Below, in pieces: positions 1-34,331 of a DNA stretch of 34,331 nt; within the stretch, counting starts at the first letter, position 1, and each line of letters begins with the position of its first letter. A program made the translations under genes and the position numbers. A model generated the notes under the pieces. The model ran no database searches and was not told the origin of the DNA. It saw nothing but the letters and a program-made list of their open reading frames with translations. Origin of the DNA: a virus; IMG/VR virus record IMGVR_UViG_3300046740_000325, positions 1 to 34,331 of that record; one strand, written 5' to 3'.

Positions 1-1
1 C

Positions 2-64
2 GCGATGGCGGTGCGCGACCCGGCTGATGTCGGGATGTGGCCGCGCGAGGGCGCCTCCGAGTGA
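2..64 (+). CDS. C-terminal end of an upstream gene (partial)
   Basis: An open frame enters from outside the window and ends at TGA 62-64, giving about 20 residues (A M A V R D P A D V G M W P R E G A S E). The next gene starts at GTG 61, overlapping this stop, the same stop/start coupling used by most genes here, which supports the frame. Too little is visible to name a product. It could instead be a tiny ORF starting at ATG 5. Confidence 0.35.
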   Translation, partial: AMAVRDPADVGMWPREGASE

Positions 65-285
65 TCTGCCGGCGGCTCTACGGCGGCAGCGCGCGGGACT
101 GCGAGTGCCGGCTGCCCGCGGGCGGCTGGGCCGAGTGTCCGCCGCCAGCGCGCCGGGTGATCCCGCGGGTCGCGCCACCGTCACTGTCGGGCGATCTGTG
201 CGACCAGTGCGGCAGCGCCCAGATGATCCGCGCCGGCACCTGTTTGCTGTGCCTCAACTGCGGCACCAGCGAAGGCTGCGGCTGA
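61..285 (+). CDS. Zinc-ribbon protein like the C-terminal tail of B12-dependent ribonucleotide reductase
   Basis: A 74-residue protein. The last ~28 residues have the pattern C-x2-CG-x3-MIR-x-GTC-x2-C-x2-CGT-x2-GC, closely matching the extreme C-terminus of adenosylcobalamin-dependent (class II) ribonucleotide reductase NrdJ, where the cysteine pairs re-reduce the active site. The first ~40 residues are Arg/Pro/Cys-rich and unrecognised. The catalytic barrel of NrdJ (well over 600 residues) is absent, so this is a free-standing tail: a fragment, a trans-acting tail of a split enzyme encoded upstream, or a reused zinc ribbon. GTG 61 is chosen because it overlaps the preceding TGA; a GTG at 37 is also in frame. 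The motif match is direct; the function is inferred. Confidence 0.6.
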   Translation: MICRRLYGGSARDCECRLPAGGWAECPPPARRVIPRVAPPSLSGDLCDQCGSAQMIRAGTCLLCLNCGTSEGCG

Positions 286-299
286 CAGTGAGGTGAGCC

Positions 300-467
300 A
301 TGACCGCAGGCATCTGGTTCTGGATACTCTACGTCATCTCCATCGTCTTCTCGGGCGGATGGTACTGGCGCAACCCGGCAGCCCAACCCTTTGGCCCGTT
401 CGCCCTCGTCCTGATGGTCCTGATCGGCCTCTTGGGCTGGGGCGTGTTCGGAGCGCCGATCCGATGA
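300..467 (+). CDS. Small membrane protein, two hydrophobic segments
   Basis: A 55-residue protein with two strongly hydrophobic stretches, about residues 5-23 (IWFWILYVISIVF...) and 34-51 (FALVLMVLIGLLGWGVF), separated by a short polar loop containing WYWRNP. It should span the membrane twice. A good ribosome site (TGAGGTGA, about 290-297) lies just upstream of the ATG. The stop overlaps the next start (ATGA at 464-467), placing it in a run of tiny coupled genes. No family is recognised. A holin-like role is possible from size and topology alone, but the position far from lysis genes does not support it. Confidence 0.6.
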   Translation: MTAGIWFWILYVISIVFSGGWYWRNPAAQPFGPFALVLMVLIGLLGWGVFGAPIR

Positions 468-616
468 TCGAGCGCGACCATTACCACTGCCCCGAGGACT
501 GCGAACACCCGCAGGCCTTTATCGTCGGCGAGCTGCTGGTGTGCGGCCGCTGCTGGTTCGCCCACGACACGGTAACGCCGATGGCCGCGTGCGACGAAAG
601 CCTGTGCCCAGAATGA
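464..616 (+). CDS. Small Cys/His-rich protein, probable zinc binder
   Basis: A 50-residue protein with paired cysteines: H-Y-H-CPEDCEHPQ near residues 6-17 and CGRC at about 27-30, then two later cysteines near the C-terminus. The spacing of the two pairs fits a small zinc ribbon. It starts inside the stop of the preceding membrane protein and ends inside the start of the next gene, so it is very likely translated by coupling. Similar tiny CxxC proteins are common in alphaproteobacterial phages; the function is unknown. Confidence 0.6.
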   Translation: MIERDHYHCPEDCEHPQAFIVGELLVCGRCWFAHDTVTPMAACDESLCPE

Positions 617-783
617 TCGTCATCGAACGCAGCCGCGTCGACGACCGCTGGTGCGTCGCCTCGCGCTACCGCGAAACCCTGTGCCGCGGATGGTTCGTGC
701 CGGCCGCGGTGGTCGTGGCGGTCATCTGCTGGCCCCTCGATCGCGCCCGCGCCCGCCGCTTGATGGCCGGGCTGAAACCTTGA
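613..783 (+). CDS. Small single-span membrane protein
   Basis: A 56-residue protein with a hydrophilic N-terminal half and one hydrophobic segment at about residues 27-41 (WFVPAAVVVAVICWP), followed by an Arg-rich tail (RARARRL). The positive-inside rule would place the C-terminus in the cytoplasm. The ATG at 613 overlaps the previous stop (614-616). No known family is recognised. Confidence 0.5.
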   Translation: MIVIERSRVDDRWCVASRYRETLCRGWFVPAAVVVAVICWPLDRARARRLMAGLKP

Positions 784-825
784 GCCCGCGAGCGAGCGAG
801 AACCCTGAGCGCCGCGCGATAGCCC
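778..825 (+). repeat. Mini-array of the GCGNGARCCC repeat
   Basis: A degenerate unit CCTTGAGCCC (778-787) is followed exactly 18 bp later by GCGAGAACCC (796-805), an exact B-type unit of the larger arrays, and then by a degenerate GCGATAGCCC (816-825). Orientation matches the array at 2260-2473. It lies at the 3' side of the small accessory cluster. Confidence 0.45.
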
Positions 826-899
826 CACCACCGGCGCGACCGATGGCAGCCATAACCCACCCCGAGACCCACCGCTGCAGCCGCTGCAAGACAGAGTAA
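780..899 (+). CDS. Tiny protein ending in a CxxC motif
   Basis: TTG at 780 overlaps the previous stop (781-783) and gives 39 residues; ATG 843 would give 18. The C-terminal end is H-R-C-S-R-C-K-T-E, a single CxxC. The first part (A S E N P E R R A I) is encoded by a short stretch of the 18-bp repeat found at 2.3 and 3.0-3.4 kb. This could be a remnant rather than a working gene. Confidence 0.25.
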   Translation: MSPRASENPERRAIAPPPARPMAAITHPETHRCSRCKTE

Positions 900-912
900 T
901 CCACTGGCCGCT

Positions 913-1299
913 TTGAGTACCGTGAAGCAACGACCACCGGCCGGAAACAACGCACCCCGCGCTGCGCCGTCAACTATCAGGCTCGGCACTGCAGCGAGAG
1001 AGCGCATCAACGCTGGTGTTTTAATTAAGCGATTGCAATGCTTTGCTATTGCGGATCCGGACAATCCTAAACCCGGCGATGTTCGGATGACCAGAACCCA
1101 AGCGTTCGTAGCCTTGGCGCTGCTCCGAAAGGTGCTGCCCGATCTCGCCTCGGTGGAAGTATCGGGCAACCCTGATCGGCCGTTAACCGTGCAGGTCGTG
1201 CGCTTCAGCGATGCCGAGGCGCTCGAGGTTGACGACAAGCCATTGATAAAGCTGCAACAATGGAGCGAGGCCGAGGCGCTCGAGCCTGAGGAGACCTGA
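913..1299 (+). CDS. Putative small terminase subunit-like protein
   Basis: A 128-residue protein. The central part has the pattern R-E-R-I...L-I-x-R-L-Q...M-T-R-T-Q-A...A-L-L-R-K-V-L-P-D-L-A-S-V-E-V-S-G, which resembles small DNA-binding proteins near the terminase of rhizobial phages, often annotated as small terminase subunit-like. In that role it would recognise phage DNA and hand it to the large subunit (5382-6713). The C-terminus repeats an acidic motif (DAEALE and EAEALEPEE). The chosen TTG at 913 has no clear ribosome site; GTG 922 is an alternative. A stretch near 1015-1060 is more AT-rich than its surroundings. Family assignment is from recall of pattern only. Confidence 0.5.
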   Translation: MSTVKQRPPAGNNAPRAAPSTIRLGTAARERINAGVLIKRLQCFAIADPDNPKPGDVRMTRTQAFVALALLRKVLPDLASVEVSGNPDRPLTVQVVRFSDAEALEVDDKPLIKLQQWSEAEALEPEET

Positions 1300-1761
1300 G
1301 CGTCCAGTCCTCAGGGGACTGAGTGATCACAGCGTTATCAACGGCTTAGACGCGACGTCTGACACAGAGGGGGTCGAGGCCCCCCGGCCTACCCCCCGGG
1401 GGCACCCATCGGCTGGACAGCGGGCAAGGGGTCGGTAGGACCCGGCCTGGGGGACCGCCCCCGTGTGTGTGCTGGTTTCAGCCCACCCGATTTTTTTCAG
1501 AACGGCGATTTTCTCTGTTATCCAACAGGCCCCTCCCGTGCTTGCACATAGGCCGCCCCACCCCCCTTTGGGCCTGACCGTTGTGGGCGTCATCCCCATA
1601 AGCTTATGCGTGATGGTGATCTGCTGAGCGTCCGGGGGATCATGCGGGCGAGGCACGGCCGGGCGCGGTCAGGTCTTTTGTTGGTGCGGCGGTGCGGGTT
1701 CTCCACGTTCCGGCTCCTGAGCCGTGCTGGGAGGACGGTTTCCCGCGTTGGGCTAGAGCCG
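1300..1761. other. 462-bp non-coding gap with G/C blocks
   Basis: No convincing gene lies between the small-terminase-like gene and the end of the HNH gene. It holds a small hairpin (CAGTCC...GGACTG, about 1304-1321), runs of C and G that pair locally (for example GGGGG-accg-CCCCC near 1447-1464), a T-run (about 1491-1497) and a perfect 12-bp palindrome CATAAGCTTATG at 1597-1608. A packaging or regulatory site is possible given the neighbouring HNH nuclease, but nothing in the sequence proves it. Confidence 0.4.
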
Positions 1762-2154
1762 CTATCGCCAGTCGCTCTCGTCCCAGTTTCCCTTGCCGGC
1801 GTTGCAATCGTCGCACAGCACTTGGAGGTTCCAGGGATCGAGGGCGAGGTCGGGTCTCCGCTTGCGCGGTTGGATGTGGTCAACATTAAGCCGGATGCCG
1901 TCTGCCGGCGAGGCGCCACAGCACTCGCATCGGCCGCTCGCCATCCGCAGCGCCTTGTAGCGCAAGGTGCGCCACGCGTATGTCTTCAGGAACTCGTTGG
2001 ATCGGACATCGACCCCCTCAATCAGCCGCTGTGTTGGAGGCGGAACAGAGGGTAGATCGATGCGGAAAATTGAGCCACCTCGGGCTCGTGAGCACGCCTT
2101 GGCTCTAGCTATCCCAGCCCTAAGGCTTCGCCCCCCCGCGGGGACAGCGCTCAT
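1762..2154 (-). CDS. HNH endonuclease
   Basis: A 130-residue protein with a complete HNH fold at residues ~70-130: a first cysteine knuckle (C76, C78, C79), the V-D92-H93-I motif, N109 in D-P-W-N-L-Q-V-L-C, and a second knuckle C114-D-D-C117 followed by N-A-G-K-G-N-W-D-E-S-D-W-R, a very typical ending. These nucleases nick or cut DNA with one metal ion and in many tailed phages help the terminase at the packaging site. The N-terminal ~45 residues are Arg/Ala-rich, but no better in-frame start is visible before the conserved F-L-K-x-Y-x-W-R segment, so ATG 2154 is used. It is transcribed opposite to the terminase genes and diverges from the array and genes at 2260-3015. Confidence 0.85.
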   Translation of the reverse strand: MSAVPAGGRSLRAGIARAKACSRARGGSIFRIDLPSVPPPTQRLIEGVDVRSNEFLKTYAWRTLRYKALRMASGRCECCGASPADGIRLNVDHIQPRKRRPDLALDPWNLQVLCDDCNAGKGNWDESDWR

Positions 2155-2259
2155 CTCTCGGCGTCAAAATTGCGGCGAAACGGGCTCATGTTGGCGGCCG
2201 CCGTGCAAACCTGTTCGCACGATAAACCGTAGCGGCGCCGCGATGCACCTGTTTTAATG

Positions 2260-2473
2260 CGGGGAGCCCAGATATATACGCGAGCCCTGGTGCTGGCGGG
2301 AACCCTCGAATGCAGCGCGAGCCCAAAGGTTATGCGTGAACCCAACAAGAGGCGCGAGCCCGATGAGGGGCGAGAACCATACACCATTGCGCGAGCCTTC
2401 TGGCCGGCGTGAACCCAAAACTCTGCGCGCCGCTTGGCCCGACGATGAGCCCGCCGACAGGCCGCGCGAGCCT
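2260..2473 (+). repeat. 18-bp-periodic repeat array 1 (GCGCGAGCCC / GCGTGAACCC)
   Basis: About twelve 10-bp units begin at 2260, 2278, 2296, 2315, 2334, 2352, 2370, 2389, 2407, 2425 (degenerate), 2443 (degenerate) and 2464. Steps are 18 bp or, in a few places, 19 (once 21). Two versions tend to alternate: GCGCGAGCCC and GCG(T/A/G)GAACCC. The spacers of 8-9 bp differ from each other. The array lies between the HNH start (2154) and the gene at 2587. It is the reverse complement in motif of the array at 3030-3386. If translated in the plus frame it gives a six-residue repeat (VNPxxx-ASPxxx-ENPxxx). Confidence 0.8.
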
Positions 2474-2590
2474 GCCGATCGGGCGCCTGCGGTCTTTTAT
2501 GCCCCGCCCGGGACCTGCCAATTCTGCGACCGGCGGCGCGCCGCCGCCGCCTCCTCGATGCGGCGGATGCGGGAGAAGGGCGAAGGGTGA
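2336..2590 (+). CDS. Small CxxC protein with N-terminus encoded by the repeat array
   Basis: An 84-residue reading whose C-terminal ~36 residues (A-P-P-G-T-C-Q-F-C-D-R-R-R then an Arg/Met-rich tail) look like a genuine small phage protein with one CxxC. Its TGA (2588-2590) overlaps the GTG of the next gene, supporting translation. The first ~45 residues come from the repeat array and read as Asn-Pro/Ser-Pro hexapeptides. The true start is uncertain: GTG 2336 and ATG 2363 are both in frame, and no strong ribosome site marks either. Either the repeat invaded the 5' end of this gene, or the gene really begins inside it. Confidence 0.4.
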   Translation: MNPTRGASPMRGENHTPLREPSGRREPKTLRAAWPDDEPADRPREPADRAPAVFYAPPGTCQFCDRRRAAAASSMRRMREKGEG

Positions 2591-2838
2591 GCGAGATGGT
2601 CGAGCGGGTGAAACGGGTCATCTGGGCCGGCGCCGATCATCCTGACCCAGAGGTCTGCCGGATAATCGCCCAAAACGTGTTGGAGGCGCTGCGCGAGCCG
2701 ACCGGAGAGATGAAGGATGCCGGGGCGGCGACCTACGGTATCCACGACGCTCATATCGGCCCCCTTCCGCAGGGTGTCATTATTGGCCAGCCCTCCAAGG
2801 CGTGGCGCGCGATGATCGATGCGGCGCGGGGGCGGTAG
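2587..2838 (+). CDS. Conserved small phage protein (REPT...AWRAMIDAA type)
   Basis: An 83-residue protein with a pattern seen in many alphaproteobacterial phage hypothetical proteins: M-V-E-R-V-K-R-x-I at the N-terminus, A-L-R-E-P-T-x-E-M-K-D-A-G in the middle and A-W-R-A-M-I-D-A-A at the end. It is probably a compact helical cytoplasmic protein. Function is unknown in the family. GTG 2587 overlaps the previous stop; ATG 2596 is an alternative start nine bases later. It lies between the two inverted repeat arrays. Confidence 0.7.
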   Translation: MSEMVERVKRVIWAGADHPDPEVCRIIAQNVLEALREPTGEMKDAGAATYGIHDAHIGPLPQGVIIGQPSKAWRAMIDAARGR

Positions 2839-2847
2839 GAGGACGCC

Positions 2848-3015
2848 GTGCCCAAAGGTACCAAGGTCGCGAGGCTCGAGGCCAAGCTGAAGGCCGAGTA
2901 CGGCAGCTCGCCCGCCGCCGCCGGCAAGGTCTACGGCACGCTCAACAAGGTCGGGCTGATGCGTGGCAACCAGCCGACCAAGAAGGGGCTGCAGAAGGCC
3001 AGCCGCTTGCGCTAG
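2848..3015 (+). CDS. Small basic phage protein (MPKGTK type)
   Basis: A 55-residue, strongly basic protein starting M-P-K-G-T-K-V-A-R-L-E-A-K-L-K and ending Q-P-T-K-K-G-L-Q-K-A-S-R-L-R. A very good ribosome site (TAGGAGGA, 2837-2844) precedes the GTG at 2848, which fixes the start. The content is typical of small phage proteins that may bind nucleic acid; no function is established. Its stop (3013-3015) is 14 bp before the first unit of repeat array 2. Confidence 0.65.
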   Translation: MPKGTKVARLEAKLKAEYGSSPAAAGKVYGTLNKVGLMRGNQPTKKGLQKASRLR

Positions 3016-3029
3016 GCGCGCCCAGGATA

Positions 3030-3386
3030 GGGTTCTCGCAACTCGTCGGGCTCGCGCCTCGTATTGGGTTCACGCAAGACATTGGGCTCGCGCACCGTTT
3101 GGGGTTCTCGCTCTTACTAGGGCTCGCGCCGTCGATCCGGGTTCGCGCAAATGCTTGGGCTCGCGCGCGTACTATAATAAGCGCGCGCAGGTGGTAGGGT
3201 TCACGCCGGTGACTGGGCTCGCGCACTCAATAGGGTTCACGCATTCAATGGGGCTCGCGCTTCGCTTTGGGTTCTCGCCCCTTTTAGGGCTCGCGCCTAT
3301 CGTAGGGTTCCCGCTACCCGATGGGCTCGCGCATTCAATGGGGCTCTCGCAAGACATTGGGCTCGCGCTATCTCCCGGGTTCACGC
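3030..3386 (+). repeat. 18-bp-periodic repeat array 2 (GGGCTCGCGC / GGGTTCACGC)
   Basis: Nineteen clear 10-bp units start at 3030, 3048, 3066, 3084, 3102, 3120, 3139, 3157, 3197, 3215, 3233, 3251, 3269, 3287, 3305, 3323, 3341, 3359 and 3377. All steps are exactly 18 bp except one of 19 (3120 to 3139) and one 40-bp gap holding a decayed unit. GGGTTC(A/T/G/C)CGC and GGGCTCGCGC alternate, giving a 36-bp super-period, broken once (3323-3359). The 8-bp spacers mostly differ, but AAGACATT occurs twice (3076, 3351) and ATTCAATG twice (3243, 3333). The array fills the gap between the convergent genes ending at 3015 and 3393. Confidence 0.9.
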
Positions 3387-3392
3387 ACCTCT

Positions 3393-4313
3393 TTAGGCTG
3401 GGTAGGGCGGTGGAATATAGGTGGTGTGGCCCTGGTGCGCGATCGGAAAGGGCGCCACGATCGGCCGCCCGAGCTTCAATAGCCACACCTCGTTCATGTG
3501 GCTGAGGAAGAGCTTGACCGCATAGCGCCGGGCCCGGCCGTCGATCTGCGACGGCGGCAGGTGGCCGGCGGCATAGTGCCCGTAGGCCTGCGTCTTCTTG
3601 CCGACCCGCGGCAGCCATAAGGCGGCATCGGCGGTGCGCTTGCCGGTGTCCGACATCATCTGCTCAAACACCTTGCGCTCGCGGTAGAGGTGGCCGTAGT
3701 AGCAGTCTTCGCGCGCCGCCAGCTTCATGAAACTCTGTCCGGCATGCCAGCACAGCGTCTTCAAACGCTGGTTGTAGGGTCGCTTTTCGCCGCTCTTCCA
3801 GGCCTTCTGACCATCGGCGGCGAGCCCGGCGAAGGCGTAGACCCGGCCGGCCGTGGGTCGCGGCCCCTCGAGGTTGGCCAGCATGCCGGCGGCGATGACC
3901 GGGCCGATGCCGACGATCTGGCGCATCCACTCGCCCATGACGTGCTCTTTTGTGTAGGCGTCGAGCGCGCGCTTGATCTGGCCTTCCAAGATCCGCGATT
4001 GCTCGAAGAGCCAGTCGACCAGGATGTGCGGCTCGGGCACCGGGTCCTCGGCTTCGCCGATCTTGACGCCTTTTTCGAGCGCGAGGGCCTGGGAATGGGC
4101 GCGCTTGCGGTTTTCTTGAAACGTGTAGTAGGCATCGACCAGGAACCGCGCCTCCTTGGGTCCCATGGTCCCGGCCGCCTGGAGGAGATCGCGGCTGAGC
4201 CGCCCGACGGCGAACTTGCTGGCCGCGCGCTCGGTGATCTCGATAACCTCGCCGCAAGACGGACACTCGATTTTTTCGTCGTCGTCATCGTCGACATAGG
4301 CCGCAAATGCCAT
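3393..4313 (-). CDS. Orphan IS110-type C-terminal (Transposase_20-like) domain protein
   Basis: A 306-residue protein. Residues 7-21 hold an acidic run and one CPSC. Residues 130-200 resemble the C-terminal domain of IS110/IS116-family transposases: helix-hairpin-helix G-I-G-P-V-I-A-A-G-M-L-A-N-L-E (135-149), Y-A-F-A-G-L (159-164) and K-S-G-E-K-R-P (173-179), where S174 is placed like the Ser of the SG motif. The N-terminal RuvC-like DEDD nuclease domain of those transposases is missing. The C-terminal ~60 residues (A-V-K-L-F-L-S-H...P-I-A-H-Q-G-H-T-x-Y-I-P-P-P) are a phage-type tail I have seen in hypothetical proteins. ATG 4313 follows CCGGAGG at a good distance. It is probably a DNA-binding phage protein, not an active transposase; no terminal inverted repeats were found. 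Confidence 0.6.
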   Translation of the reverse strand: MAFAAYVDDDDDEKIECPSCGEVIEITERAASKFAVGRLSRDLLQAAGTMGPKEARFLVDAYYTFQENRKRAHSQALALEKGVKIGEAEDPVPEPHILVDWLFEQSRILEGQIKRALDAYTKEHVMGEWMRQIVGIGPVIAAGMLANLEGPRPTAGRVYAFAGLAADGQKAWKSGEKRPYNQRLKTLCWHAGQSFMKLAAREDCYYGHLYRERKVFEQMMSDTGKRTADAALWLPRVGKKTQAYGHYAAGHLPPSQIDGRARRYAVKLFLSHMNEVWLLKLGRPIVAPFPIAHQGHTTYIPPPYPA

Positions 4314-4356
4314 TGGGGTGCCTCCGGTTTGCCGGTGTTTCAAGGGTATGTTGCCT

Positions 4357-5064
4357 ATGACAACCGATGCTGGCAACCCGGTTTCTAATTCAGACGCGGA
4401 GCCGCTCTCGACACCGGTCGCCGGCCCCCTCGCCGTCACGCCGCTCTATGTGACGGCGGCCGATCTCCTCGTGAAGTGGGACGATCCGGGGGCGACGTGG
4501 CGCTCGGTGCCGGTCCCGGCCGGCGCGACAGGACCGGCAGGACCAGCCGGCGCCGCTGGCGCCTTTTCTCTGATCGCGACAAGGACCGCCTCCGGCAGCG
4601 CCGATCTGCAATGGACCGGCTTGACCGGCAAAAAGTGGAAGATAATTGGCAATCTGCTCCTCCCTGCCACCAACTCCGCCCAGCTCCTTTTCCAGTATGG
4701 CACCGGCACCGGCCCGACATGGCACGGCACCGGCTACTACCAGGGCGGCCGGTTTGACGGCCTCACCGTATCGGCAAGCGCCGCCTTTCAGCAGAGCAAC
4801 CAGAACGCCTTTAAGGAACCGATACAGCAAACCAACGCCCAGCAAGGCGCCAGCTTTGACCTTACCTTCGAGACAGACAACGCGACCTTTCTGATGGTCC
4901 AAGGCATCATCAAACGTCTGCCGCGACACCGATCAACACACCTTCTCTATGTATTTCGGCGGCGTTGTCGGAAATTCGGCCCAGCTTACCGCGCTGCGCG
5001 TCCTAGAAACCGCGGGCAACATAACATCGGGCGAAGCATCGCTTTACTCGATCTCTTAGGGTGA
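4357..5064 (+). CDS. Fibre/virion beta-sandwich protein with collagen-like segment; probable frameshift
   Basis: The N-terminal ~65 residues lead to a short collagen-like run (G-A-T-G-P-A-G-P-A-G-A-A-G) and then to a domain typical of phage tail and fibre proteins (L-Q-W-T-G-L-T...L-F-Q-Y-G-T-G). The zero frame ends at 5064 with an Arg-rich tail unlike the rest. From about 4910 the +1 frame instead reads S-N-V-C-R-D-T-D-Q-H-T-F-S-M-Y-F-G-G, continuing to ...I-T-S-G-E-A-S-L-Y-S-I-S with stop TAG at 5057-5059, the normal end of this domain. One extra base (or two missing) around 4903-4915 explains this. ATG 4357 is preferred (AAGGG ten bases upstream); ATG 4348 is also in frame. It diverges from the IS110-like gene. 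Confidence 0.6.
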   Translation: MTTDAGNPVSNSDAEPLSTPVAGPLAVTPLYVTAADLLVKWDDPGATWRSVPVPAGATGPAGPAGAAGAFSLIATRTASGSADLQWTGLTGKKWKIIGNLLLPATNSAQLLFQYGTGTGPTWHGTGYYQGGRFDGLTVSASAAFQQSNQNAFKEPIQQTNAQQGASFDLTFETDNATFLMVQGIIKRLPRHRSTHLLYVFRRRCRKFGPAYRAARPRNRGQHNIGRSIALLDLLG

Positions 5065-5090
5065 GTGAGGCCGACGGCATGATGGGTACA

Positions 5091-5152
5091 ACTCCTGACT
5101 GAGGGGCTCATCCGCCTGCCGCACCCCCGTCGTGAACCGAATGGTCAGGAGT
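5091..5152 (+). promoter_or_regulatory. Inverted repeat that could hide the ribosome site of the 5160 gene
   Basis: ACTCCTGAC (5091-5099) is the exact reverse complement of GTCAGGAGT (5144-5152), with a 44-nt loop. The right arm contains AGGAG (5147-5151), the ribosome site of the ATG at 5160, so pairing would block translation initiation. No alternative pairing partner was established, so regulation is an inference. Confidence 0.35.
5099..5123 (+). repeat. Duplicate of the terminase gene 5' end
   Basis: These 25 bp match 5395-5419 inside the large terminase gene at 23 of 25 positions (CTGAGGG..CTCATCCG.CTGCCGCA). In the terminase the stretch encodes E-G-L-I-R-L-P-H. The copy stands 276 bp before the real start and is cut off by frame and sequence divergence, so it looks like a scar of insertion of the gene at 5160-5378. 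Confidence 0.6.
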
Positions 5153-5159
5153 GTGACCG

Positions 5160-5378
5160 ATGAGCGATTATTCAAGGATGATGGAGGGCACGCGCGGCGT
5201 TGCCGCCAGCCCGGTGGGGTACGCCATTGCGGCATTGCCGGTTGGCCCACCGGCGGGATCGATTGCCTTTGTCACCGATCAGTTGACCAGCCCTTGCGCC
5301 AAGGGCGCCGCGCCGGTGGCGGGCGGGGCGGTGCGATGCCTCGTCTTTTATAATGGCGCGGCCTGGGTCGGCGCCTGA
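5160..5378 (+). CDS. MSDY-leader protein 1 (short virion-type protein)
   Basis: A 72-residue protein. Residues 1-12 (MSDYSRMMEGTR) belong to a leader shared by five genes here. The body (A-F-V-T-D-Q-L...A-G-G-A-V-R-C-L-V-F-Y-N-G-A-A-W-V) matches a short beta module often found at the end of phage fibre or head-associated proteins. AGGAG nine bases upstream fixes ATG 5160, although that site lies in an inverted repeat. It ends three bases before the terminase start. Function is unknown; a minor virion or decoration protein is a reasonable guess. Confidence 0.6.
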   Translation: MSDYSRMMEGTRGVAASPVGYAIAALPVGPPAGSIAFVTDQLTSPCAKGAAPVAGGAVRCLVFYNGAAWVGA

Positions 5379-5381
5379 CGC

Positions 5382-6713
5382 GTGCCGCCTGCGGCTGAGG
5401 GCCTCATCCGGCTGCCGCATAACGGCTGGCAGCCGCGCCCCTACCAGCGCCCGCTGTGGCGCTATTTGGAGCAAGGCGGGAAGCGCGCCGTGGCGATCTG
5501 GCACCGCCGCGCCGGGAAGGACGAGGTCTGCCTCCATTGGGGGGCGGTCGCCGCGCACGTTCGGGTCGGCTGCTATTGGCACATGCTGCCCGAGGCCAAT
5601 CAGGCAAGGAAAGCGGTATGGGACGCGGTCAACCCGCACACCGGCCTGCGACGCATCAACGAGACCTTCCCGCGCGAGCTGCGCGAAAGCACCCGCGAGA
5701 CCGATATGGCGATCCGCTTCAAGAGCGGGAGCCTGTGGCAGCTGGTCGGTAGCGACAACTATAATAGTCTGGTCGGCTCGCCGCCGATCGGCGTTGTGTT
5801 CTCCGAGTTCGCCCTGGCCGACCCATCGGCCTGGGGCTACCTGCGCCCGATCCTGGCCGAGAACGGCGGCTGGGCACTCTTTATTACAACGCCGCGCGGG
5901 CGCAACCATGCCTCGACCTTTTATGAGGCGGCGCTTCAGGACCCGACATGGTTTGCCGAGCGTCTGCCGGCGACCCAGACGCCGGTCTTTTCCGCGGAGC
6001 AGCTCGAGATCGAGCATCGCGAATTGATCCGCGAATACGGCCCCGACGACGGCGAGGCGCGCTACCGCCAGGAGTATCTGGTCTCCTTTGATGCCGGCGT
6101 CATGGGCTCCTACTACGGCACGATGATGGAGGCCGCGGTCGCCGAGAAGCGCGTCACAAAAGTCCTGCACGACCCGACGCTGCCGGTCCACACCGCGTGG
6201 GATTTGGGGATCGGCGACGCGACGGCGATCTGGTGCATCCAGCTGGTCGGCCACGAGGTGCGCTTCATCGATTATATTGAAAACAGCGGGGTCGGGCTCG
6301 ACTGGTATGCCAAGGAGCTCGACAAGCGCGCCTGGAAGTGGGGCGAGCACGTCCTGCCGCACGACAGTGAGGCGCGCGAATTGGGCACCGGGAGGAGCCG
6401 GATCGAGGTCCTGCGCGGGCTCGGGTTCCACCGGACGCTCGTCATCCCGGCCCAGCGCATCGAGGACGGGGTCAACGCGGTCCGCATGGTGCTGCCGCGG
6501 GCGTGGTTCGATAGTGAGAAATGCGCCCGCGGCGTCAGCGCGCTGCAAAATTATCGCCGGTCGTGGAACGAGGCGGCGCGGACCTATAGCGATCGCCCGC
6601 TGCACGACTGGACGAGCCACGCCGCCGACGCGCTCAGGTATTGGGCGCTCTCCAGCGTGCGCAACGCCGGCAGCGCCCGGCCGATCAAGTATCCCGATCT
6701 GGCGGTGGTGTGA
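5382..6713 (+). CDS. terL: Phage terminase large subunit
   Basis: A 443-residue packaging motor and nuclease. The ATPase half shows an adenine/Q-type lead (W-Q-P-R-P-Y-Q), a Walker A of the R-R-A-G-K-D form (H41-E48), a Walker B I-G-V-V-F-S-E with catalytic E142, and the coupling motif T-T-P-R-G-R-N (169-175). The nuclease half shows D274 (A-W-D-L-G-I-G-D), an acidic site near D328 (P-H-D-S-E) and D416 in S-H-A-A-D-A-L-R-Y, the usual RNase H-like triad positions. Length is normal. It pumps DNA into the prohead through the portal and cuts it. GTG 5382 follows the previous stop directly; no strong ribosome site is seen, so coupling is likely. The Ser in place of Asp before the Walker B Glu also occurs in related phage terminases, as I recall. 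Confidence 0.95.
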   Translation: MPPAAEGLIRLPHNGWQPRPYQRPLWRYLEQGGKRAVAIWHRRAGKDEVCLHWGAVAAHVRVGCYWHMLPEANQARKAVWDAVNPHTGLRRINETFPRELRESTRETDMAIRFKSGSLWQLVGSDNYNSLVGSPPIGVVFSEFALADPSAWGYLRPILAENGGWALFITTPRGRNHASTFYEAALQDPTWFAERLPATQTPVFSAEQLEIEHRELIREYGPDDGEARYRQEYLVSFDAGVMGSYYGTMMEAAVAEKRVTKVLHDPTLPVHTAWDLGIGDATAIWCIQLVGHEVRFIDYIENSGVGLDWYAKELDKRAWKWGEHVLPHDSEARELGTGRSRIEVLRGLGFHRTLVIPAQRIEDGVNAVRMVLPRAWFDSEKCARGVSALQNYRRSWNEAARTYSDRPLHDWTSHAADALRYWALSSVRNAGSARPIKYPDLAVV

Positions 6714-6725
6714 GGGGGCGGTGGC

Positions 6726-7016
6726 ATGAGCGATTACGCGCGGCTGATGGAAGAGGAGCGCGCGCGCGGGGCGGGTCCGGGGGGAAACCAGGGCGGCGGG
6801 GCGTGGGGCGAGCCGCCCGCGGCAGCGCCGGTGGCGATCGGGCCAGTTGGGGAGGCTGCTATGGGGAAGAACACCGTCACCGGGCTGCGCGACGGCGAGC
6901 CCTATACGATCGAGATCGATGTCGATGAGGCCGAGATCGAGCGCCGCCGGCTGGCCGCCGAGGCGCGCCGGGCGGCTCGGGATGCCCCAGCCGAACCTCC
7001 CGATCGGTCGGGCTGA
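6726..7016 (+). CDS. MSDY-leader protein 2 (disordered, charged)
   Basis: A 96-residue protein with the shared leader (MSDYARLMEEER), then a Gly/Pro/Ala-rich low-complexity stretch (residues ~13-42), then G-K-N-T-V-T-G-L-R-D-G-E-P-Y-T-I-E-I-D-V, and finally an Ala/Arg/Glu-rich helix. Likely a flexible virion-associated or assembly protein. Its TGA overlaps the ATG of the next MSDY gene at 7016. No family is recognised beyond the leader. Confidence 0.55.
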   Translation: MSDYARLMEEERARGAGPGGNQGGGAWGEPPAAAPVAIGPVGEAAMGKNTVTGLRDGEPYTIEIDVDEAEIERRRLAAEARRAARDAPAEPPDRSG

Positions 7017-7669
7017 TGAGCGATTATGGGCGGCTCGTCGAGGAGACCCGCGACGCCGTCAGGCTGGCGGGCGTCACGATCACCTCGCCCCTCAGTTTCA
7101 TCGACCTGACGCTGCCGGACGGCTATTCCAGCTTCAAGCTGACGGCCAATCTGGTCTTTTCCGCAGGGAGCGACCTCAGTGCAATAGCCTTTGCGCTCAG
7201 TGCCGATCATGGGCTGACGTTCTTCAATGATCACGTGAATTACGACAGCTACCTTCAGGCTGGTTTTACAAAGCGCATGGTTCGTGGTGCAGCGAACGTA
7301 CCGCCCGACGCTGTTTTCTACACAGATGGCCTCTTTGCATTTACCGGCGGCCAAAAAATAGGGACGGCGGGCTCGTTGGAGGTGACGCTTTTCCAATCAA
7401 TCCCACCGAATGCTTGGGCATACGGCACGTTTATTGCCGGGTGCCGGAGGTTTGACGAAACGGTCGGGACATTGGAATATGACACCGGTGTTTTTCAAAT
7501 AAATGAAGCACCCATCGTGTCGATAGGAACACCGCGCAAGGTCAATTTGATGAGAATGCTGCCCTACGGCAACGATGACTGTAACCCGCCGACGTCGGGC
7601 ATCACGATTACCAAGGGGTCCTTATGTTCTCTTGGGAATACCGGCTTCATGAGGAGAAAACCCAGATGA
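7016..7669 (+). CDS. MSDY-leader protein 3, fibre-type beta domain; altered C-terminus
   Basis: A 217-residue protein with leader MSDYGRLVEETRD and a domain like the next gene: F-I-D-L-T-L-P, S-S-F-K-L, T-F-F-N-D-H-x-N-Y-D-S-Y and L-P-Y-G-N-D-D-C-N-P-P-T-S. This is a tail/fibre-type beta sandwich, probably exposed on the virion. The neighbouring paralogue ends G-G-S-Y-V-L-S-G-V-P-S. Here the reading switches after T-K-G-S to an unrelated end (L-C-S-L-G-N-T-G-F-M-R-R-K-P-R), while the +1 frame reads Y-V-L-L-G-I-P-A-S then TGA. One extra T near 7620-7623 accounts for it. The extended frame overlaps the next ATG by four bases. Base content is lower in GC than the neighbouring terminase. Confidence 0.7.
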   Translation: MSDYGRLVEETRDAVRLAGVTITSPLSFIDLTLPDGYSSFKLTANLVFSAGSDLSAIAFALSADHGLTFFNDHVNYDSYLQAGFTKRMVRGAANVPPDAVFYTDGLFAFTGGQKIGTAGSLEVTLFQSIPPNAWAYGTFIAGCRRFDETVGTLEYDTGVFQINEAPIVSIGTPRKVNLMRMLPYGNDDCNPPTSGITITKGSLCSLGNTGFMRRKPR

Positions 7670-8268
7670 GCGATTACGGGCGGTTGGTCGAGCAGGCCCG
7701 CGATACCGCCAGACTGGGGAGCGGCATAATCACGTCACCGCAAGCCTTTATCGACCTGACGCTGCCACCTCAATTCTCGTCCTTCAAATTACTGATTAAT
7801 GCAATAACCCTCAGCGTCGCATCCAATCTTGTGCTGTCGGTCAGCTTGAATGGCGGGTCTACATTCATCAACGATCATACAAATTACGATAGCTATAGGG
7901 CAAACGGCGTAGCCATCAATAATGGCGCGCTAAACGCCCCAAATTCCTATTTCACCGATGCCGTGGCGGACCTTGGGCATCAGAGCGATACGGCGTCACC
8001 TTTTGGCATCAATGCTTCACTGGACATTTTCCCTGGCTCTCCTACGACGTTCTTTAATTTTCTGCTGCTCGGCGGCGCGCGAAATGGGGCGACCTGGGGG
8101 TTCGACGCTTTGTGGGAGGTCGTCAATCCGGCCGCCATCGTGCCTCCGGTGCTCGGCCGCGTGACCACCATTCGGCTGCAGCCCTATGGCAACGGCGACG
8201 TCAACCCGCCGACCTCGGCCGCTCGGATCACCGGCGGTTCCTATGTGCTTTCCGGCGTCCCTTCATGA
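7666..8268 (+). CDS. MSDY-leader protein 4, fibre-type beta domain
   Basis: A 200-residue tandem paralogue of the preceding gene. Shared blocks are the leader (MSDYGRLVEQARD), F-I-D-L-T-L-P, F-S-S-F-K-L, G-G-S-T-F-I-N-D-H-T-N-Y-D-S-Y, and I-R-L-Q-P-Y-G-N-G-D-V-N-P-P-T-S. It ends normally with G-G-S-Y-V-L-S-G-V-P-S. ATG 7666 is chosen because the leader begins there and a GAGGAG ribosome site lies upstream, although the frame stays open to 7624. It is likely a minor tail or fibre protein; two diverged copies could give alternative receptor or glycan binding, which is an inference. Confidence 0.75.
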   Translation: MSDYGRLVEQARDTARLGSGIITSPQAFIDLTLPPQFSSFKLLINAITLSVASNLVLSVSLNGGSTFINDHTNYDSYRANGVAINNGALNAPNSYFTDAVADLGHQSDTASPFGINASLDIFPGSPTTFFNFLLLGGARNGATWGFDALWEVVNPAAIVPPVLGRVTTIRLQPYGNGDVNPPTSAARITGGSYVLSGVPS

Positions 8269-8281
8269 GAGGAGAAACGGC

Positions 8282-8710
8282 ATGAGCGATTTTTCACGAT
8301 TGATGGAGGCGGCGCGCGATGCCGGGGCAGCAATCTCGGCGCCGGAGGTGGTCGACCTCCCGACGATCACCGGGACCGGGCTCGTCGGCGAGGTGCTGAC
8401 CTGTGGGCCGGGTGTGTGGAACCATGCGCCGACCGATTTTGCCTATGAATGGCGCAGCGACATGGCGCCGATCGCCCCCGGCGACGTCTACACGGTCGCC
8501 GCGGGCGATGTCGGGCACAGCCTCGACTGCTCGGTGACGGCGACAAACGCCGCCGGCTCGGGCACCGCCGTCTCGGCCGCGCTCGTCGTCACCGGCACGC
8601 GCGAGGCGCCGGGCGATCCGCCGCCCGAAGCGCGGGTCGAGGCAAAGGAGAAGGAGCCGGCGCCCGCTCCGGCGCCCGCACCGGCGCACGAGCGCAGTAC
8701 CCGCCGATGA
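8282..8710 (+). CDS. MSDY-leader protein 5 with Ig-like domain
   Basis: A 142-residue protein: leader MSDFSRLMEAARD, then one bacterial Ig-like repeat (residues ~24-102) with the usual marks G-x-V-G-E-V-L-T-C, W, A-Y-E-W-R-S-D, Y-T-V-A-A-G-D-V-G-H-S-L-D-C-S-V-T-A-T-N-A-A-G-S-G. Such domains on virions commonly bind cell-surface sugars. A Pro-Ala-Pro-Ala tail follows (P-A-P-A-P-A-P-A-H). GAGGAG upstream fixes the ATG at 8282. The stop overlaps the next start (ATGA 8707-8710). Confidence 0.8.
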   Translation: MSDFSRLMEAARDAGAAISAPEVVDLPTITGTGLVGEVLTCGPGVWNHAPTDFAYEWRSDMAPIAPGDVYTVAAGDVGHSLDCSVTATNAAGSGTAVSAALVVTGTREAPGDPPPEARVEAKEKEPAPAPAPAPAHERSTRR

Positions 8711-8925
8711 GCATGGCCGATGCGATGCGCCAGATGGCCGTCGAGAAGCGCGTCCAAGACCTCGAGGCGCGGGTCGCCGGGCTCGAGGGCCTCCTGGCGC
8801 GGGTCGCTGAGATCGAGGAACGGATGGCTGGGATGAAGCAGCAGGCTAGCATGCTGCTGGGCCAGCTCAACTCCCTGCGCGGCCCCAGAGTACCCGATGG
8901 TGACAGGAATGCCGCCGCTCGATAG
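8707..8925 (+). CDS. Small coiled-coil protein
   Basis: A 72-residue protein; residues ~10-60 form an uninterrupted heptad-type helix (V-x-D-L-E-A-R-V-A-G-L-E-G-L-L-A-R-V-A-E-I-E-E-R-M). It is a likely oligomerising partner of the portal or of the MSDY proteins. It begins inside the previous stop and its 3' end overlaps the portal start by 29 bp, so all three are translated from one message. No named family. Confidence 0.65.
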   Translation: MSMADAMRQMAVEKRVQDLEARVAGLEGLLARVAEIEERMAGMKQQASMLLGQLNSLRGPRVPDGDRNAAAR

Positions 8926-11446
8926 CGGGCTCTTCGCGCGCAGCGGTTCCGGCGCAGCCGGTCGCGCCAGCGCATCCAACGGCCAGCGCGGTGGCTACGG
9001 CGCGACCCCGTCGGCCGGCATAACGCGGCGCGACCCCAAGAAGCTGATGAAGGTCGACGAACTGCAGGACATCATCCGGCGCGAGCTGGCGCAGGCGATC
9101 GGCGCCGACAACGGTCAGCTGGCGACCGAGCGCCAGGAGCTGATGAAGTACTACCAGGGCGGCGAGTTCGCCGACCCGCCGCCGGGGCAGAACCGCTCCA
9201 AGGTCGTCATGCTGACGGTTCTGGAGACCGTCGAGTGGGTGCTGCCGGCGCTTCTGCGCATCTTTACCGCGTCCGATGCAATCGCCGAATTGGCGCCGAT
9301 CCGCACGACGATGACCCCGCCCCCGGCCCCGCCCGGGATGCCGCCGCCATTGGACCCCGAGGAGGCGGCGCGGCAGGCGACCGAGTACGTCAACCACGTC
9401 TTCAACGTCGACAACCCCGGGTTCCTGATCCTCCACGACTGGTTCAAGGACGGGCTCCTGCAGAAGTTGGGCTGGCTGAAGCGCTGGTGGAGTGAGGAGC
9501 AGATCCGTGAAACCAACACGTTCACCGGTCTGACCGAGGACGAGTATCGGGCCAAGCTGCAGGACCGCGGTTCTGACGCCAGCGCAGCGATCGAAATTCT
9601 GGAGGAGACCTCGTATCCGGCGCCGACGCTCTCCGGCATGGGCGAGGATGCGCCGCAGCCGATCGCCGCGGCCGGGTTGGGCACCGGACCGGCTGCTCCG
9701 CCGATGGGACCGGGTATGCCGGCCGCAGCCGGGAACGCCATGGGGGCCATGGGCATGCCGCCGGCCGCCGGTATCAGCTTGGCGGCGGCGATGGCGCCAC
9801 CCCCCAGGCCCATGCTCTACGACTGCAAGCTGCGGGTGACGCGCAAGCAGGGCCGCATCATGATCCGCAACGTGCCGCCCGAGGAGGTCCTCTTCTCGCG
9901 CCGTTCGACCCGCGACAATATCCCGTTCCTGTGCCACCGGCAGCCGGTGACGCGCACCCAGCTCCTCCAGCAGGGCTACGACGAGGAGTGCCTCGACCGG
10001 ATCAGCTGGAGCGACAGCGAGGATTATAATTCGGAGCGCCTGCAGCGCTTCCAGCCCGACGACGACATGCCGTTCACCAACGACCGCACCGATAAGCCGA
10101 TGCGGATGATCTGGGTCGAAGAGAATTACATCCAGGCCGATTATGACGGCGATGGTCTGGCCGAGCTCTTAAAGGTCACGACCGTCGATAATTCGGCCGT
10201 GATCCTAGAGAAGGACGGCAAGCCCGACATCGAGGAAGTCGACGAGGTTCCGTTTAACTTTTTGTGCCCGGTGCCGATGCCGCACAAGCTCGTTGGCATG
10301 TCGGTCGCCGACTTGGTGATGGACCTCCAGCGCATCAAATCGACGCTGATCCGGCAGATGCTCGACAACCTCTATTTGACGAATAACCCGAGGCACCTGG
10401 TGGTCGAGAGCGCTGCCACCGACGAGACCTACGAGGACCTCCTGACGAGCCGCCCAGGCGGGCTCGTGCGCGTGCGCACACCGGAGGGCGTGCAGCCGCT
10501 CGTTACCCCCTTTGTCGCCGAGAAGGCGCAGGGGCTCGTCGAGTACATGGACCAGACCGCCGAGGTGCGCACCGGCATCAGCCGGCACAACCAGGGGCTC
10601 GACCCTGATGCGCTCAACAAGACCGCGACCGGCGTCAATCTCATTCAGCAGGCCGCCGCGCAGCGCGTCGAGCTGATCGCCCGGATCTATGCCTTCAGCG
10701 TCGAGCAGATGGTGCGCGGCGTCCTCGGCCTCATCCGGAAGCACGCCCAGCAGGAGCGCATCATCCGGGTCTCGGGCGGGCCCCTGCAGACCGACCCGGC
10801 GCAGTGGAAGAACGATATGACGGTGGCGGTCAATGTCGGGCTCGGCACCGGCAACCGCGACCAGATCCTATCTCACCTGATGGCGCTCCTCGGGCTGCAG
10901 CAGCAGATTGTCGCCGCGCAGGGCGGGCTCTCAGGGCCCCTCGTCTACGCCAAGAACGTCTATGACACGGTGACGAAGATCAGCACCAACGCCGGCTTCA
11001 AGTCGAATTTTGCGGTGCAGGACCCGACCGTGCCGCCGCCGCCCTCGGTCACCGGGCCGCCACAGCCGCCCAAACCCGACCCGCAGCAGGCCCAGATGCA
11101 GGCTGTGGCGCAGCTCGAGATGCAGCTCGCCCAGCAGAAGGCGCAGACCGACGGCCAGCTCAACGAGGCCAAGGCCGCGCACCAGCAGCAGCTCAGCCAG
11201 CAAAAGGCCAACCAAGAGATGACGATCAACGCGCAGCAGGCCGAGCACCAGCGCGGGCTCGACGCCCAGAAGCTGCGCCAGCAATTCGCCCTCGAGCAGA
11301 CAAAGGCGCAGAACGATCTCGAGATCGAGCGGGTGCGCGCTCAGAATAGCCTCGAAATCGAGCGCCTGAAGGCGCAGAACGCCGCCGCGCTCGAGGTCCA
11401 CAAGGCCTCGCTCGCCGCCGCCGCAGAGCCGGCGGAGGGCTTCTGA
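8897..11446 (+). CDS. Portal protein (P22-like)
   Basis: An 849-residue protein forming the dodecameric ring through which DNA enters and leaves the head. The N-terminal ~35 residues are Gly/Ser-rich; the conserved body begins at K-K-L-M-K-V-D-E-L and includes S-K-V-V-M-L-T-V-L-E-T-V-E-W-V-L-P-A-L-L-R-I-F, P-P-E-E-V-L-F-S-R-R-S-T and T-A-T-G-V-N-L-I-Q-Q-A-A-A-Q-R, typical of P22-type podovirus portals. A Pro/Met/Ala-rich insert (residues ~245-305) interrupts the wing region. From ~720 the chain becomes a long Gln/Ala/Glu-rich coiled coil (Q-Q-A-Q-M-Q..., E-I-E-R-V-R-A-Q-N), corresponding in position to the C-terminal barrel of P22 portal. Length is larger than P22 gp1 (about 725). Confidence 0.9.
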   Translation: MVTGMPPLDSGLFARSGSGAAGRASASNGQRGGYGATPSAGITRRDPKKLMKVDELQDIIRRELAQAIGADNGQLATERQELMKYYQGGEFADPPPGQNRSKVVMLTVLETVEWVLPALLRIFTASDAIAELAPIRTTMTPPPAPPGMPPPLDPEEAARQATEYVNHVFNVDNPGFLILHDWFKDGLLQKLGWLKRWWSEEQIRETNTFTGLTEDEYRAKLQDRGSDASAAIEILEETSYPAPTLSGMGEDAPQPIAAAGLGTGPAAPPMGPGMPAAAGNAMGAMGMPPAAGISLAAAMAPPPRPMLYDCKLRVTRKQGRIMIRNVPPEEVLFSRRSTRDNIPFLCHRQPVTRTQLLQQGYDEECLDRISWSDSEDYNSERLQRFQPDDDMPFTNDRTDKPMRMIWVEENYIQADYDGDGLAELLKVTTVDNSAVILEKDGKPDIEEVDEVPFNFLCPVPMPHKLVGMSVADLVMDLQRIKSTLIRQMLDNLYLTNNPRHLVVESAATDETYEDLLTSRPGGLVRVRTPEGVQPLVTPFVAEKAQGLVEYMDQTAEVRTGISRHNQGLDPDALNKTATGVNLIQQAAAQRVELIARIYAFSVEQMVRGVLGLIRKHAQQERIIRVSGGPLQTDPAQWKNDMTVAVNVGLGTGNRDQILSHLMALLGLQQQIVAAQGGLSGPLVYAKNVYDTVTKISTNAGFKSNFAVQDPTVPPPPSVTGPPQPPKPDPQQAQMQAVAQLEMQLAQQKAQTDGQLNEAKAAHQQQLSQQKANQEMTINAQQAEHQRGLDAQKLRQQFALEQTKAQNDLEIERVRAQNSLEIERLKAQNAAALEVHKASLAAAAEPAEGF

Positions 11447-11808
11447 TGGGGTGGTGGGGGTGGTGGCCCCTCCTCCTCCGGCACCCGCTCGGCGATCTCG
11501 CGCCGGTGCCGCCGCCGCCGCCCGAGCCACTCATTGAGACGCCACCCCTGCCGGAGGTCGACGTGATCCGGCGCGGCGAGAGCGCAACCCGCCTCCTCGC
11601 CGACCCGACGCTGGCCGGCGCCTTTGCCGATGTCCGCGCCGAGGCCTACCGGCTGTGGCTCGAGAGCGGGCCCTTGGAAACCGCCAAGCGCGAGGAGATG
11701 TACCGCGTCATCCACGCGCTCGAGATGGTGCGCGCCCAATTGGTGCAATACCGCAGCGACATGATCGTCAAGGTCGCCGAGCGCGAGGCCGAGGCCCGCG
11801 CCGCCTAA
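11446..11808 (+). CDS. Small protein downstream of the portal
   Basis: A 120-residue protein with a Trp-rich hydrophobic start (M-G-W-W-G-W-W-P-L-L-L), a Pro-rich linker and a helical body (E-A-Y-R-L-W-L-E-S-G-P...E-M-V-R-A-Q-L-V-Q-Y-R-S-D-M). Small helical proteins of this type often follow the portal in rhizobial phages; function unknown. ATG overlaps the portal stop by one base. Its TAA (11806-11808) overlaps the stop of the convergent minus-strand gene. Confidence 0.65.
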   Translation: MGWWGWWPLLLRHPLGDLAPVPPPPPEPLIETPPLPEVDVIRRGESATRLLADPTLAGAFADVRAEAYRLWLESGPLETAKREEMYRVIHALEMVRAQLVQYRSDMIVKVAEREAEARAA

Positions 11809-12221
11809 GCCTTGGTCTCCGGCCCGAAGCTGAGCGGCTGCACCAGATTGACGGCGTCGCTGCCGTGACCCTTGAGGCTTTCGATCCAGACGTGACAGCG
11901 CTCGAGCCCGCCCTCGAACCCAAAGGCCTCGGCGATCATCGCCACGGCGGCCGGGTGCGGCATCGCTTTCGGGTCGTCGATCGACACGCTGAGGTGCCGA
12001 GCGGCGCCGATCGGGTGGCCGGTCTCGATCGAGTACGTCGCCGCGTAGCCCATCGGGATCGCGATCGTCTGCTCGGTCATCTGCCGCATATGCGCCGCCT
12101 TGATCAAGGGCCGCTTGAGCCGTTTTACCAGCCGCTCCATGTTGACCGGCTTGGCCGCCGCCCGCTCGCGCAGCTCGGCAATGAGGCGCTCCTCGTCCGG
12201 CCCGATCAGCAATCCGCGCAT
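11805..12221 (-). CDS. Unrecognised phage accessory protein, minus strand in late operon
   Basis: A 138-residue protein of mixed helix and strand (N-M-E-R-L-V-K-R-L-K-R-P, Y-S-I-E-T-G-H-P-I-G-A-A-R-H-L-S-V-S-I, V-A-M-I-A-E-A-F-G-F-E-G-G). No motif identifies a function. It is encoded against the structural genes, overlaps the end of the gene at 11446-11808 by four bases, and is the last of three minus-strand genes, so it looks like part of an inserted accessory (moron) unit with its own promoter, probably near 13294-13379. Confidence 0.65.
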   Translation of the reverse strand: MRGLLIGPDEERLIAELRERAAAKPVNMERLVKRLKRPLIKAAHMRQMTEQTIAIPMGYAATYSIETGHPIGAARHLSVSIDDPKAMPHPAAVAMIAEAFGFEGGLERCHVWIESLKGHGSDAVNLVQPLSFGPETKA

Positions 12222-12234
12222 CGCTCAGTATCCA

Positions 12235-12417
12235 TTATGGCCGCCGCCACCACAGCCCGGCCACGTTGAACGCAGGCGGCAGCTGGTTCCATTGTCCAAA
12301 CCACTGGGGTTGACGGTGGACAGCCTCGTCGCGCGCGAACTCAACCGTCACGCCGCCGGGCGGGAGCCGTTCATCGATCGAGGTCCAGCCCTCGTCGCGC
12401 AGCTCTTGCGCGGTCAT
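12235..12417 (-). CDS. Small protein resembling DUF551-type phage proteins
   Basis: A 60-residue protein: W-T-S-I-D-E-R-L-P-P-G-G-V-T-V-E-F-A-R near the N-terminus and a Trp-rich end (F-N-V-A-G-L-W-W-R-R-P). The W-x-S-I-x-x-R-L-P start is reminiscent of the short phage DUF551 family, of unknown function. Second of three minus-strand genes in this insert. Confidence 0.5.
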   Translation of the reverse strand: MTAQELRDEGWTSIDERLPPGGVTVEFARDEAVHRQPQWFGQWNQLPPAFNVAGLWWRRP

Positions 12418-12421
12418 CGGC

Positions 12422-13294
12422 CTAGTCGAGCCGGATGTCCGGCGCCCGCCAGACCCAGGCCCCCTCGGCTTCGTTCTCGCGTCGCAGCTTGACCAGCCGG
12501 TACCCGGTCTGGCGCTCGGCCGCCTGGACCAGGGCGAGGATGTAGCGCAGTCGCGCGGAGACGTCCTCCAGCTCTTCGCGTAGGGCGATTTCTTGGCCGG
12601 TGGCGGGGACGGTGGCCAGAGGCTCCGCGGCAGCGGGTGCCGGCGCTGGTGACGCGGCTCCGAGGCGGAGCCTGCTGACGCCTCTCCCGCCCTGAGCCGG
12701 CGGGGACAATTGCGTCGCGGTCAAATGAGCGACGATGGCATCGCCGACGACTGTGTAATCGGCCGTCGTCGAGCTAAAGGGTTTGTGTCCTTTAGTCAGG
12801 TCCTCTCGGTAAGGAGGTCTGTAATACAACGATCTGCCCTTTTTGTTGACAGTTGGCCCAGAGACCTCGGCGGATAGCTTGTGCAGGTGCCATGTATCCT
12901 TGTCGAGGCGGGATGTTTCAAATTTCTGGCCTATGGTTATCCCGAGCAGGACCACCAAGTCGGGCGGGAATGTAAACCGTAGGTCTGTCCCGTTCGCGTA
13001 GAGCGCTAGCTTCCCTTTGTAGACCTTCCGCTCCTTGGCCGCCGGCAGCATGTCGGCGAGCCGTCGGCTCGGCGTTTCCTCTTCCACGGCCGGCTCGCCC
13101 AGCATGCGGCGTAGATCGCCTATCGCGTTGGCGCCGGCCCGGTGGTCCGACGGGCTGTTGGAGATCGTGTAGCTGATGTGCTTGCCCTTGAACTCGAACT
13201 CGAGTTTGGGGTGCTTGCCGATCCGCGTGAGGTTGATGTCGCTCGCGCCGTGCTCGACAAGGAAATCGCGCAGCTCTCGCTGGTAGCCGTCCAT
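12422..13294 (-). CDS. Phage accessory protein with HicA-like N-terminal domain
   Basis: A 290-residue protein. Residues ~1-70 (R-E-L-R-D-F-L...G-K-H-P-K-L-E-F-E-F-K-G-K...T-I-S-N-S-P-S-D-H-R-A-G...L-R-R-M-L-G) resemble the small HicA-like double-stranded RNA-binding fold used in HicAB toxins, with the G-K-H core containing the usual His. The middle has a compact mixed domain (R-F-T-F-P-P-D-L-V-V-L-L-G-I) and the end is a Pro/Ala linker then a helix. No HicB partner is next to it. GGAGGGG before ATG 13294 fixes the start; the open frame extends further upstream over the promoter region and is not used. It is the first gene of the minus-strand insert. A repressor-like or RNA-binding role is possible but unproven. 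Confidence 0.65.
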   Translation of the reverse strand: MDGYQRELRDFLVEHGASDINLTRIGKHPKLEFEFKGKHISYTISNSPSDHRAGANAIGDLRRMLGEPAVEEETPSRRLADMLPAAKERKVYKGKLALYANGTDLRFTFPPDLVVLLGITIGQKFETSRLDKDTWHLHKLSAEVSGPTVNKKGRSLYYRPPYREDLTKGHKPFSSTTADYTVVGDAIVAHLTATQLSPPAQGGRGVSRLRLGAASPAPAPAAAEPLATVPATGQEIALREELEDVSARLRYILALVQAAERQTGYRLVKLRRENEAEGAWVWRAPDIRLD

Positions 13295-13378
13295 TCCGCC
13301 CCTCCGCTCCAATAGAGGTGTGGGCCAAAGGCTACGCCGTGCCGTTGCTCTCAGCAACATAAAATCCGAGGTTATCCA

Positions 13379-14458
13379 ATGGCCGAAACCGATGGCGCCG
13401 TCGCCGATGCTGGCGGTGCTGCACAGCCTGTTGCGCCCCTCAACAACGGCGCGACCCCCAGTTTCACGGTCACCGATACGCGCTCGGCCGGCGATGCGAT
13501 TGCCGGCCTCCTCTTTGACGCGGGTGATCCGACGCCACCTCCCGCGCCCCGCGAGAGGGGCGCCGCTGACCAATCCGGCGGCGACGAGCCGCTCGATACC
13601 GGAGCCGATGAGAGCCGGCCCACCGGGACTGACGACGACAAAGGCTCAGGCGAACAGCCGCCAGCGGCTGCCATCGAACCGCCGAAGTCGTGGACACAAG
13701 ACGAACAGCAGGCCTTCTCGCAGCTCCCACCCGCCCTGCAGCAGACGATTGTCCGGCGGGAGAGCCAGAGGGAAGTGGTGCTGACCCAACGCAGCCAGGA
13801 GGCCGCCGAAGCCCGCAGAGCCTATGACGGCGAGCGGCAGGCGGCTGCGGCCCTACGCGGCGAGTATCTTCAGGGTCTGCAAAAAATGATGGCGCTGGCG
13901 GTGCCGGAAGCGGCGCAGCTCGCCAACGTCGATTGGGTGGGGGTTCAGGCGCAGTCTCCGGCCGAGTACACCCGGCTGCAGGCAATGCGTGAACAGCTCC
14001 GCAGCAGGCTCGGTGCGATCGAACAGGAGTTCCAGCAAGGTCAGGCCCAGCTGTCGGCTATCCAACAGCAGCAGCTCGGCGAGCTGGTCACCAGGGAGCA
14101 GGCAGCCCTCAACGAGAAGCTGCCTGACTTTGGCGATCAGGTGAAGGGGGCCCAGCTCCGCAAGGAGCTGAGCACCTATCTGCTCGATGCCGGCGGGTTC
14201 AACCCGCAGGAGGTCAGCAGCGCCTACGATCACCGGCTCGTCGTGCTGGCGACCAAGGCAATGCTGTACGACCGGCAGCTCGCCGCCGCGGCATCGGCCG
14301 ACGCCAAGCGGAACAACCCGACACCCCAGGTCAGGGCTCCCGGCACCAGCCAGGACAATGACCGGGGGCCGCGATCGCGCCTGCAAGCTCGCGTCAACAG
14401 GTTTGGCCGCACGAACAGCGTGCGCGACGCCGGTTCGCTCATCAGCGACATCCTCTAA
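13379..14458 (+). CDS. Scaffolding protein
   Basis: A 359-residue protein directly before the capsid gene. Residues 1-100 are acidic and Pro/Gly-rich (disordered), followed by S-W-T-Q-D-E-Q-Q-A-F-S-Q-L-P and a long Gln/Glu/Ala-rich helical part (residues ~115-245), and a basic C-terminus (R-S-R-L-Q-A-R-V-N-R-F-G-R). Helical body and basic tail match internal scaffolds such as P22 gp8, which co-assemble with coat protein and leave before packaging. GAGG nine bases upstream marks the ATG. The divergent 84-bp gap to 13294 probably carries promoters for both directions, though no good consensus box is visible. Confidence 0.75.
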   Translation: MAETDGAVADAGGAAQPVAPLNNGATPSFTVTDTRSAGDAIAGLLFDAGDPTPPPAPRERGAADQSGGDEPLDTGADESRPTGTDDDKGSGEQPPAAAIEPPKSWTQDEQQAFSQLPPALQQTIVRRESQREVVLTQRSQEAAEARRAYDGERQAAAALRGEYLQGLQKMMALAVPEAAQLANVDWVGVQAQSPAEYTRLQAMREQLRSRLGAIEQEFQQGQAQLSAIQQQQLGELVTREQAALNEKLPDFGDQVKGAQLRKELSTYLLDAGGFNPQEVSSAYDHRLVVLATKAMLYDRQLAAAASADAKRNNPTPQVRAPGTSQDNDRGPRSRLQARVNRFGRTNSVRDAGSLISDIL

Positions 14459-14506
14459 ATTCCACCCGTATCCGCGCCGGGGGAGTGTCCACCGGAGTAA
14501 ATCGCC

Positions 14507-15460
14507 ATGCCTTTCATCGCCAACACGTTCACCACCTTTGACGCGAGAGGTCTTCGCGAAGACCTCAGCGACATCATCTACAACATCAGTCCGACCGAAA
14601 CGCCGTTCATGACTGCGATTGCCCGGGAAAAGGCGACCGCGGTCTATCATGAATGGCAAACCGACGCGCTCGAGACCCCCAACACTGCCAACGCGCAGAT
14701 CCAGGGCGACGACATCTCGGCCTACGACGCTGTCGTGCCGACCGTGCGCCTGGGCAACTACACGCAGATCAGTAGGAAGACGGTCATCGTCAGCATGACC
14801 GAGGAGGCGGTCGACAAGGCGGGGCGCAAATCGGAGATCGGGTATCAGGTCGCCAAGAAGGGGAAAAGCCTCAAGCGCGACATCGAGAGCATCCTCCTGA
14901 TGAACCAAGCCAGGGCCGTCGGCACGGTCGGCGCGACCCCGGGAAAGAGCGCCTCGGTCCTGGCGTGGATCAAGACCAACGTCGCCAACGTCGTGGCGGG
15001 CGGGGCCAATCCGGTCGGCGACGGCACGAACGCCAGGACGGACGGCACCACTCCGGTCGCTTTCACCGAGGCAATGCTGCAGACCGCGCTGGCAAGTGTG
15101 TGGCAGAACTCGGGCGACGAGCCCGACATGGTGCTGGTCAACAGCACCCAGAAGACCAAGATCTCGGGCTTCACCGGGAACAACACGCGCTACGTCAACG
15201 CCGAGGAAGAGAAGCTGGTCAACTCGATCGATGTCTATGTCTATGACTTTGGCAGCGTCGAGATCAAACCCGACCGCTTTATGCGGCAGAGGGACGCCTT
15301 AATCCTCAACACCGACTTGTGGGGTCTGGCGTGGCTGCGCCCCATTAACCTCGTCGACCTCGCCAAGACCGGCGACAATGAGAAGAAGCTCCTCGTTGGC
15401 GAGTACACGCTCGCCTCGCGCAACGAGGCCGGTTCCGGCGCGGTCGTCGATCTGGCGTAG
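14507..15460 (+). CDS. Major capsid protein (SU10 / DUF5309-type)
   Basis: A 317-residue HK97-fold coat protein. Diagnostic blocks are N-T-F-T-T-F-D-A-R-G-L-R-E-D-L-S-D-I-I-Y, I-S-P-T-E-T-P-F-M, W-Q-T-D-A-L, R-L-G-N-Y-T-Q-I-S-R-K-T-V-I-V-S and the C-terminal L-R-P-I-N-L-V-D-L-A-K-T-G-D. These match the SU10-type capsid family (DUF5309). It builds the icosahedral shell. CGGAG lies upstream of ATG 14507. A strong terminator follows immediately, which should raise its transcript relative to downstream genes. Confidence 0.9.
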   Translation: MPFIANTFTTFDARGLREDLSDIIYNISPTETPFMTAIAREKATAVYHEWQTDALETPNTANAQIQGDDISAYDAVVPTVRLGNYTQISRKTVIVSMTEEAVDKAGRKSEIGYQVAKKGKSLKRDIESILLMNQARAVGTVGATPGKSASVLAWIKTNVANVVAGGANPVGDGTNARTDGTTPVAFTEAMLQTALASVWQNSGDEPDMVLVNSTQKTKISGFTGNNTRYVNAEEEKLVNSIDVYVYDFGSVEIKPDRFMRQRDALILNTDLWGLAWLRPINLVDLAKTGDNEKKLLVGEYTLASRNEAGSGAVVDLA

Positions 15461-15466
15461 CCGTTG

Positions 15467-15505
15467 GGCCCCGCGCTGGGGGGATGGCGCGGGGCCGCCT
15501 TTTTT
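15467..15505 (+). terminator. Rho-independent terminator after the capsid gene
   Basis: A perfect 10-bp stem GGCCCCGCGC (15467-15476) / GCGCGGGGCC (15487-15496) with a 10-nt loop, followed by a run of six T (15500-15505). It lies seven bases after the capsid stop and just before the ribosome site of the fibre gene, so it must be read through or bypassed for tail expression. Confidence 0.9.
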
Positions 15506-15518
15506 CGAGGGCTTGCCC

Positions 15519-17009
15519 ATGGCTGATCTGAGCGACGGCGCCAACTGGTTCGAGATCGACGCCAGCAATAATAAGACCAGCCCCAACGGCTGGCCCGAGG
15601 GCATGATGCCGTCGGGTGTCAACGACAGCGCGCGCGCCGACAAGGGGGCGCTGAAGCGCTTCTGGGACCGCATCAACCCGGTGCAAGCCATCACGCCCGC
15701 GGGCGGTGTGTGGACCTTTACGACCAGCAACCCGACCTATCCGACAGCCTATGTCGACGGCGAGGTCTACGCCTTTTGGGCCAACGGCTCGAGTGCCGCC
15801 GGTGATCAATTTCGGGTCAACGCGCTCGCGGCCAAGCCGATCTGGCGGCGCGGCGCGACCCTGCTCGAGCCGATCGTCGCCAATGACATCCCGACCGCTT
15901 GGGTGGCGCAGCTGGTCTATGACACGACAGCCAACGGCGGCGTCGGCGCCTTTATCTTGCTCAATCCTTTTGTGCCGACTTTTGGCGATGGCTCCGGCGG
16001 CATCGCACTAGCTGGCGGCGGGACCTTTGGCTCCGCGATCGTCGTGACCGGCCCGATCACCACGGCCGGTCCTATCGCGGCCTTTGTAATGCATGACCGC
16101 GACGGGTCGTCGCCGGATTGGCAATGGTATGCGTCGGGCGGGGTCGCGCGCCTGTATAGCACCGTCGACCGGATGACGATCGATGCCGGCGGCAATATCA
16201 CCACGGCCGGTTCGATCTTTGCCGGCGCGATTTCCGCGGCCGGCACGATCGTCGTGACCGGCCCTGCCGCGGTTCTCGGATTTCATGACCGCGACGGGTC
16301 GTCGCCGGATTGGTCTTGGTACGCCCAAGGCGGCATCGCGCGCCTGTGGGGCGCGACCGCTGGCGACCGGATGACGATCGATACCGGCGGCAATGTCCAC
16401 ATCATCGGGACCTGCACGGCGGTGAACTTTGTCGGCAATTTTGCCGGCAGCGGCACCTCGACGATCAATACCGGCACCGTGACGACGACGACGGTCAACG
16501 CCTCGGGATCCGTCACGGCAAGCAACGTGTCGACAAGCAGCAACGTCACGGCCGCGGGCTCGGTGACCGGCGGCATCATGCATTGCACAGGCACGATGCA
16601 GGTTGACGGGCAGAGCAATCTGCTGGGGACGCTGAATGTCGGCCCGTCAGGCGGCTGGGCCCGGATCGACCCGGCCGGGAGCTACAATGTCACCGGCTCC
16701 TGGCTGACGTTCAGCGACCGGCGGGTCAAGGAAGACATCGCGCCCTATGAGCACGGGCTCGAAGCGATCCTGGCGCTTGCCCCGGTGCAATTTCGCTATC
16801 GGGCGGGCACCCCGTTTGCCGATGCCGAGCGTACCGTGCGGCTTGGACTGATAGCGCAGGATGTCGAGCCGGTGCTGCCCGAGCTCGTCGGGTCGACGTG
16901 GTTTGGCGGCGAGGCCTTGGCGACAATCTCGCCGGGCAATCTGGTTTATGCCCTGATAAACGCGGCCAAGGAACTGGCGGCGCGCGTTGCGGCTCTGGAG
17001 GCACGATGA
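15519..17009 (+). CDS. Tail fibre/spike with C-terminal S74 self-cleaving chaperone
   Basis: A 496-residue protein. Residues ~1-150 contain a virion-attachment type head (N-W-F-E-I-D-A-S-N-N...W-P-E-G-M-M-P-S-G-V-N-D-S-A-R). The middle has two copies of H-D-R-D-G-S-S-P-D-W-x-W-Y-A-x-G-G-x-A-R-L with D-R-M-T-I-D, then Thr/Val/Ser-rich beta repeats. From ~399 lies the intramolecular chaperone (peptidase S74): S399-D-R-R-V-K404, then L-A-P-V-Q-F-R-Y and L-G-L-I-A-Q-D-V-E. The Ser and the Lys five residues later match the cleavage dyad of endosialidase-type fibres, so the trimeric fibre is probably released by autocleavage before S399. CGAGG upstream of ATG 15519. Confidence 0.9.
   Translation: MADLSDGANWFEIDASNNKTSPNGWPEGMMPSGVNDSARADKGALKRFWDRINPVQAITPAGGVWTFTTSNPTYPTAYVDGEVYAFWANGSSAAGDQFRVNALAAKPIWRRGATLLEPIVANDIPTAWVAQLVYDTTANGGVGAFILLNPFVPTFGDGSGGIALAGGGTFGSAIVVTGPITTAGPIAAFVMHDRDGSSPDWQWYASGGVARLYSTVDRMTIDAGGNITTAGSIFAGAISAAGTIVVTGPAAVLGFHDRDGSSPDWSWYAQGGIARLWGATAGDRMTIDTGGNVHIIGTCTAVNFVGNFAGSGTSTINTGTVTTTTVNASGSVTASNVSTSSNVTAAGSVTGGIMHCTGTMQVDGQSNLLGTLNVGPSGGWARIDPAGSYNVTGSWLTFSDRRVKEDIAPYEHGLEAILALAPVQFRYRAGTPFADAERTVRLGLIAQDVEPVLPELVGSTWFGGEALATISPGNLVYALINAAKELAARVAALEAR
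16092..16313 (+). repeat. 30-bp direct repeat inside the fibre gene
   Basis: A 30-bp sequence is identical at 16092-16121 and 16284-16313 (spacing 192 bp, a multiple of three), encoding the HDRDGSSPDW motif. Flanking codons are diverged but still similar. It marks an internal duplication and could support in-frame contraction or expansion by recombination. Confidence 0.85.
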
Positions 17010-17215
17010 TCGCCCCCGATGAAATGGTCCCGCTGAGCCTCTCGGCGGCCGATCTCAATGTCGTCCTGGGCGCGCTCGCCGAGCTGCCGTTCAAGGTCTC
17101 GGCGCCGGTCATCGAGCGGGTGCGGGCCCAGGTCATGGCCCACGATCCCACGGCCTTTCTGCCGGCGACACCCGCACCGACGCGGGTCAACGGCGTCGAT
17201 GTCGATCGACAGTAG
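17006..17215 (+). CDS. Small conserved phage protein after the fibre gene
   Basis: A 69-residue protein with L-S-L-S-A-A-D-L-N-V-V-L-G-A-L-A-E-L-P-F-K-V-S-A-P-V-I as its core, a pattern often seen in short phage hypothetical proteins near fibre genes. It starts within the fibre stop (ATGA) and overlaps the next gene. Function unknown; perhaps a fibre assembly helper by position. Confidence 0.65.
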   Translation: MIAPDEMVPLSLSAADLNVVLGALAELPFKVSAPVIERVRAQVMAHDPTAFLPATPAPTRVNGVDVDRQ

Positions 17216-17537
17216 CTGGCGGTTTCTCTCGCGCGATCCCCTAGGGGGCGCGGTCGAGCACTACAAGTATGACGCCGATAGCGACCGCTGCATCATCAGG
17301 AGGACGGTCGATCACGAGCCGCTCATAGAGGCCAACAAGCGGCTCGCCTCGCACTGGGACGGCTGGAACCGCGACCGCTCGATGCGGCTCGCGGCGCGGT
17401 TGACGCCCGAGATCCAGCTCGAGTGGCTGCACAAGTACGGCATCCGCGCCTGGGACAAGAACCACAGGCCCGCGGTCCTGCGGCTCCTCAACAGCAACGA
17501 GTACCGCCACCTGCGGATCGGGCACTTCATCATTTGA
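17199..17537 (+). CDS. Conserved tail-module protein
   Basis: A 112-residue basic protein: W-R-F-L-S-R-D-P-L-G-G-A-V-E-H-Y-K-Y-D...C-I-I-R-R-T-V-D-H-E-P-L-I-E-A-N-K-R-L-A...L-T-P-E-I-Q-L-E-W-L...Y-G-I-R-A-W-D...V-L-R-L-L-N-S-N-E-Y-R-H-L-R. This type is usual beside P22 gp4-like genes in rhizobial podovirus-like phages, where it may be a small head-tail protein. ATG 17199 is chosen as the protein opens with its conserved part here; overlap with the previous gene is 17 bp. Confidence 0.7.
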   Translation: MSIDSSWRFLSRDPLGGAVEHYKYDADSDRCIIRRTVDHEPLIEANKRLASHWDGWNRDRSMRLAARLTPEIQLEWLHKYGIRAWDKNHRPAVLRLLNSNEYRHLRIGHFII

Positions 17538-17544
17538 GGCGGCC

Positions 17545-18180
17545 ATGCCCCTGGACACTTACGCCAATTTGCAGCTGAGCGTGCTGGACTGGCTCGCCCG
17601 GCCGGGTGATCCGCTGGTGGCGCCGGCCGTCCCCGACATGGTCGCGATGTTCGAGGAGGAGGCGCGCGACCGGCTGCAGACCCGCTTTACCGAGCAGACG
17701 GTCCAGATCACCCCGGACCCCAACAGCAACACGATCGCCTTGCCGCTCGACTATGGCGAGATGCGCGAGATGTGGGTCAACACCGCCAACGGGACACGGC
17801 AATTCACCTATCAGACGCCGCGCAACATGGACCAGAACCTCAATGCCCTGACCTCGCTGCCGGCGGCCTACACGATCGAGGGCCTCCTGGCGCGCTTTAT
17901 CGGCCAGACCGGCGATACGCCCGACCCGATCAACCTCACCTACCTGTCGGGGCTGCCGCCGCTCAGCAACGCCATCCCGACCAACTGGCTCCTGGCGCAG
18001 TATCCCTCGGCCTACCTGTGGGGGACGCTGGTCTGCGCCGCGCCCTACATCGGCGACGACCCGCGCCTGCAGCTCTGGCTGACCGCGCGCGAGAACGTCA
18101 TCGAGCGCATCCGCCTCGCCGACCGCCGGGCCAAATTCCCCCACGGGCTGATGATCCAGACCGACGTGCGGAACCCGTGA
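17545..18180 (+). CDS. Head-tail adaptor / tail accessory factor (P22 gp4-like)
   Basis: A 211-residue protein. The N-terminus (Y-A-N-L-Q-L-S-V-L-D-W-L-A-R-P) and the C-terminal helix (L-Q-L-W-L-T-A-R-E-N-V-I-E-R-I-R-L-A-D-R-R-A-K-F-P-H-G) fit the gp4-type adaptors that bind beneath the portal after packaging and hold the gp10 hub. Size is a little above P22 gp4 (about 166). It stands in the expected order between capsid and gp10-like genes. Its TGA overlaps the next ATG by one base. Confidence 0.75.
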   Translation: MPLDTYANLQLSVLDWLARPGDPLVAPAVPDMVAMFEEEARDRLQTRFTEQTVQITPDPNSNTIALPLDYGEMREMWVNTANGTRQFTYQTPRNMDQNLNALTSLPAAYTIEGLLARFIGQTGDTPDPINLTYLSGLPPLSNAIPTNWLLAQYPSAYLWGTLVCAAPYIGDDPRLQLWLTARENVIERIRLADRRAKFPHGLMIQTDVRNP

Positions 18181-19808
18181 TGGCGGACCTCTGGGGCGAC
18201 GCCACCGACCCCTACCGGACGACGCCGGAGCAGCCTGGGGGGCTGTGGGGCCGCGCGTTGAATTGGCTCTATGGTGACCCGGCGCAACCGCAGGCCCCGA
18301 TGCCGAGCGCGGCGGAGCTGTACCGGGCGATGGGAAAGCCGATGCCGCCGAGCGGCGAGGAGGCGGCGCGCAATCTCTATGGAATGACAGGCATACCGGA
18401 CATCCAGGCGGGCGCCGAGGCGTTCCAGCGGGGAGAGTATCCGCAGGCGCTCGGGCAAGCTGGCGCGGGGGCGGCGAACTTGGCGTCGCTGGCCTTCCCG
18501 GCGGCGCGGGGAGCGCTGGGCCTGGGGCGCGAGTTGGCTCCTGCGGTGGCTGCGACGCTGGCGGACACGAGGGGCGGCGGCATCATCGGCAAGGGTCTGG
18601 GTGGGCCTACGGGGCTGACCGAGAGCGATATCGCGAAGCTGGACCGGCTGCATGCGCTGGAGGCGGAGAACGCCGCGCCCGAGATGGGGGGCTTTGTGCG
18701 GCGGCTGGAGGCGGGAGAGGCGGCGCCGGGTTTTGGCCCACGCGCGGCACCAGAAGCGAAATTCCCGCAATATGCCGAGGTGTATCCCCCGACAGGCCCG
18801 CCGGTAATAAAGATTAACGCGAAGGGTAATCCGTATCCCTCAAAGGAGCTTACGCCGGAAGCAGAGGACTTCCAGAAGGAGCGTCTCCGCATTATGGCGG
18901 ACATGAAGCAAAACGGGTACGAGCCATACTTCAATCCAGCCGATCGCTTCTATGTCGATCCTGCCAATTATCCGCCCGCCAATGTTGATACCTCGACGGT
19001 CGTGCCAAAGAAGCAGGCGACGATCGACAAATATCTGGGAGCAATCAATGCGCCAGAGACGACGGCGGCCTTGCATAACGCTTACGCCAAAGGTCTAGAC
19101 CTGGGCAATGCCGATCATTGGTATGCGATGGGGCAGTTGGAGGCGAAGCATATAGGAGAATTTGGGGAAACAGAGGGTCGCAAGCGATTTCTTGATACGT
19201 TTGCAGTGCCGATGTCCGCGACGACATCAGGCAACGACCCGAGGTCCAATTTTTTGATGGCACATTATTTGGAGTATTTGCGCCAGCGTGGAGAGCCGAT
19301 CCCAACGGAAGGGTATGACTTGCCGTATCCTGTCGGCGGGCGCCGTGGCGGGGTAAATCTGGAGAACTACGCCGCCATGCGCGCAGGCGGGGGGTACGAT
19401 TACTTGGGTGCCAGTCAGCCAAAGATGCACGATTTTACGCGCTCGTTTATTGGCGATCTGTCGCATGGGGCGATGGACGAGCAGATGGTTGGTGGCATGC
19501 TGGCGCACGCGCCGGGGCTCGCCGACCCGGCGCGTAAAACGGCCTATGGCATGGTGCAGCAGCCGCTGCATGCGCAGGCCGAGGCGGCCGGTGTCTTGCC
19601 GGGGAATTATCAGGGTGTCGCCTGGGCGGGCTTTAGGAACGAGCCAGGGCAGCCGATGATATCGGTGGTAAACGACGCCATCGAGCGCACCCACCGGCTG
19701 ACCGGCATGCCGCGCGACGAGATCGTGCGGCGCGGTCTGGTCCGCAAGGAGATCCCGATCTACGGTCTCTTGGGCGCAGTTGGGGCGGGCGCGGCCGCCG
19801 ATCAGTAG
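18180..19808 (+). CDS. Large virion-associated protein of unknown function
   Basis: A 542-residue protein. Residues 1-45 are Trp/Pro/Gly-rich (D-P-Y-R-T-T-P-E-Q-P-G-G-L-W-G-R-A-L-N-W-L-Y-G-D), residues ~75-130 are Ala/Gly-rich and hydrophobic, and 195-530 form a well-ordered domain with A-V-P-M-S-A-T-T-S-G-N-D-P-R-S-N-F-L-M-A-H-Y, D-L-P-Y-P-V-G-G-R, D-E-Q-M-V-G-G-M-L-A-H and a short Ala/Gly tail. The ordered part is like domains I associate with long phage polyproteins; no enzyme site could be assigned. The part from ~18770 to 19480 is richer in A/T than its flanks, suggesting separate origin. ATG 18180 overlaps the gp4-like stop. Probably packaged or injected with the DNA. Confidence 0.65.
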   Translation: MADLWGDATDPYRTTPEQPGGLWGRALNWLYGDPAQPQAPMPSAAELYRAMGKPMPPSGEEAARNLYGMTGIPDIQAGAEAFQRGEYPQALGQAGAGAANLASLAFPAARGALGLGRELAPAVAATLADTRGGGIIGKGLGGPTGLTESDIAKLDRLHALEAENAAPEMGGFVRRLEAGEAAPGFGPRAAPEAKFPQYAEVYPPTGPPVIKINAKGNPYPSKELTPEAEDFQKERLRIMADMKQNGYEPYFNPADRFYVDPANYPPANVDTSTVVPKKQATIDKYLGAINAPETTAALHNAYAKGLDLGNADHWYAMGQLEAKHIGEFGETEGRKRFLDTFAVPMSATTSGNDPRSNFLMAHYLEYLRQRGEPIPTEGYDLPYPVGGRRGGVNLENYAAMRAGGGYDYLGASQPKMHDFTRSFIGDLSHGAMDEQMVGGMLAHAPGLADPARKTAYGMVQQPLHAQAEAAGVLPGNYQGVAWAGFRNEPGQPMISVVNDAIERTHRLTGMPRDEIVRRGLVRKEIPIYGLLGAVGAGAAADQ

Positions 19809-20056
19809 GAACGACGGAGCCCGTGGTAGCCCCACTCCTCAAGGCCCTCGAAGATGCCCTCAGCTTTCTGGCTGCTGTTCAGCCCCCATAGCTGGCGCTC
19901 GGCCATGCGGCGTTGAGCGGAGCCGGGAGCGGCGGCATCCCTGCGCGCAATCGCCGCGACAATGATGCGCTCGAGGGCGCGCTCCTCTTCCAGCTCCGCA
20001 AACGGCATCCCGCTTTCGTCGCAGGTTGGTTCGTCATCGTCGATGTCCTGTTCCAT
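19802..20056 (-). CDS. Small minus-strand protein within the tail operon
   Basis: An 84-residue acidic/helical protein (E-Q-D-I-D-D-D-E-P-T-C-D-E-S-G-M-P-F-A-E-L-E-E-E-R-A-L-E-R-I-I...Q-R-R-M-A-E-R-Q-L-W-G-L-N...I-F-E-G-L-E-E-W-G-Y-H). It fills the gap between the genes ending at 19808 and starting at 20096, in the opposite direction, and its stop overlaps the end of the preceding plus gene. Ribosome site is weak (AGG directly before ATG). Possibly a late-inserted accessory gene; not recognised. Confidence 0.5.
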   Translation of the reverse strand: MEQDIDDDEPTCDESGMPFAELEEERALERIIVAAIARRDAAAPGSAQRRMAERQLWGLNSSQKAEGIFEGLEEWGYHGLRRSY

Positions 20057-20095
20057 CCTGATGGTATAACCCACAACAGCCTCGAGCGCCAGCCC

Positions 20096-21649
20096 ATGGC
20101 AGTCCTCCCCTTTGGCGAATGGCTGCCCGATGGGCCGGCCTTTGGCAACCCGGGCACCGTCATCGCCCTCAACGTCGTGCCGCGCTCGGTGCGCAGCTAT
20201 GGCCCGATGCCGGGGCCGGTGGCCAATGCGGCGGCGCTGCCGTTTCGCGTCTGCGGATCCTACGGGCTGCGCGACGGCCTCGGCCACGTCTACAATTTCG
20301 CTGGGACGCCGCAGCGCCTCTGGGTGCAGCAGACCGGCGGGACGACCTTTGCCGATGTCAGCGGGACGACGGCGCCCTACCACACCGAGAATGACGGCTT
20401 CTGGTCGATGACGTCGTTTGGCAAGCGCGTCATCGCGACCAATTACGACGACCCGATCCAGACCTATCTCGCCGGTACCGACGCCGTGTTCAGCAATCTG
20501 GCGGCGGCCGCGCCGCGCGCCCGGTACTGTGCCGTCATTCTGGACTTCCTGATGGTCGCCAACCTCGTCGATGCTGTCGAGGGCGTCGTCCCCAACCGGC
20601 TGGCATGGCCGGCGATCGGCGACCCGACTAACTGGCCGGTAGCGGGGACCAATACGGCGATCGAGCTCCAATCGGATTATCAGGACCTCGAGCAGACCGA
20701 TCTCGGCTCGATCACCCAGCTCGTCGGCGGCCACCTCTCGGCGGCCGATGGGGCGGTGTTCTGCGAGCGCGGGATCTACCGCATCCAGTACGCCGGCAGC
20801 CCAAAGATTTTCGACTTTCATGTCGCCGAGGGCGCCGCCGGCACCGATGCGCCGCTGTCGGTCGTGCAGCGCCGCCTGCCCAGCGAGGGCGGGGGTCTGC
20901 GCTCGGTGGTGTACTACCTCGGGTCGGACGGTTTCTATGCCTTCGACGGCGGCGGGTCGATGGCGATCGGCGCGCAGAAGGTCGACCGCACGTTTTACAA
21001 CGACCTCGATCCGGCCTACCTGCGCCGCGTCCAGGGCACCTGGGACCCGGCGCAGAAGATCGTCCTGTGGTTCTACCACGGCATGGGGAACGCCGGGCTC
21101 TTCAACCGCGCCATCATCTTCAACTGGGAGCTCGGGCGGTGGGCGCTCATTGACCTGACGGCGACCCCGGTCGAATGGGTCCAGGCGACGACGACCTACT
21201 CCACAGGCGGCTACACGCTCGACCAGCTCGACCCGTTCGGCAACCTAGAGGCACTGCCGTATAGCCTCGACAGCCGGTCGTGGACCTCGGGCAGCCCGAT
21301 GCTGGCATGGTTTGACGGTGCCCACGTCCAGAACTTCACCACCGGGCCCTCGCTGCCGGTGGCGATCGAAACGACCGAGGGCCAGCTCTTCCCCGACCAT
21401 CGCGCCCGCATCACCGGCGCCCGGCCGCTGCATGATGCACAGGTTGCGGCCTCGGTCGCGGTCGGCACCCGCGAGCTGATCCGGCAGGCCGTCGTCTACC
21501 AGGGCGCGGTGCCCGAGAACATCCTCGGCAATTGCCCGCAGCGCTGCACCGGGCGCTATGTCCGCTTCCGCATGACGCTGCCGGCCGGGGCCAATTTCCA
21601 GGCCCTTCAGGGCGTCGACGCTGCGGCGATGCCGGAGGGTATCCGCTGA
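20096..21649 (+). CDS. Tail hub / packaged DNA stabilisation protein (P22 gp10-like)
   Basis: A 517-residue protein rich in beta strands: G-P-A-F-G-N-P-G-T-V-I-A-L-N-V-V-P...Y-G-P-M-P-G-P, R-V-C-G-S-Y-G-L-R-D, F-A-G-T-P-Q-R-L-W, N-R-L-A-W-P-A-I-G-D-P-T-N-W-P, D-G-F-Y-A-F-D-G-G-G-S, W-E-L-G-R-W-A-L. This fits the gp10-type plug of short-tailed phages (P22 gp10 is about 472 residues), which caps the DNA channel with gp4. ATG 20096 is preceded only by a weak GAG. Its stop overlaps the next ATG. Confidence 0.75.
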   Translation: MAVLPFGEWLPDGPAFGNPGTVIALNVVPRSVRSYGPMPGPVANAAALPFRVCGSYGLRDGLGHVYNFAGTPQRLWVQQTGGTTFADVSGTTAPYHTENDGFWSMTSFGKRVIATNYDDPIQTYLAGTDAVFSNLAAAAPRARYCAVILDFLMVANLVDAVEGVVPNRLAWPAIGDPTNWPVAGTNTAIELQSDYQDLEQTDLGSITQLVGGHLSAADGAVFCERGIYRIQYAGSPKIFDFHVAEGAAGTDAPLSVVQRRLPSEGGGLRSVVYYLGSDGFYAFDGGGSMAIGAQKVDRTFYNDLDPAYLRRVQGTWDPAQKIVLWFYHGMGNAGLFNRAIIFNWELGRWALIDLTATPVEWVQATTTYSTGGYTLDQLDPFGNLEALPYSLDSRSWTSGSPMLAWFDGAHVQNFTTGPSLPVAIETTEGQLFPDHRARITGARPLHDAQVAASVAVGTRELIRQAVVYQGAVPENILGNCPQRCTGRYVRFRMTLPAGANFQALQGVDAAAMPEGIR

Positions 21650-21993
21650 TGGGGCAGGCGAGCCTCGCCCGCCCGCCTGCCGTTCCCCTGGTTCCCTCCG
21701 ACGTCGGCAATGTCCGCATCACCTTGGTGCGGTTCACCAACGCGCTCAATCAGGTGCTGCGCGGCGGCATTGCCGCGACGCTCGAGGTGACGCTCGCGCC
21801 GAGCGATACGACCAGCGTTTTTCAGGACAGCCGGATCGGCCGCTACACGTTCATCGGCCTGATGCCGACGACCGCCAACGCCGTCGCAGCCCTCCCATCC
21901 ATTTGGATCGAGCCGACCAAAGGCGGGGCCACCATCCATCATGCCAGCAGTCCCAATACCGATCAGACCTTTGTCGCCTGCCTTATCGGCTGA
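21649..21993 (+). CDS. Small conserved phage structural-type protein
   Basis: A 114-residue protein with G-N-V-R-I-T-L-V-R-F-T-N-A-L-N-Q-V-L-R-G-G...T-S-V-F-Q-D-S-R-I-G-R-Y-T-F-I-G-L-M-P-T-T-A-N-A-V-A-A-L...H-H-A-S-S-P-N-T-D-Q-T-F. This is a known small beta-rich family in phages placed after gp10-like genes; probably virion-associated, exact role unknown. ATG overlaps the preceding TGA. Confidence 0.75.
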   Translation: MGQASLARPPAVPLVPSDVGNVRITLVRFTNALNQVLRGGIAATLEVTLAPSDTTSVFQDSRIGRYTFIGLMPTTANAVAALPSIWIEPTKGGATIHHASSPNTDQTFVACLIG

Positions 21994-22402
21994 GGGCGAC
22001 ATCACGATCGATCTGCCGCCGCTGGACGAGATCGCGCGGTGCTGGGCGATCCTCGAGCCGATGCTGAAGCGCGCGACCGACCGGTGCCGCGGGTTCGAGC
22101 CGGTCGACATCCTGCAGCTCCTGATGATCGGCCAGATGAACATGTTCGTCGTGCGCGAAGGCGGCCGGATCGCCGCGGTCGCGGTCACCCAGGTGCGTCA
22201 ATTCCCGCGCTGCCGCGTCCTCGAGGTGCCGTTCGTCGCCGGCACCGGTTTGAAGCGCTGGTGGCGTCCGCTGCTCGATGCATTGGACGCCCAGGCCGAG
22301 GGTAACGGCTGCACCGACATCAGCGGCTGGGACCGCAAGGGCTGGGCGGCATTCGGCTTCAAGACGAGCGGCGTCACCCTGGTGCGGCGGTTGAAGGAAT
22401 AG
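21941..22402 (+). CDS. GNAT-like phage protein
   Basis: A 153-residue protein with the layout of the small N-acetyltransferase-like fold: an N-terminal helix pair (C-W-A-I-L-E-P-M-L-K-R-A), central strands (M-F-V-V-R-E-G-G-R-I-A-A-V-A-V-T-Q-V), and a C-terminal part (L-D-A-Q-A-E-G-N-G-C-T-D-I-S-G-W-D-R-K-G-W) typical of the many phage GNAT-like proteins between tail genes. The classical acetyl-CoA loop (Q/R-x-x-G-x-G/A) is not clear. ATG 21941 overlaps the preceding gene by 53 bp and gives the complete fold. Confidence 0.65.
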   Translation: MPAVPIPIRPLSPALSAEGDITIDLPPLDEIARCWAILEPMLKRATDRCRGFEPVDILQLLMIGQMNMFVVREGGRIAAVAVTQVRQFPRCRVLEVPFVAGTGLKRWWRPLLDALDAQAEGNGCTDISGWDRKGWAAFGFKTSGVTLVRRLKE

Positions 22403-22405
22403 GTC

Positions 22406-23899
22406 ATGGGAAGCAAATCGACGCCGAGCACCTCGACCAACACGAACGTGCTCGGGCTGGCGCAGCAGCCGTACCTGCAGGGGGGATGGAACGCCGCCGC
22501 GAGCAATGCCGGGCTTCTCCCGGGGAGCCAGCCGCTCGGTCAGGACCTGATCAATCAGATGATCAGCTACGGCCAGAACAATTTTACGAACACCGCCGGG
22601 GCGGCCGGCGGCGTGGTGCCGAATGCGCTCGACTACACCCGGCAGGTTCTGTCCGGTCAGTTCCCCCAGAACAACTACCCGAGCGGCCCCCAGATCCTCG
22701 GCGCCACGAACATTGCCGGCGCCGCGGGCAGCGCCGGCCTGGATTGGGGGCAGAGGCTGAGCGGCGCCGCCTACGGGGCCCCCGGCGCCGTCGCGCCCTA
22801 TGCGAGCGGTCTGCAGGACCTATCTGCCGCTGCGGGAGGCGCTGGCGCCGGGTATGGCGGCGCCCTCGCCGGAGCTGCGGGGCAGGCTCCCGGGACGGTG
22901 TCGCCTGCGGTCGCCGGGCTCTACGGGCTCGCCGGCCCGGCCCGGTCCATCGCGAACCCGGCGATGGCGGGGCTCTACGGCAATGCCGGCATGGCGATCC
23001 CCGGCAACCCGATCTACGACAGCCTGCGCGGGATGGCGTCGGGTCAGTACATCGACCCGAGCCGCAACCCCGCCCTCGCCGGCACGATCCGCGCGGCGAC
23101 GGACCCGCTCGTCGCGCAGTACCAGACCGCGGTCGCGCCGCAGACCGAGAGCCCGTTCGAGGGGGCGGGCCGCTACGGCTCGGGCGCCTGGGCCAACGCG
23201 CGCGGGCAGGCCCAGGACGCGCTCGGCCGGGCGCTCGGCGGCGCCACGTCGAGCATCGTCAACAACGCCTACAACACCGGCCTCAGCTCCACGCTGGGCG
23301 CCGGGCAGGCGCTCGGGCAGGCCTACAACACCGGCACCAGCAATATCACCGACGCGCTCTCCCGGGCGGGTGCGCTCGGGCAGGCCGGCGTCGCCCAGGC
23401 CGGCAACCTGCTCCAGGCCGGCGGGGGGCTCGACCTCTCGGCGCTGCAGGCGATGATGCAGGGTCTCGGCGCCGCCGGCCAGACCACCAACCAGGGCTAT
23501 TCGACCGCGGGCCAGCTGCTCGGCCAAGGGGGGCAGCTGACCCAAGGCGGGCAGAACGCCCTGATCCAGGGGCTCACCGGCGGTGCTGGCGCGACCAACC
23601 AGGGCTGGAGCACGGCGGCCAACGCAATGGGGCAGGCTGGCGGTCTGGCGAATGCCGGCGCGCTCAACCTGGGCTCGATCGCGCAGAACGCGCCCGAGCT
23701 GGCCAACTGGCCGATGTCGCAGCTCGCCGCCGGGTACAACGCCGGGTGGTTGCCGGTGCAGAATTACGCCAGCATCCTCGGACAGCCGGTCGGTGGCAAT
23801 ACCTCCCAGACGACGCCGTACTACAGCAATACGTTGGGGCAGGTTGGCAGCGCCGCGTCTGGCTTGGCCAGTCTCGGCAAGTTGTTTCTCGGGGCTTAA
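22406..23899 (+). CDS. Gly/Ala/Gln-rich probable ejection or tail-lumen protein
   Basis: A 497-residue low-complexity protein with many G-Q-A, N-A-G and A-G-N units such as A-Y-N-T-G-L-S-S, G-Q-A-L-G-Q-A-Y-N-T-G, G-Q-T-T-N-Q-G-Y-S-T and G-A-T-N-Q-G-W-S-T. The N-terminus (L-G-L-A-Q-Q-P-Y-L-Q-G-G-W) and the tail end (Y-N-A-G-W-L-P-V-Q-N-Y-A-S-I-L-G-Q-P-V-G-G) resemble a family common in rhizobial phages before the large virion proteins. It could form amphipathic helices in the ejected channel, as P22 gp7/gp20 do. ATG 22406 stands four bases after the previous stop. Confidence 0.6.
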   Translation: MGSKSTPSTSTNTNVLGLAQQPYLQGGWNAAASNAGLLPGSQPLGQDLINQMISYGQNNFTNTAGAAGGVVPNALDYTRQVLSGQFPQNNYPSGPQILGATNIAGAAGSAGLDWGQRLSGAAYGAPGAVAPYASGLQDLSAAAGGAGAGYGGALAGAAGQAPGTVSPAVAGLYGLAGPARSIANPAMAGLYGNAGMAIPGNPIYDSLRGMASGQYIDPSRNPALAGTIRAATDPLVAQYQTAVAPQTESPFEGAGRYGSGAWANARGQAQDALGRALGGATSSIVNNAYNTGLSSTLGAGQALGQAYNTGTSNITDALSRAGALGQAGVAQAGNLLQAGGGLDLSALQAMMQGLGAAGQTTNQGYSTAGQLLGQGGQLTQGGQNALIQGLTGGAGATNQGWSTAANAMGQAGGLANAGALNLGSIAQNAPELANWPMSQLAAGYNAGWLPVQNYASILGQPVGGNTSQTTPYYSNTLGQVGSAASGLASLGKLFLGA

Positions 23900-23911
23900 G
23901 GGGAGGCGGCG

Positions 23912-24361
23912 ATGGCGTTGTTCGACGATCTTTTCGGCTATGGCAATCTGGCCCCCACCCTTGGGTCAGGCAGCCTTGCCAATCAGGATTACAGCCCTTT
24001 CCCTGCTGGGTTTGAGCAGTCGCTGGCGCAACGCATGGGATTTACCGGCGGGCCTGATGCAAGCGGCTTGCTCCCGAAAGACCCGAATTTCCAGTCCTAC
24101 ACGGCGATGGGGCCGACGACCTCACTGCCGCCGGAGCGGACGCTGTGGGAGAAACTGGCGGAGGGGCTCGGCGCCAACGAGCCGATGGACCTCAATAAGG
24201 CGCTCAAAGAGCTGGGCGCCCCGCCACAGGCGCGGCCGGGGGCTGCGACGCCGGCCGGCGTCGGGGCTTCCTACGGCAATCCGTACCTCAACATCTATCG
24301 CCGCAGTTCAATTGATCCCAGGGCGGCGCTAAAATCGCTGCTGGGCGGGGGCCTCGTCTGA
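23912..24361 (+). CDS. Unrecognised virion-module protein
   Basis: A 149-residue protein (F-D-D-L-F-G-Y-G-N-L-A-P-T-L-G-S-G-S...F-P-A-G-F-E-Q-S-L-A-Q-R-M-G...L-W-E-K-L-A-E-G-L-G-A-N-E-P). It looks largely flexible with a short helical middle. GGGGAGG gives a strong ribosome site. Its stop overlaps the ATG of the large lysozyme-domain protein, so the pair may be made in fixed ratio. No known family. Confidence 0.6.
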   Translation: MALFDDLFGYGNLAPTLGSGSLANQDYSPFPAGFEQSLAQRMGFTGGPDASGLLPKDPNFQSYTAMGPTTSLPPERTLWEKLAEGLGANEPMDLNKALKELGAPPQARPGAATPAGVGASYGNPYLNIYRRSSIDPRAALKSLLGGGLV

Positions 24362-27210
24362 TGGCAATAGAAGACCCGCAAGCCGCCGATACCGGGGTCT
24401 CCGGTCTCCTCGGCAGGATTTTTGGCGGCGGCTACGATCCCGCCGCGGCTTATGGCGGGCTCCTCACCGACGAGGCGACGAAGAACGCCTTCAAGGTGCG
24501 CGCGCTGGCGGCGATGGCCGGGGCCTTTGGTGAAGGCGCGATGCCCGTCCCGTACAAGGGAGGCATCCCCTTTGCCGCGACGCTCGGCAAGGCTGGTGCT
24601 GCCGCCTATGCCGGCCAGGACCAGCTGATCAAGGCGCGCCAGGAGGCAGCGCAGACGGCTCTATATGGCGCTCAGGGCGACGTGGCACGGTCAAACCTCG
24701 CGATCAACCAAGCGATGCTGCCGGGCCTTTCGGCTCTCATTGAAGAGGGCAAGAAGCAGGCGGCCGGCGGCGCCGGTGCTAAGACCGGCCCGGGAGGCGA
24801 ACCGCTGACCGGGCCGGCCAAGGTCCTCGCCGAGACCAAGGGCATGGGCGCGGTCTTCGACACCGGCGACCCGTTCCTCAATCTCGTCGCGTTCCACGAG
24901 AGCAAGTTCCAACCCAACGTCGGCACCGGCGAGCACGATCTCTCGAGCTACCAGCTCGATCCGACCGGCTTCCCGATGTGGCCCGGCGTCATGACCGACA
25001 AGGGCCGCTCGACCGCCGCCGGGCTCTTCCAGATCACCGGCACCAACTGGCACAACTACGCGCCGCCGCTGATCCAGGCTGGCGTGATCAAGCCTGACTT
25101 CTCGGTCGAGAGCCAGATCGCCGTCGCCAAGGCGATGAAGGCGGCCAACGGCACCGGCGACTGGCTGCCGTACAATCCGGCGCTCGCCGCCGCCCATGCC
25201 CGAGGCGATGTGGTCAAGGTGCCGGGCAGCCCGGCGTCGACCGAGGCAGCTGGTCCCGCCGGACCGGGCGGCCTGCTCGGCGCGGTGCCGGATTTTGCCC
25301 GGCAGATGGCGACGCCGGGAACCGGGCCGGTGGGCCCGACAGCAGGCCTCCTCGCCGAGCCGGCGCTCGCCTCTCCCGCGCCGTCAGGGTCGACTGGCGC
25401 CAACATGGTCGACCCCAGAGCGCGCACCGCCGCAGGGGCTCGGTATCGGCAGCAAACCGATTTCGGGTCCGATGCGGCCAATGCGCAGATCCTTGGCGCG
25501 ACCGGAGCCCCGCCGGGAGCCCCGCCGCCCGGACCGACCCCGGTTCCCCCCGTCACCTCGATCCCAGGCGGCACCAACGGCATCGTCCCGCGACCGTCCT
25601 CGGCCCTCGCTCCGGGGCCCACAGGCGGCCTACTGGGGCCGACACTGCCGCCCGAGGCCCTCGCGAGCCTGGGTCTGCTTTCGCCCGCTGGCGGCCGCCC
25701 CGCGCAATTTGCTGGGCCCGGCGCGGCCGATCCGACAGTCCCGCCCGCCGGACCTGTCTTGCGCCCTGGCGGAGCTGGGGGCCTCCTGGCCGGCCCGGCG
25801 CCCGCGGCGGCTCCGCTTGGGCCACCTCCGGCGCCGATCGCCGCTCCCGGTTTGGTGCCGGGTGGTGCTGGCGGCCTGTTGCCGGGCGGGCCTCCGGCGC
25901 CAGGGCCTGTCGCGCCGCCGCCGCCCGCGGCTCCTGCCGGCCTACCGCCGACGGCGCTGCCTGCGCAGATGCCGCCGATCCCGACGACGATGCCGCCGAT
26001 GCCGGGCAACCTGACGCCGCCCGCGCCGACGCCGCAGCAGATGATCGCCCAAGGGGTCACCGGGATGATGGCGCTGACCGGACGCACCCCGCCCGCCTGG
26101 ATGGCGGACCTCGCGCGGATGCCGACCCAGATGGCGCTCGAGCAGTACAAGGCCTACATCACCTCGCAGACCACGATGATGAACAAGCAGTACGAGAAGC
26201 AGCTCGAGATCGCGGGCGCTGGGACGATCTCCCGCCTGCAGGATGAGGGCAAGCTGCCGGGCGACCTGACGCGCAAGACCCAGGAACAGGACCTGATCCT
26301 GCGCAACGAGTGGGCGAAGAGCGGGATGATGCAGAACCCTGCCACCGGGCGTATGGAGTTCATCCCGGGCTGGCTCGAGCGGCAGGGGCAGATCAAAGCG
26401 CAGGAAGAAACCGAAAAAGCTGGACATCAGCTTGTCACAACGACGCTGACCTTCCCCGGCGAGAGCCGACCGCGCGAGGTCCAGATGACCGCCAACCAAG
26501 CCAAAGCGGTCGCGGAGGGGCGCGGCGTGCCGGAACTTGGCATCCCCGAGATGTCTGGCATTAGGTTGGGTAAGCCAGTCTATTCGCCAACCGAGACCGC
26601 CTTGGGGCCGGTCGAAGCGAAAACAATCTTCGATCAGAGGAAGGCTGCTCTCGATGCCGCAAGGTCTATCGACATCAACAAGGAGGCCCGGGCCTTGATT
26701 GATGGCGGCGTTTTCACTGGGGCGGGGAGCGACGCGAGGACAGCAATCGCCAAGATCGGCAATGCGCTCGGTATGGCCGGTGGCACGGCGCAGGAAACCA
26801 TCGCCAATACCGAGGCCTATTTTGCCACGGTTGGTCGCAATGTCGGCAATCTGATCACGATGTTCGGCTCAGGCACTGGCCTGTCGGAAGGCGATCGCAG
26901 GTTCGCTGAGGCGATGGCTGCCGGGCAGCACGGGCTGGACGAGACCTCGATGCGCCGCATCCTCGACATCAACGACAGGGTGGCGATGGATGCGATCAAG
27001 CAGCACAACGATCAGGTCAAAGGCATCCCCAAAGGTGCCACGATGCTCGATTTGGCGGTGCCCCTGCCTGAGCCGTATGCGCGGACGAAGCCGTCGGAGG
27101 TTCAGACCCCGCGAACCCCGCAGGAGCTAAACGCGTTGCCGCCGGGCGCGCGGTATCGGCGGCCGGACGACGCCCCCGGTTCGTATCGAACAGTCCCGCA
27201 ACCCCGGTAA
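24361..27210 (+). CDS. Large virion protein with lysozyme-like domain (ejection/tail lysin)
   Basis: A 949-residue protein. Residues ~1-150 are Ala/Gly helical. Residues ~165-275 look like a muramidase or lytic transglycosylase domain: A-F-H-E180-S-K-F-Q-P-N (candidate catalytic Glu), A-A-G-L-F-Q-I (219-225) followed by T-G-T-N-W, and a W-L-P-Y-N-P end. Residues ~285-560 are a Pro/Ala/Gly-rich linker. Residues ~570-949 are ordered helices (A-L-E-Q-Y-K-A-Y, Q-E-Q-D-L-I-L-R-N-E-W-A-K-S-G, I-A-N-T-E-A-Y-F-A-T-V-G-R-N-V), like large internal virion proteins. It likely cuts peptidoglycan locally during DNA entry. ATG overlaps the preceding stop. Confidence 0.75.
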   Translation: MAIEDPQAADTGVSGLLGRIFGGGYDPAAAYGGLLTDEATKNAFKVRALAAMAGAFGEGAMPVPYKGGIPFAATLGKAGAAAYAGQDQLIKARQEAAQTALYGAQGDVARSNLAINQAMLPGLSALIEEGKKQAAGGAGAKTGPGGEPLTGPAKVLAETKGMGAVFDTGDPFLNLVAFHESKFQPNVGTGEHDLSSYQLDPTGFPMWPGVMTDKGRSTAAGLFQITGTNWHNYAPPLIQAGVIKPDFSVESQIAVAKAMKAANGTGDWLPYNPALAAAHARGDVVKVPGSPASTEAAGPAGPGGLLGAVPDFARQMATPGTGPVGPTAGLLAEPALASPAPSGSTGANMVDPRARTAAGARYRQQTDFGSDAANAQILGATGAPPGAPPPGPTPVPPVTSIPGGTNGIVPRPSSALAPGPTGGLLGPTLPPEALASLGLLSPAGGRPAQFAGPGAADPTVPPAGPVLRPGGAGGLLAGPAPAAAPLGPPPAPIAAPGLVPGGAGGLLPGGPPAPGPVAPPPPAAPAGLPPTALPAQMPPIPTTMPPMPGNLTPPAPTPQQMIAQGVTGMMALTGRTPPAWMADLARMPTQMALEQYKAYITSQTTMMNKQYEKQLEIAGAGTISRLQDEGKLPGDLTRKTQEQDLILRNEWAKSGMMQNPATGRMEFIPGWLERQGQIKAQEETEKAGHQLVTTTLTFPGESRPREVQMTANQAKAVAEGRGVPELGIPEMSGIRLGKPVYSPTETALGPVEAKTIFDQRKAALDAARSIDINKEARALIDGGVFTGAGSDARTAIAKIGNALGMAGGTAQETIANTEAYFATVGRNVGNLITMFGSGTGLSEGDRRFAEAMAAGQHGLDETSMRRILDINDRVAMDAIKQHNDQVKGIPKGATMLDLAVPLPEPYARTKPSEVQTPRTPQELNALPPGARYRRPDDAPGSYRTVPQPR

Positions 27211-27225
27211 CCGGAGGGGGCGACC

Positions 27226-28866
27226 ATGGTAACCAGCGGCTGGCCTGATCATCCGCTCGAGGGAGGGGGAACCGACGCCGGCGCATGGCCTGATCATCCG
27301 CTCGTCGACCCAGCGGCGCCGATGTCCTGGGGTGATTGGGGGCGGGCCGGCATGACAGCCGGCGTGCGCGGTCTTGGCGGTCTGGTCGAAGGGCTGTCTG
27401 ACCCGCTGCGTCCGATACGGACACTGGTGTCGCCGGAATTAGAGAAGCTGGAAAGGCAGGAAAGCGCGGGCGCCGCCGTCCCGTCGCCGGGCGAACTCGC
27501 CCAGCGCGCGGGGTCGGCGGTGTTCAATGCGACCGGTGTGCCGGAATACCAGCCGTCGACACCCTTGGGGCGCGTCGGCATGGCGGCGGCGCAGGGGGCC
27601 GTGGGAGGCGGTCTAATTGGGACCGGTGGTGCGCTGTTGCGTACCGGAACCTCCTTAGCGCCGCTGGCCGCCAGCGGGCTCAACACCCTCTTGGGGGCGG
27701 GCTCGGGGGCAGCAGGGCAGGGCGCCTATGAGGGGACCGGCAGCGAGCGGGCTGGTGTATTAGCGGGGCTCGTCCCTGGCGGCGTCGCCTCCGCTGCTGG
27801 CGCCAGAGCGCAGTCGCGGATGACACCCGAGCTGGAGGCGGCCGGCGTCAATCCGACATTCGGTCAAGCGATGGGCGGGCCGCTCAACCGGCTGGAGCAG
27901 GGCCTCGGCTCGATCCCCTGGCTCGGCGATTTTATCAGGACCGGCCGGGCCAAAGCGATCGAAGAGTTTAATACCGGCGCAATCAATACTAAGGTTTTGG
28001 CGCCCATTGGCGAAAGGCTCGCCCCGGCAACGCCAAGCGGGCGCGCCTCGATCGCCGAGGCGCAGGAGAAGATTGGCAATCGCTACGATGCGCTTACGCC
28101 ACAACTCAATGTCACGCTTGACCCGCAATTCGGCACCGGCCTCACTGACATCTTTCGCAAGTCAACGATGCTGTCGCGCGACCAACAACAACAGTTCGGC
28201 AACACCTTTCGTACTGAGGTGATGGACCGTCTGAATGGCAGTAACATGACCGGGCAGGCTTTTCGCGATGCGGAGAGCACTTTGGGGCAGGTTGCCCAGA
28301 ATTTCCGGAGCAGCTCAGTAGCGTCGGAGCGTCAATACGGTAGTCTCGTCCTCGACCTTCAGACCGAATTGCGCGACCTGCTGAAGCGCAGCAACCCTGA
28401 TCAAGCCGCCGAATTGCAGAACATCCATACCGGCTATAGCGCATTGACGCGGATCGAAAAGGCCGCGACCAAGCCGAATGCCGGGATCGGCGGCGTCCTG
28501 GAATATGGCAACTACACGCCAGGGGCTCTGCAATCCGCGACCAGGGAGATGGACCCGACTTTACGGCACCGGGCTTTTGCTCGCGGTGATGCGCTGTTGC
28601 AGTCCTATGCCGAAAATGCTCGCAAGCTGTTGGGTGATACTGTGCCCGACAGCGGCACGCCTTACCGTAGCCTCGCCGCCTTGGGAGCGGGCGCCGCCAC
28701 CGGCCATGCCTTATTCAATCCGATGACGGTCGCGGGACTACTAGGCGGCGGCCTTGGCCTGGGGGCCATGTACTCACCGCAAGGGCGGGCGGCGATGAAC
28801 TATTTTCTGCGCCGCCCAGGACAATCTGCCGTGACTGGGCTGCTGACGGCTCCCGACCACTACTAG
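27226..28866 (+). CDS. Large virion/DNA-transfer protein
   Basis: A 546-residue protein. It opens with a repeated short motif (G-W-P-D-H-P-L-E-G-G-G and A-W-P-D-H-P-L-V-D-P), a Gly/Ala-rich hydrophobic region (residues ~115-195) follows, then an ordered helical domain (N-P-T-F-G-Q-A-M-G-G-P-L-N-R-L-E, L-T-P-Q-L-N-V-T-L-D, F-R-T-E-V-M-D-R-L, Y-T-P-G-A-L-Q-S-A-T-R) and a C-terminal Gly-rich segment that could insert into a membrane (V-A-G-L-L-G-G-G-L-G-L-G-A-M-Y). It has the layout of an ejection protein. CCGGAGGGGG gives a strong start at ATG 27226. Last gene of the structural run; its stop abuts the stop of the convergent gene at 28867. Confidence 0.65.
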   Translation: MVTSGWPDHPLEGGGTDAGAWPDHPLVDPAAPMSWGDWGRAGMTAGVRGLGGLVEGLSDPLRPIRTLVSPELEKLERQESAGAAVPSPGELAQRAGSAVFNATGVPEYQPSTPLGRVGMAAAQGAVGGGLIGTGGALLRTGTSLAPLAASGLNTLLGAGSGAAGQGAYEGTGSERAGVLAGLVPGGVASAAGARAQSRMTPELEAAGVNPTFGQAMGGPLNRLEQGLGSIPWLGDFIRTGRAKAIEEFNTGAINTKVLAPIGERLAPATPSGRASIAEAQEKIGNRYDALTPQLNVTLDPQFGTGLTDIFRKSTMLSRDQQQQFGNTFRTEVMDRLNGSNMTGQAFRDAESTLGQVAQNFRSSSVASERQYGSLVLDLQTELRDLLKRSNPDQAAELQNIHTGYSALTRIEKAATKPNAGIGGVLEYGNYTPGALQSATREMDPTLRHRAFARGDALLQSYAENARKLLGDTVPDSGTPYRSLAALGAGAATGHALFNPMTVAGLLGGGLGLGAMYSPQGRAAMNYFLRRPGQSAVTGLLTAPDHY

Positions 28867-29061
28867 CTAGCCGTAGTCAAAGGTCACAGCAAACGCAAAC
28901 ATTACAGCAATCCCGAAAAGTATGCTCATGCCTATACTCATAGGGGCAAAGAATAGCATGAATAATACAATCCCCCACGCGGCGACGCGCACCGCTAGGC
29001 GCACGATGCCAGCCACAGCGAGAGCCAGGACCCCGGCGAGCTGCTCCAGAAGGTTCGTCAT
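28867..29061 (-). CDS. Small hydrophobic membrane protein, holin candidate
   Basis: A 64-residue protein, mostly hydrophobic: about residues 7-20, 23-40 and 44-60 could each span the membrane (L-A-G-V-L-A-L-A-V-A-G-I-V; A-W-G-I-V-L-F-M-L-F-F-A; I-L-F-G-I-A-V-M-F-A-F-A). AGGA just before ATG 29061 supports translation. Size and topology fit a holin or a small export-type protein, but no endolysin is adjacent and it is encoded convergent to the late genes, so the role is open. Confidence 0.55.
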   Translation of the reverse strand: MTNLLEQLAGVLALAVAGIVRLAVRVAAWGIVLFMLFFAPMSIGMSILFGIAVMFAFAVTFDYG

Positions 29062-29074
29062 CGCGTCCTAGTCC

Positions 29075-29097
29075 TCAAATTCGCGCGCAAAATTTGA
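29075..29097 (-). promoter_or_regulatory. Inverted repeat upstream of the 29061 gene
   Basis: TCAAATT (29075-29081) and AATTTGA (29091-29097) form a perfect 7-bp inverted repeat around a CG-rich centre, 14 bp upstream of the minus-strand ATG at 29061. It could be an operator or part of the promoter; no -35/-10 pair is convincing. Confidence 0.3.
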
Positions 29098-29544
29098 CCC
29101 GCCCATACCTATGTTGGCGAAGGCATCATATCAAGGCTGTAGCCGCCTCCCGCGACCCTCCCCTCCCCGTTCTGCGGCCATGTGCCGCGAGGAAAATAGC
29201 TACGGAGCGATTTTGCCCGCGCTATCGATCTCGGCCTATCGCGCGGCGACCGGGACCGGGAGGGCTGACTAGGGGTATACCACGCGTGCCTTGTATCGGA
29301 GGCCGGCCGCTCCCCTTTAGAGGGGGTACGATGGCGCGTGCTTTCTCTCAACCCGTCAGCAAGGTATTCGAGCGGTCGGGAGGCTTTTGGCTGAGGTTCC
29401 CGCCCCGTCATGACACTCCACCGGCCTTTAGGAGCAGGAGGCCGGGCGACTGCGGGTCACACATTTGAGGTTGTTCGGAGAGGGGCGCGGTAGTATCTCT
29501 TCCGACAAGGCGCTGGGGATGTGACCGCAGACCAGCTGCCTTTA
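29098..29544. other. Non-coding stretch before a strong hairpin; possible small RNA
   Basis: About 450 bp without a gene I can support. Open frames here (for example plus 29094-29468) lack ribosome sites and have shadow-like Arg/Pro-rich content. It contains several short local hairpins and ends in the terminator at 29545-29583, so a plus-strand transcript ending there is expected: either the 3' end of the late message or a separate small RNA. I see no tRNA, tmRNA or other known RNA fold. Confidence 0.35.
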
Positions 29545-29583
29545 GAGGCCCCAAGGGTTAGTGCCCTTGGGGCCTCGCCTTTT
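29545..29583 (+). terminator. Strong rho-independent terminator
   Basis: A perfect 13-bp stem GAGGCCCCAAGGG (29545-29557) / CCCTTGGGGCCTC (29564-29576) with loop TTAGTG, followed by GCCTTTT. The T run lies on the plus-strand side only, so it ends plus-strand transcription, presumably the late operon or an RNA within 29098-29544. Confidence 0.85.
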
Positions 29584-29596
29584 CTACGCGCCGTCG

Positions 29597-29618
29597 CTGG
29601 ACCGGTCAAGCGGTCCAG
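29597..29618 (-). terminator. Hairpin just after the 29624 gene
   Basis: CTGGACCG (29597-29604) pairs with CGGTCCAG (29611-29618), loop GTCAAG, directly downstream of the minus-strand stop at 29624-29626. No T run follows on the minus strand, so termination is only possible, perhaps together with the larger hairpin beyond it. Confidence 0.3.
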
Positions 29619-29623
29619 CCGTC

Positions 29624-29791
29624 CTAATTGCAGACCACCTGATTGAGCACTTGGCGGCAGGATACCTGCCCGCCGCTGCTGTTGCTGCAGACCGTCTGAT
29701 TGCCGACGGTTGTGCAGTAGGTCGCGTGCGCCTGGGTCGTCGGCACGAGGGCGGCCAGCAGCAGAAGGGTCGCGAGAACAAGTTTCGTCAT
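29624..29791 (-). CDS. Small secreted cysteine-containing protein
   Basis: A 55-residue protein with a clear signal peptide (M-T-K-L-V-L-A-T-L-L-L-L-A-A-L-V-P, likely cleaved after A-H-A near residue 23) and a short mature part with regularly placed cysteines (Y-C-T-T-V-G-N-Q-T-V-C...V-S-C-R-Q...V-V-C-N). Short periplasmic proteins of this C-T-T-x-G-N-x-T type occur in Rhizobiales genomes and phages; function unknown. ATG 29791 is used because the signal peptide begins there. It could be a lysogen-expressed surface or periplasmic factor. Confidence 0.6.
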   Translation of the reverse strand: MTKLVLATLLLLAALVPTTQAHATYCTTVGNQTVCSNSSGGQVSCRQVLNQVVCN

Positions 29792-29895
29792 TTGCCTATA
29801 CTCTTTTCCAAGGTTTGCGGGCAACAGCAGCTGCCCGACGCCCGATGTGGGCGCGACCAACATATGCGAACCATCCATCTAGATCAAGGCCGGCG

Positions 29896-29985
29896 ATGAG
29901 CGACGGCGAGACGATCGCCTGGCTGTGGGCCGTGGCGGTGTTCATCCTGTTCATCCTGGCGTTCGCGCGCTCGCGCGGCGGCTGA
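29896..29985 (+). CDS. 29-residue membrane peptide
   Basis: A tiny ORF: M-S-D-G-E-T-I-A-W-L-W-A-V-A-V-F-I-L-F-I-L-A-F-A-R-S-R-G-G. A single transmembrane helix with acidic N-terminus and basic C-terminus is exactly what a one-span membrane peptide needs. AAGG lies five to six bases before the ATG. It overlaps the 3' end of the opposite gene by 35 bp, so confidence is limited. Confidence 0.45.
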   Translation: MSDGETIAWLWAVAVFILFILAFARSRGG

Positions 29986-30226
29986 CCCTTAGCGGCTCGT
30001 TGCCCAACCGGTCGAGATTGATCGGCGGCTGATCGATCGCCTCGGTCGCGGTCAGCAGTTTCGTCGCCAGGGTCTTGAACGCCTCGGCCGGCAGCCGGTC
30101 GAGGCGCGCCAGCGACGGGAGGTGGGGGCGCTCCTCGCAGAAGGTGTCCATGCCGAGGCGCATCAGCGAGAGCAGAACGCCGGCCTCGAACATCGTGAGG
30201 TCTAGACGAATTGCGGTTGTCTCCAT
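29951..30226 (-). CDS. Small helical protein of unknown function
   Basis: A 91-residue protein: T-A-I-R-L-D-L-T-M-F-E-A-G-V-L-L-S-L-M-R-L-G-M-D-T-F...L-D-R-L-P-A-E-A-F-K-T-L-A-T-K-L-L-T-A-T-E-A-I-D. Two amphipathic helices are likely. A purine-rich site (GGAAGGGA) lies upstream of the ATG at 30226. The upstream gap to the integrase stop holds the parS-like site and the 17-bp inverted repeat. No family recognised. Confidence 0.55.
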   Translation of the reverse strand: METTAIRLDLTMFEAGVLLSLMRLGMDTFCEERPHLPSLARLDRLPAEAFKTLATKLLTATEAIDQPPINLDRLGNEPLRVSRRASARTPG

Positions 30227-30267
30227 CGGGCGGTTCCCTTCCGTTCATGGCGCTTTGTCAAGGGGAC

Positions 30268-30352
30268 CCGTGTCCAACCCGTTGGTTTCACGTGAAACAA
30301 TCCGTCCCAGGTGGACTGCTGCGATCGTGGAATATCAACGGGTTGGACACGG
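30268..30352. repeat. 17-bp perfect inverted repeat flanking the parS-like site
   Basis: CCGTGTCCAACCCGTTG (30268-30284) is the exact reverse complement of CAACGGGTTGGACACGG (30336-30352), separated by 51 bp that include the parS-like palindrome at one edge. It lies between the integrase stop (30378) and the next minus-strand start (30226). It could be an attachment-site arm pair, a terminator-like structure for the integrase message, or a binding site for a phage protein. Confidence 0.85.
30284..30299. promoter_or_regulatory. parS: parS-like site (ParB box)
   Basis: The 14-bp perfect palindrome GTTTCACGTGAAAC (30285-30298) is the core of the bacterial chromosomal centromere site parS, whose broad consensus is TGTTTCACGTGAAACA; here 15 of 16 positions agree (G replaces the first T). 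The core matches the form known from alphaproteobacteria such as Caulobacter. A host ParB should therefore be able to load here. No parA or parB gene is in the window. Confidence 0.75.
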
Positions 30353-30377
30353 TTTTCGGTGTTTGACAAATCTGACG

Positions 30378-31433
30378 CTAAGCGACCGTTCTGGGTCTGA
30401 TCTGGGCCGCCCGGGCGAGCGCGATGCGGCGCCGATCGGCGTTCTTGGTGTAGTGGTCGGGCTGCTCGTGGGTCGACCACCCATACTTTGATTTGAGTTC
30501 GGTCGTCGTCCAGCCGGCCTCGGCGTCGGCGGTCGCCGCTGCCTTGCGGATGCCATGCGCGCCGAAGCCGGCGGGGACGCCTGCCAGCCGCGCCCACTTG
30601 GCGACCTGGGCGCTGAAGTAGTGCGCGTTATGGAACGGCAGCCCCTGCTCGGTGCGCAGCAGCACGCCGACGGTCTCGTCGAGCCCGCAGGCGGTGATCT
30701 CGTCCGCCAGCTCGGGCGTCAGGGCGGGGAACGATGCCTCGCCGGTCTTCTGCCGGCTGAACTCGACGAGCCCGCCGACGATGTTGCGGCGCGTCAACCG
30801 TATCGCGTCGCAGCACGCAGCGCCGGTGCCGTAGAGCATCTCGATCGCGAGGCGCTGCGGCGTGCCGCTCGGCCAGTACTCGCGATAGGCCTCGAGGTGC
30901 TCCGGCTCCCAGGTCGGGTAGCCGTCGGGGTTGGTGGAGGGCGGTGCCTTGAGCCCGAGCGTCGGGTCCTCCTCGATCTCGCCCGCGGCGATGCGGTCGG
31001 CGACCATCGCGCGAACCGCGACCAGCCAGTTGCGTGCGGCGCCCGGCGTGCCGGCCCGCAGGTACAGCATCCCGGCGAGCGCCTTGCGGGTCAGCTCGCC
31101 AAACGCCTCGTCGCCATACTCCCGCACCCACCCGTCTAGGAGGTAGCGCCGCGCGGCCTTCGTCGCGGGCTCCAGTTTCTGGAACGTATGGCTCCCCATG
31201 TAGCTGGTCACCGCGTCGCGGATCGTTCCCGCGCCGGTGGCCAGCTTTTTTTTGCGCCTGGGGGTCGGCGGCGTCGGGTTGTCGGCAGCTTGGGCGGCGG
31301 CGAGCGCTGCCTTGTAGGCGGCCATGAACGCGGGGCCGGACGGCTTGCCGTCGGGCAGCCTGACGCGCGCCTGCTTCTTGTACCGCAGGTAGTTATACCC
31401 GTCGAAGCTTTGAACGTACTGTAACTTGTTCAT
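30378..31433 (-). CDS. int: Tyrosine recombinase / integrase
   Basis: A 351-residue site-specific recombinase. The N-terminal part carries an arm/core-binding region (F-M-A-A-Y-K-A-A-L-A, then the helical domain 70-160). In the catalytic domain I see the beta-hairpin Lys K229 (R-Q-K-T), H293-G-I-R296, W319 in Y-G-W-S in place of the second His, and the nucleophile Y328 (D-H-Y-T-K). The first catalytic Arg, expected in T-G-x-R, is absent: the segment reads T203-G-A-A-C-C-D-A-I-R-L. GGAGAGG before ATG 31433 fixes the start; the open frame further upstream is not used. It should integrate phage DNA into the host chromosome, with attP probably in the gap at 30227-30377 or just upstream. Confidence 0.85.
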   Translation of the reverse strand: MNKLQYVQSFDGYNYLRYKKQARVRLPDGKPSGPAFMAAYKAALAAAQAADNPTPPTPRRKKKLATGAGTIRDAVTSYMGSHTFQKLEPATKAARRYLLDGWVREYGDEAFGELTRKALAGMLYLRAGTPGAARNWLVAVRAMVADRIAAGEIEEDPTLGLKAPPSTNPDGYPTWEPEHLEAYREYWPSGTPQRLAIEMLYGTGAACCDAIRLTRRNIVGGLVEFSRQKTGEASFPALTPELADEITACGLDETVGVLLRTEQGLPFHNAHYFSAQVAKWARLAGVPAGFGAHGIRKAAATADAEAGWTTTELKSKYGWSTHEQPDHYTKNADRRRIALARAAQIRPRTVA

Positions 31434-31602
31434 CGACCAGCCTCTCCAGAGAGTTGCCGCTTGGCGGCGCAGCCTTGTTGCTGCCACCAACATATATGAC
31501 AATCTTGCCCTCTCGATCAACCTCGATGCGTGCGACATTTTCGCCAGCGTTTTTCGCAGCTTTGACAAACCTCGTGACGTCACGTTGCCGAGGTAGGGCC
31601 AT
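31393..31602 (-). CDS. Small protein upstream of integrase
   Basis: A 69-residue protein: P-R-Q-R-D-V-T-R-F-V-K-A-A-K-N-A-G-E-N-V-A-R-I-E-V-D-R-E-G-K-I-V-I-Y-V-G-G. This pattern (helix, then A-R-I-E-V-D-x-x-G-K-I) is very common directly before integrase genes in alphaproteobacterial prophages. Function is unknown; a role as excision or DNA-binding helper is inferred from position only. It overlaps the integrase start by 41 bp. Confidence 0.7.
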   Translation of the reverse strand: MALPRQRDVTRFVKAAKNAGENVARIEVDREGKIVIYVGGSNKAAPPSGNSLERLVDEQVTVRSKLRRV

Positions 31603-31783
31603 CGTCCTGCTCCTCCATTTTGCGGGCGCGCGCAAACGCGATGGCGCCGCGGTCGAGGGCCCGCTGGCGCTCCTCGGCGAGCACCTGCGACATGCGGCGG
31701 TGGCCCGGCAGCGGCAGGCCCGGCCACGTCGCCGCCCGGCCTGGGCCGGCCGCCCACTGCGGGATCGGAACCACATCAGGCAT
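31580..31783 (-). CDS. Small hypothetical phage protein
   Basis: A 67-residue protein with V-V-P-I-P-Q-W at the N-terminus and a basic helical second half (M-S-Q-V-L-A-E-E-R-Q-R-A-L-D-R-G-A-I-A-F-A-R-A-R-K-M-E-E-Q). It overlaps both neighbours slightly (23 bp downstream, 8 bp upstream), typical of this block. GAGGGG lies upstream of ATG 31783. No family recognised. Confidence 0.55.
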   Translation of the reverse strand: MPDVVPIPQWAAGPGRAATWPGLPLPGHRRMSQVLAEERQRALDRGAIAFARARKMEEQDDGPTSAT

Positions 31784-32315
31784 CGATCGGGGCCCCTCTC
31801 AATTTGTCGACTATCAGGTTGCCGCTCGGCGACGCGGCGGTTTGCATCCGCGCGTCGTCGACGATGTGCCATTGACCGTCGGAGCACATCGGCGGGGCGA
31901 ACACGGCGACCGCCCGCGTCGGGCTGAACCGCAGCAGGAGCCCGACGCCGCGCAGCGCCTGCCGCTCGGCGTAGCGCATCAGGCGCCGGTCCTTCGTCGG
32001 GTCGGACCCCGGCTCGACCCAGACCTGCACGACCTCGATCTCCTCGACCCCGGCGACATCGTGCTTGCGCACCATGTCGGGTATGATGTCGAGGACGTAG
32101 CGGCTGCGATCGGGCCGCAGCATGTCGGCGGTGTCGCCGCCGGTGAGCCAGCGGCACGACCACAGCGCGCAGCTCATCGGGAACCCGGGCTTGTGGTAGA
32201 TCGCGCAGCCCTTGTGCCCCTGGTGCTGGCAGCGGGTGTTGGCCGCCTTCTGCAACTCGCCCACCGGTAAGAGCCGGCAGCACAGCGTGCAATCGCCGCA
32301 ATGGCGCTCAGGCAT
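31776..32315 (-). CDS. YkgJ-family cysteine-cluster protein
   Basis: A 179-residue protein whose N-terminus carries the C-x2-C-x2-CC cluster (C-G-D-C-T-L-C-C) followed by C-Q-H, G-C-A-I-Y and S-C-A-L-W-S-C-R-W-L, the layout of YkgJ/UPF0153 proteins, which bind zinc or iron. The rest (Y-V-L-D-I-I-P-D-M...V-V-Q-V-W-V-E-P) is a mixed domain. GGAGG seven bases before ATG 32315 fixes the start. Such proteins occur in phages and host genomes; the precise role is not known. Confidence 0.75.
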   Translation of the reverse strand: MPERHCGDCTLCCRLLPVGELQKAANTRCQHQGHKGCAIYHKPGFPMSCALWSCRWLTGGDTADMLRPDRSRYVLDIIPDMVRKHDVAGVEEIEVVQVWVEPGSDPTKDRRLMRYAERQALRGVGLLLRFSPTRAVAVFAPPMCSDGQWHIVDDARMQTAASPSGNLIVDKLRGAPIDA

Positions 32316-32580
32316 CGTGATGCCTCCTCGACGCCGCCTCGAGCTGCGCGACCACCTGATCGCCGACGTATCTGGTGGTCGCGTTGGCGGCGTCGAGCAG
32401 CCGCTGATGCTCGAGCGGGTCACCCTCGCGCATGCTGACCCGCAGCGCCCGGACCACGTCGTCGAGCGAGGCTCCCGGTGGCACCTTGCCGCTGCCGTAT
32501 GCCATCAGCCACCGTGCGATGACGGCGTAGAGATCGATCGTGATATTGCCTACCCAGATGTCGGTGTACTGCTGTCGCAT
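32308..32580 (-). CDS. Small phage protein, unknown
   Basis: A 90-residue helical protein (I-T-I-D-L-Y-A-V-I-A-R-W-L-M-A-Y-G-S-G...S-L-D-D-V-V-R-A-L-R-V-S-M). It overlaps the start of the YkgJ-like gene by eight bases, so translation is coupled. GGGGTGA just before the ATG. No family recognised. Confidence 0.6.
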   Translation of the reverse strand: MRQQYTDIWVGNITIDLYAVIARWLMAYGSGKVPPGASLDDVVRALRVSMREGDPLEHQRLLDAANATTRYVGDQVVAQLEAASRRHHDA

Positions 32581-33059
32581 GGCTCACCCCCTGTGGCCGA
32601 TGGTTTTTGCAGGCCGGCGCAGTAGTCGAGGACGTCGTCCATCGACCGGTTGAAATTCTCGCGCCCCATCGCGGCGTAGGACTGCGAGCGTGCCGTCCAC
32701 ACCCGTAACAGCGGGCCCTCGGCGACGAGGACGGCGTACGGGTCGAGCGGCTGGGCGAAGGCGGCGATCTCGCTCGCCAGCTCTGGGCTCGGGCACTCGA
32801 GCGCGCGCTCCTCGCGCCAACCGGTCTGGATCAGCGCATATTTCCGCAGGTGCTCGGAGGTCGGAAACTCAGGACGCTTGAGGCGCATCCAGTCGTCGAA
32901 AAGCGTGGCGAAGTAGGCCTTGTGGCGCGCGCTCTGGCGCTCCTCCCGATGCAGCTCGAGGAGGTACACCCCGCCGACCCAGAACTGCCGGGCGGCGGCC
33001 TCGGGCAGCAGCGGCATCATCGCCGCGCCGTTCCAGCGATACCAGAGGGCCTCGCTCAT
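32550..33059 (-). CDS. Conserved phage protein of the early region
   Basis: A 169-residue protein with F-W-V-G-G-V-Y-L-L-E-L-H-R-E-E-R-Q-S-A-R-H-K-A-Y-F-A-T-L-F-D-D-W...F-P-T-S-E-H-L-R-K-Y-A-L-I-Q-T-G...P-L-D-P-Y-A-V-L-V...V-W-T-A-R-S-Q-S-Y-A-A-M-G-R-E-N-F. This R-S-x-x-S/R-H-x-x-Y-F-A and F-P-T-x-E-H-L-R-K pattern is widespread in alphaproteobacterial prophages beside recombination genes, sometimes as DUF1367-like. Possibly a replication or recombination helper. Start at ATG 33059, overlapping the previous gene's stop. Confidence 0.7.
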   Translation of the reverse strand: MSEALWYRWNGAAMMPLLPEAAARQFWVGGVYLLELHREERQSARHKAYFATLFDDWMRLKRPEFPTSEHLRKYALIQTGWREERALECPSPELASEIAAFAQPLDPYAVLVAEGPLLRVWTARSQSYAAMGRENFNRSMDDVLDYCAGLQKPSATGGEPCDSSTPTSG

Positions 33060-33238
33060 TTGCGGTACGGCCCTCCCAGGCAATCGCAACCGGGCGCCTT
33101 GCCGCAGATGGCACATGGCTCGGTGAGGAGCGCGATCAGCCGGCGCAGGCGCTCGGCGCGCACCGGCAGCCCGTAGTTCTCCTCCAGCTCCCGGGCCAGG
33201 GTGCGCAGCTCCGCCATGATCTCGGCAGCGCCGGTCAT
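33056..33238 (-). CDS. Small cysteine-motif protein
   Basis: A 60-residue protein: a helical N-terminal 40 residues (I-M-A-E-L-R-T-L-A-R-E-L-E-E-N-Y-G-L) and C-A-I-C-G-K-A-P-G-C-D-C at the end, a small metal-binding cluster. Its stop overlaps the next gene's ATG (33056-33059), and its start overlaps the previous stop. Function unknown. Confidence 0.6.
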   Translation of the reverse strand: MTGAAEIMAELRTLARELEENYGLPVRAERLRRLIALLTEPCAICGKAPGCDCLGGPYRK

Positions 33239-33657
33239 ATCCCGTAGCGGCCCCTCAAGTATTTTTTCGGCTTCTTGCCCACTGCGGCCAATGCTGCGAT
33301 CGCCTCGCGCCGAGCCTTATTGACCCGGTTCTTAGTCTCGTCATCAACCGGCGAGATTTTTCTGCGATCAGTAAAGTAGAGGGCGAAGTTGATCGGCTTC
33401 ACCTCCTTGCCGTCATCAAAATTGCGGACCAGAAGGCAGGCGATGCGCGGCACCCTGTAGTAGTAACGATATTCGCCCTTGGCAACCGATACCCCGGAGG
33501 TCATGACGTGTACGCGCCCGACTGGTTCATCGAGCTGCCGGTAAATGGTTCGCGCAATCGCGCACTGCTGCCGCGATCTGCAGATCGCGCCCTCAATGTC
33601 TTCATCCCGCATTCGCAACGCGATCCTCTTGGGTAGCTCCATCAGTTGAGTTGACAT
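33235..33657 (-). CDS. Unrecognised early-region protein
   Basis: A 140-residue basic protein: L-P-K-R-I-A-L-R-M-R-D-E-D-I-E-G-A-I-C-R-S-R-Q-Q-C...G-E-Y-R-Y-Y-Y-R-V-P-R...I-N-F-A-L-Y-F-T-D-R-R, ending with a Lys/Arg-rich tail. GGAGGAGG lies seven bases before ATG 33657, the best ribosome site of the block, so this start is preferred over ATG 33678. Basic content suggests nucleic-acid contact. Base content is lower in GC than neighbours. Confidence 0.6.
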   Translation of the reverse strand: MSTQLMELPKRIALRMRDEDIEGAICRSRQQCAIARTIYRQLDEPVGRVHVMTSGVSVAKGEYRYYYRVPRIACLLVRNFDDGKEVKPINFALYFTDRRKISPVDDETKNRVNKARREAIAALAAVGKKPKKYLRGRYGI

Positions 33658-34048
33658 TTTGCTTCCTCCTCCGTTCACCTTCTGCCCAGCTCAGTAAGTC
33701 CTTGGCATAAGCCGGCCACACCACGTCGAATAAAAAAGCCAACTGGGCCCGACTGCATCGCTGCAGTGCGCGTTCGACCCCCGCAACATCCGGTTGGAAG
33801 TTGATCTCGACCTTGGCCTTGACGTCGTAGAGGTCCCGCAATTTTAACGGTTTCTGAGTGGAAAATGGATTTTCCGTTTTTCTCTTGTTATTAATAACCG
33901 CTGTTTGGGAGACCCCCGCAATGTCCGCGACCTCTCGGCTCGTCAACCCAGGATTCAGCTCGATCGCCTGCCGTATGCGCTCCTGGCGGCTGCGCACACA
34001 CTCGCGGTAGGGCTCGAGACAATCGTGATTGTCAGCGTCGTCGTTCAT
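33602..34048 (-). CDS. Helix-turn-helix DNA-binding protein
   Basis: A 148-residue protein with a helix-turn-helix at residues ~24-50 (I-E-L-N-P-G-L-T-S-R-E-V-A-D-I-A-G-V-S-Q-T-A-V-I-N-N), including the typical turn A-G-V-S. A short AT-rich region (about 33840-33900) encodes the following linker. The C-terminal half is helical (A-L-Q-R-C-S-R-A-Q-L-A-F-L-F-D-V-V-W). Likely a regulator or replication-initiation type protein. It overlaps the next gene by 56 bp and the preceding exonuclease stop by four. Confidence 0.7.
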   Translation of the reverse strand: MNDDADNHDCLEPYRECVRSRQERIRQAIELNPGLTSREVADIAGVSQTAVINNKRKTENPFSTQKPLKLRDLYDVKAKVEINFQPDVAGVERALQRCSRAQLAFLFDVVWPAYAKDLLSWAEGERRRKQNVNSTDGATQEDRVANAG

Positions 34049-34331
34049 AGCGCGGCGCTCCTCTCGAGCTGACCCTGAAATGTGGCTGGACCGGTGGCGA
34101 CCCGTTGGACAACCGCCTCGAGGTCGGCGATAAACCGGTCGACCTCGCGGGCCAGCTCGGCGATATAGTCCTCGTCGCGTTCGACCCGGAGAACGCACAG
34201 CGGCATACCCGGCCAGTACACAACCAGATCGCACCATTGCCGGCCAGTTATCCACAAGCCGCCCTGCAGCTGCGCGCGGTGTTCTGACGGCACAGTGCCG
34301 GTGTCGAGCACCTCGAGCAGCAGCCCCGGCA
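34045..34331 (-). CDS. YqaJ / lambda-Exo-like recombination exonuclease, C-terminal part (partial)
   Basis: The frame continues beyond the window; about 95 residues are visible. V-L-D-T-G-T-V-P-S-E-H-R-A-Q-L-Q-G-G-L-W-I-T-G-R-Q-W-C-D-L-V-V-Y matches the third part of the YqaJ viral recombinase nuclease, where Gln in the A-Q-L-Q-G motif and D in C-D-L-V-V-Y are standard. The tail (V-E-R-D-E-D-Y-I-A-E-L-A-R-E-V-D-R-F) is also typical. The enzyme would digest double-stranded ends for phage recombination. The catalytic Asp-Glu-x-Lys core lies outside the window. Confidence 0.85.
   Translation of the reverse strand, partial: PGLLLEVLDTGTVPSEHRAQLQGGLWITGRQWCDLVVYWPGMPLCVLRVERDEDYIAELAREVDRFIADLEAVVQRVATGPATFQGQLERSAAL

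What the first reader, a model, noticed from the sequence alone, without database searches (positions are those of the whole stretch)
2260..3386. Two complementary arrays of a 10-bp motif with strict 18-bp spacing, bracketing small phage genes
The right array has 19 clear units of GGGYTCNCGC, almost all exactly 18 bp apart, with two versions alternating (36-bp super-period) and mostly unrelated 8-bp spacers. The left array carries the reverse complement with the same period. This is too regular for chance and is neither a CRISPR nor a simple tandem repeat, since the spacers vary. If transcribed together the arrays could pair as a long stem of 10-bp rungs around three small genes. Otherwise each array would present a protein with sites on a fixed helical pitch (iteron-, partition- or packaging-like). 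The two spacers that occur twice show growth by local duplication.
Basis: seen in the sequence. Interest (0 to 1): 0.85.

Follow-up and report, generated by a model that had tools for sequence, protein, structure and literature searches.

The report
Phage TIGR guide-RNA arrays with TasA
The odd repeats are two arrays of short paired guide sequences belonging to a TIGR-Tas system carried by a phage, and in its relatives the guides match the early DNA-replication genes of other phages, which points to a target for a system whose natural targets were unknown.

Summary
The right array (3030-3386) has two 10-nt repeats that alternate at 18-bp steps with unrelated 8-nt spacers; the left array (2278-2415, + strand) is a second, oppositely oriented copy of the same architecture. 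It is a TIGR array (Faure et al. 2025): GCGAGAACCC = loop repeat, GCGCGAGCCC = edge repeat. The gene beside it, labelled an IS110 transposase domain, is a solo Nop-domain TasA. Its sequence profile matches solved TasR (E 1e-21) and TasH (7e-12), and its fold matches TasR/TasH before anything else. 35 homologous phage loci carry such arrays in tas sense, with repeats that covary. So the window holds a new member of a known kind. New here: in freshwater relatives, guides match, as spacer A followed directly by the reverse complement of spacer B, the early replication/recombination operon of other phages. One 20.7-kb contig has 3 perfect sites beyond the search-driven one, against 0.012 expected after re-pairing spacers. 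Of 12 geometries tested, only this one gives perfect hits. The published work could not identify genuine targets. The window's own targets were not found. Proposed role: TasA, having no nuclease, is guided to rival phage DNA and blocks it (inferred).

The parts
3393..4313 (-). tasA: 306-aa solo Nop-domain protein (annotated elsewhere as IS110/Transposase_20 or PHROG 'transposase')
   Evidence: Pfam Transposase_20 only, no N-terminal nuclease or DEDD family; phrog_4285; profile match to TasR 9mty E=1.2e-21, TasH 21kl 6.7e-12, IS621 2.2e-4; AF2 pLDDT 84.9, first 11 PDB fold matches all TasR/TasH
3030..3386 (-). main TIGR array, given in tas sense: loop GCGNGAACCC and edge GCGCGAGCCC alternate, 8-nt spacers, about ten 36-nt tigRNA units
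   Evidence: no frame on either strand is open over the arrays of all relatives, and 19-bp steps break any frame
3387..3399 (-). array start: 5'-truncated edge (AGCC, inside the last tasA codons) and first spacer TAAAGAGGT that holds the tasA stop codon
   Evidence: sequence; same fusion of stop codon and truncated edge in most relatives (TAAGCCC, TAGCCC, TAACCA; 30 of 41 by a strict pattern)
3016..3021 (-). 3'-truncated edge (GCGCGC) at the array's far end; a weak terminator-like stem follows at 3004-2987 (-)
   Evidence: sequence; (4 terminator-like sites against 2.1 expected, so weak)
2278..2415 (+). second TIGR array, opposite orientation, 8 clear units; degenerate units at about 2260 and out to about 2480
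2477..2502 (+). terminator-like stem plus T run just after the second array
   Evidence: consensus match only
2587..3015 (+). two small ORFs (2587-2838, 2848-3015) between the arrays; not part of the system
   Evidence: no homologues in the other array-bearing phages, no Pfam or PHROG match

Best explanation
The window carries a phage-borne TIGR-TasA system. The arrays are transcribed in tas sense and cut inside each edge repeat into about 36-nt tigRNAs (half edge, spacer A, loop, spacer B, half edge). A TasA dimer holds each tigRNA and binds duplex DNA in which spacer A pairs with one strand and spacer B with the other, so the target reads A followed directly by rc(B). TasA has no nuclease, so it most likely blocks transcription or replication at the bound site. 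Guides of relatives aim at the early replication/recombination operon of other phages, so the most likely role is competition between phages. Shown here: membership, architecture, unit integrity, target geometry and target genes in relatives. Inferred: expression and processing in this phage, the blocking effect, and that this phage's own guides (targets not found) serve the same purpose.
For: Membership: profile and fold matches to TasR/TasH; alternating 10-nt repeats, 8-nt spacers, 36-nt period beside the gene. 35 further phage loci (L116-L150) with Tas homologues carry such arrays, all in tas sense, with repeats varying together (GCG..CCC; GAG/GAA..CCA). Unit: a shared spacer A keeps the same B in 139 of 180 comparisons, a shared B keeps the same next A in only 62 of 220. 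Targets: contig G045 holds 3 perfect A.rc(B) sites besides the search-driven one, from three different arrays; re-paired controls mean 0.012, maximum 1 in 1000. In 19 sequences bearing the operon: A.rc(B) gap 0 gives 54 hits with at most 1 mismatch (13 perfect, 9 guides); each of 11 other geometries 0-5 hits, none perfect. Sites fall in or beside a sigma-like gene, a 153-aa ORF and a phrog_2480 gene upstream of Sak4-like, ssDNA-binding, Cas4-like exonuclease and helicase genes. The same duplex is encoded with A and B swapped in L135/L136 versus L120, as symmetric targeting predicts. Carriers lack the searched site (0 of 36); target loci lack Tas.
Against: Targets are shown for freshwater relatives (51-53% Tas identity to the window's), not for the window or its close clade: three window guides searched gave no convincing co-hit. 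Target contigs are homologous, so hit counts are not independent; the single-contig test avoids this. No expression data. Array direction and terminators rest on consensus only. One close record (G007) has over 120 units and no Tas on its 28.9-kb fragment.
Confidence: 0.82

Rival explanations
1. TIGR-TasA array used on the phage's own genome or the host's (gene regulation, aid to the integrase, partition) rather than against rivals.
For: TasA has no nuclease; Faure et al. suggest integrase aid or regulation as options; the window has an integrase-like gene at 30378-31631. The window's own targets were not found.
Against: No own-genome target with at most one mismatch for any window guide, one chance-level hit (G001) in the whole clade; relatives' guides hit other phages while the carriers lack the searched site. 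Host genomes were not searched.
Confidence: 0.15
2. Protein-binding direct repeats (iterons, partition or packaging sites) with the Tas gene a neighbour by chance.
For: Regular spacing and direct repeats resemble iterons.
Against: Two repeats alternate; 18/19-bp steps are not helically phased; Tas adjacency holds in 35 further loci; spacers pair two by two into real target sequences.
Confidence: 0.02
3. A coding repeat (R-E-P-x-x-x hexapeptide), since the core's variation falls on synonymous positions of CGN GAR CCC.
For: Core degeneracy fits Arg-Glu-Pro codons; some short ORFs read REP repeats.
Against: Stops occur in nearly all frames across the arrays of the clade and 19-bp steps shift the frame; repeats of relatives (GAACGAGTCA, GAGAGAACCA) do not encode it.
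Confidence: 0.01
4. Remnant of an IS110 element whose bridge RNA decayed into repeats.
For: Pfam and PHROGs call the protein an IS110-type transposase.
Against: No DEDD domain; the protein is conserved (64-76% identity) and closer to TasR/TasH than to IS621; arrays are not single bridge RNAs.
Confidence: 0.02

Closest known systems
TIGR-TasA (Faure et al. 2025, PMC12045711; e.g. Flavonifractor plautii FpTIGR)
   Same: Solo Nop-domain protein beside an array of alternating edge and loop repeats with short dual spacers, 36-nt unit, phage-borne, truncated edge at the array start.
   Different: Repeat sequences (GCGCGAGCCC/GCGAGAACCC) and 8-nt rather than 9-nt spacers; two oppositely oriented arrays in one locus; natural phage targets now indicated for relatives.
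TIGR-TasH (Salicola phage CGphi29 SpTIGR; PDB 21kl, 9w04)
   Same: Nop fold; 16 nt of guide per tigRNA; phage origin.
   Different: TasH has a fused HNH nuclease; here none. The HNH gene at 1762-2154 is separate and absent from the other array-bearing records.
IS110/IS621 bridge-RNA recombinase
   Same: Shares the Nop-like RNA-binding domain.
   Different: No DEDD catalytic domain, no bridge RNA; fold match much weaker.
CRISPR arrays, including mini-CRISPR arrays of phages
   Same: Conserved repeats with variable spacers that match other phages.
   Different: Two alternating 10-nt repeats, split 8+8 guide read on both strands, no cas genes seen beside the array.

Membership tests
TIGR-TasA | Nop-domain (Tas) protein encoded next to the array | tested here: met
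   HMM to TasR/TasH, Foldseek top 11 hits, adjacency
TIGR-TasA | Two alternating 8-12-nt repeats, spacers about 9 nt, unit about 36 nt | tested here: met
   (10-nt repeats, 8-nt spacers)
TIGR-TasA | No fused nuclease (TasA rather than TasH/TasR) | tested here: met
   306 aa, only Transposase_20 matched; alignment A2
TIGR-TasA | Edge and loop repeats share end motifs that covary between loci | tested here: met
   GCG..CCC in the window clade, GA...CA in freshwater loci, in both repeats
TIGR-TasA | Array starts with 5'-truncated edge, ends with 3'-truncated edge and terminator | tested here: inconclusive
   start met; end truncated; terminator weak
TIGR-TasA | Array processed into 36-nt tigRNAs bound by Tas | not testable with these tools
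   no RNA data
TIGR-TasA | Tandem-spacer targeting: A pairs one strand, B the other, of adjacent DNA | tested here: inconclusive
   met for freshwater relatives by target geometry; targets of the window's own guides not found
CRISPR array | Single repeat of 25-36 nt, spacers of similar length | tested here: not met
IS110 element | DEDD (PF01548) N-terminal domain | tested here: not met
   Pfam scan; length and alignment
Iteron/partition site array | Identical direct repeats bound by a cognate Rep/ParB protein | not tested
   no binding assay possible; Tas linkage and dual repeats explain the array better

The most novel reading that the evidence does not exclude
TIGR-TasA systems are phage-borne, RNA-guided weapons against other phages: arrays collect split 8+8-nt guides to the early replication/recombination operon of competitors, exchange whole 36-nt units, update guides along synonymous changes of the target gene, and silence the rival without cutting it. 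The window's two arrays are the same weapon in a soil, probably rhizobial, podovirus.
Probability: 0.6. Interest if true: 0.88.

Novelty: new member of a known kind. Interest (0 to 1): 0.73.

Why it matters
TIGR-Tas was described in 2025 with its natural targets, its biological role and the function of nuclease-less TasA left open: Faure et al. [quoted passage not shown] The matches found here (other phages' early replication operon, contiguous 16-bp A.rc(B), no gap) give concrete guide/target pairs, so the competition hypothesis can be tested at the bench. They also give independent evidence from nature for the two-strand tandem-guide geometry, and show that proteins annotated as stray IS110 transposase domains in phages can be RNA-guided DNA binders.

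Tried and rejected
Coding hexapeptide (REPxxx): rejected, stops and frame shifts. Long stem between the two arrays: rejected, spacers unrelated. Bacterial hits of the three-unit pattern in GTDB contigs: the one locus read (L089) is a simple 18-bp tandem repeat; most others hold a single match and were not read. Viral record G002 likewise is a simple 18-bp tandem repeat. Rfam: no match. Tas in cultured phages (INPHARED) and plasmids: none with the G004 homologue as query. Guide targets inside the array-bearing phages and loci: no excess over re-paired spacers. Window guide 2 (AATGTCTT.ATTCAATG): 38 chance-like hits. Window guide 10 (GACGAGTT.CCAGGATA): 37 hits in unrelated contig families; it encodes DEFQD, which I recall as a common helicase motif; two homologous contigs also have a 1-mismatch site for window guide 5, about 0.1 expected by chance (my estimate), not accepted. 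Window guide AGTCACCG.AGGTGGTA: 10 hits, no co-hits. EIDA guide family: 5 exact hits in unrelated contexts. First AF2 job with 5 sequences failed (pLDDT 42).

Full report
1. Observation. The window is a 34,331-bp virus record with SU10-type portal and major capsid genes. GGGYTCNCGC pairs at 18 bp occur 17 times against none in shuffles. In the right array two versions alternate, GGGTTCNCGC and GGGCTCGCGC, with 8-nt spacers. On the other strand they read GCGNGAACCC and GCGCGAGCCC. The left array (2278-2415) carries the same units in the opposite orientation.

2. Relatives by repeat. Scanning IMG/VR with three units found seven other phages with such arrays, plus one simple tandem repeat (G002). 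A chain search recovers strictly alternating arrays of up to 64 units with 18-bp (sometimes 19-bp) steps and unrelated spacers. In five of the seven, a homologue of the window's 3393-4313 (-) protein (64-76% identity) ends right where the array begins, although structural genes are mostly not shared with G001, G004 and G006. The array strand is the same relative to the gene each time. G008 is a 7-kb fragment and G007 a 28.9-kb fragment without a detected Tas gene.

3. What it is. The protein carries only the IS110 C-terminal domain. Reading the literature led to TIGR-Tas (PMC12045711): a Nop-domain protein beside an array of alternating edge and loop repeats of 8-12 nt with spacers of about 9 nt, processed to 36-nt tigRNAs. 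A profile of 23 homologues matches TasR (9mty, E 1.2e-21) and TasH (21kl, 6.7e-12) far better than IS621 (2.2e-4). An AlphaFold model (pLDDT 84.9) matches TasR and TasH chains in its first 11 PDB hits, then IS110 recombinases. As in the paper, the array starts with a truncated edge: the tas stop codon abuts or overlaps it in most loci. GCGAGAACCC is the loop repeat and GCGCGAGCCC the edge repeat.

4. Generality. A protein-based search gave 44 viral loci. All 35 loci L116-L150 show a 36-nt dual-repeat array in tas sense, next to or within about 0.5 kb of the gene in nearly all. Repeats differ between groups but edge and loop change together (GCG..CCC in the window clade, GAACGAGTCA/GAGAGAACCA or GAGCGAGCCA/GAGAGTACCA elsewhere). 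One truncated and four distant (34% identity) homologues have no such array (L151-L155).

5. The unit. Freshwater arrays share spacers. When two different arrays share a spacer A, they share the following B in 139 of 180 comparisons; when they share a B, they share the next A in 62 of 220. The edge-to-edge 36-nt piece is therefore the inherited module, as expected if A and B act together. ('Freshwater' is my reading of the sample series; the contig names do not state the habitat.)

6. Targets. From the geometry in the paper (each strand cut 5' of the base paired to spacer base 5, 3' overhangs, opposite strands) I derived that the target must read A followed by rc(B). Related tigRNAs from different arrays differ mostly at one codon phase of this concatenation (random-placement P about 0.001-0.003; gap 0 fits better than 1 or 2). 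For example, the group around TACCACGA.AGGCTTCC varies at synonymous positions of Tyr-His-Glu-Gly-Phe in all but one member, and L135/L136 encode the same duplex with A and B swapped. Scanning IMG/VR for that site found 46 contigs; 17 of these loci share an operon. Outside that site, gap 0, the 46 loci hold 12 perfect and 46 one-mismatch guide matches, against 0-1 and 1-5 in re-paired controls. In 19 sequences bearing the operon, A.rc(B) at gap 0 gives 54 hits (13 perfect, 9 guides); rc(A).B, A.B, B.A and gaps 1-2 give 0-5 and none perfect. One 20.7-kb contig (G045) holds perfect sites for guides of L118, L120-type and L123-type arrays beyond the searched one, against a re-paired mean of 0.012, maximum 1 in 1000. 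The sites lie at fixed places in an early operon: a sigma-like gene, a 153-aa ORF, a phrog_2480 protein, then a Sak4-like ATPase, ssDNA-binding protein, Cas4-like exonuclease and helicase. Target loci carry no Tas and carriers lack the searched site. Carrier and target occur in the same samples twice (3300037508: L120/L179; 3300032116: L132/L172; contig names). A further lead: the most shared guide (CATGAGCT.CACGACGA) has a single exact viral match, inside a DnaE-type DNA polymerase gene of a 109-kb phage.

7. The window's own guides. Fourteen tigRNAs can be read. None matches the phage itself with at most one mismatch. Three were scanned across IMG/VR; none gave a convincing co-hit by other window-clade guides. 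Their targets remain unknown; the extension from freshwater relatives to this phage is inference.

8. Mechanism. Established for the family by others: processing to 36-nt RNAs, dimeric Nop protein, binding of both strands with a sharp DNA bend. TasA has no nuclease, so I infer a block of transcription or replication at early genes of a competing phage, the option Faure et al. list for TasA by analogy with type IV and V-M CRISPR. How guides are acquired is unknown; the synonymous variants suggest guides follow their target as it drifts or are taken up repeatedly.

9. Novelty. The window is a new member of a known kind. In the held library (PMC open licences to August 2026; no bioRxiv) no paper reports natural TIGR targets; subscription papers and preprints could not be checked.

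Noticed in passing
L108:9113-10889 and L109:2341-3400 (record G007): More than 120 array units in two long arrays on a 28.9-kb record with no detected Tas gene; same sample (3300036783) as G006. Tas may lie off the fragment or act in trans.
   Followed up: partly
L093-L096 (record G001), 208-398, 11918-12369, 13485-13751, 20018-20081 (-), 53875-53937 (+): Five separate arrays scattered over one 61.9-kb phage, one in opposite orientation; two flank the tas gene.
   Followed up: no
L152-L155: Distant Tas homologues (34% identity) on 45-kb contigs with no 36-nt dual-repeat array; possibly the stem-loop type of TIGR array.
   Followed up: no
L312:5398: The guide shared by most arrays (CATGAGCT.CACGACGA) has one exact viral match, in the DnaE-type DNA polymerase gene of a 109.6-kb phage, close to the PDVDMDF motif.
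   Followed up: partly
window:1762-2154: A stand-alone HNH endonuclease gene beside the left array; not conserved with the arrays, so not taken as a TasH part.
   Followed up: partly
window:3341-3350 and 3233-3260: Spacer CATTGAAT is used both as spacer A and as spacer B in the same array, and guide 5 (CATTGAAT.ACTCAATA) describes a nearly palindromic target.
   Followed up: partly
L243:5535: The EIDA guide family (seven variants in fourteen arrays) has an exact in-frame match in the C-terminal HNH-like part of a roughly 500-aa protein, which might be a defence or nuclease gene; single contig, unproven.
   Followed up: no

Follow-up and report, generated by a model that had tools for sequence, protein, structure and literature searches.

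Five neighbouring genes of an uncultured phage have about 12 N-terminal residues in common, which raises the question of what this peptide does on proteins that otherwise differ. The genes lie in an IMG/VR virus record of 34,331 nucleotides (IMGVR_UViG_3300046740_000325; hereafter the window) that also carries terminase, SU10-type portal, scaffold, and major capsid genes. The original prediction was that the peptide is an address tag with exchangeable cargo.

Five neighbouring genes with a common leader

The motif MSD[YF]xR[LM][MV]E opens five ORFs whose bodies otherwise differ (Table 1), and the five predicted starts (5160, 6726, 7016, 7666, and 8282) proved exact in both their coordinates and their N-termini. 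A degenerate leader pattern has five sites in the whole window, all at these ORFs, and a reversed-pattern control yielded zero matches over the same sequence. The leader genes form a tightly packed, operon-like cluster on the plus strand in which neighbours overlap or abut: the 6726 and 7016 genes overlap at TGATG, the 7666 start lies within the ATGA at the end of the 7016 gene, and the 8282 gene overlaps the coiled-coil gene at 8707 through another ATGA. Plausible Shine-Dalgarno sequences accompany four of the five leader starts; the 7016 gene lacks one, but is positioned for translational coupling. Since their codons differ synonymously, the five leaders are not fresh copies of one another. 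A kinship between the leader and the N-terminus of the coiled-coil protein was also considered and was not supported by the comparison.

Table 1. Leader peptides, leader genes, and neighbouring genes of the window, with the two phage 7-7-1 genes used for comparison
Feature	Coordinates	Strand	Basis
Leader peptide 1, MSDYSRMMEGTR	5160..5195	+	ORF start and motif match
72-aa leader gene 5' of terminase; body without relatives	5160..5378	+	
Terminase large subunit	5382..6713	+	PHROG 2, E 1.3e-23; PHROG 2472, E 1.2e-45
Leader peptide 2, MSDYARLMEEER	6726..6761	+	ORF start and motif match
96-aa leader gene; low-complexity first half, without family	6726..7016	+	
Leader peptide 3, MSDYGRLVEETR	7016..7051	+	ORF start and motif match
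217-aa leader gene; G+C of body below that of the window	7016..7669	+	
Leader peptide 4, MSDYGRLVEQAR	7666..7701	+	ORF start and motif match
200-aa leader gene, paralogue of 7016	7666..8268	+	
Leader peptide 5, MSDFSRLMEAAR, helix 3-13 predicted	8282..8317	+	Motif match and model
142-aa leader gene: helix, linker, Ig-like domain ~22-100, Pro/Ala-rich tail	8282..8710	+	
Small coiled-coil gene adjoining portal, kept also in leaderless relatives	8707..8925	+	
SU10-type portal protein	8897..11446	+	PF23899, E 7.5e-182
Phage 7-7-1 (L146), 28-aa 117A; ~28-residue N-terminus in common with protein 122, counterpart of the published capsid arm	3134-3220 (7-7-1)		
Phage 7-7-1 (L146), protein 122	5137-5799 (7-7-1)		

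Several other ORFs of the window should be mentioned. A fibre-like ORF at 4360-5064 has a second shared N-terminus, as its first ~50 residues (STPVAGxLAVTPLY...WDD) are clade-conserved on different bodies. The C-terminal portion of this ORF is out of frame, and near 4920 the sensible frame carries on as DTDQHTFSMYFGGVVGNSAQLTALRVLETAGNITSGEASLYSIS, so the gene is probably frameshifted. Beside it on the minus strand is an IS110-type transposase-like ORF (3393-4439) that is barely over the Pfam cut-off, and an HNH endonuclease ORF is found at 1762-2154 (minus). An integrase-like ORF at 30378-31757 (minus), which falls under the Pfam cut-off (24 vs 27.1 bits), hints at a temperate phage.

Conservation of the leader among related phages

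Relatives were retrieved from IMG/VR by portal similarity alone, with the leader playing no part, and 43 loci were scanned for a relaxed leader motif at ATG ORF starts. Over the 1.6 kb preceding the portal gene, the motif was present at 32 of 436 ORF starts, distributed over 21 of the 43 loci. Elsewhere in the same loci it was found at 0 of 3812 starts (0/2397 on the remaining plus strand and 0/1415 on the minus strand). The five shared starts are not chance. All 20 loci with a portal identity ≥62% and sufficient upstream DNA carry the leader, as does one locus at 48% portal identity (L029), while the other, more distant loci lack it. The clade consensus reads M-S-D-[FY]-[ASG]-R-[LMV]-[MQ]-E-x-A-R. 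Pattern scans beyond the clade returned clade members and scattered unrelated proteins, and no portal relative was found among prophages in cultured genomes. An apparent full-length match in Sinorhizobium phage phiM12 was rejected as a leader, being located inside a long GDSL-type protein.

Two leader genes were found in 11 loci, and in six of these 11 the two bodies are unrelated. In L012, L014, L015, L016, L025, and L026, a single Ig-like leader gene is followed by one encoding a flexible chain of 53-77 aa; the same pair occurs in L115, a locus retrieved with the leader pattern rather than via the portal. L017, L020, L023, and L024 have tandem Ig genes that are paralogous to each other. It should also be noted that L012 has an extra 186-aa ORF (5155-5715) between its terminase and leader genes, and no counterpart was noticed in the other listed loci.

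The leader has a dN/dS of ~0.14 clade-wide and of 0.24 among the five window copies, and its synonymous sites are close to saturated. Given the low dN/dS and this near-saturation, what has been preserved is the peptide: the leader is not a recent copy, nor does it serve as a DNA start signal. For the 7016 and 7666 proteins and their relative in L007, leader identity is 85-92% and body identity is 36-42%. The notion of an address tag with exchangeable cargo is supported by clade-wide conservation, by selection on the peptide, and by unrelated bodies within the same genome. The case that would have argued against it, a recombination remnant lacking conservation in other phages, is excluded within the clade.

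Certain relatives have more in common at their N-termini than the 12 residues. The first 39 residues of two neighbouring L045 genes, one of which begins with GTG, agree at 23 positions, with one sequence leading into a Pro-rich chain and the other into an Ig body, and an L011 protein and a short L012 protein have 19 of 32 N-terminal residues in common on Ig and non-Ig bodies. The leader of some relatives therefore comes in a longer, helical version. A search of Pfam and PHROG with this long form (L021, L022, and L045) yielded no match to a known helical domain.

Bodies behind the leader

The 8282 body had been predicted to be Ig-like, and this was corroborated by its structural model, a fold search, and its family profile. 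The AlphaFold model (mean pLDDT 84.5) begins with a helix at residues 3-13, which a linker connects to an Ig domain (~22-100), and ends in a loose tail rich in Pro and Ala; a fold search with this model returned Ig and FN3 domains. The hydrophobic leader residues 4, 7, 8, and 11 fall on one side of the predicted helix, forming a face that is no stronger than that of shuffled leaders. Against solved structures, the Ig family profile placed T5 pb10 first (8zvi, E 0.004), with further matches to the pb10 Ig domain (5lxk, E 0.025) and to T4 Hoc (E 0.046); the pb10 match is weak and confined to the Ig domain, a domain that tail proteins have as well (PHROG 1407). The L011 protein matches Hoc-like PHROGs. 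The same Ig family is present in other phages, among them those of Rhizobium and Rheinheimera, frequently within pectin-lyase-fold proteins, and the Ig domains of these other phages sit inside larger spike or fibre proteins. Alignments to them mostly start between residues 13 and 21 of the leader proteins, a position that marks the module edge. Sinorhizobium matches that begin at residue 1 are located inside a long protein.

The 7016 and 7666 bodies had been described as two related fibre domains; their mutual relatedness holds (39% body identity, with 85% in the leader), while the fibre label found no family, structure, or sequence match. The 7016 model was unusable (mean pLDDT 39) and was not interpreted, and relatives of the two bodies were found only in L007, with zero in the phage collection. 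Their G+C is 0.53 and 0.56, respectively, compared to 0.70 and 0.68 for the first 60 bases and 0.66 for the window, which fits with bodies acquired behind a resident tag. The 6726 body, predicted to be a disordered chain, is low-complexity in its first half only, and the 5160 body is without relatives in anything searched. A Pfam/PHROG-type search of the leader bodies (53-217 aa) detected no spike or lyase family.

A candidate docking peptide and its alternatives

From these comparisons, we lean slightly towards the leader being a short N-terminal peptide that docks on the virion, probably on the head, and thereby positions small proteins on its surface. The first ~12 residues would form an N-terminal docking helix, and every leader protein would be tethered to a single type of virion site, for which the outer head shell is the likeliest candidate. 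The body thus displayed or held would be replaceable and could be Ig-like, all-beta, or a chain that is short and flexible, and the genes between terminase and portal would constitute a head-operon cassette to which new bodies could be added behind the resident tag. We infer that the leader proteins are virion components, that the head is their site, and that they may function in surface binding or in reinforcement of the shell.

The arrangement had been thought to lack precedent, which did not hold up. In Agrobacterium phage Milano, the linking protein LP1 consists of an N-terminal strand and an Ig domain, its partner LP2 resembles this strand and is only 38 residues long, and residues 1-13 and 1-10, respectively, are docked on the capsid by cryo-EM (PMC10491603). 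Agrobacterium phage 7-7-1 has the same shared-arm linker design as Milano, again seen by cryo-EM, with one Ig-bearing and one short, nearly body-less linker (PMC12796354), and in its genome we recognized the shared arm in proteins 117A and 122 (MIKLNCRPLCQTPTASRLVSPPCFICRR vs MVSLDCRNTCAPAPASRLVQPPCFVCRD). In Milano and 7-7-1, the arm binds the capsid and the Ig domain protrudes. As in these phages, one N-terminal arm is common here to an Ig-bearing protein and a short one (L012, L014, L015, L016, L025, L026, and L115). However, their arm is extended and disulfide-bonded, whereas the leader is predicted to be helical and is free of cysteine; and two proteins bear the arm in those phages compared to as many as five here. 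Milano and 7-7-1 are also myophages (the latter with an HK97-type protease), while the leader belongs to SU10-portal phages and its genes are beside the portal gene. On the leader profile, 117A scores -32.8 and has no sequence similarity to the leader. The leader is unrelated in sequence to the Milano/7-7-1 arm, and so shares its design rather than belonging to the same family. T5 pb10 (PMC5292684), the best solved-structure match, similarly begins with a helical part ahead of an Ig domain, except that its capsid-binding part is a folded multi-helix domain of ~75 residues on one protein, compared to 12 residues on several proteins here. The 8282 model contains a single helix (residues 3-13) and no multi-helix domain of the pb10 type.

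Because the leader genes adjoin the portal gene and not the major capsid gene, the portal vertex or tail could also be the docking site. The main rival model is that the tag anchors small appendages at the portal vertex, the tail, or a first fibre, as in receptor-binding proteins of the K1-5/SP6/KP32 type, in which N-terminal peptides of 7-11 residues attach to an adapter or first spike (PMC6872550). These proteins likewise have a short N-terminal tag that is common to several members with exchangeable bodies, the leader genes are immediately 5' of the portal gene, and homologous Ig domains occur within Rhizobium phage tail spikes. However, the K1-5/SP6/KP32-type proteins are large depolymerase tail spikes, whereas the leader is found near the portal gene on small Ig, beta, or flexible bodies of 53-217 aa that are unlike large trimeric spikes. 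In addition, the Ig domain has its nearest solved relatives among head decoration proteins, and the phage already encodes a separate fibre (4360), whose N-terminus is conserved in its own right, as well as an S74 fibre (15519). We therefore consider this model unlikely, albeit the strongest of the alternatives.

A position inside the head seems improbable. The leader would in this case be a capsid-interior targeting sequence that packages cargo together with the scaffold, much like the ~10-residue N-terminal CTS of T4 internal proteins, which is also carried by divergent cargo and depends upon residues 4 and 7 (PMC9026906); the leader is aromatic and aliphatic at these same positions. However, the T4 CTS has no sequence similarity to the leader by profile, and its cargo is of a different type. 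The best internal protein, ipII, scores -6.5 and ipIII -12.6, compared to leave-one-out leader scores of at least 16.7, and the ipII score is reached by 2.4% of background ORF starts, such that neither is clearly above background. A search of six clade records, which may be incomplete, detected no HK97-type or T4-type prohead protease (S78/S77), while the T4 control was positive, and Ig domains are typical of virion surfaces.

More doubtful still is that the leader mediates assembly outside of the virion, among the small proteins themselves or with the coiled-coil protein at 8707: those leader loci having the stretch beside the portal do carry a coiled-coil gene there, but such genes are also present in leaderless relatives (L030, L034, L035, and L042) and their products bear no resemblance to the leader. 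Strongly disfavoured, and the least probable, is a functionless remnant of repeated gene duplication or a mere translation-start element, since the peptide is maintained at the amino acid level despite near-saturated synonymous sites, persists on unrelated bodies, and is more conserved than the bodies, even though 7016/7666 and the tandem Ig genes are indeed paralogues.

Returning to the docking peptide, its sequence and its use with up to five cargoes are new, while the principle is known. More tentatively, and with somewhat less than even confidence, it may be an undescribed universal surface-display tag of SU10-portal phages, addressing up to five proteins per genome to one type of site, with bodies swapped between phages. 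If so, another phage lineage would have arrived at the decoration scheme of Milano and 7-7-1, with its shared arm, by way of an unrelated peptide, and a single 12-residue tag would be able to load several different cargoes per particle. As a sequence tag, the leader is precise and testable, and it marks small proteins encoded between terminase and portal that lack annotation; it may also be a natural display tag.
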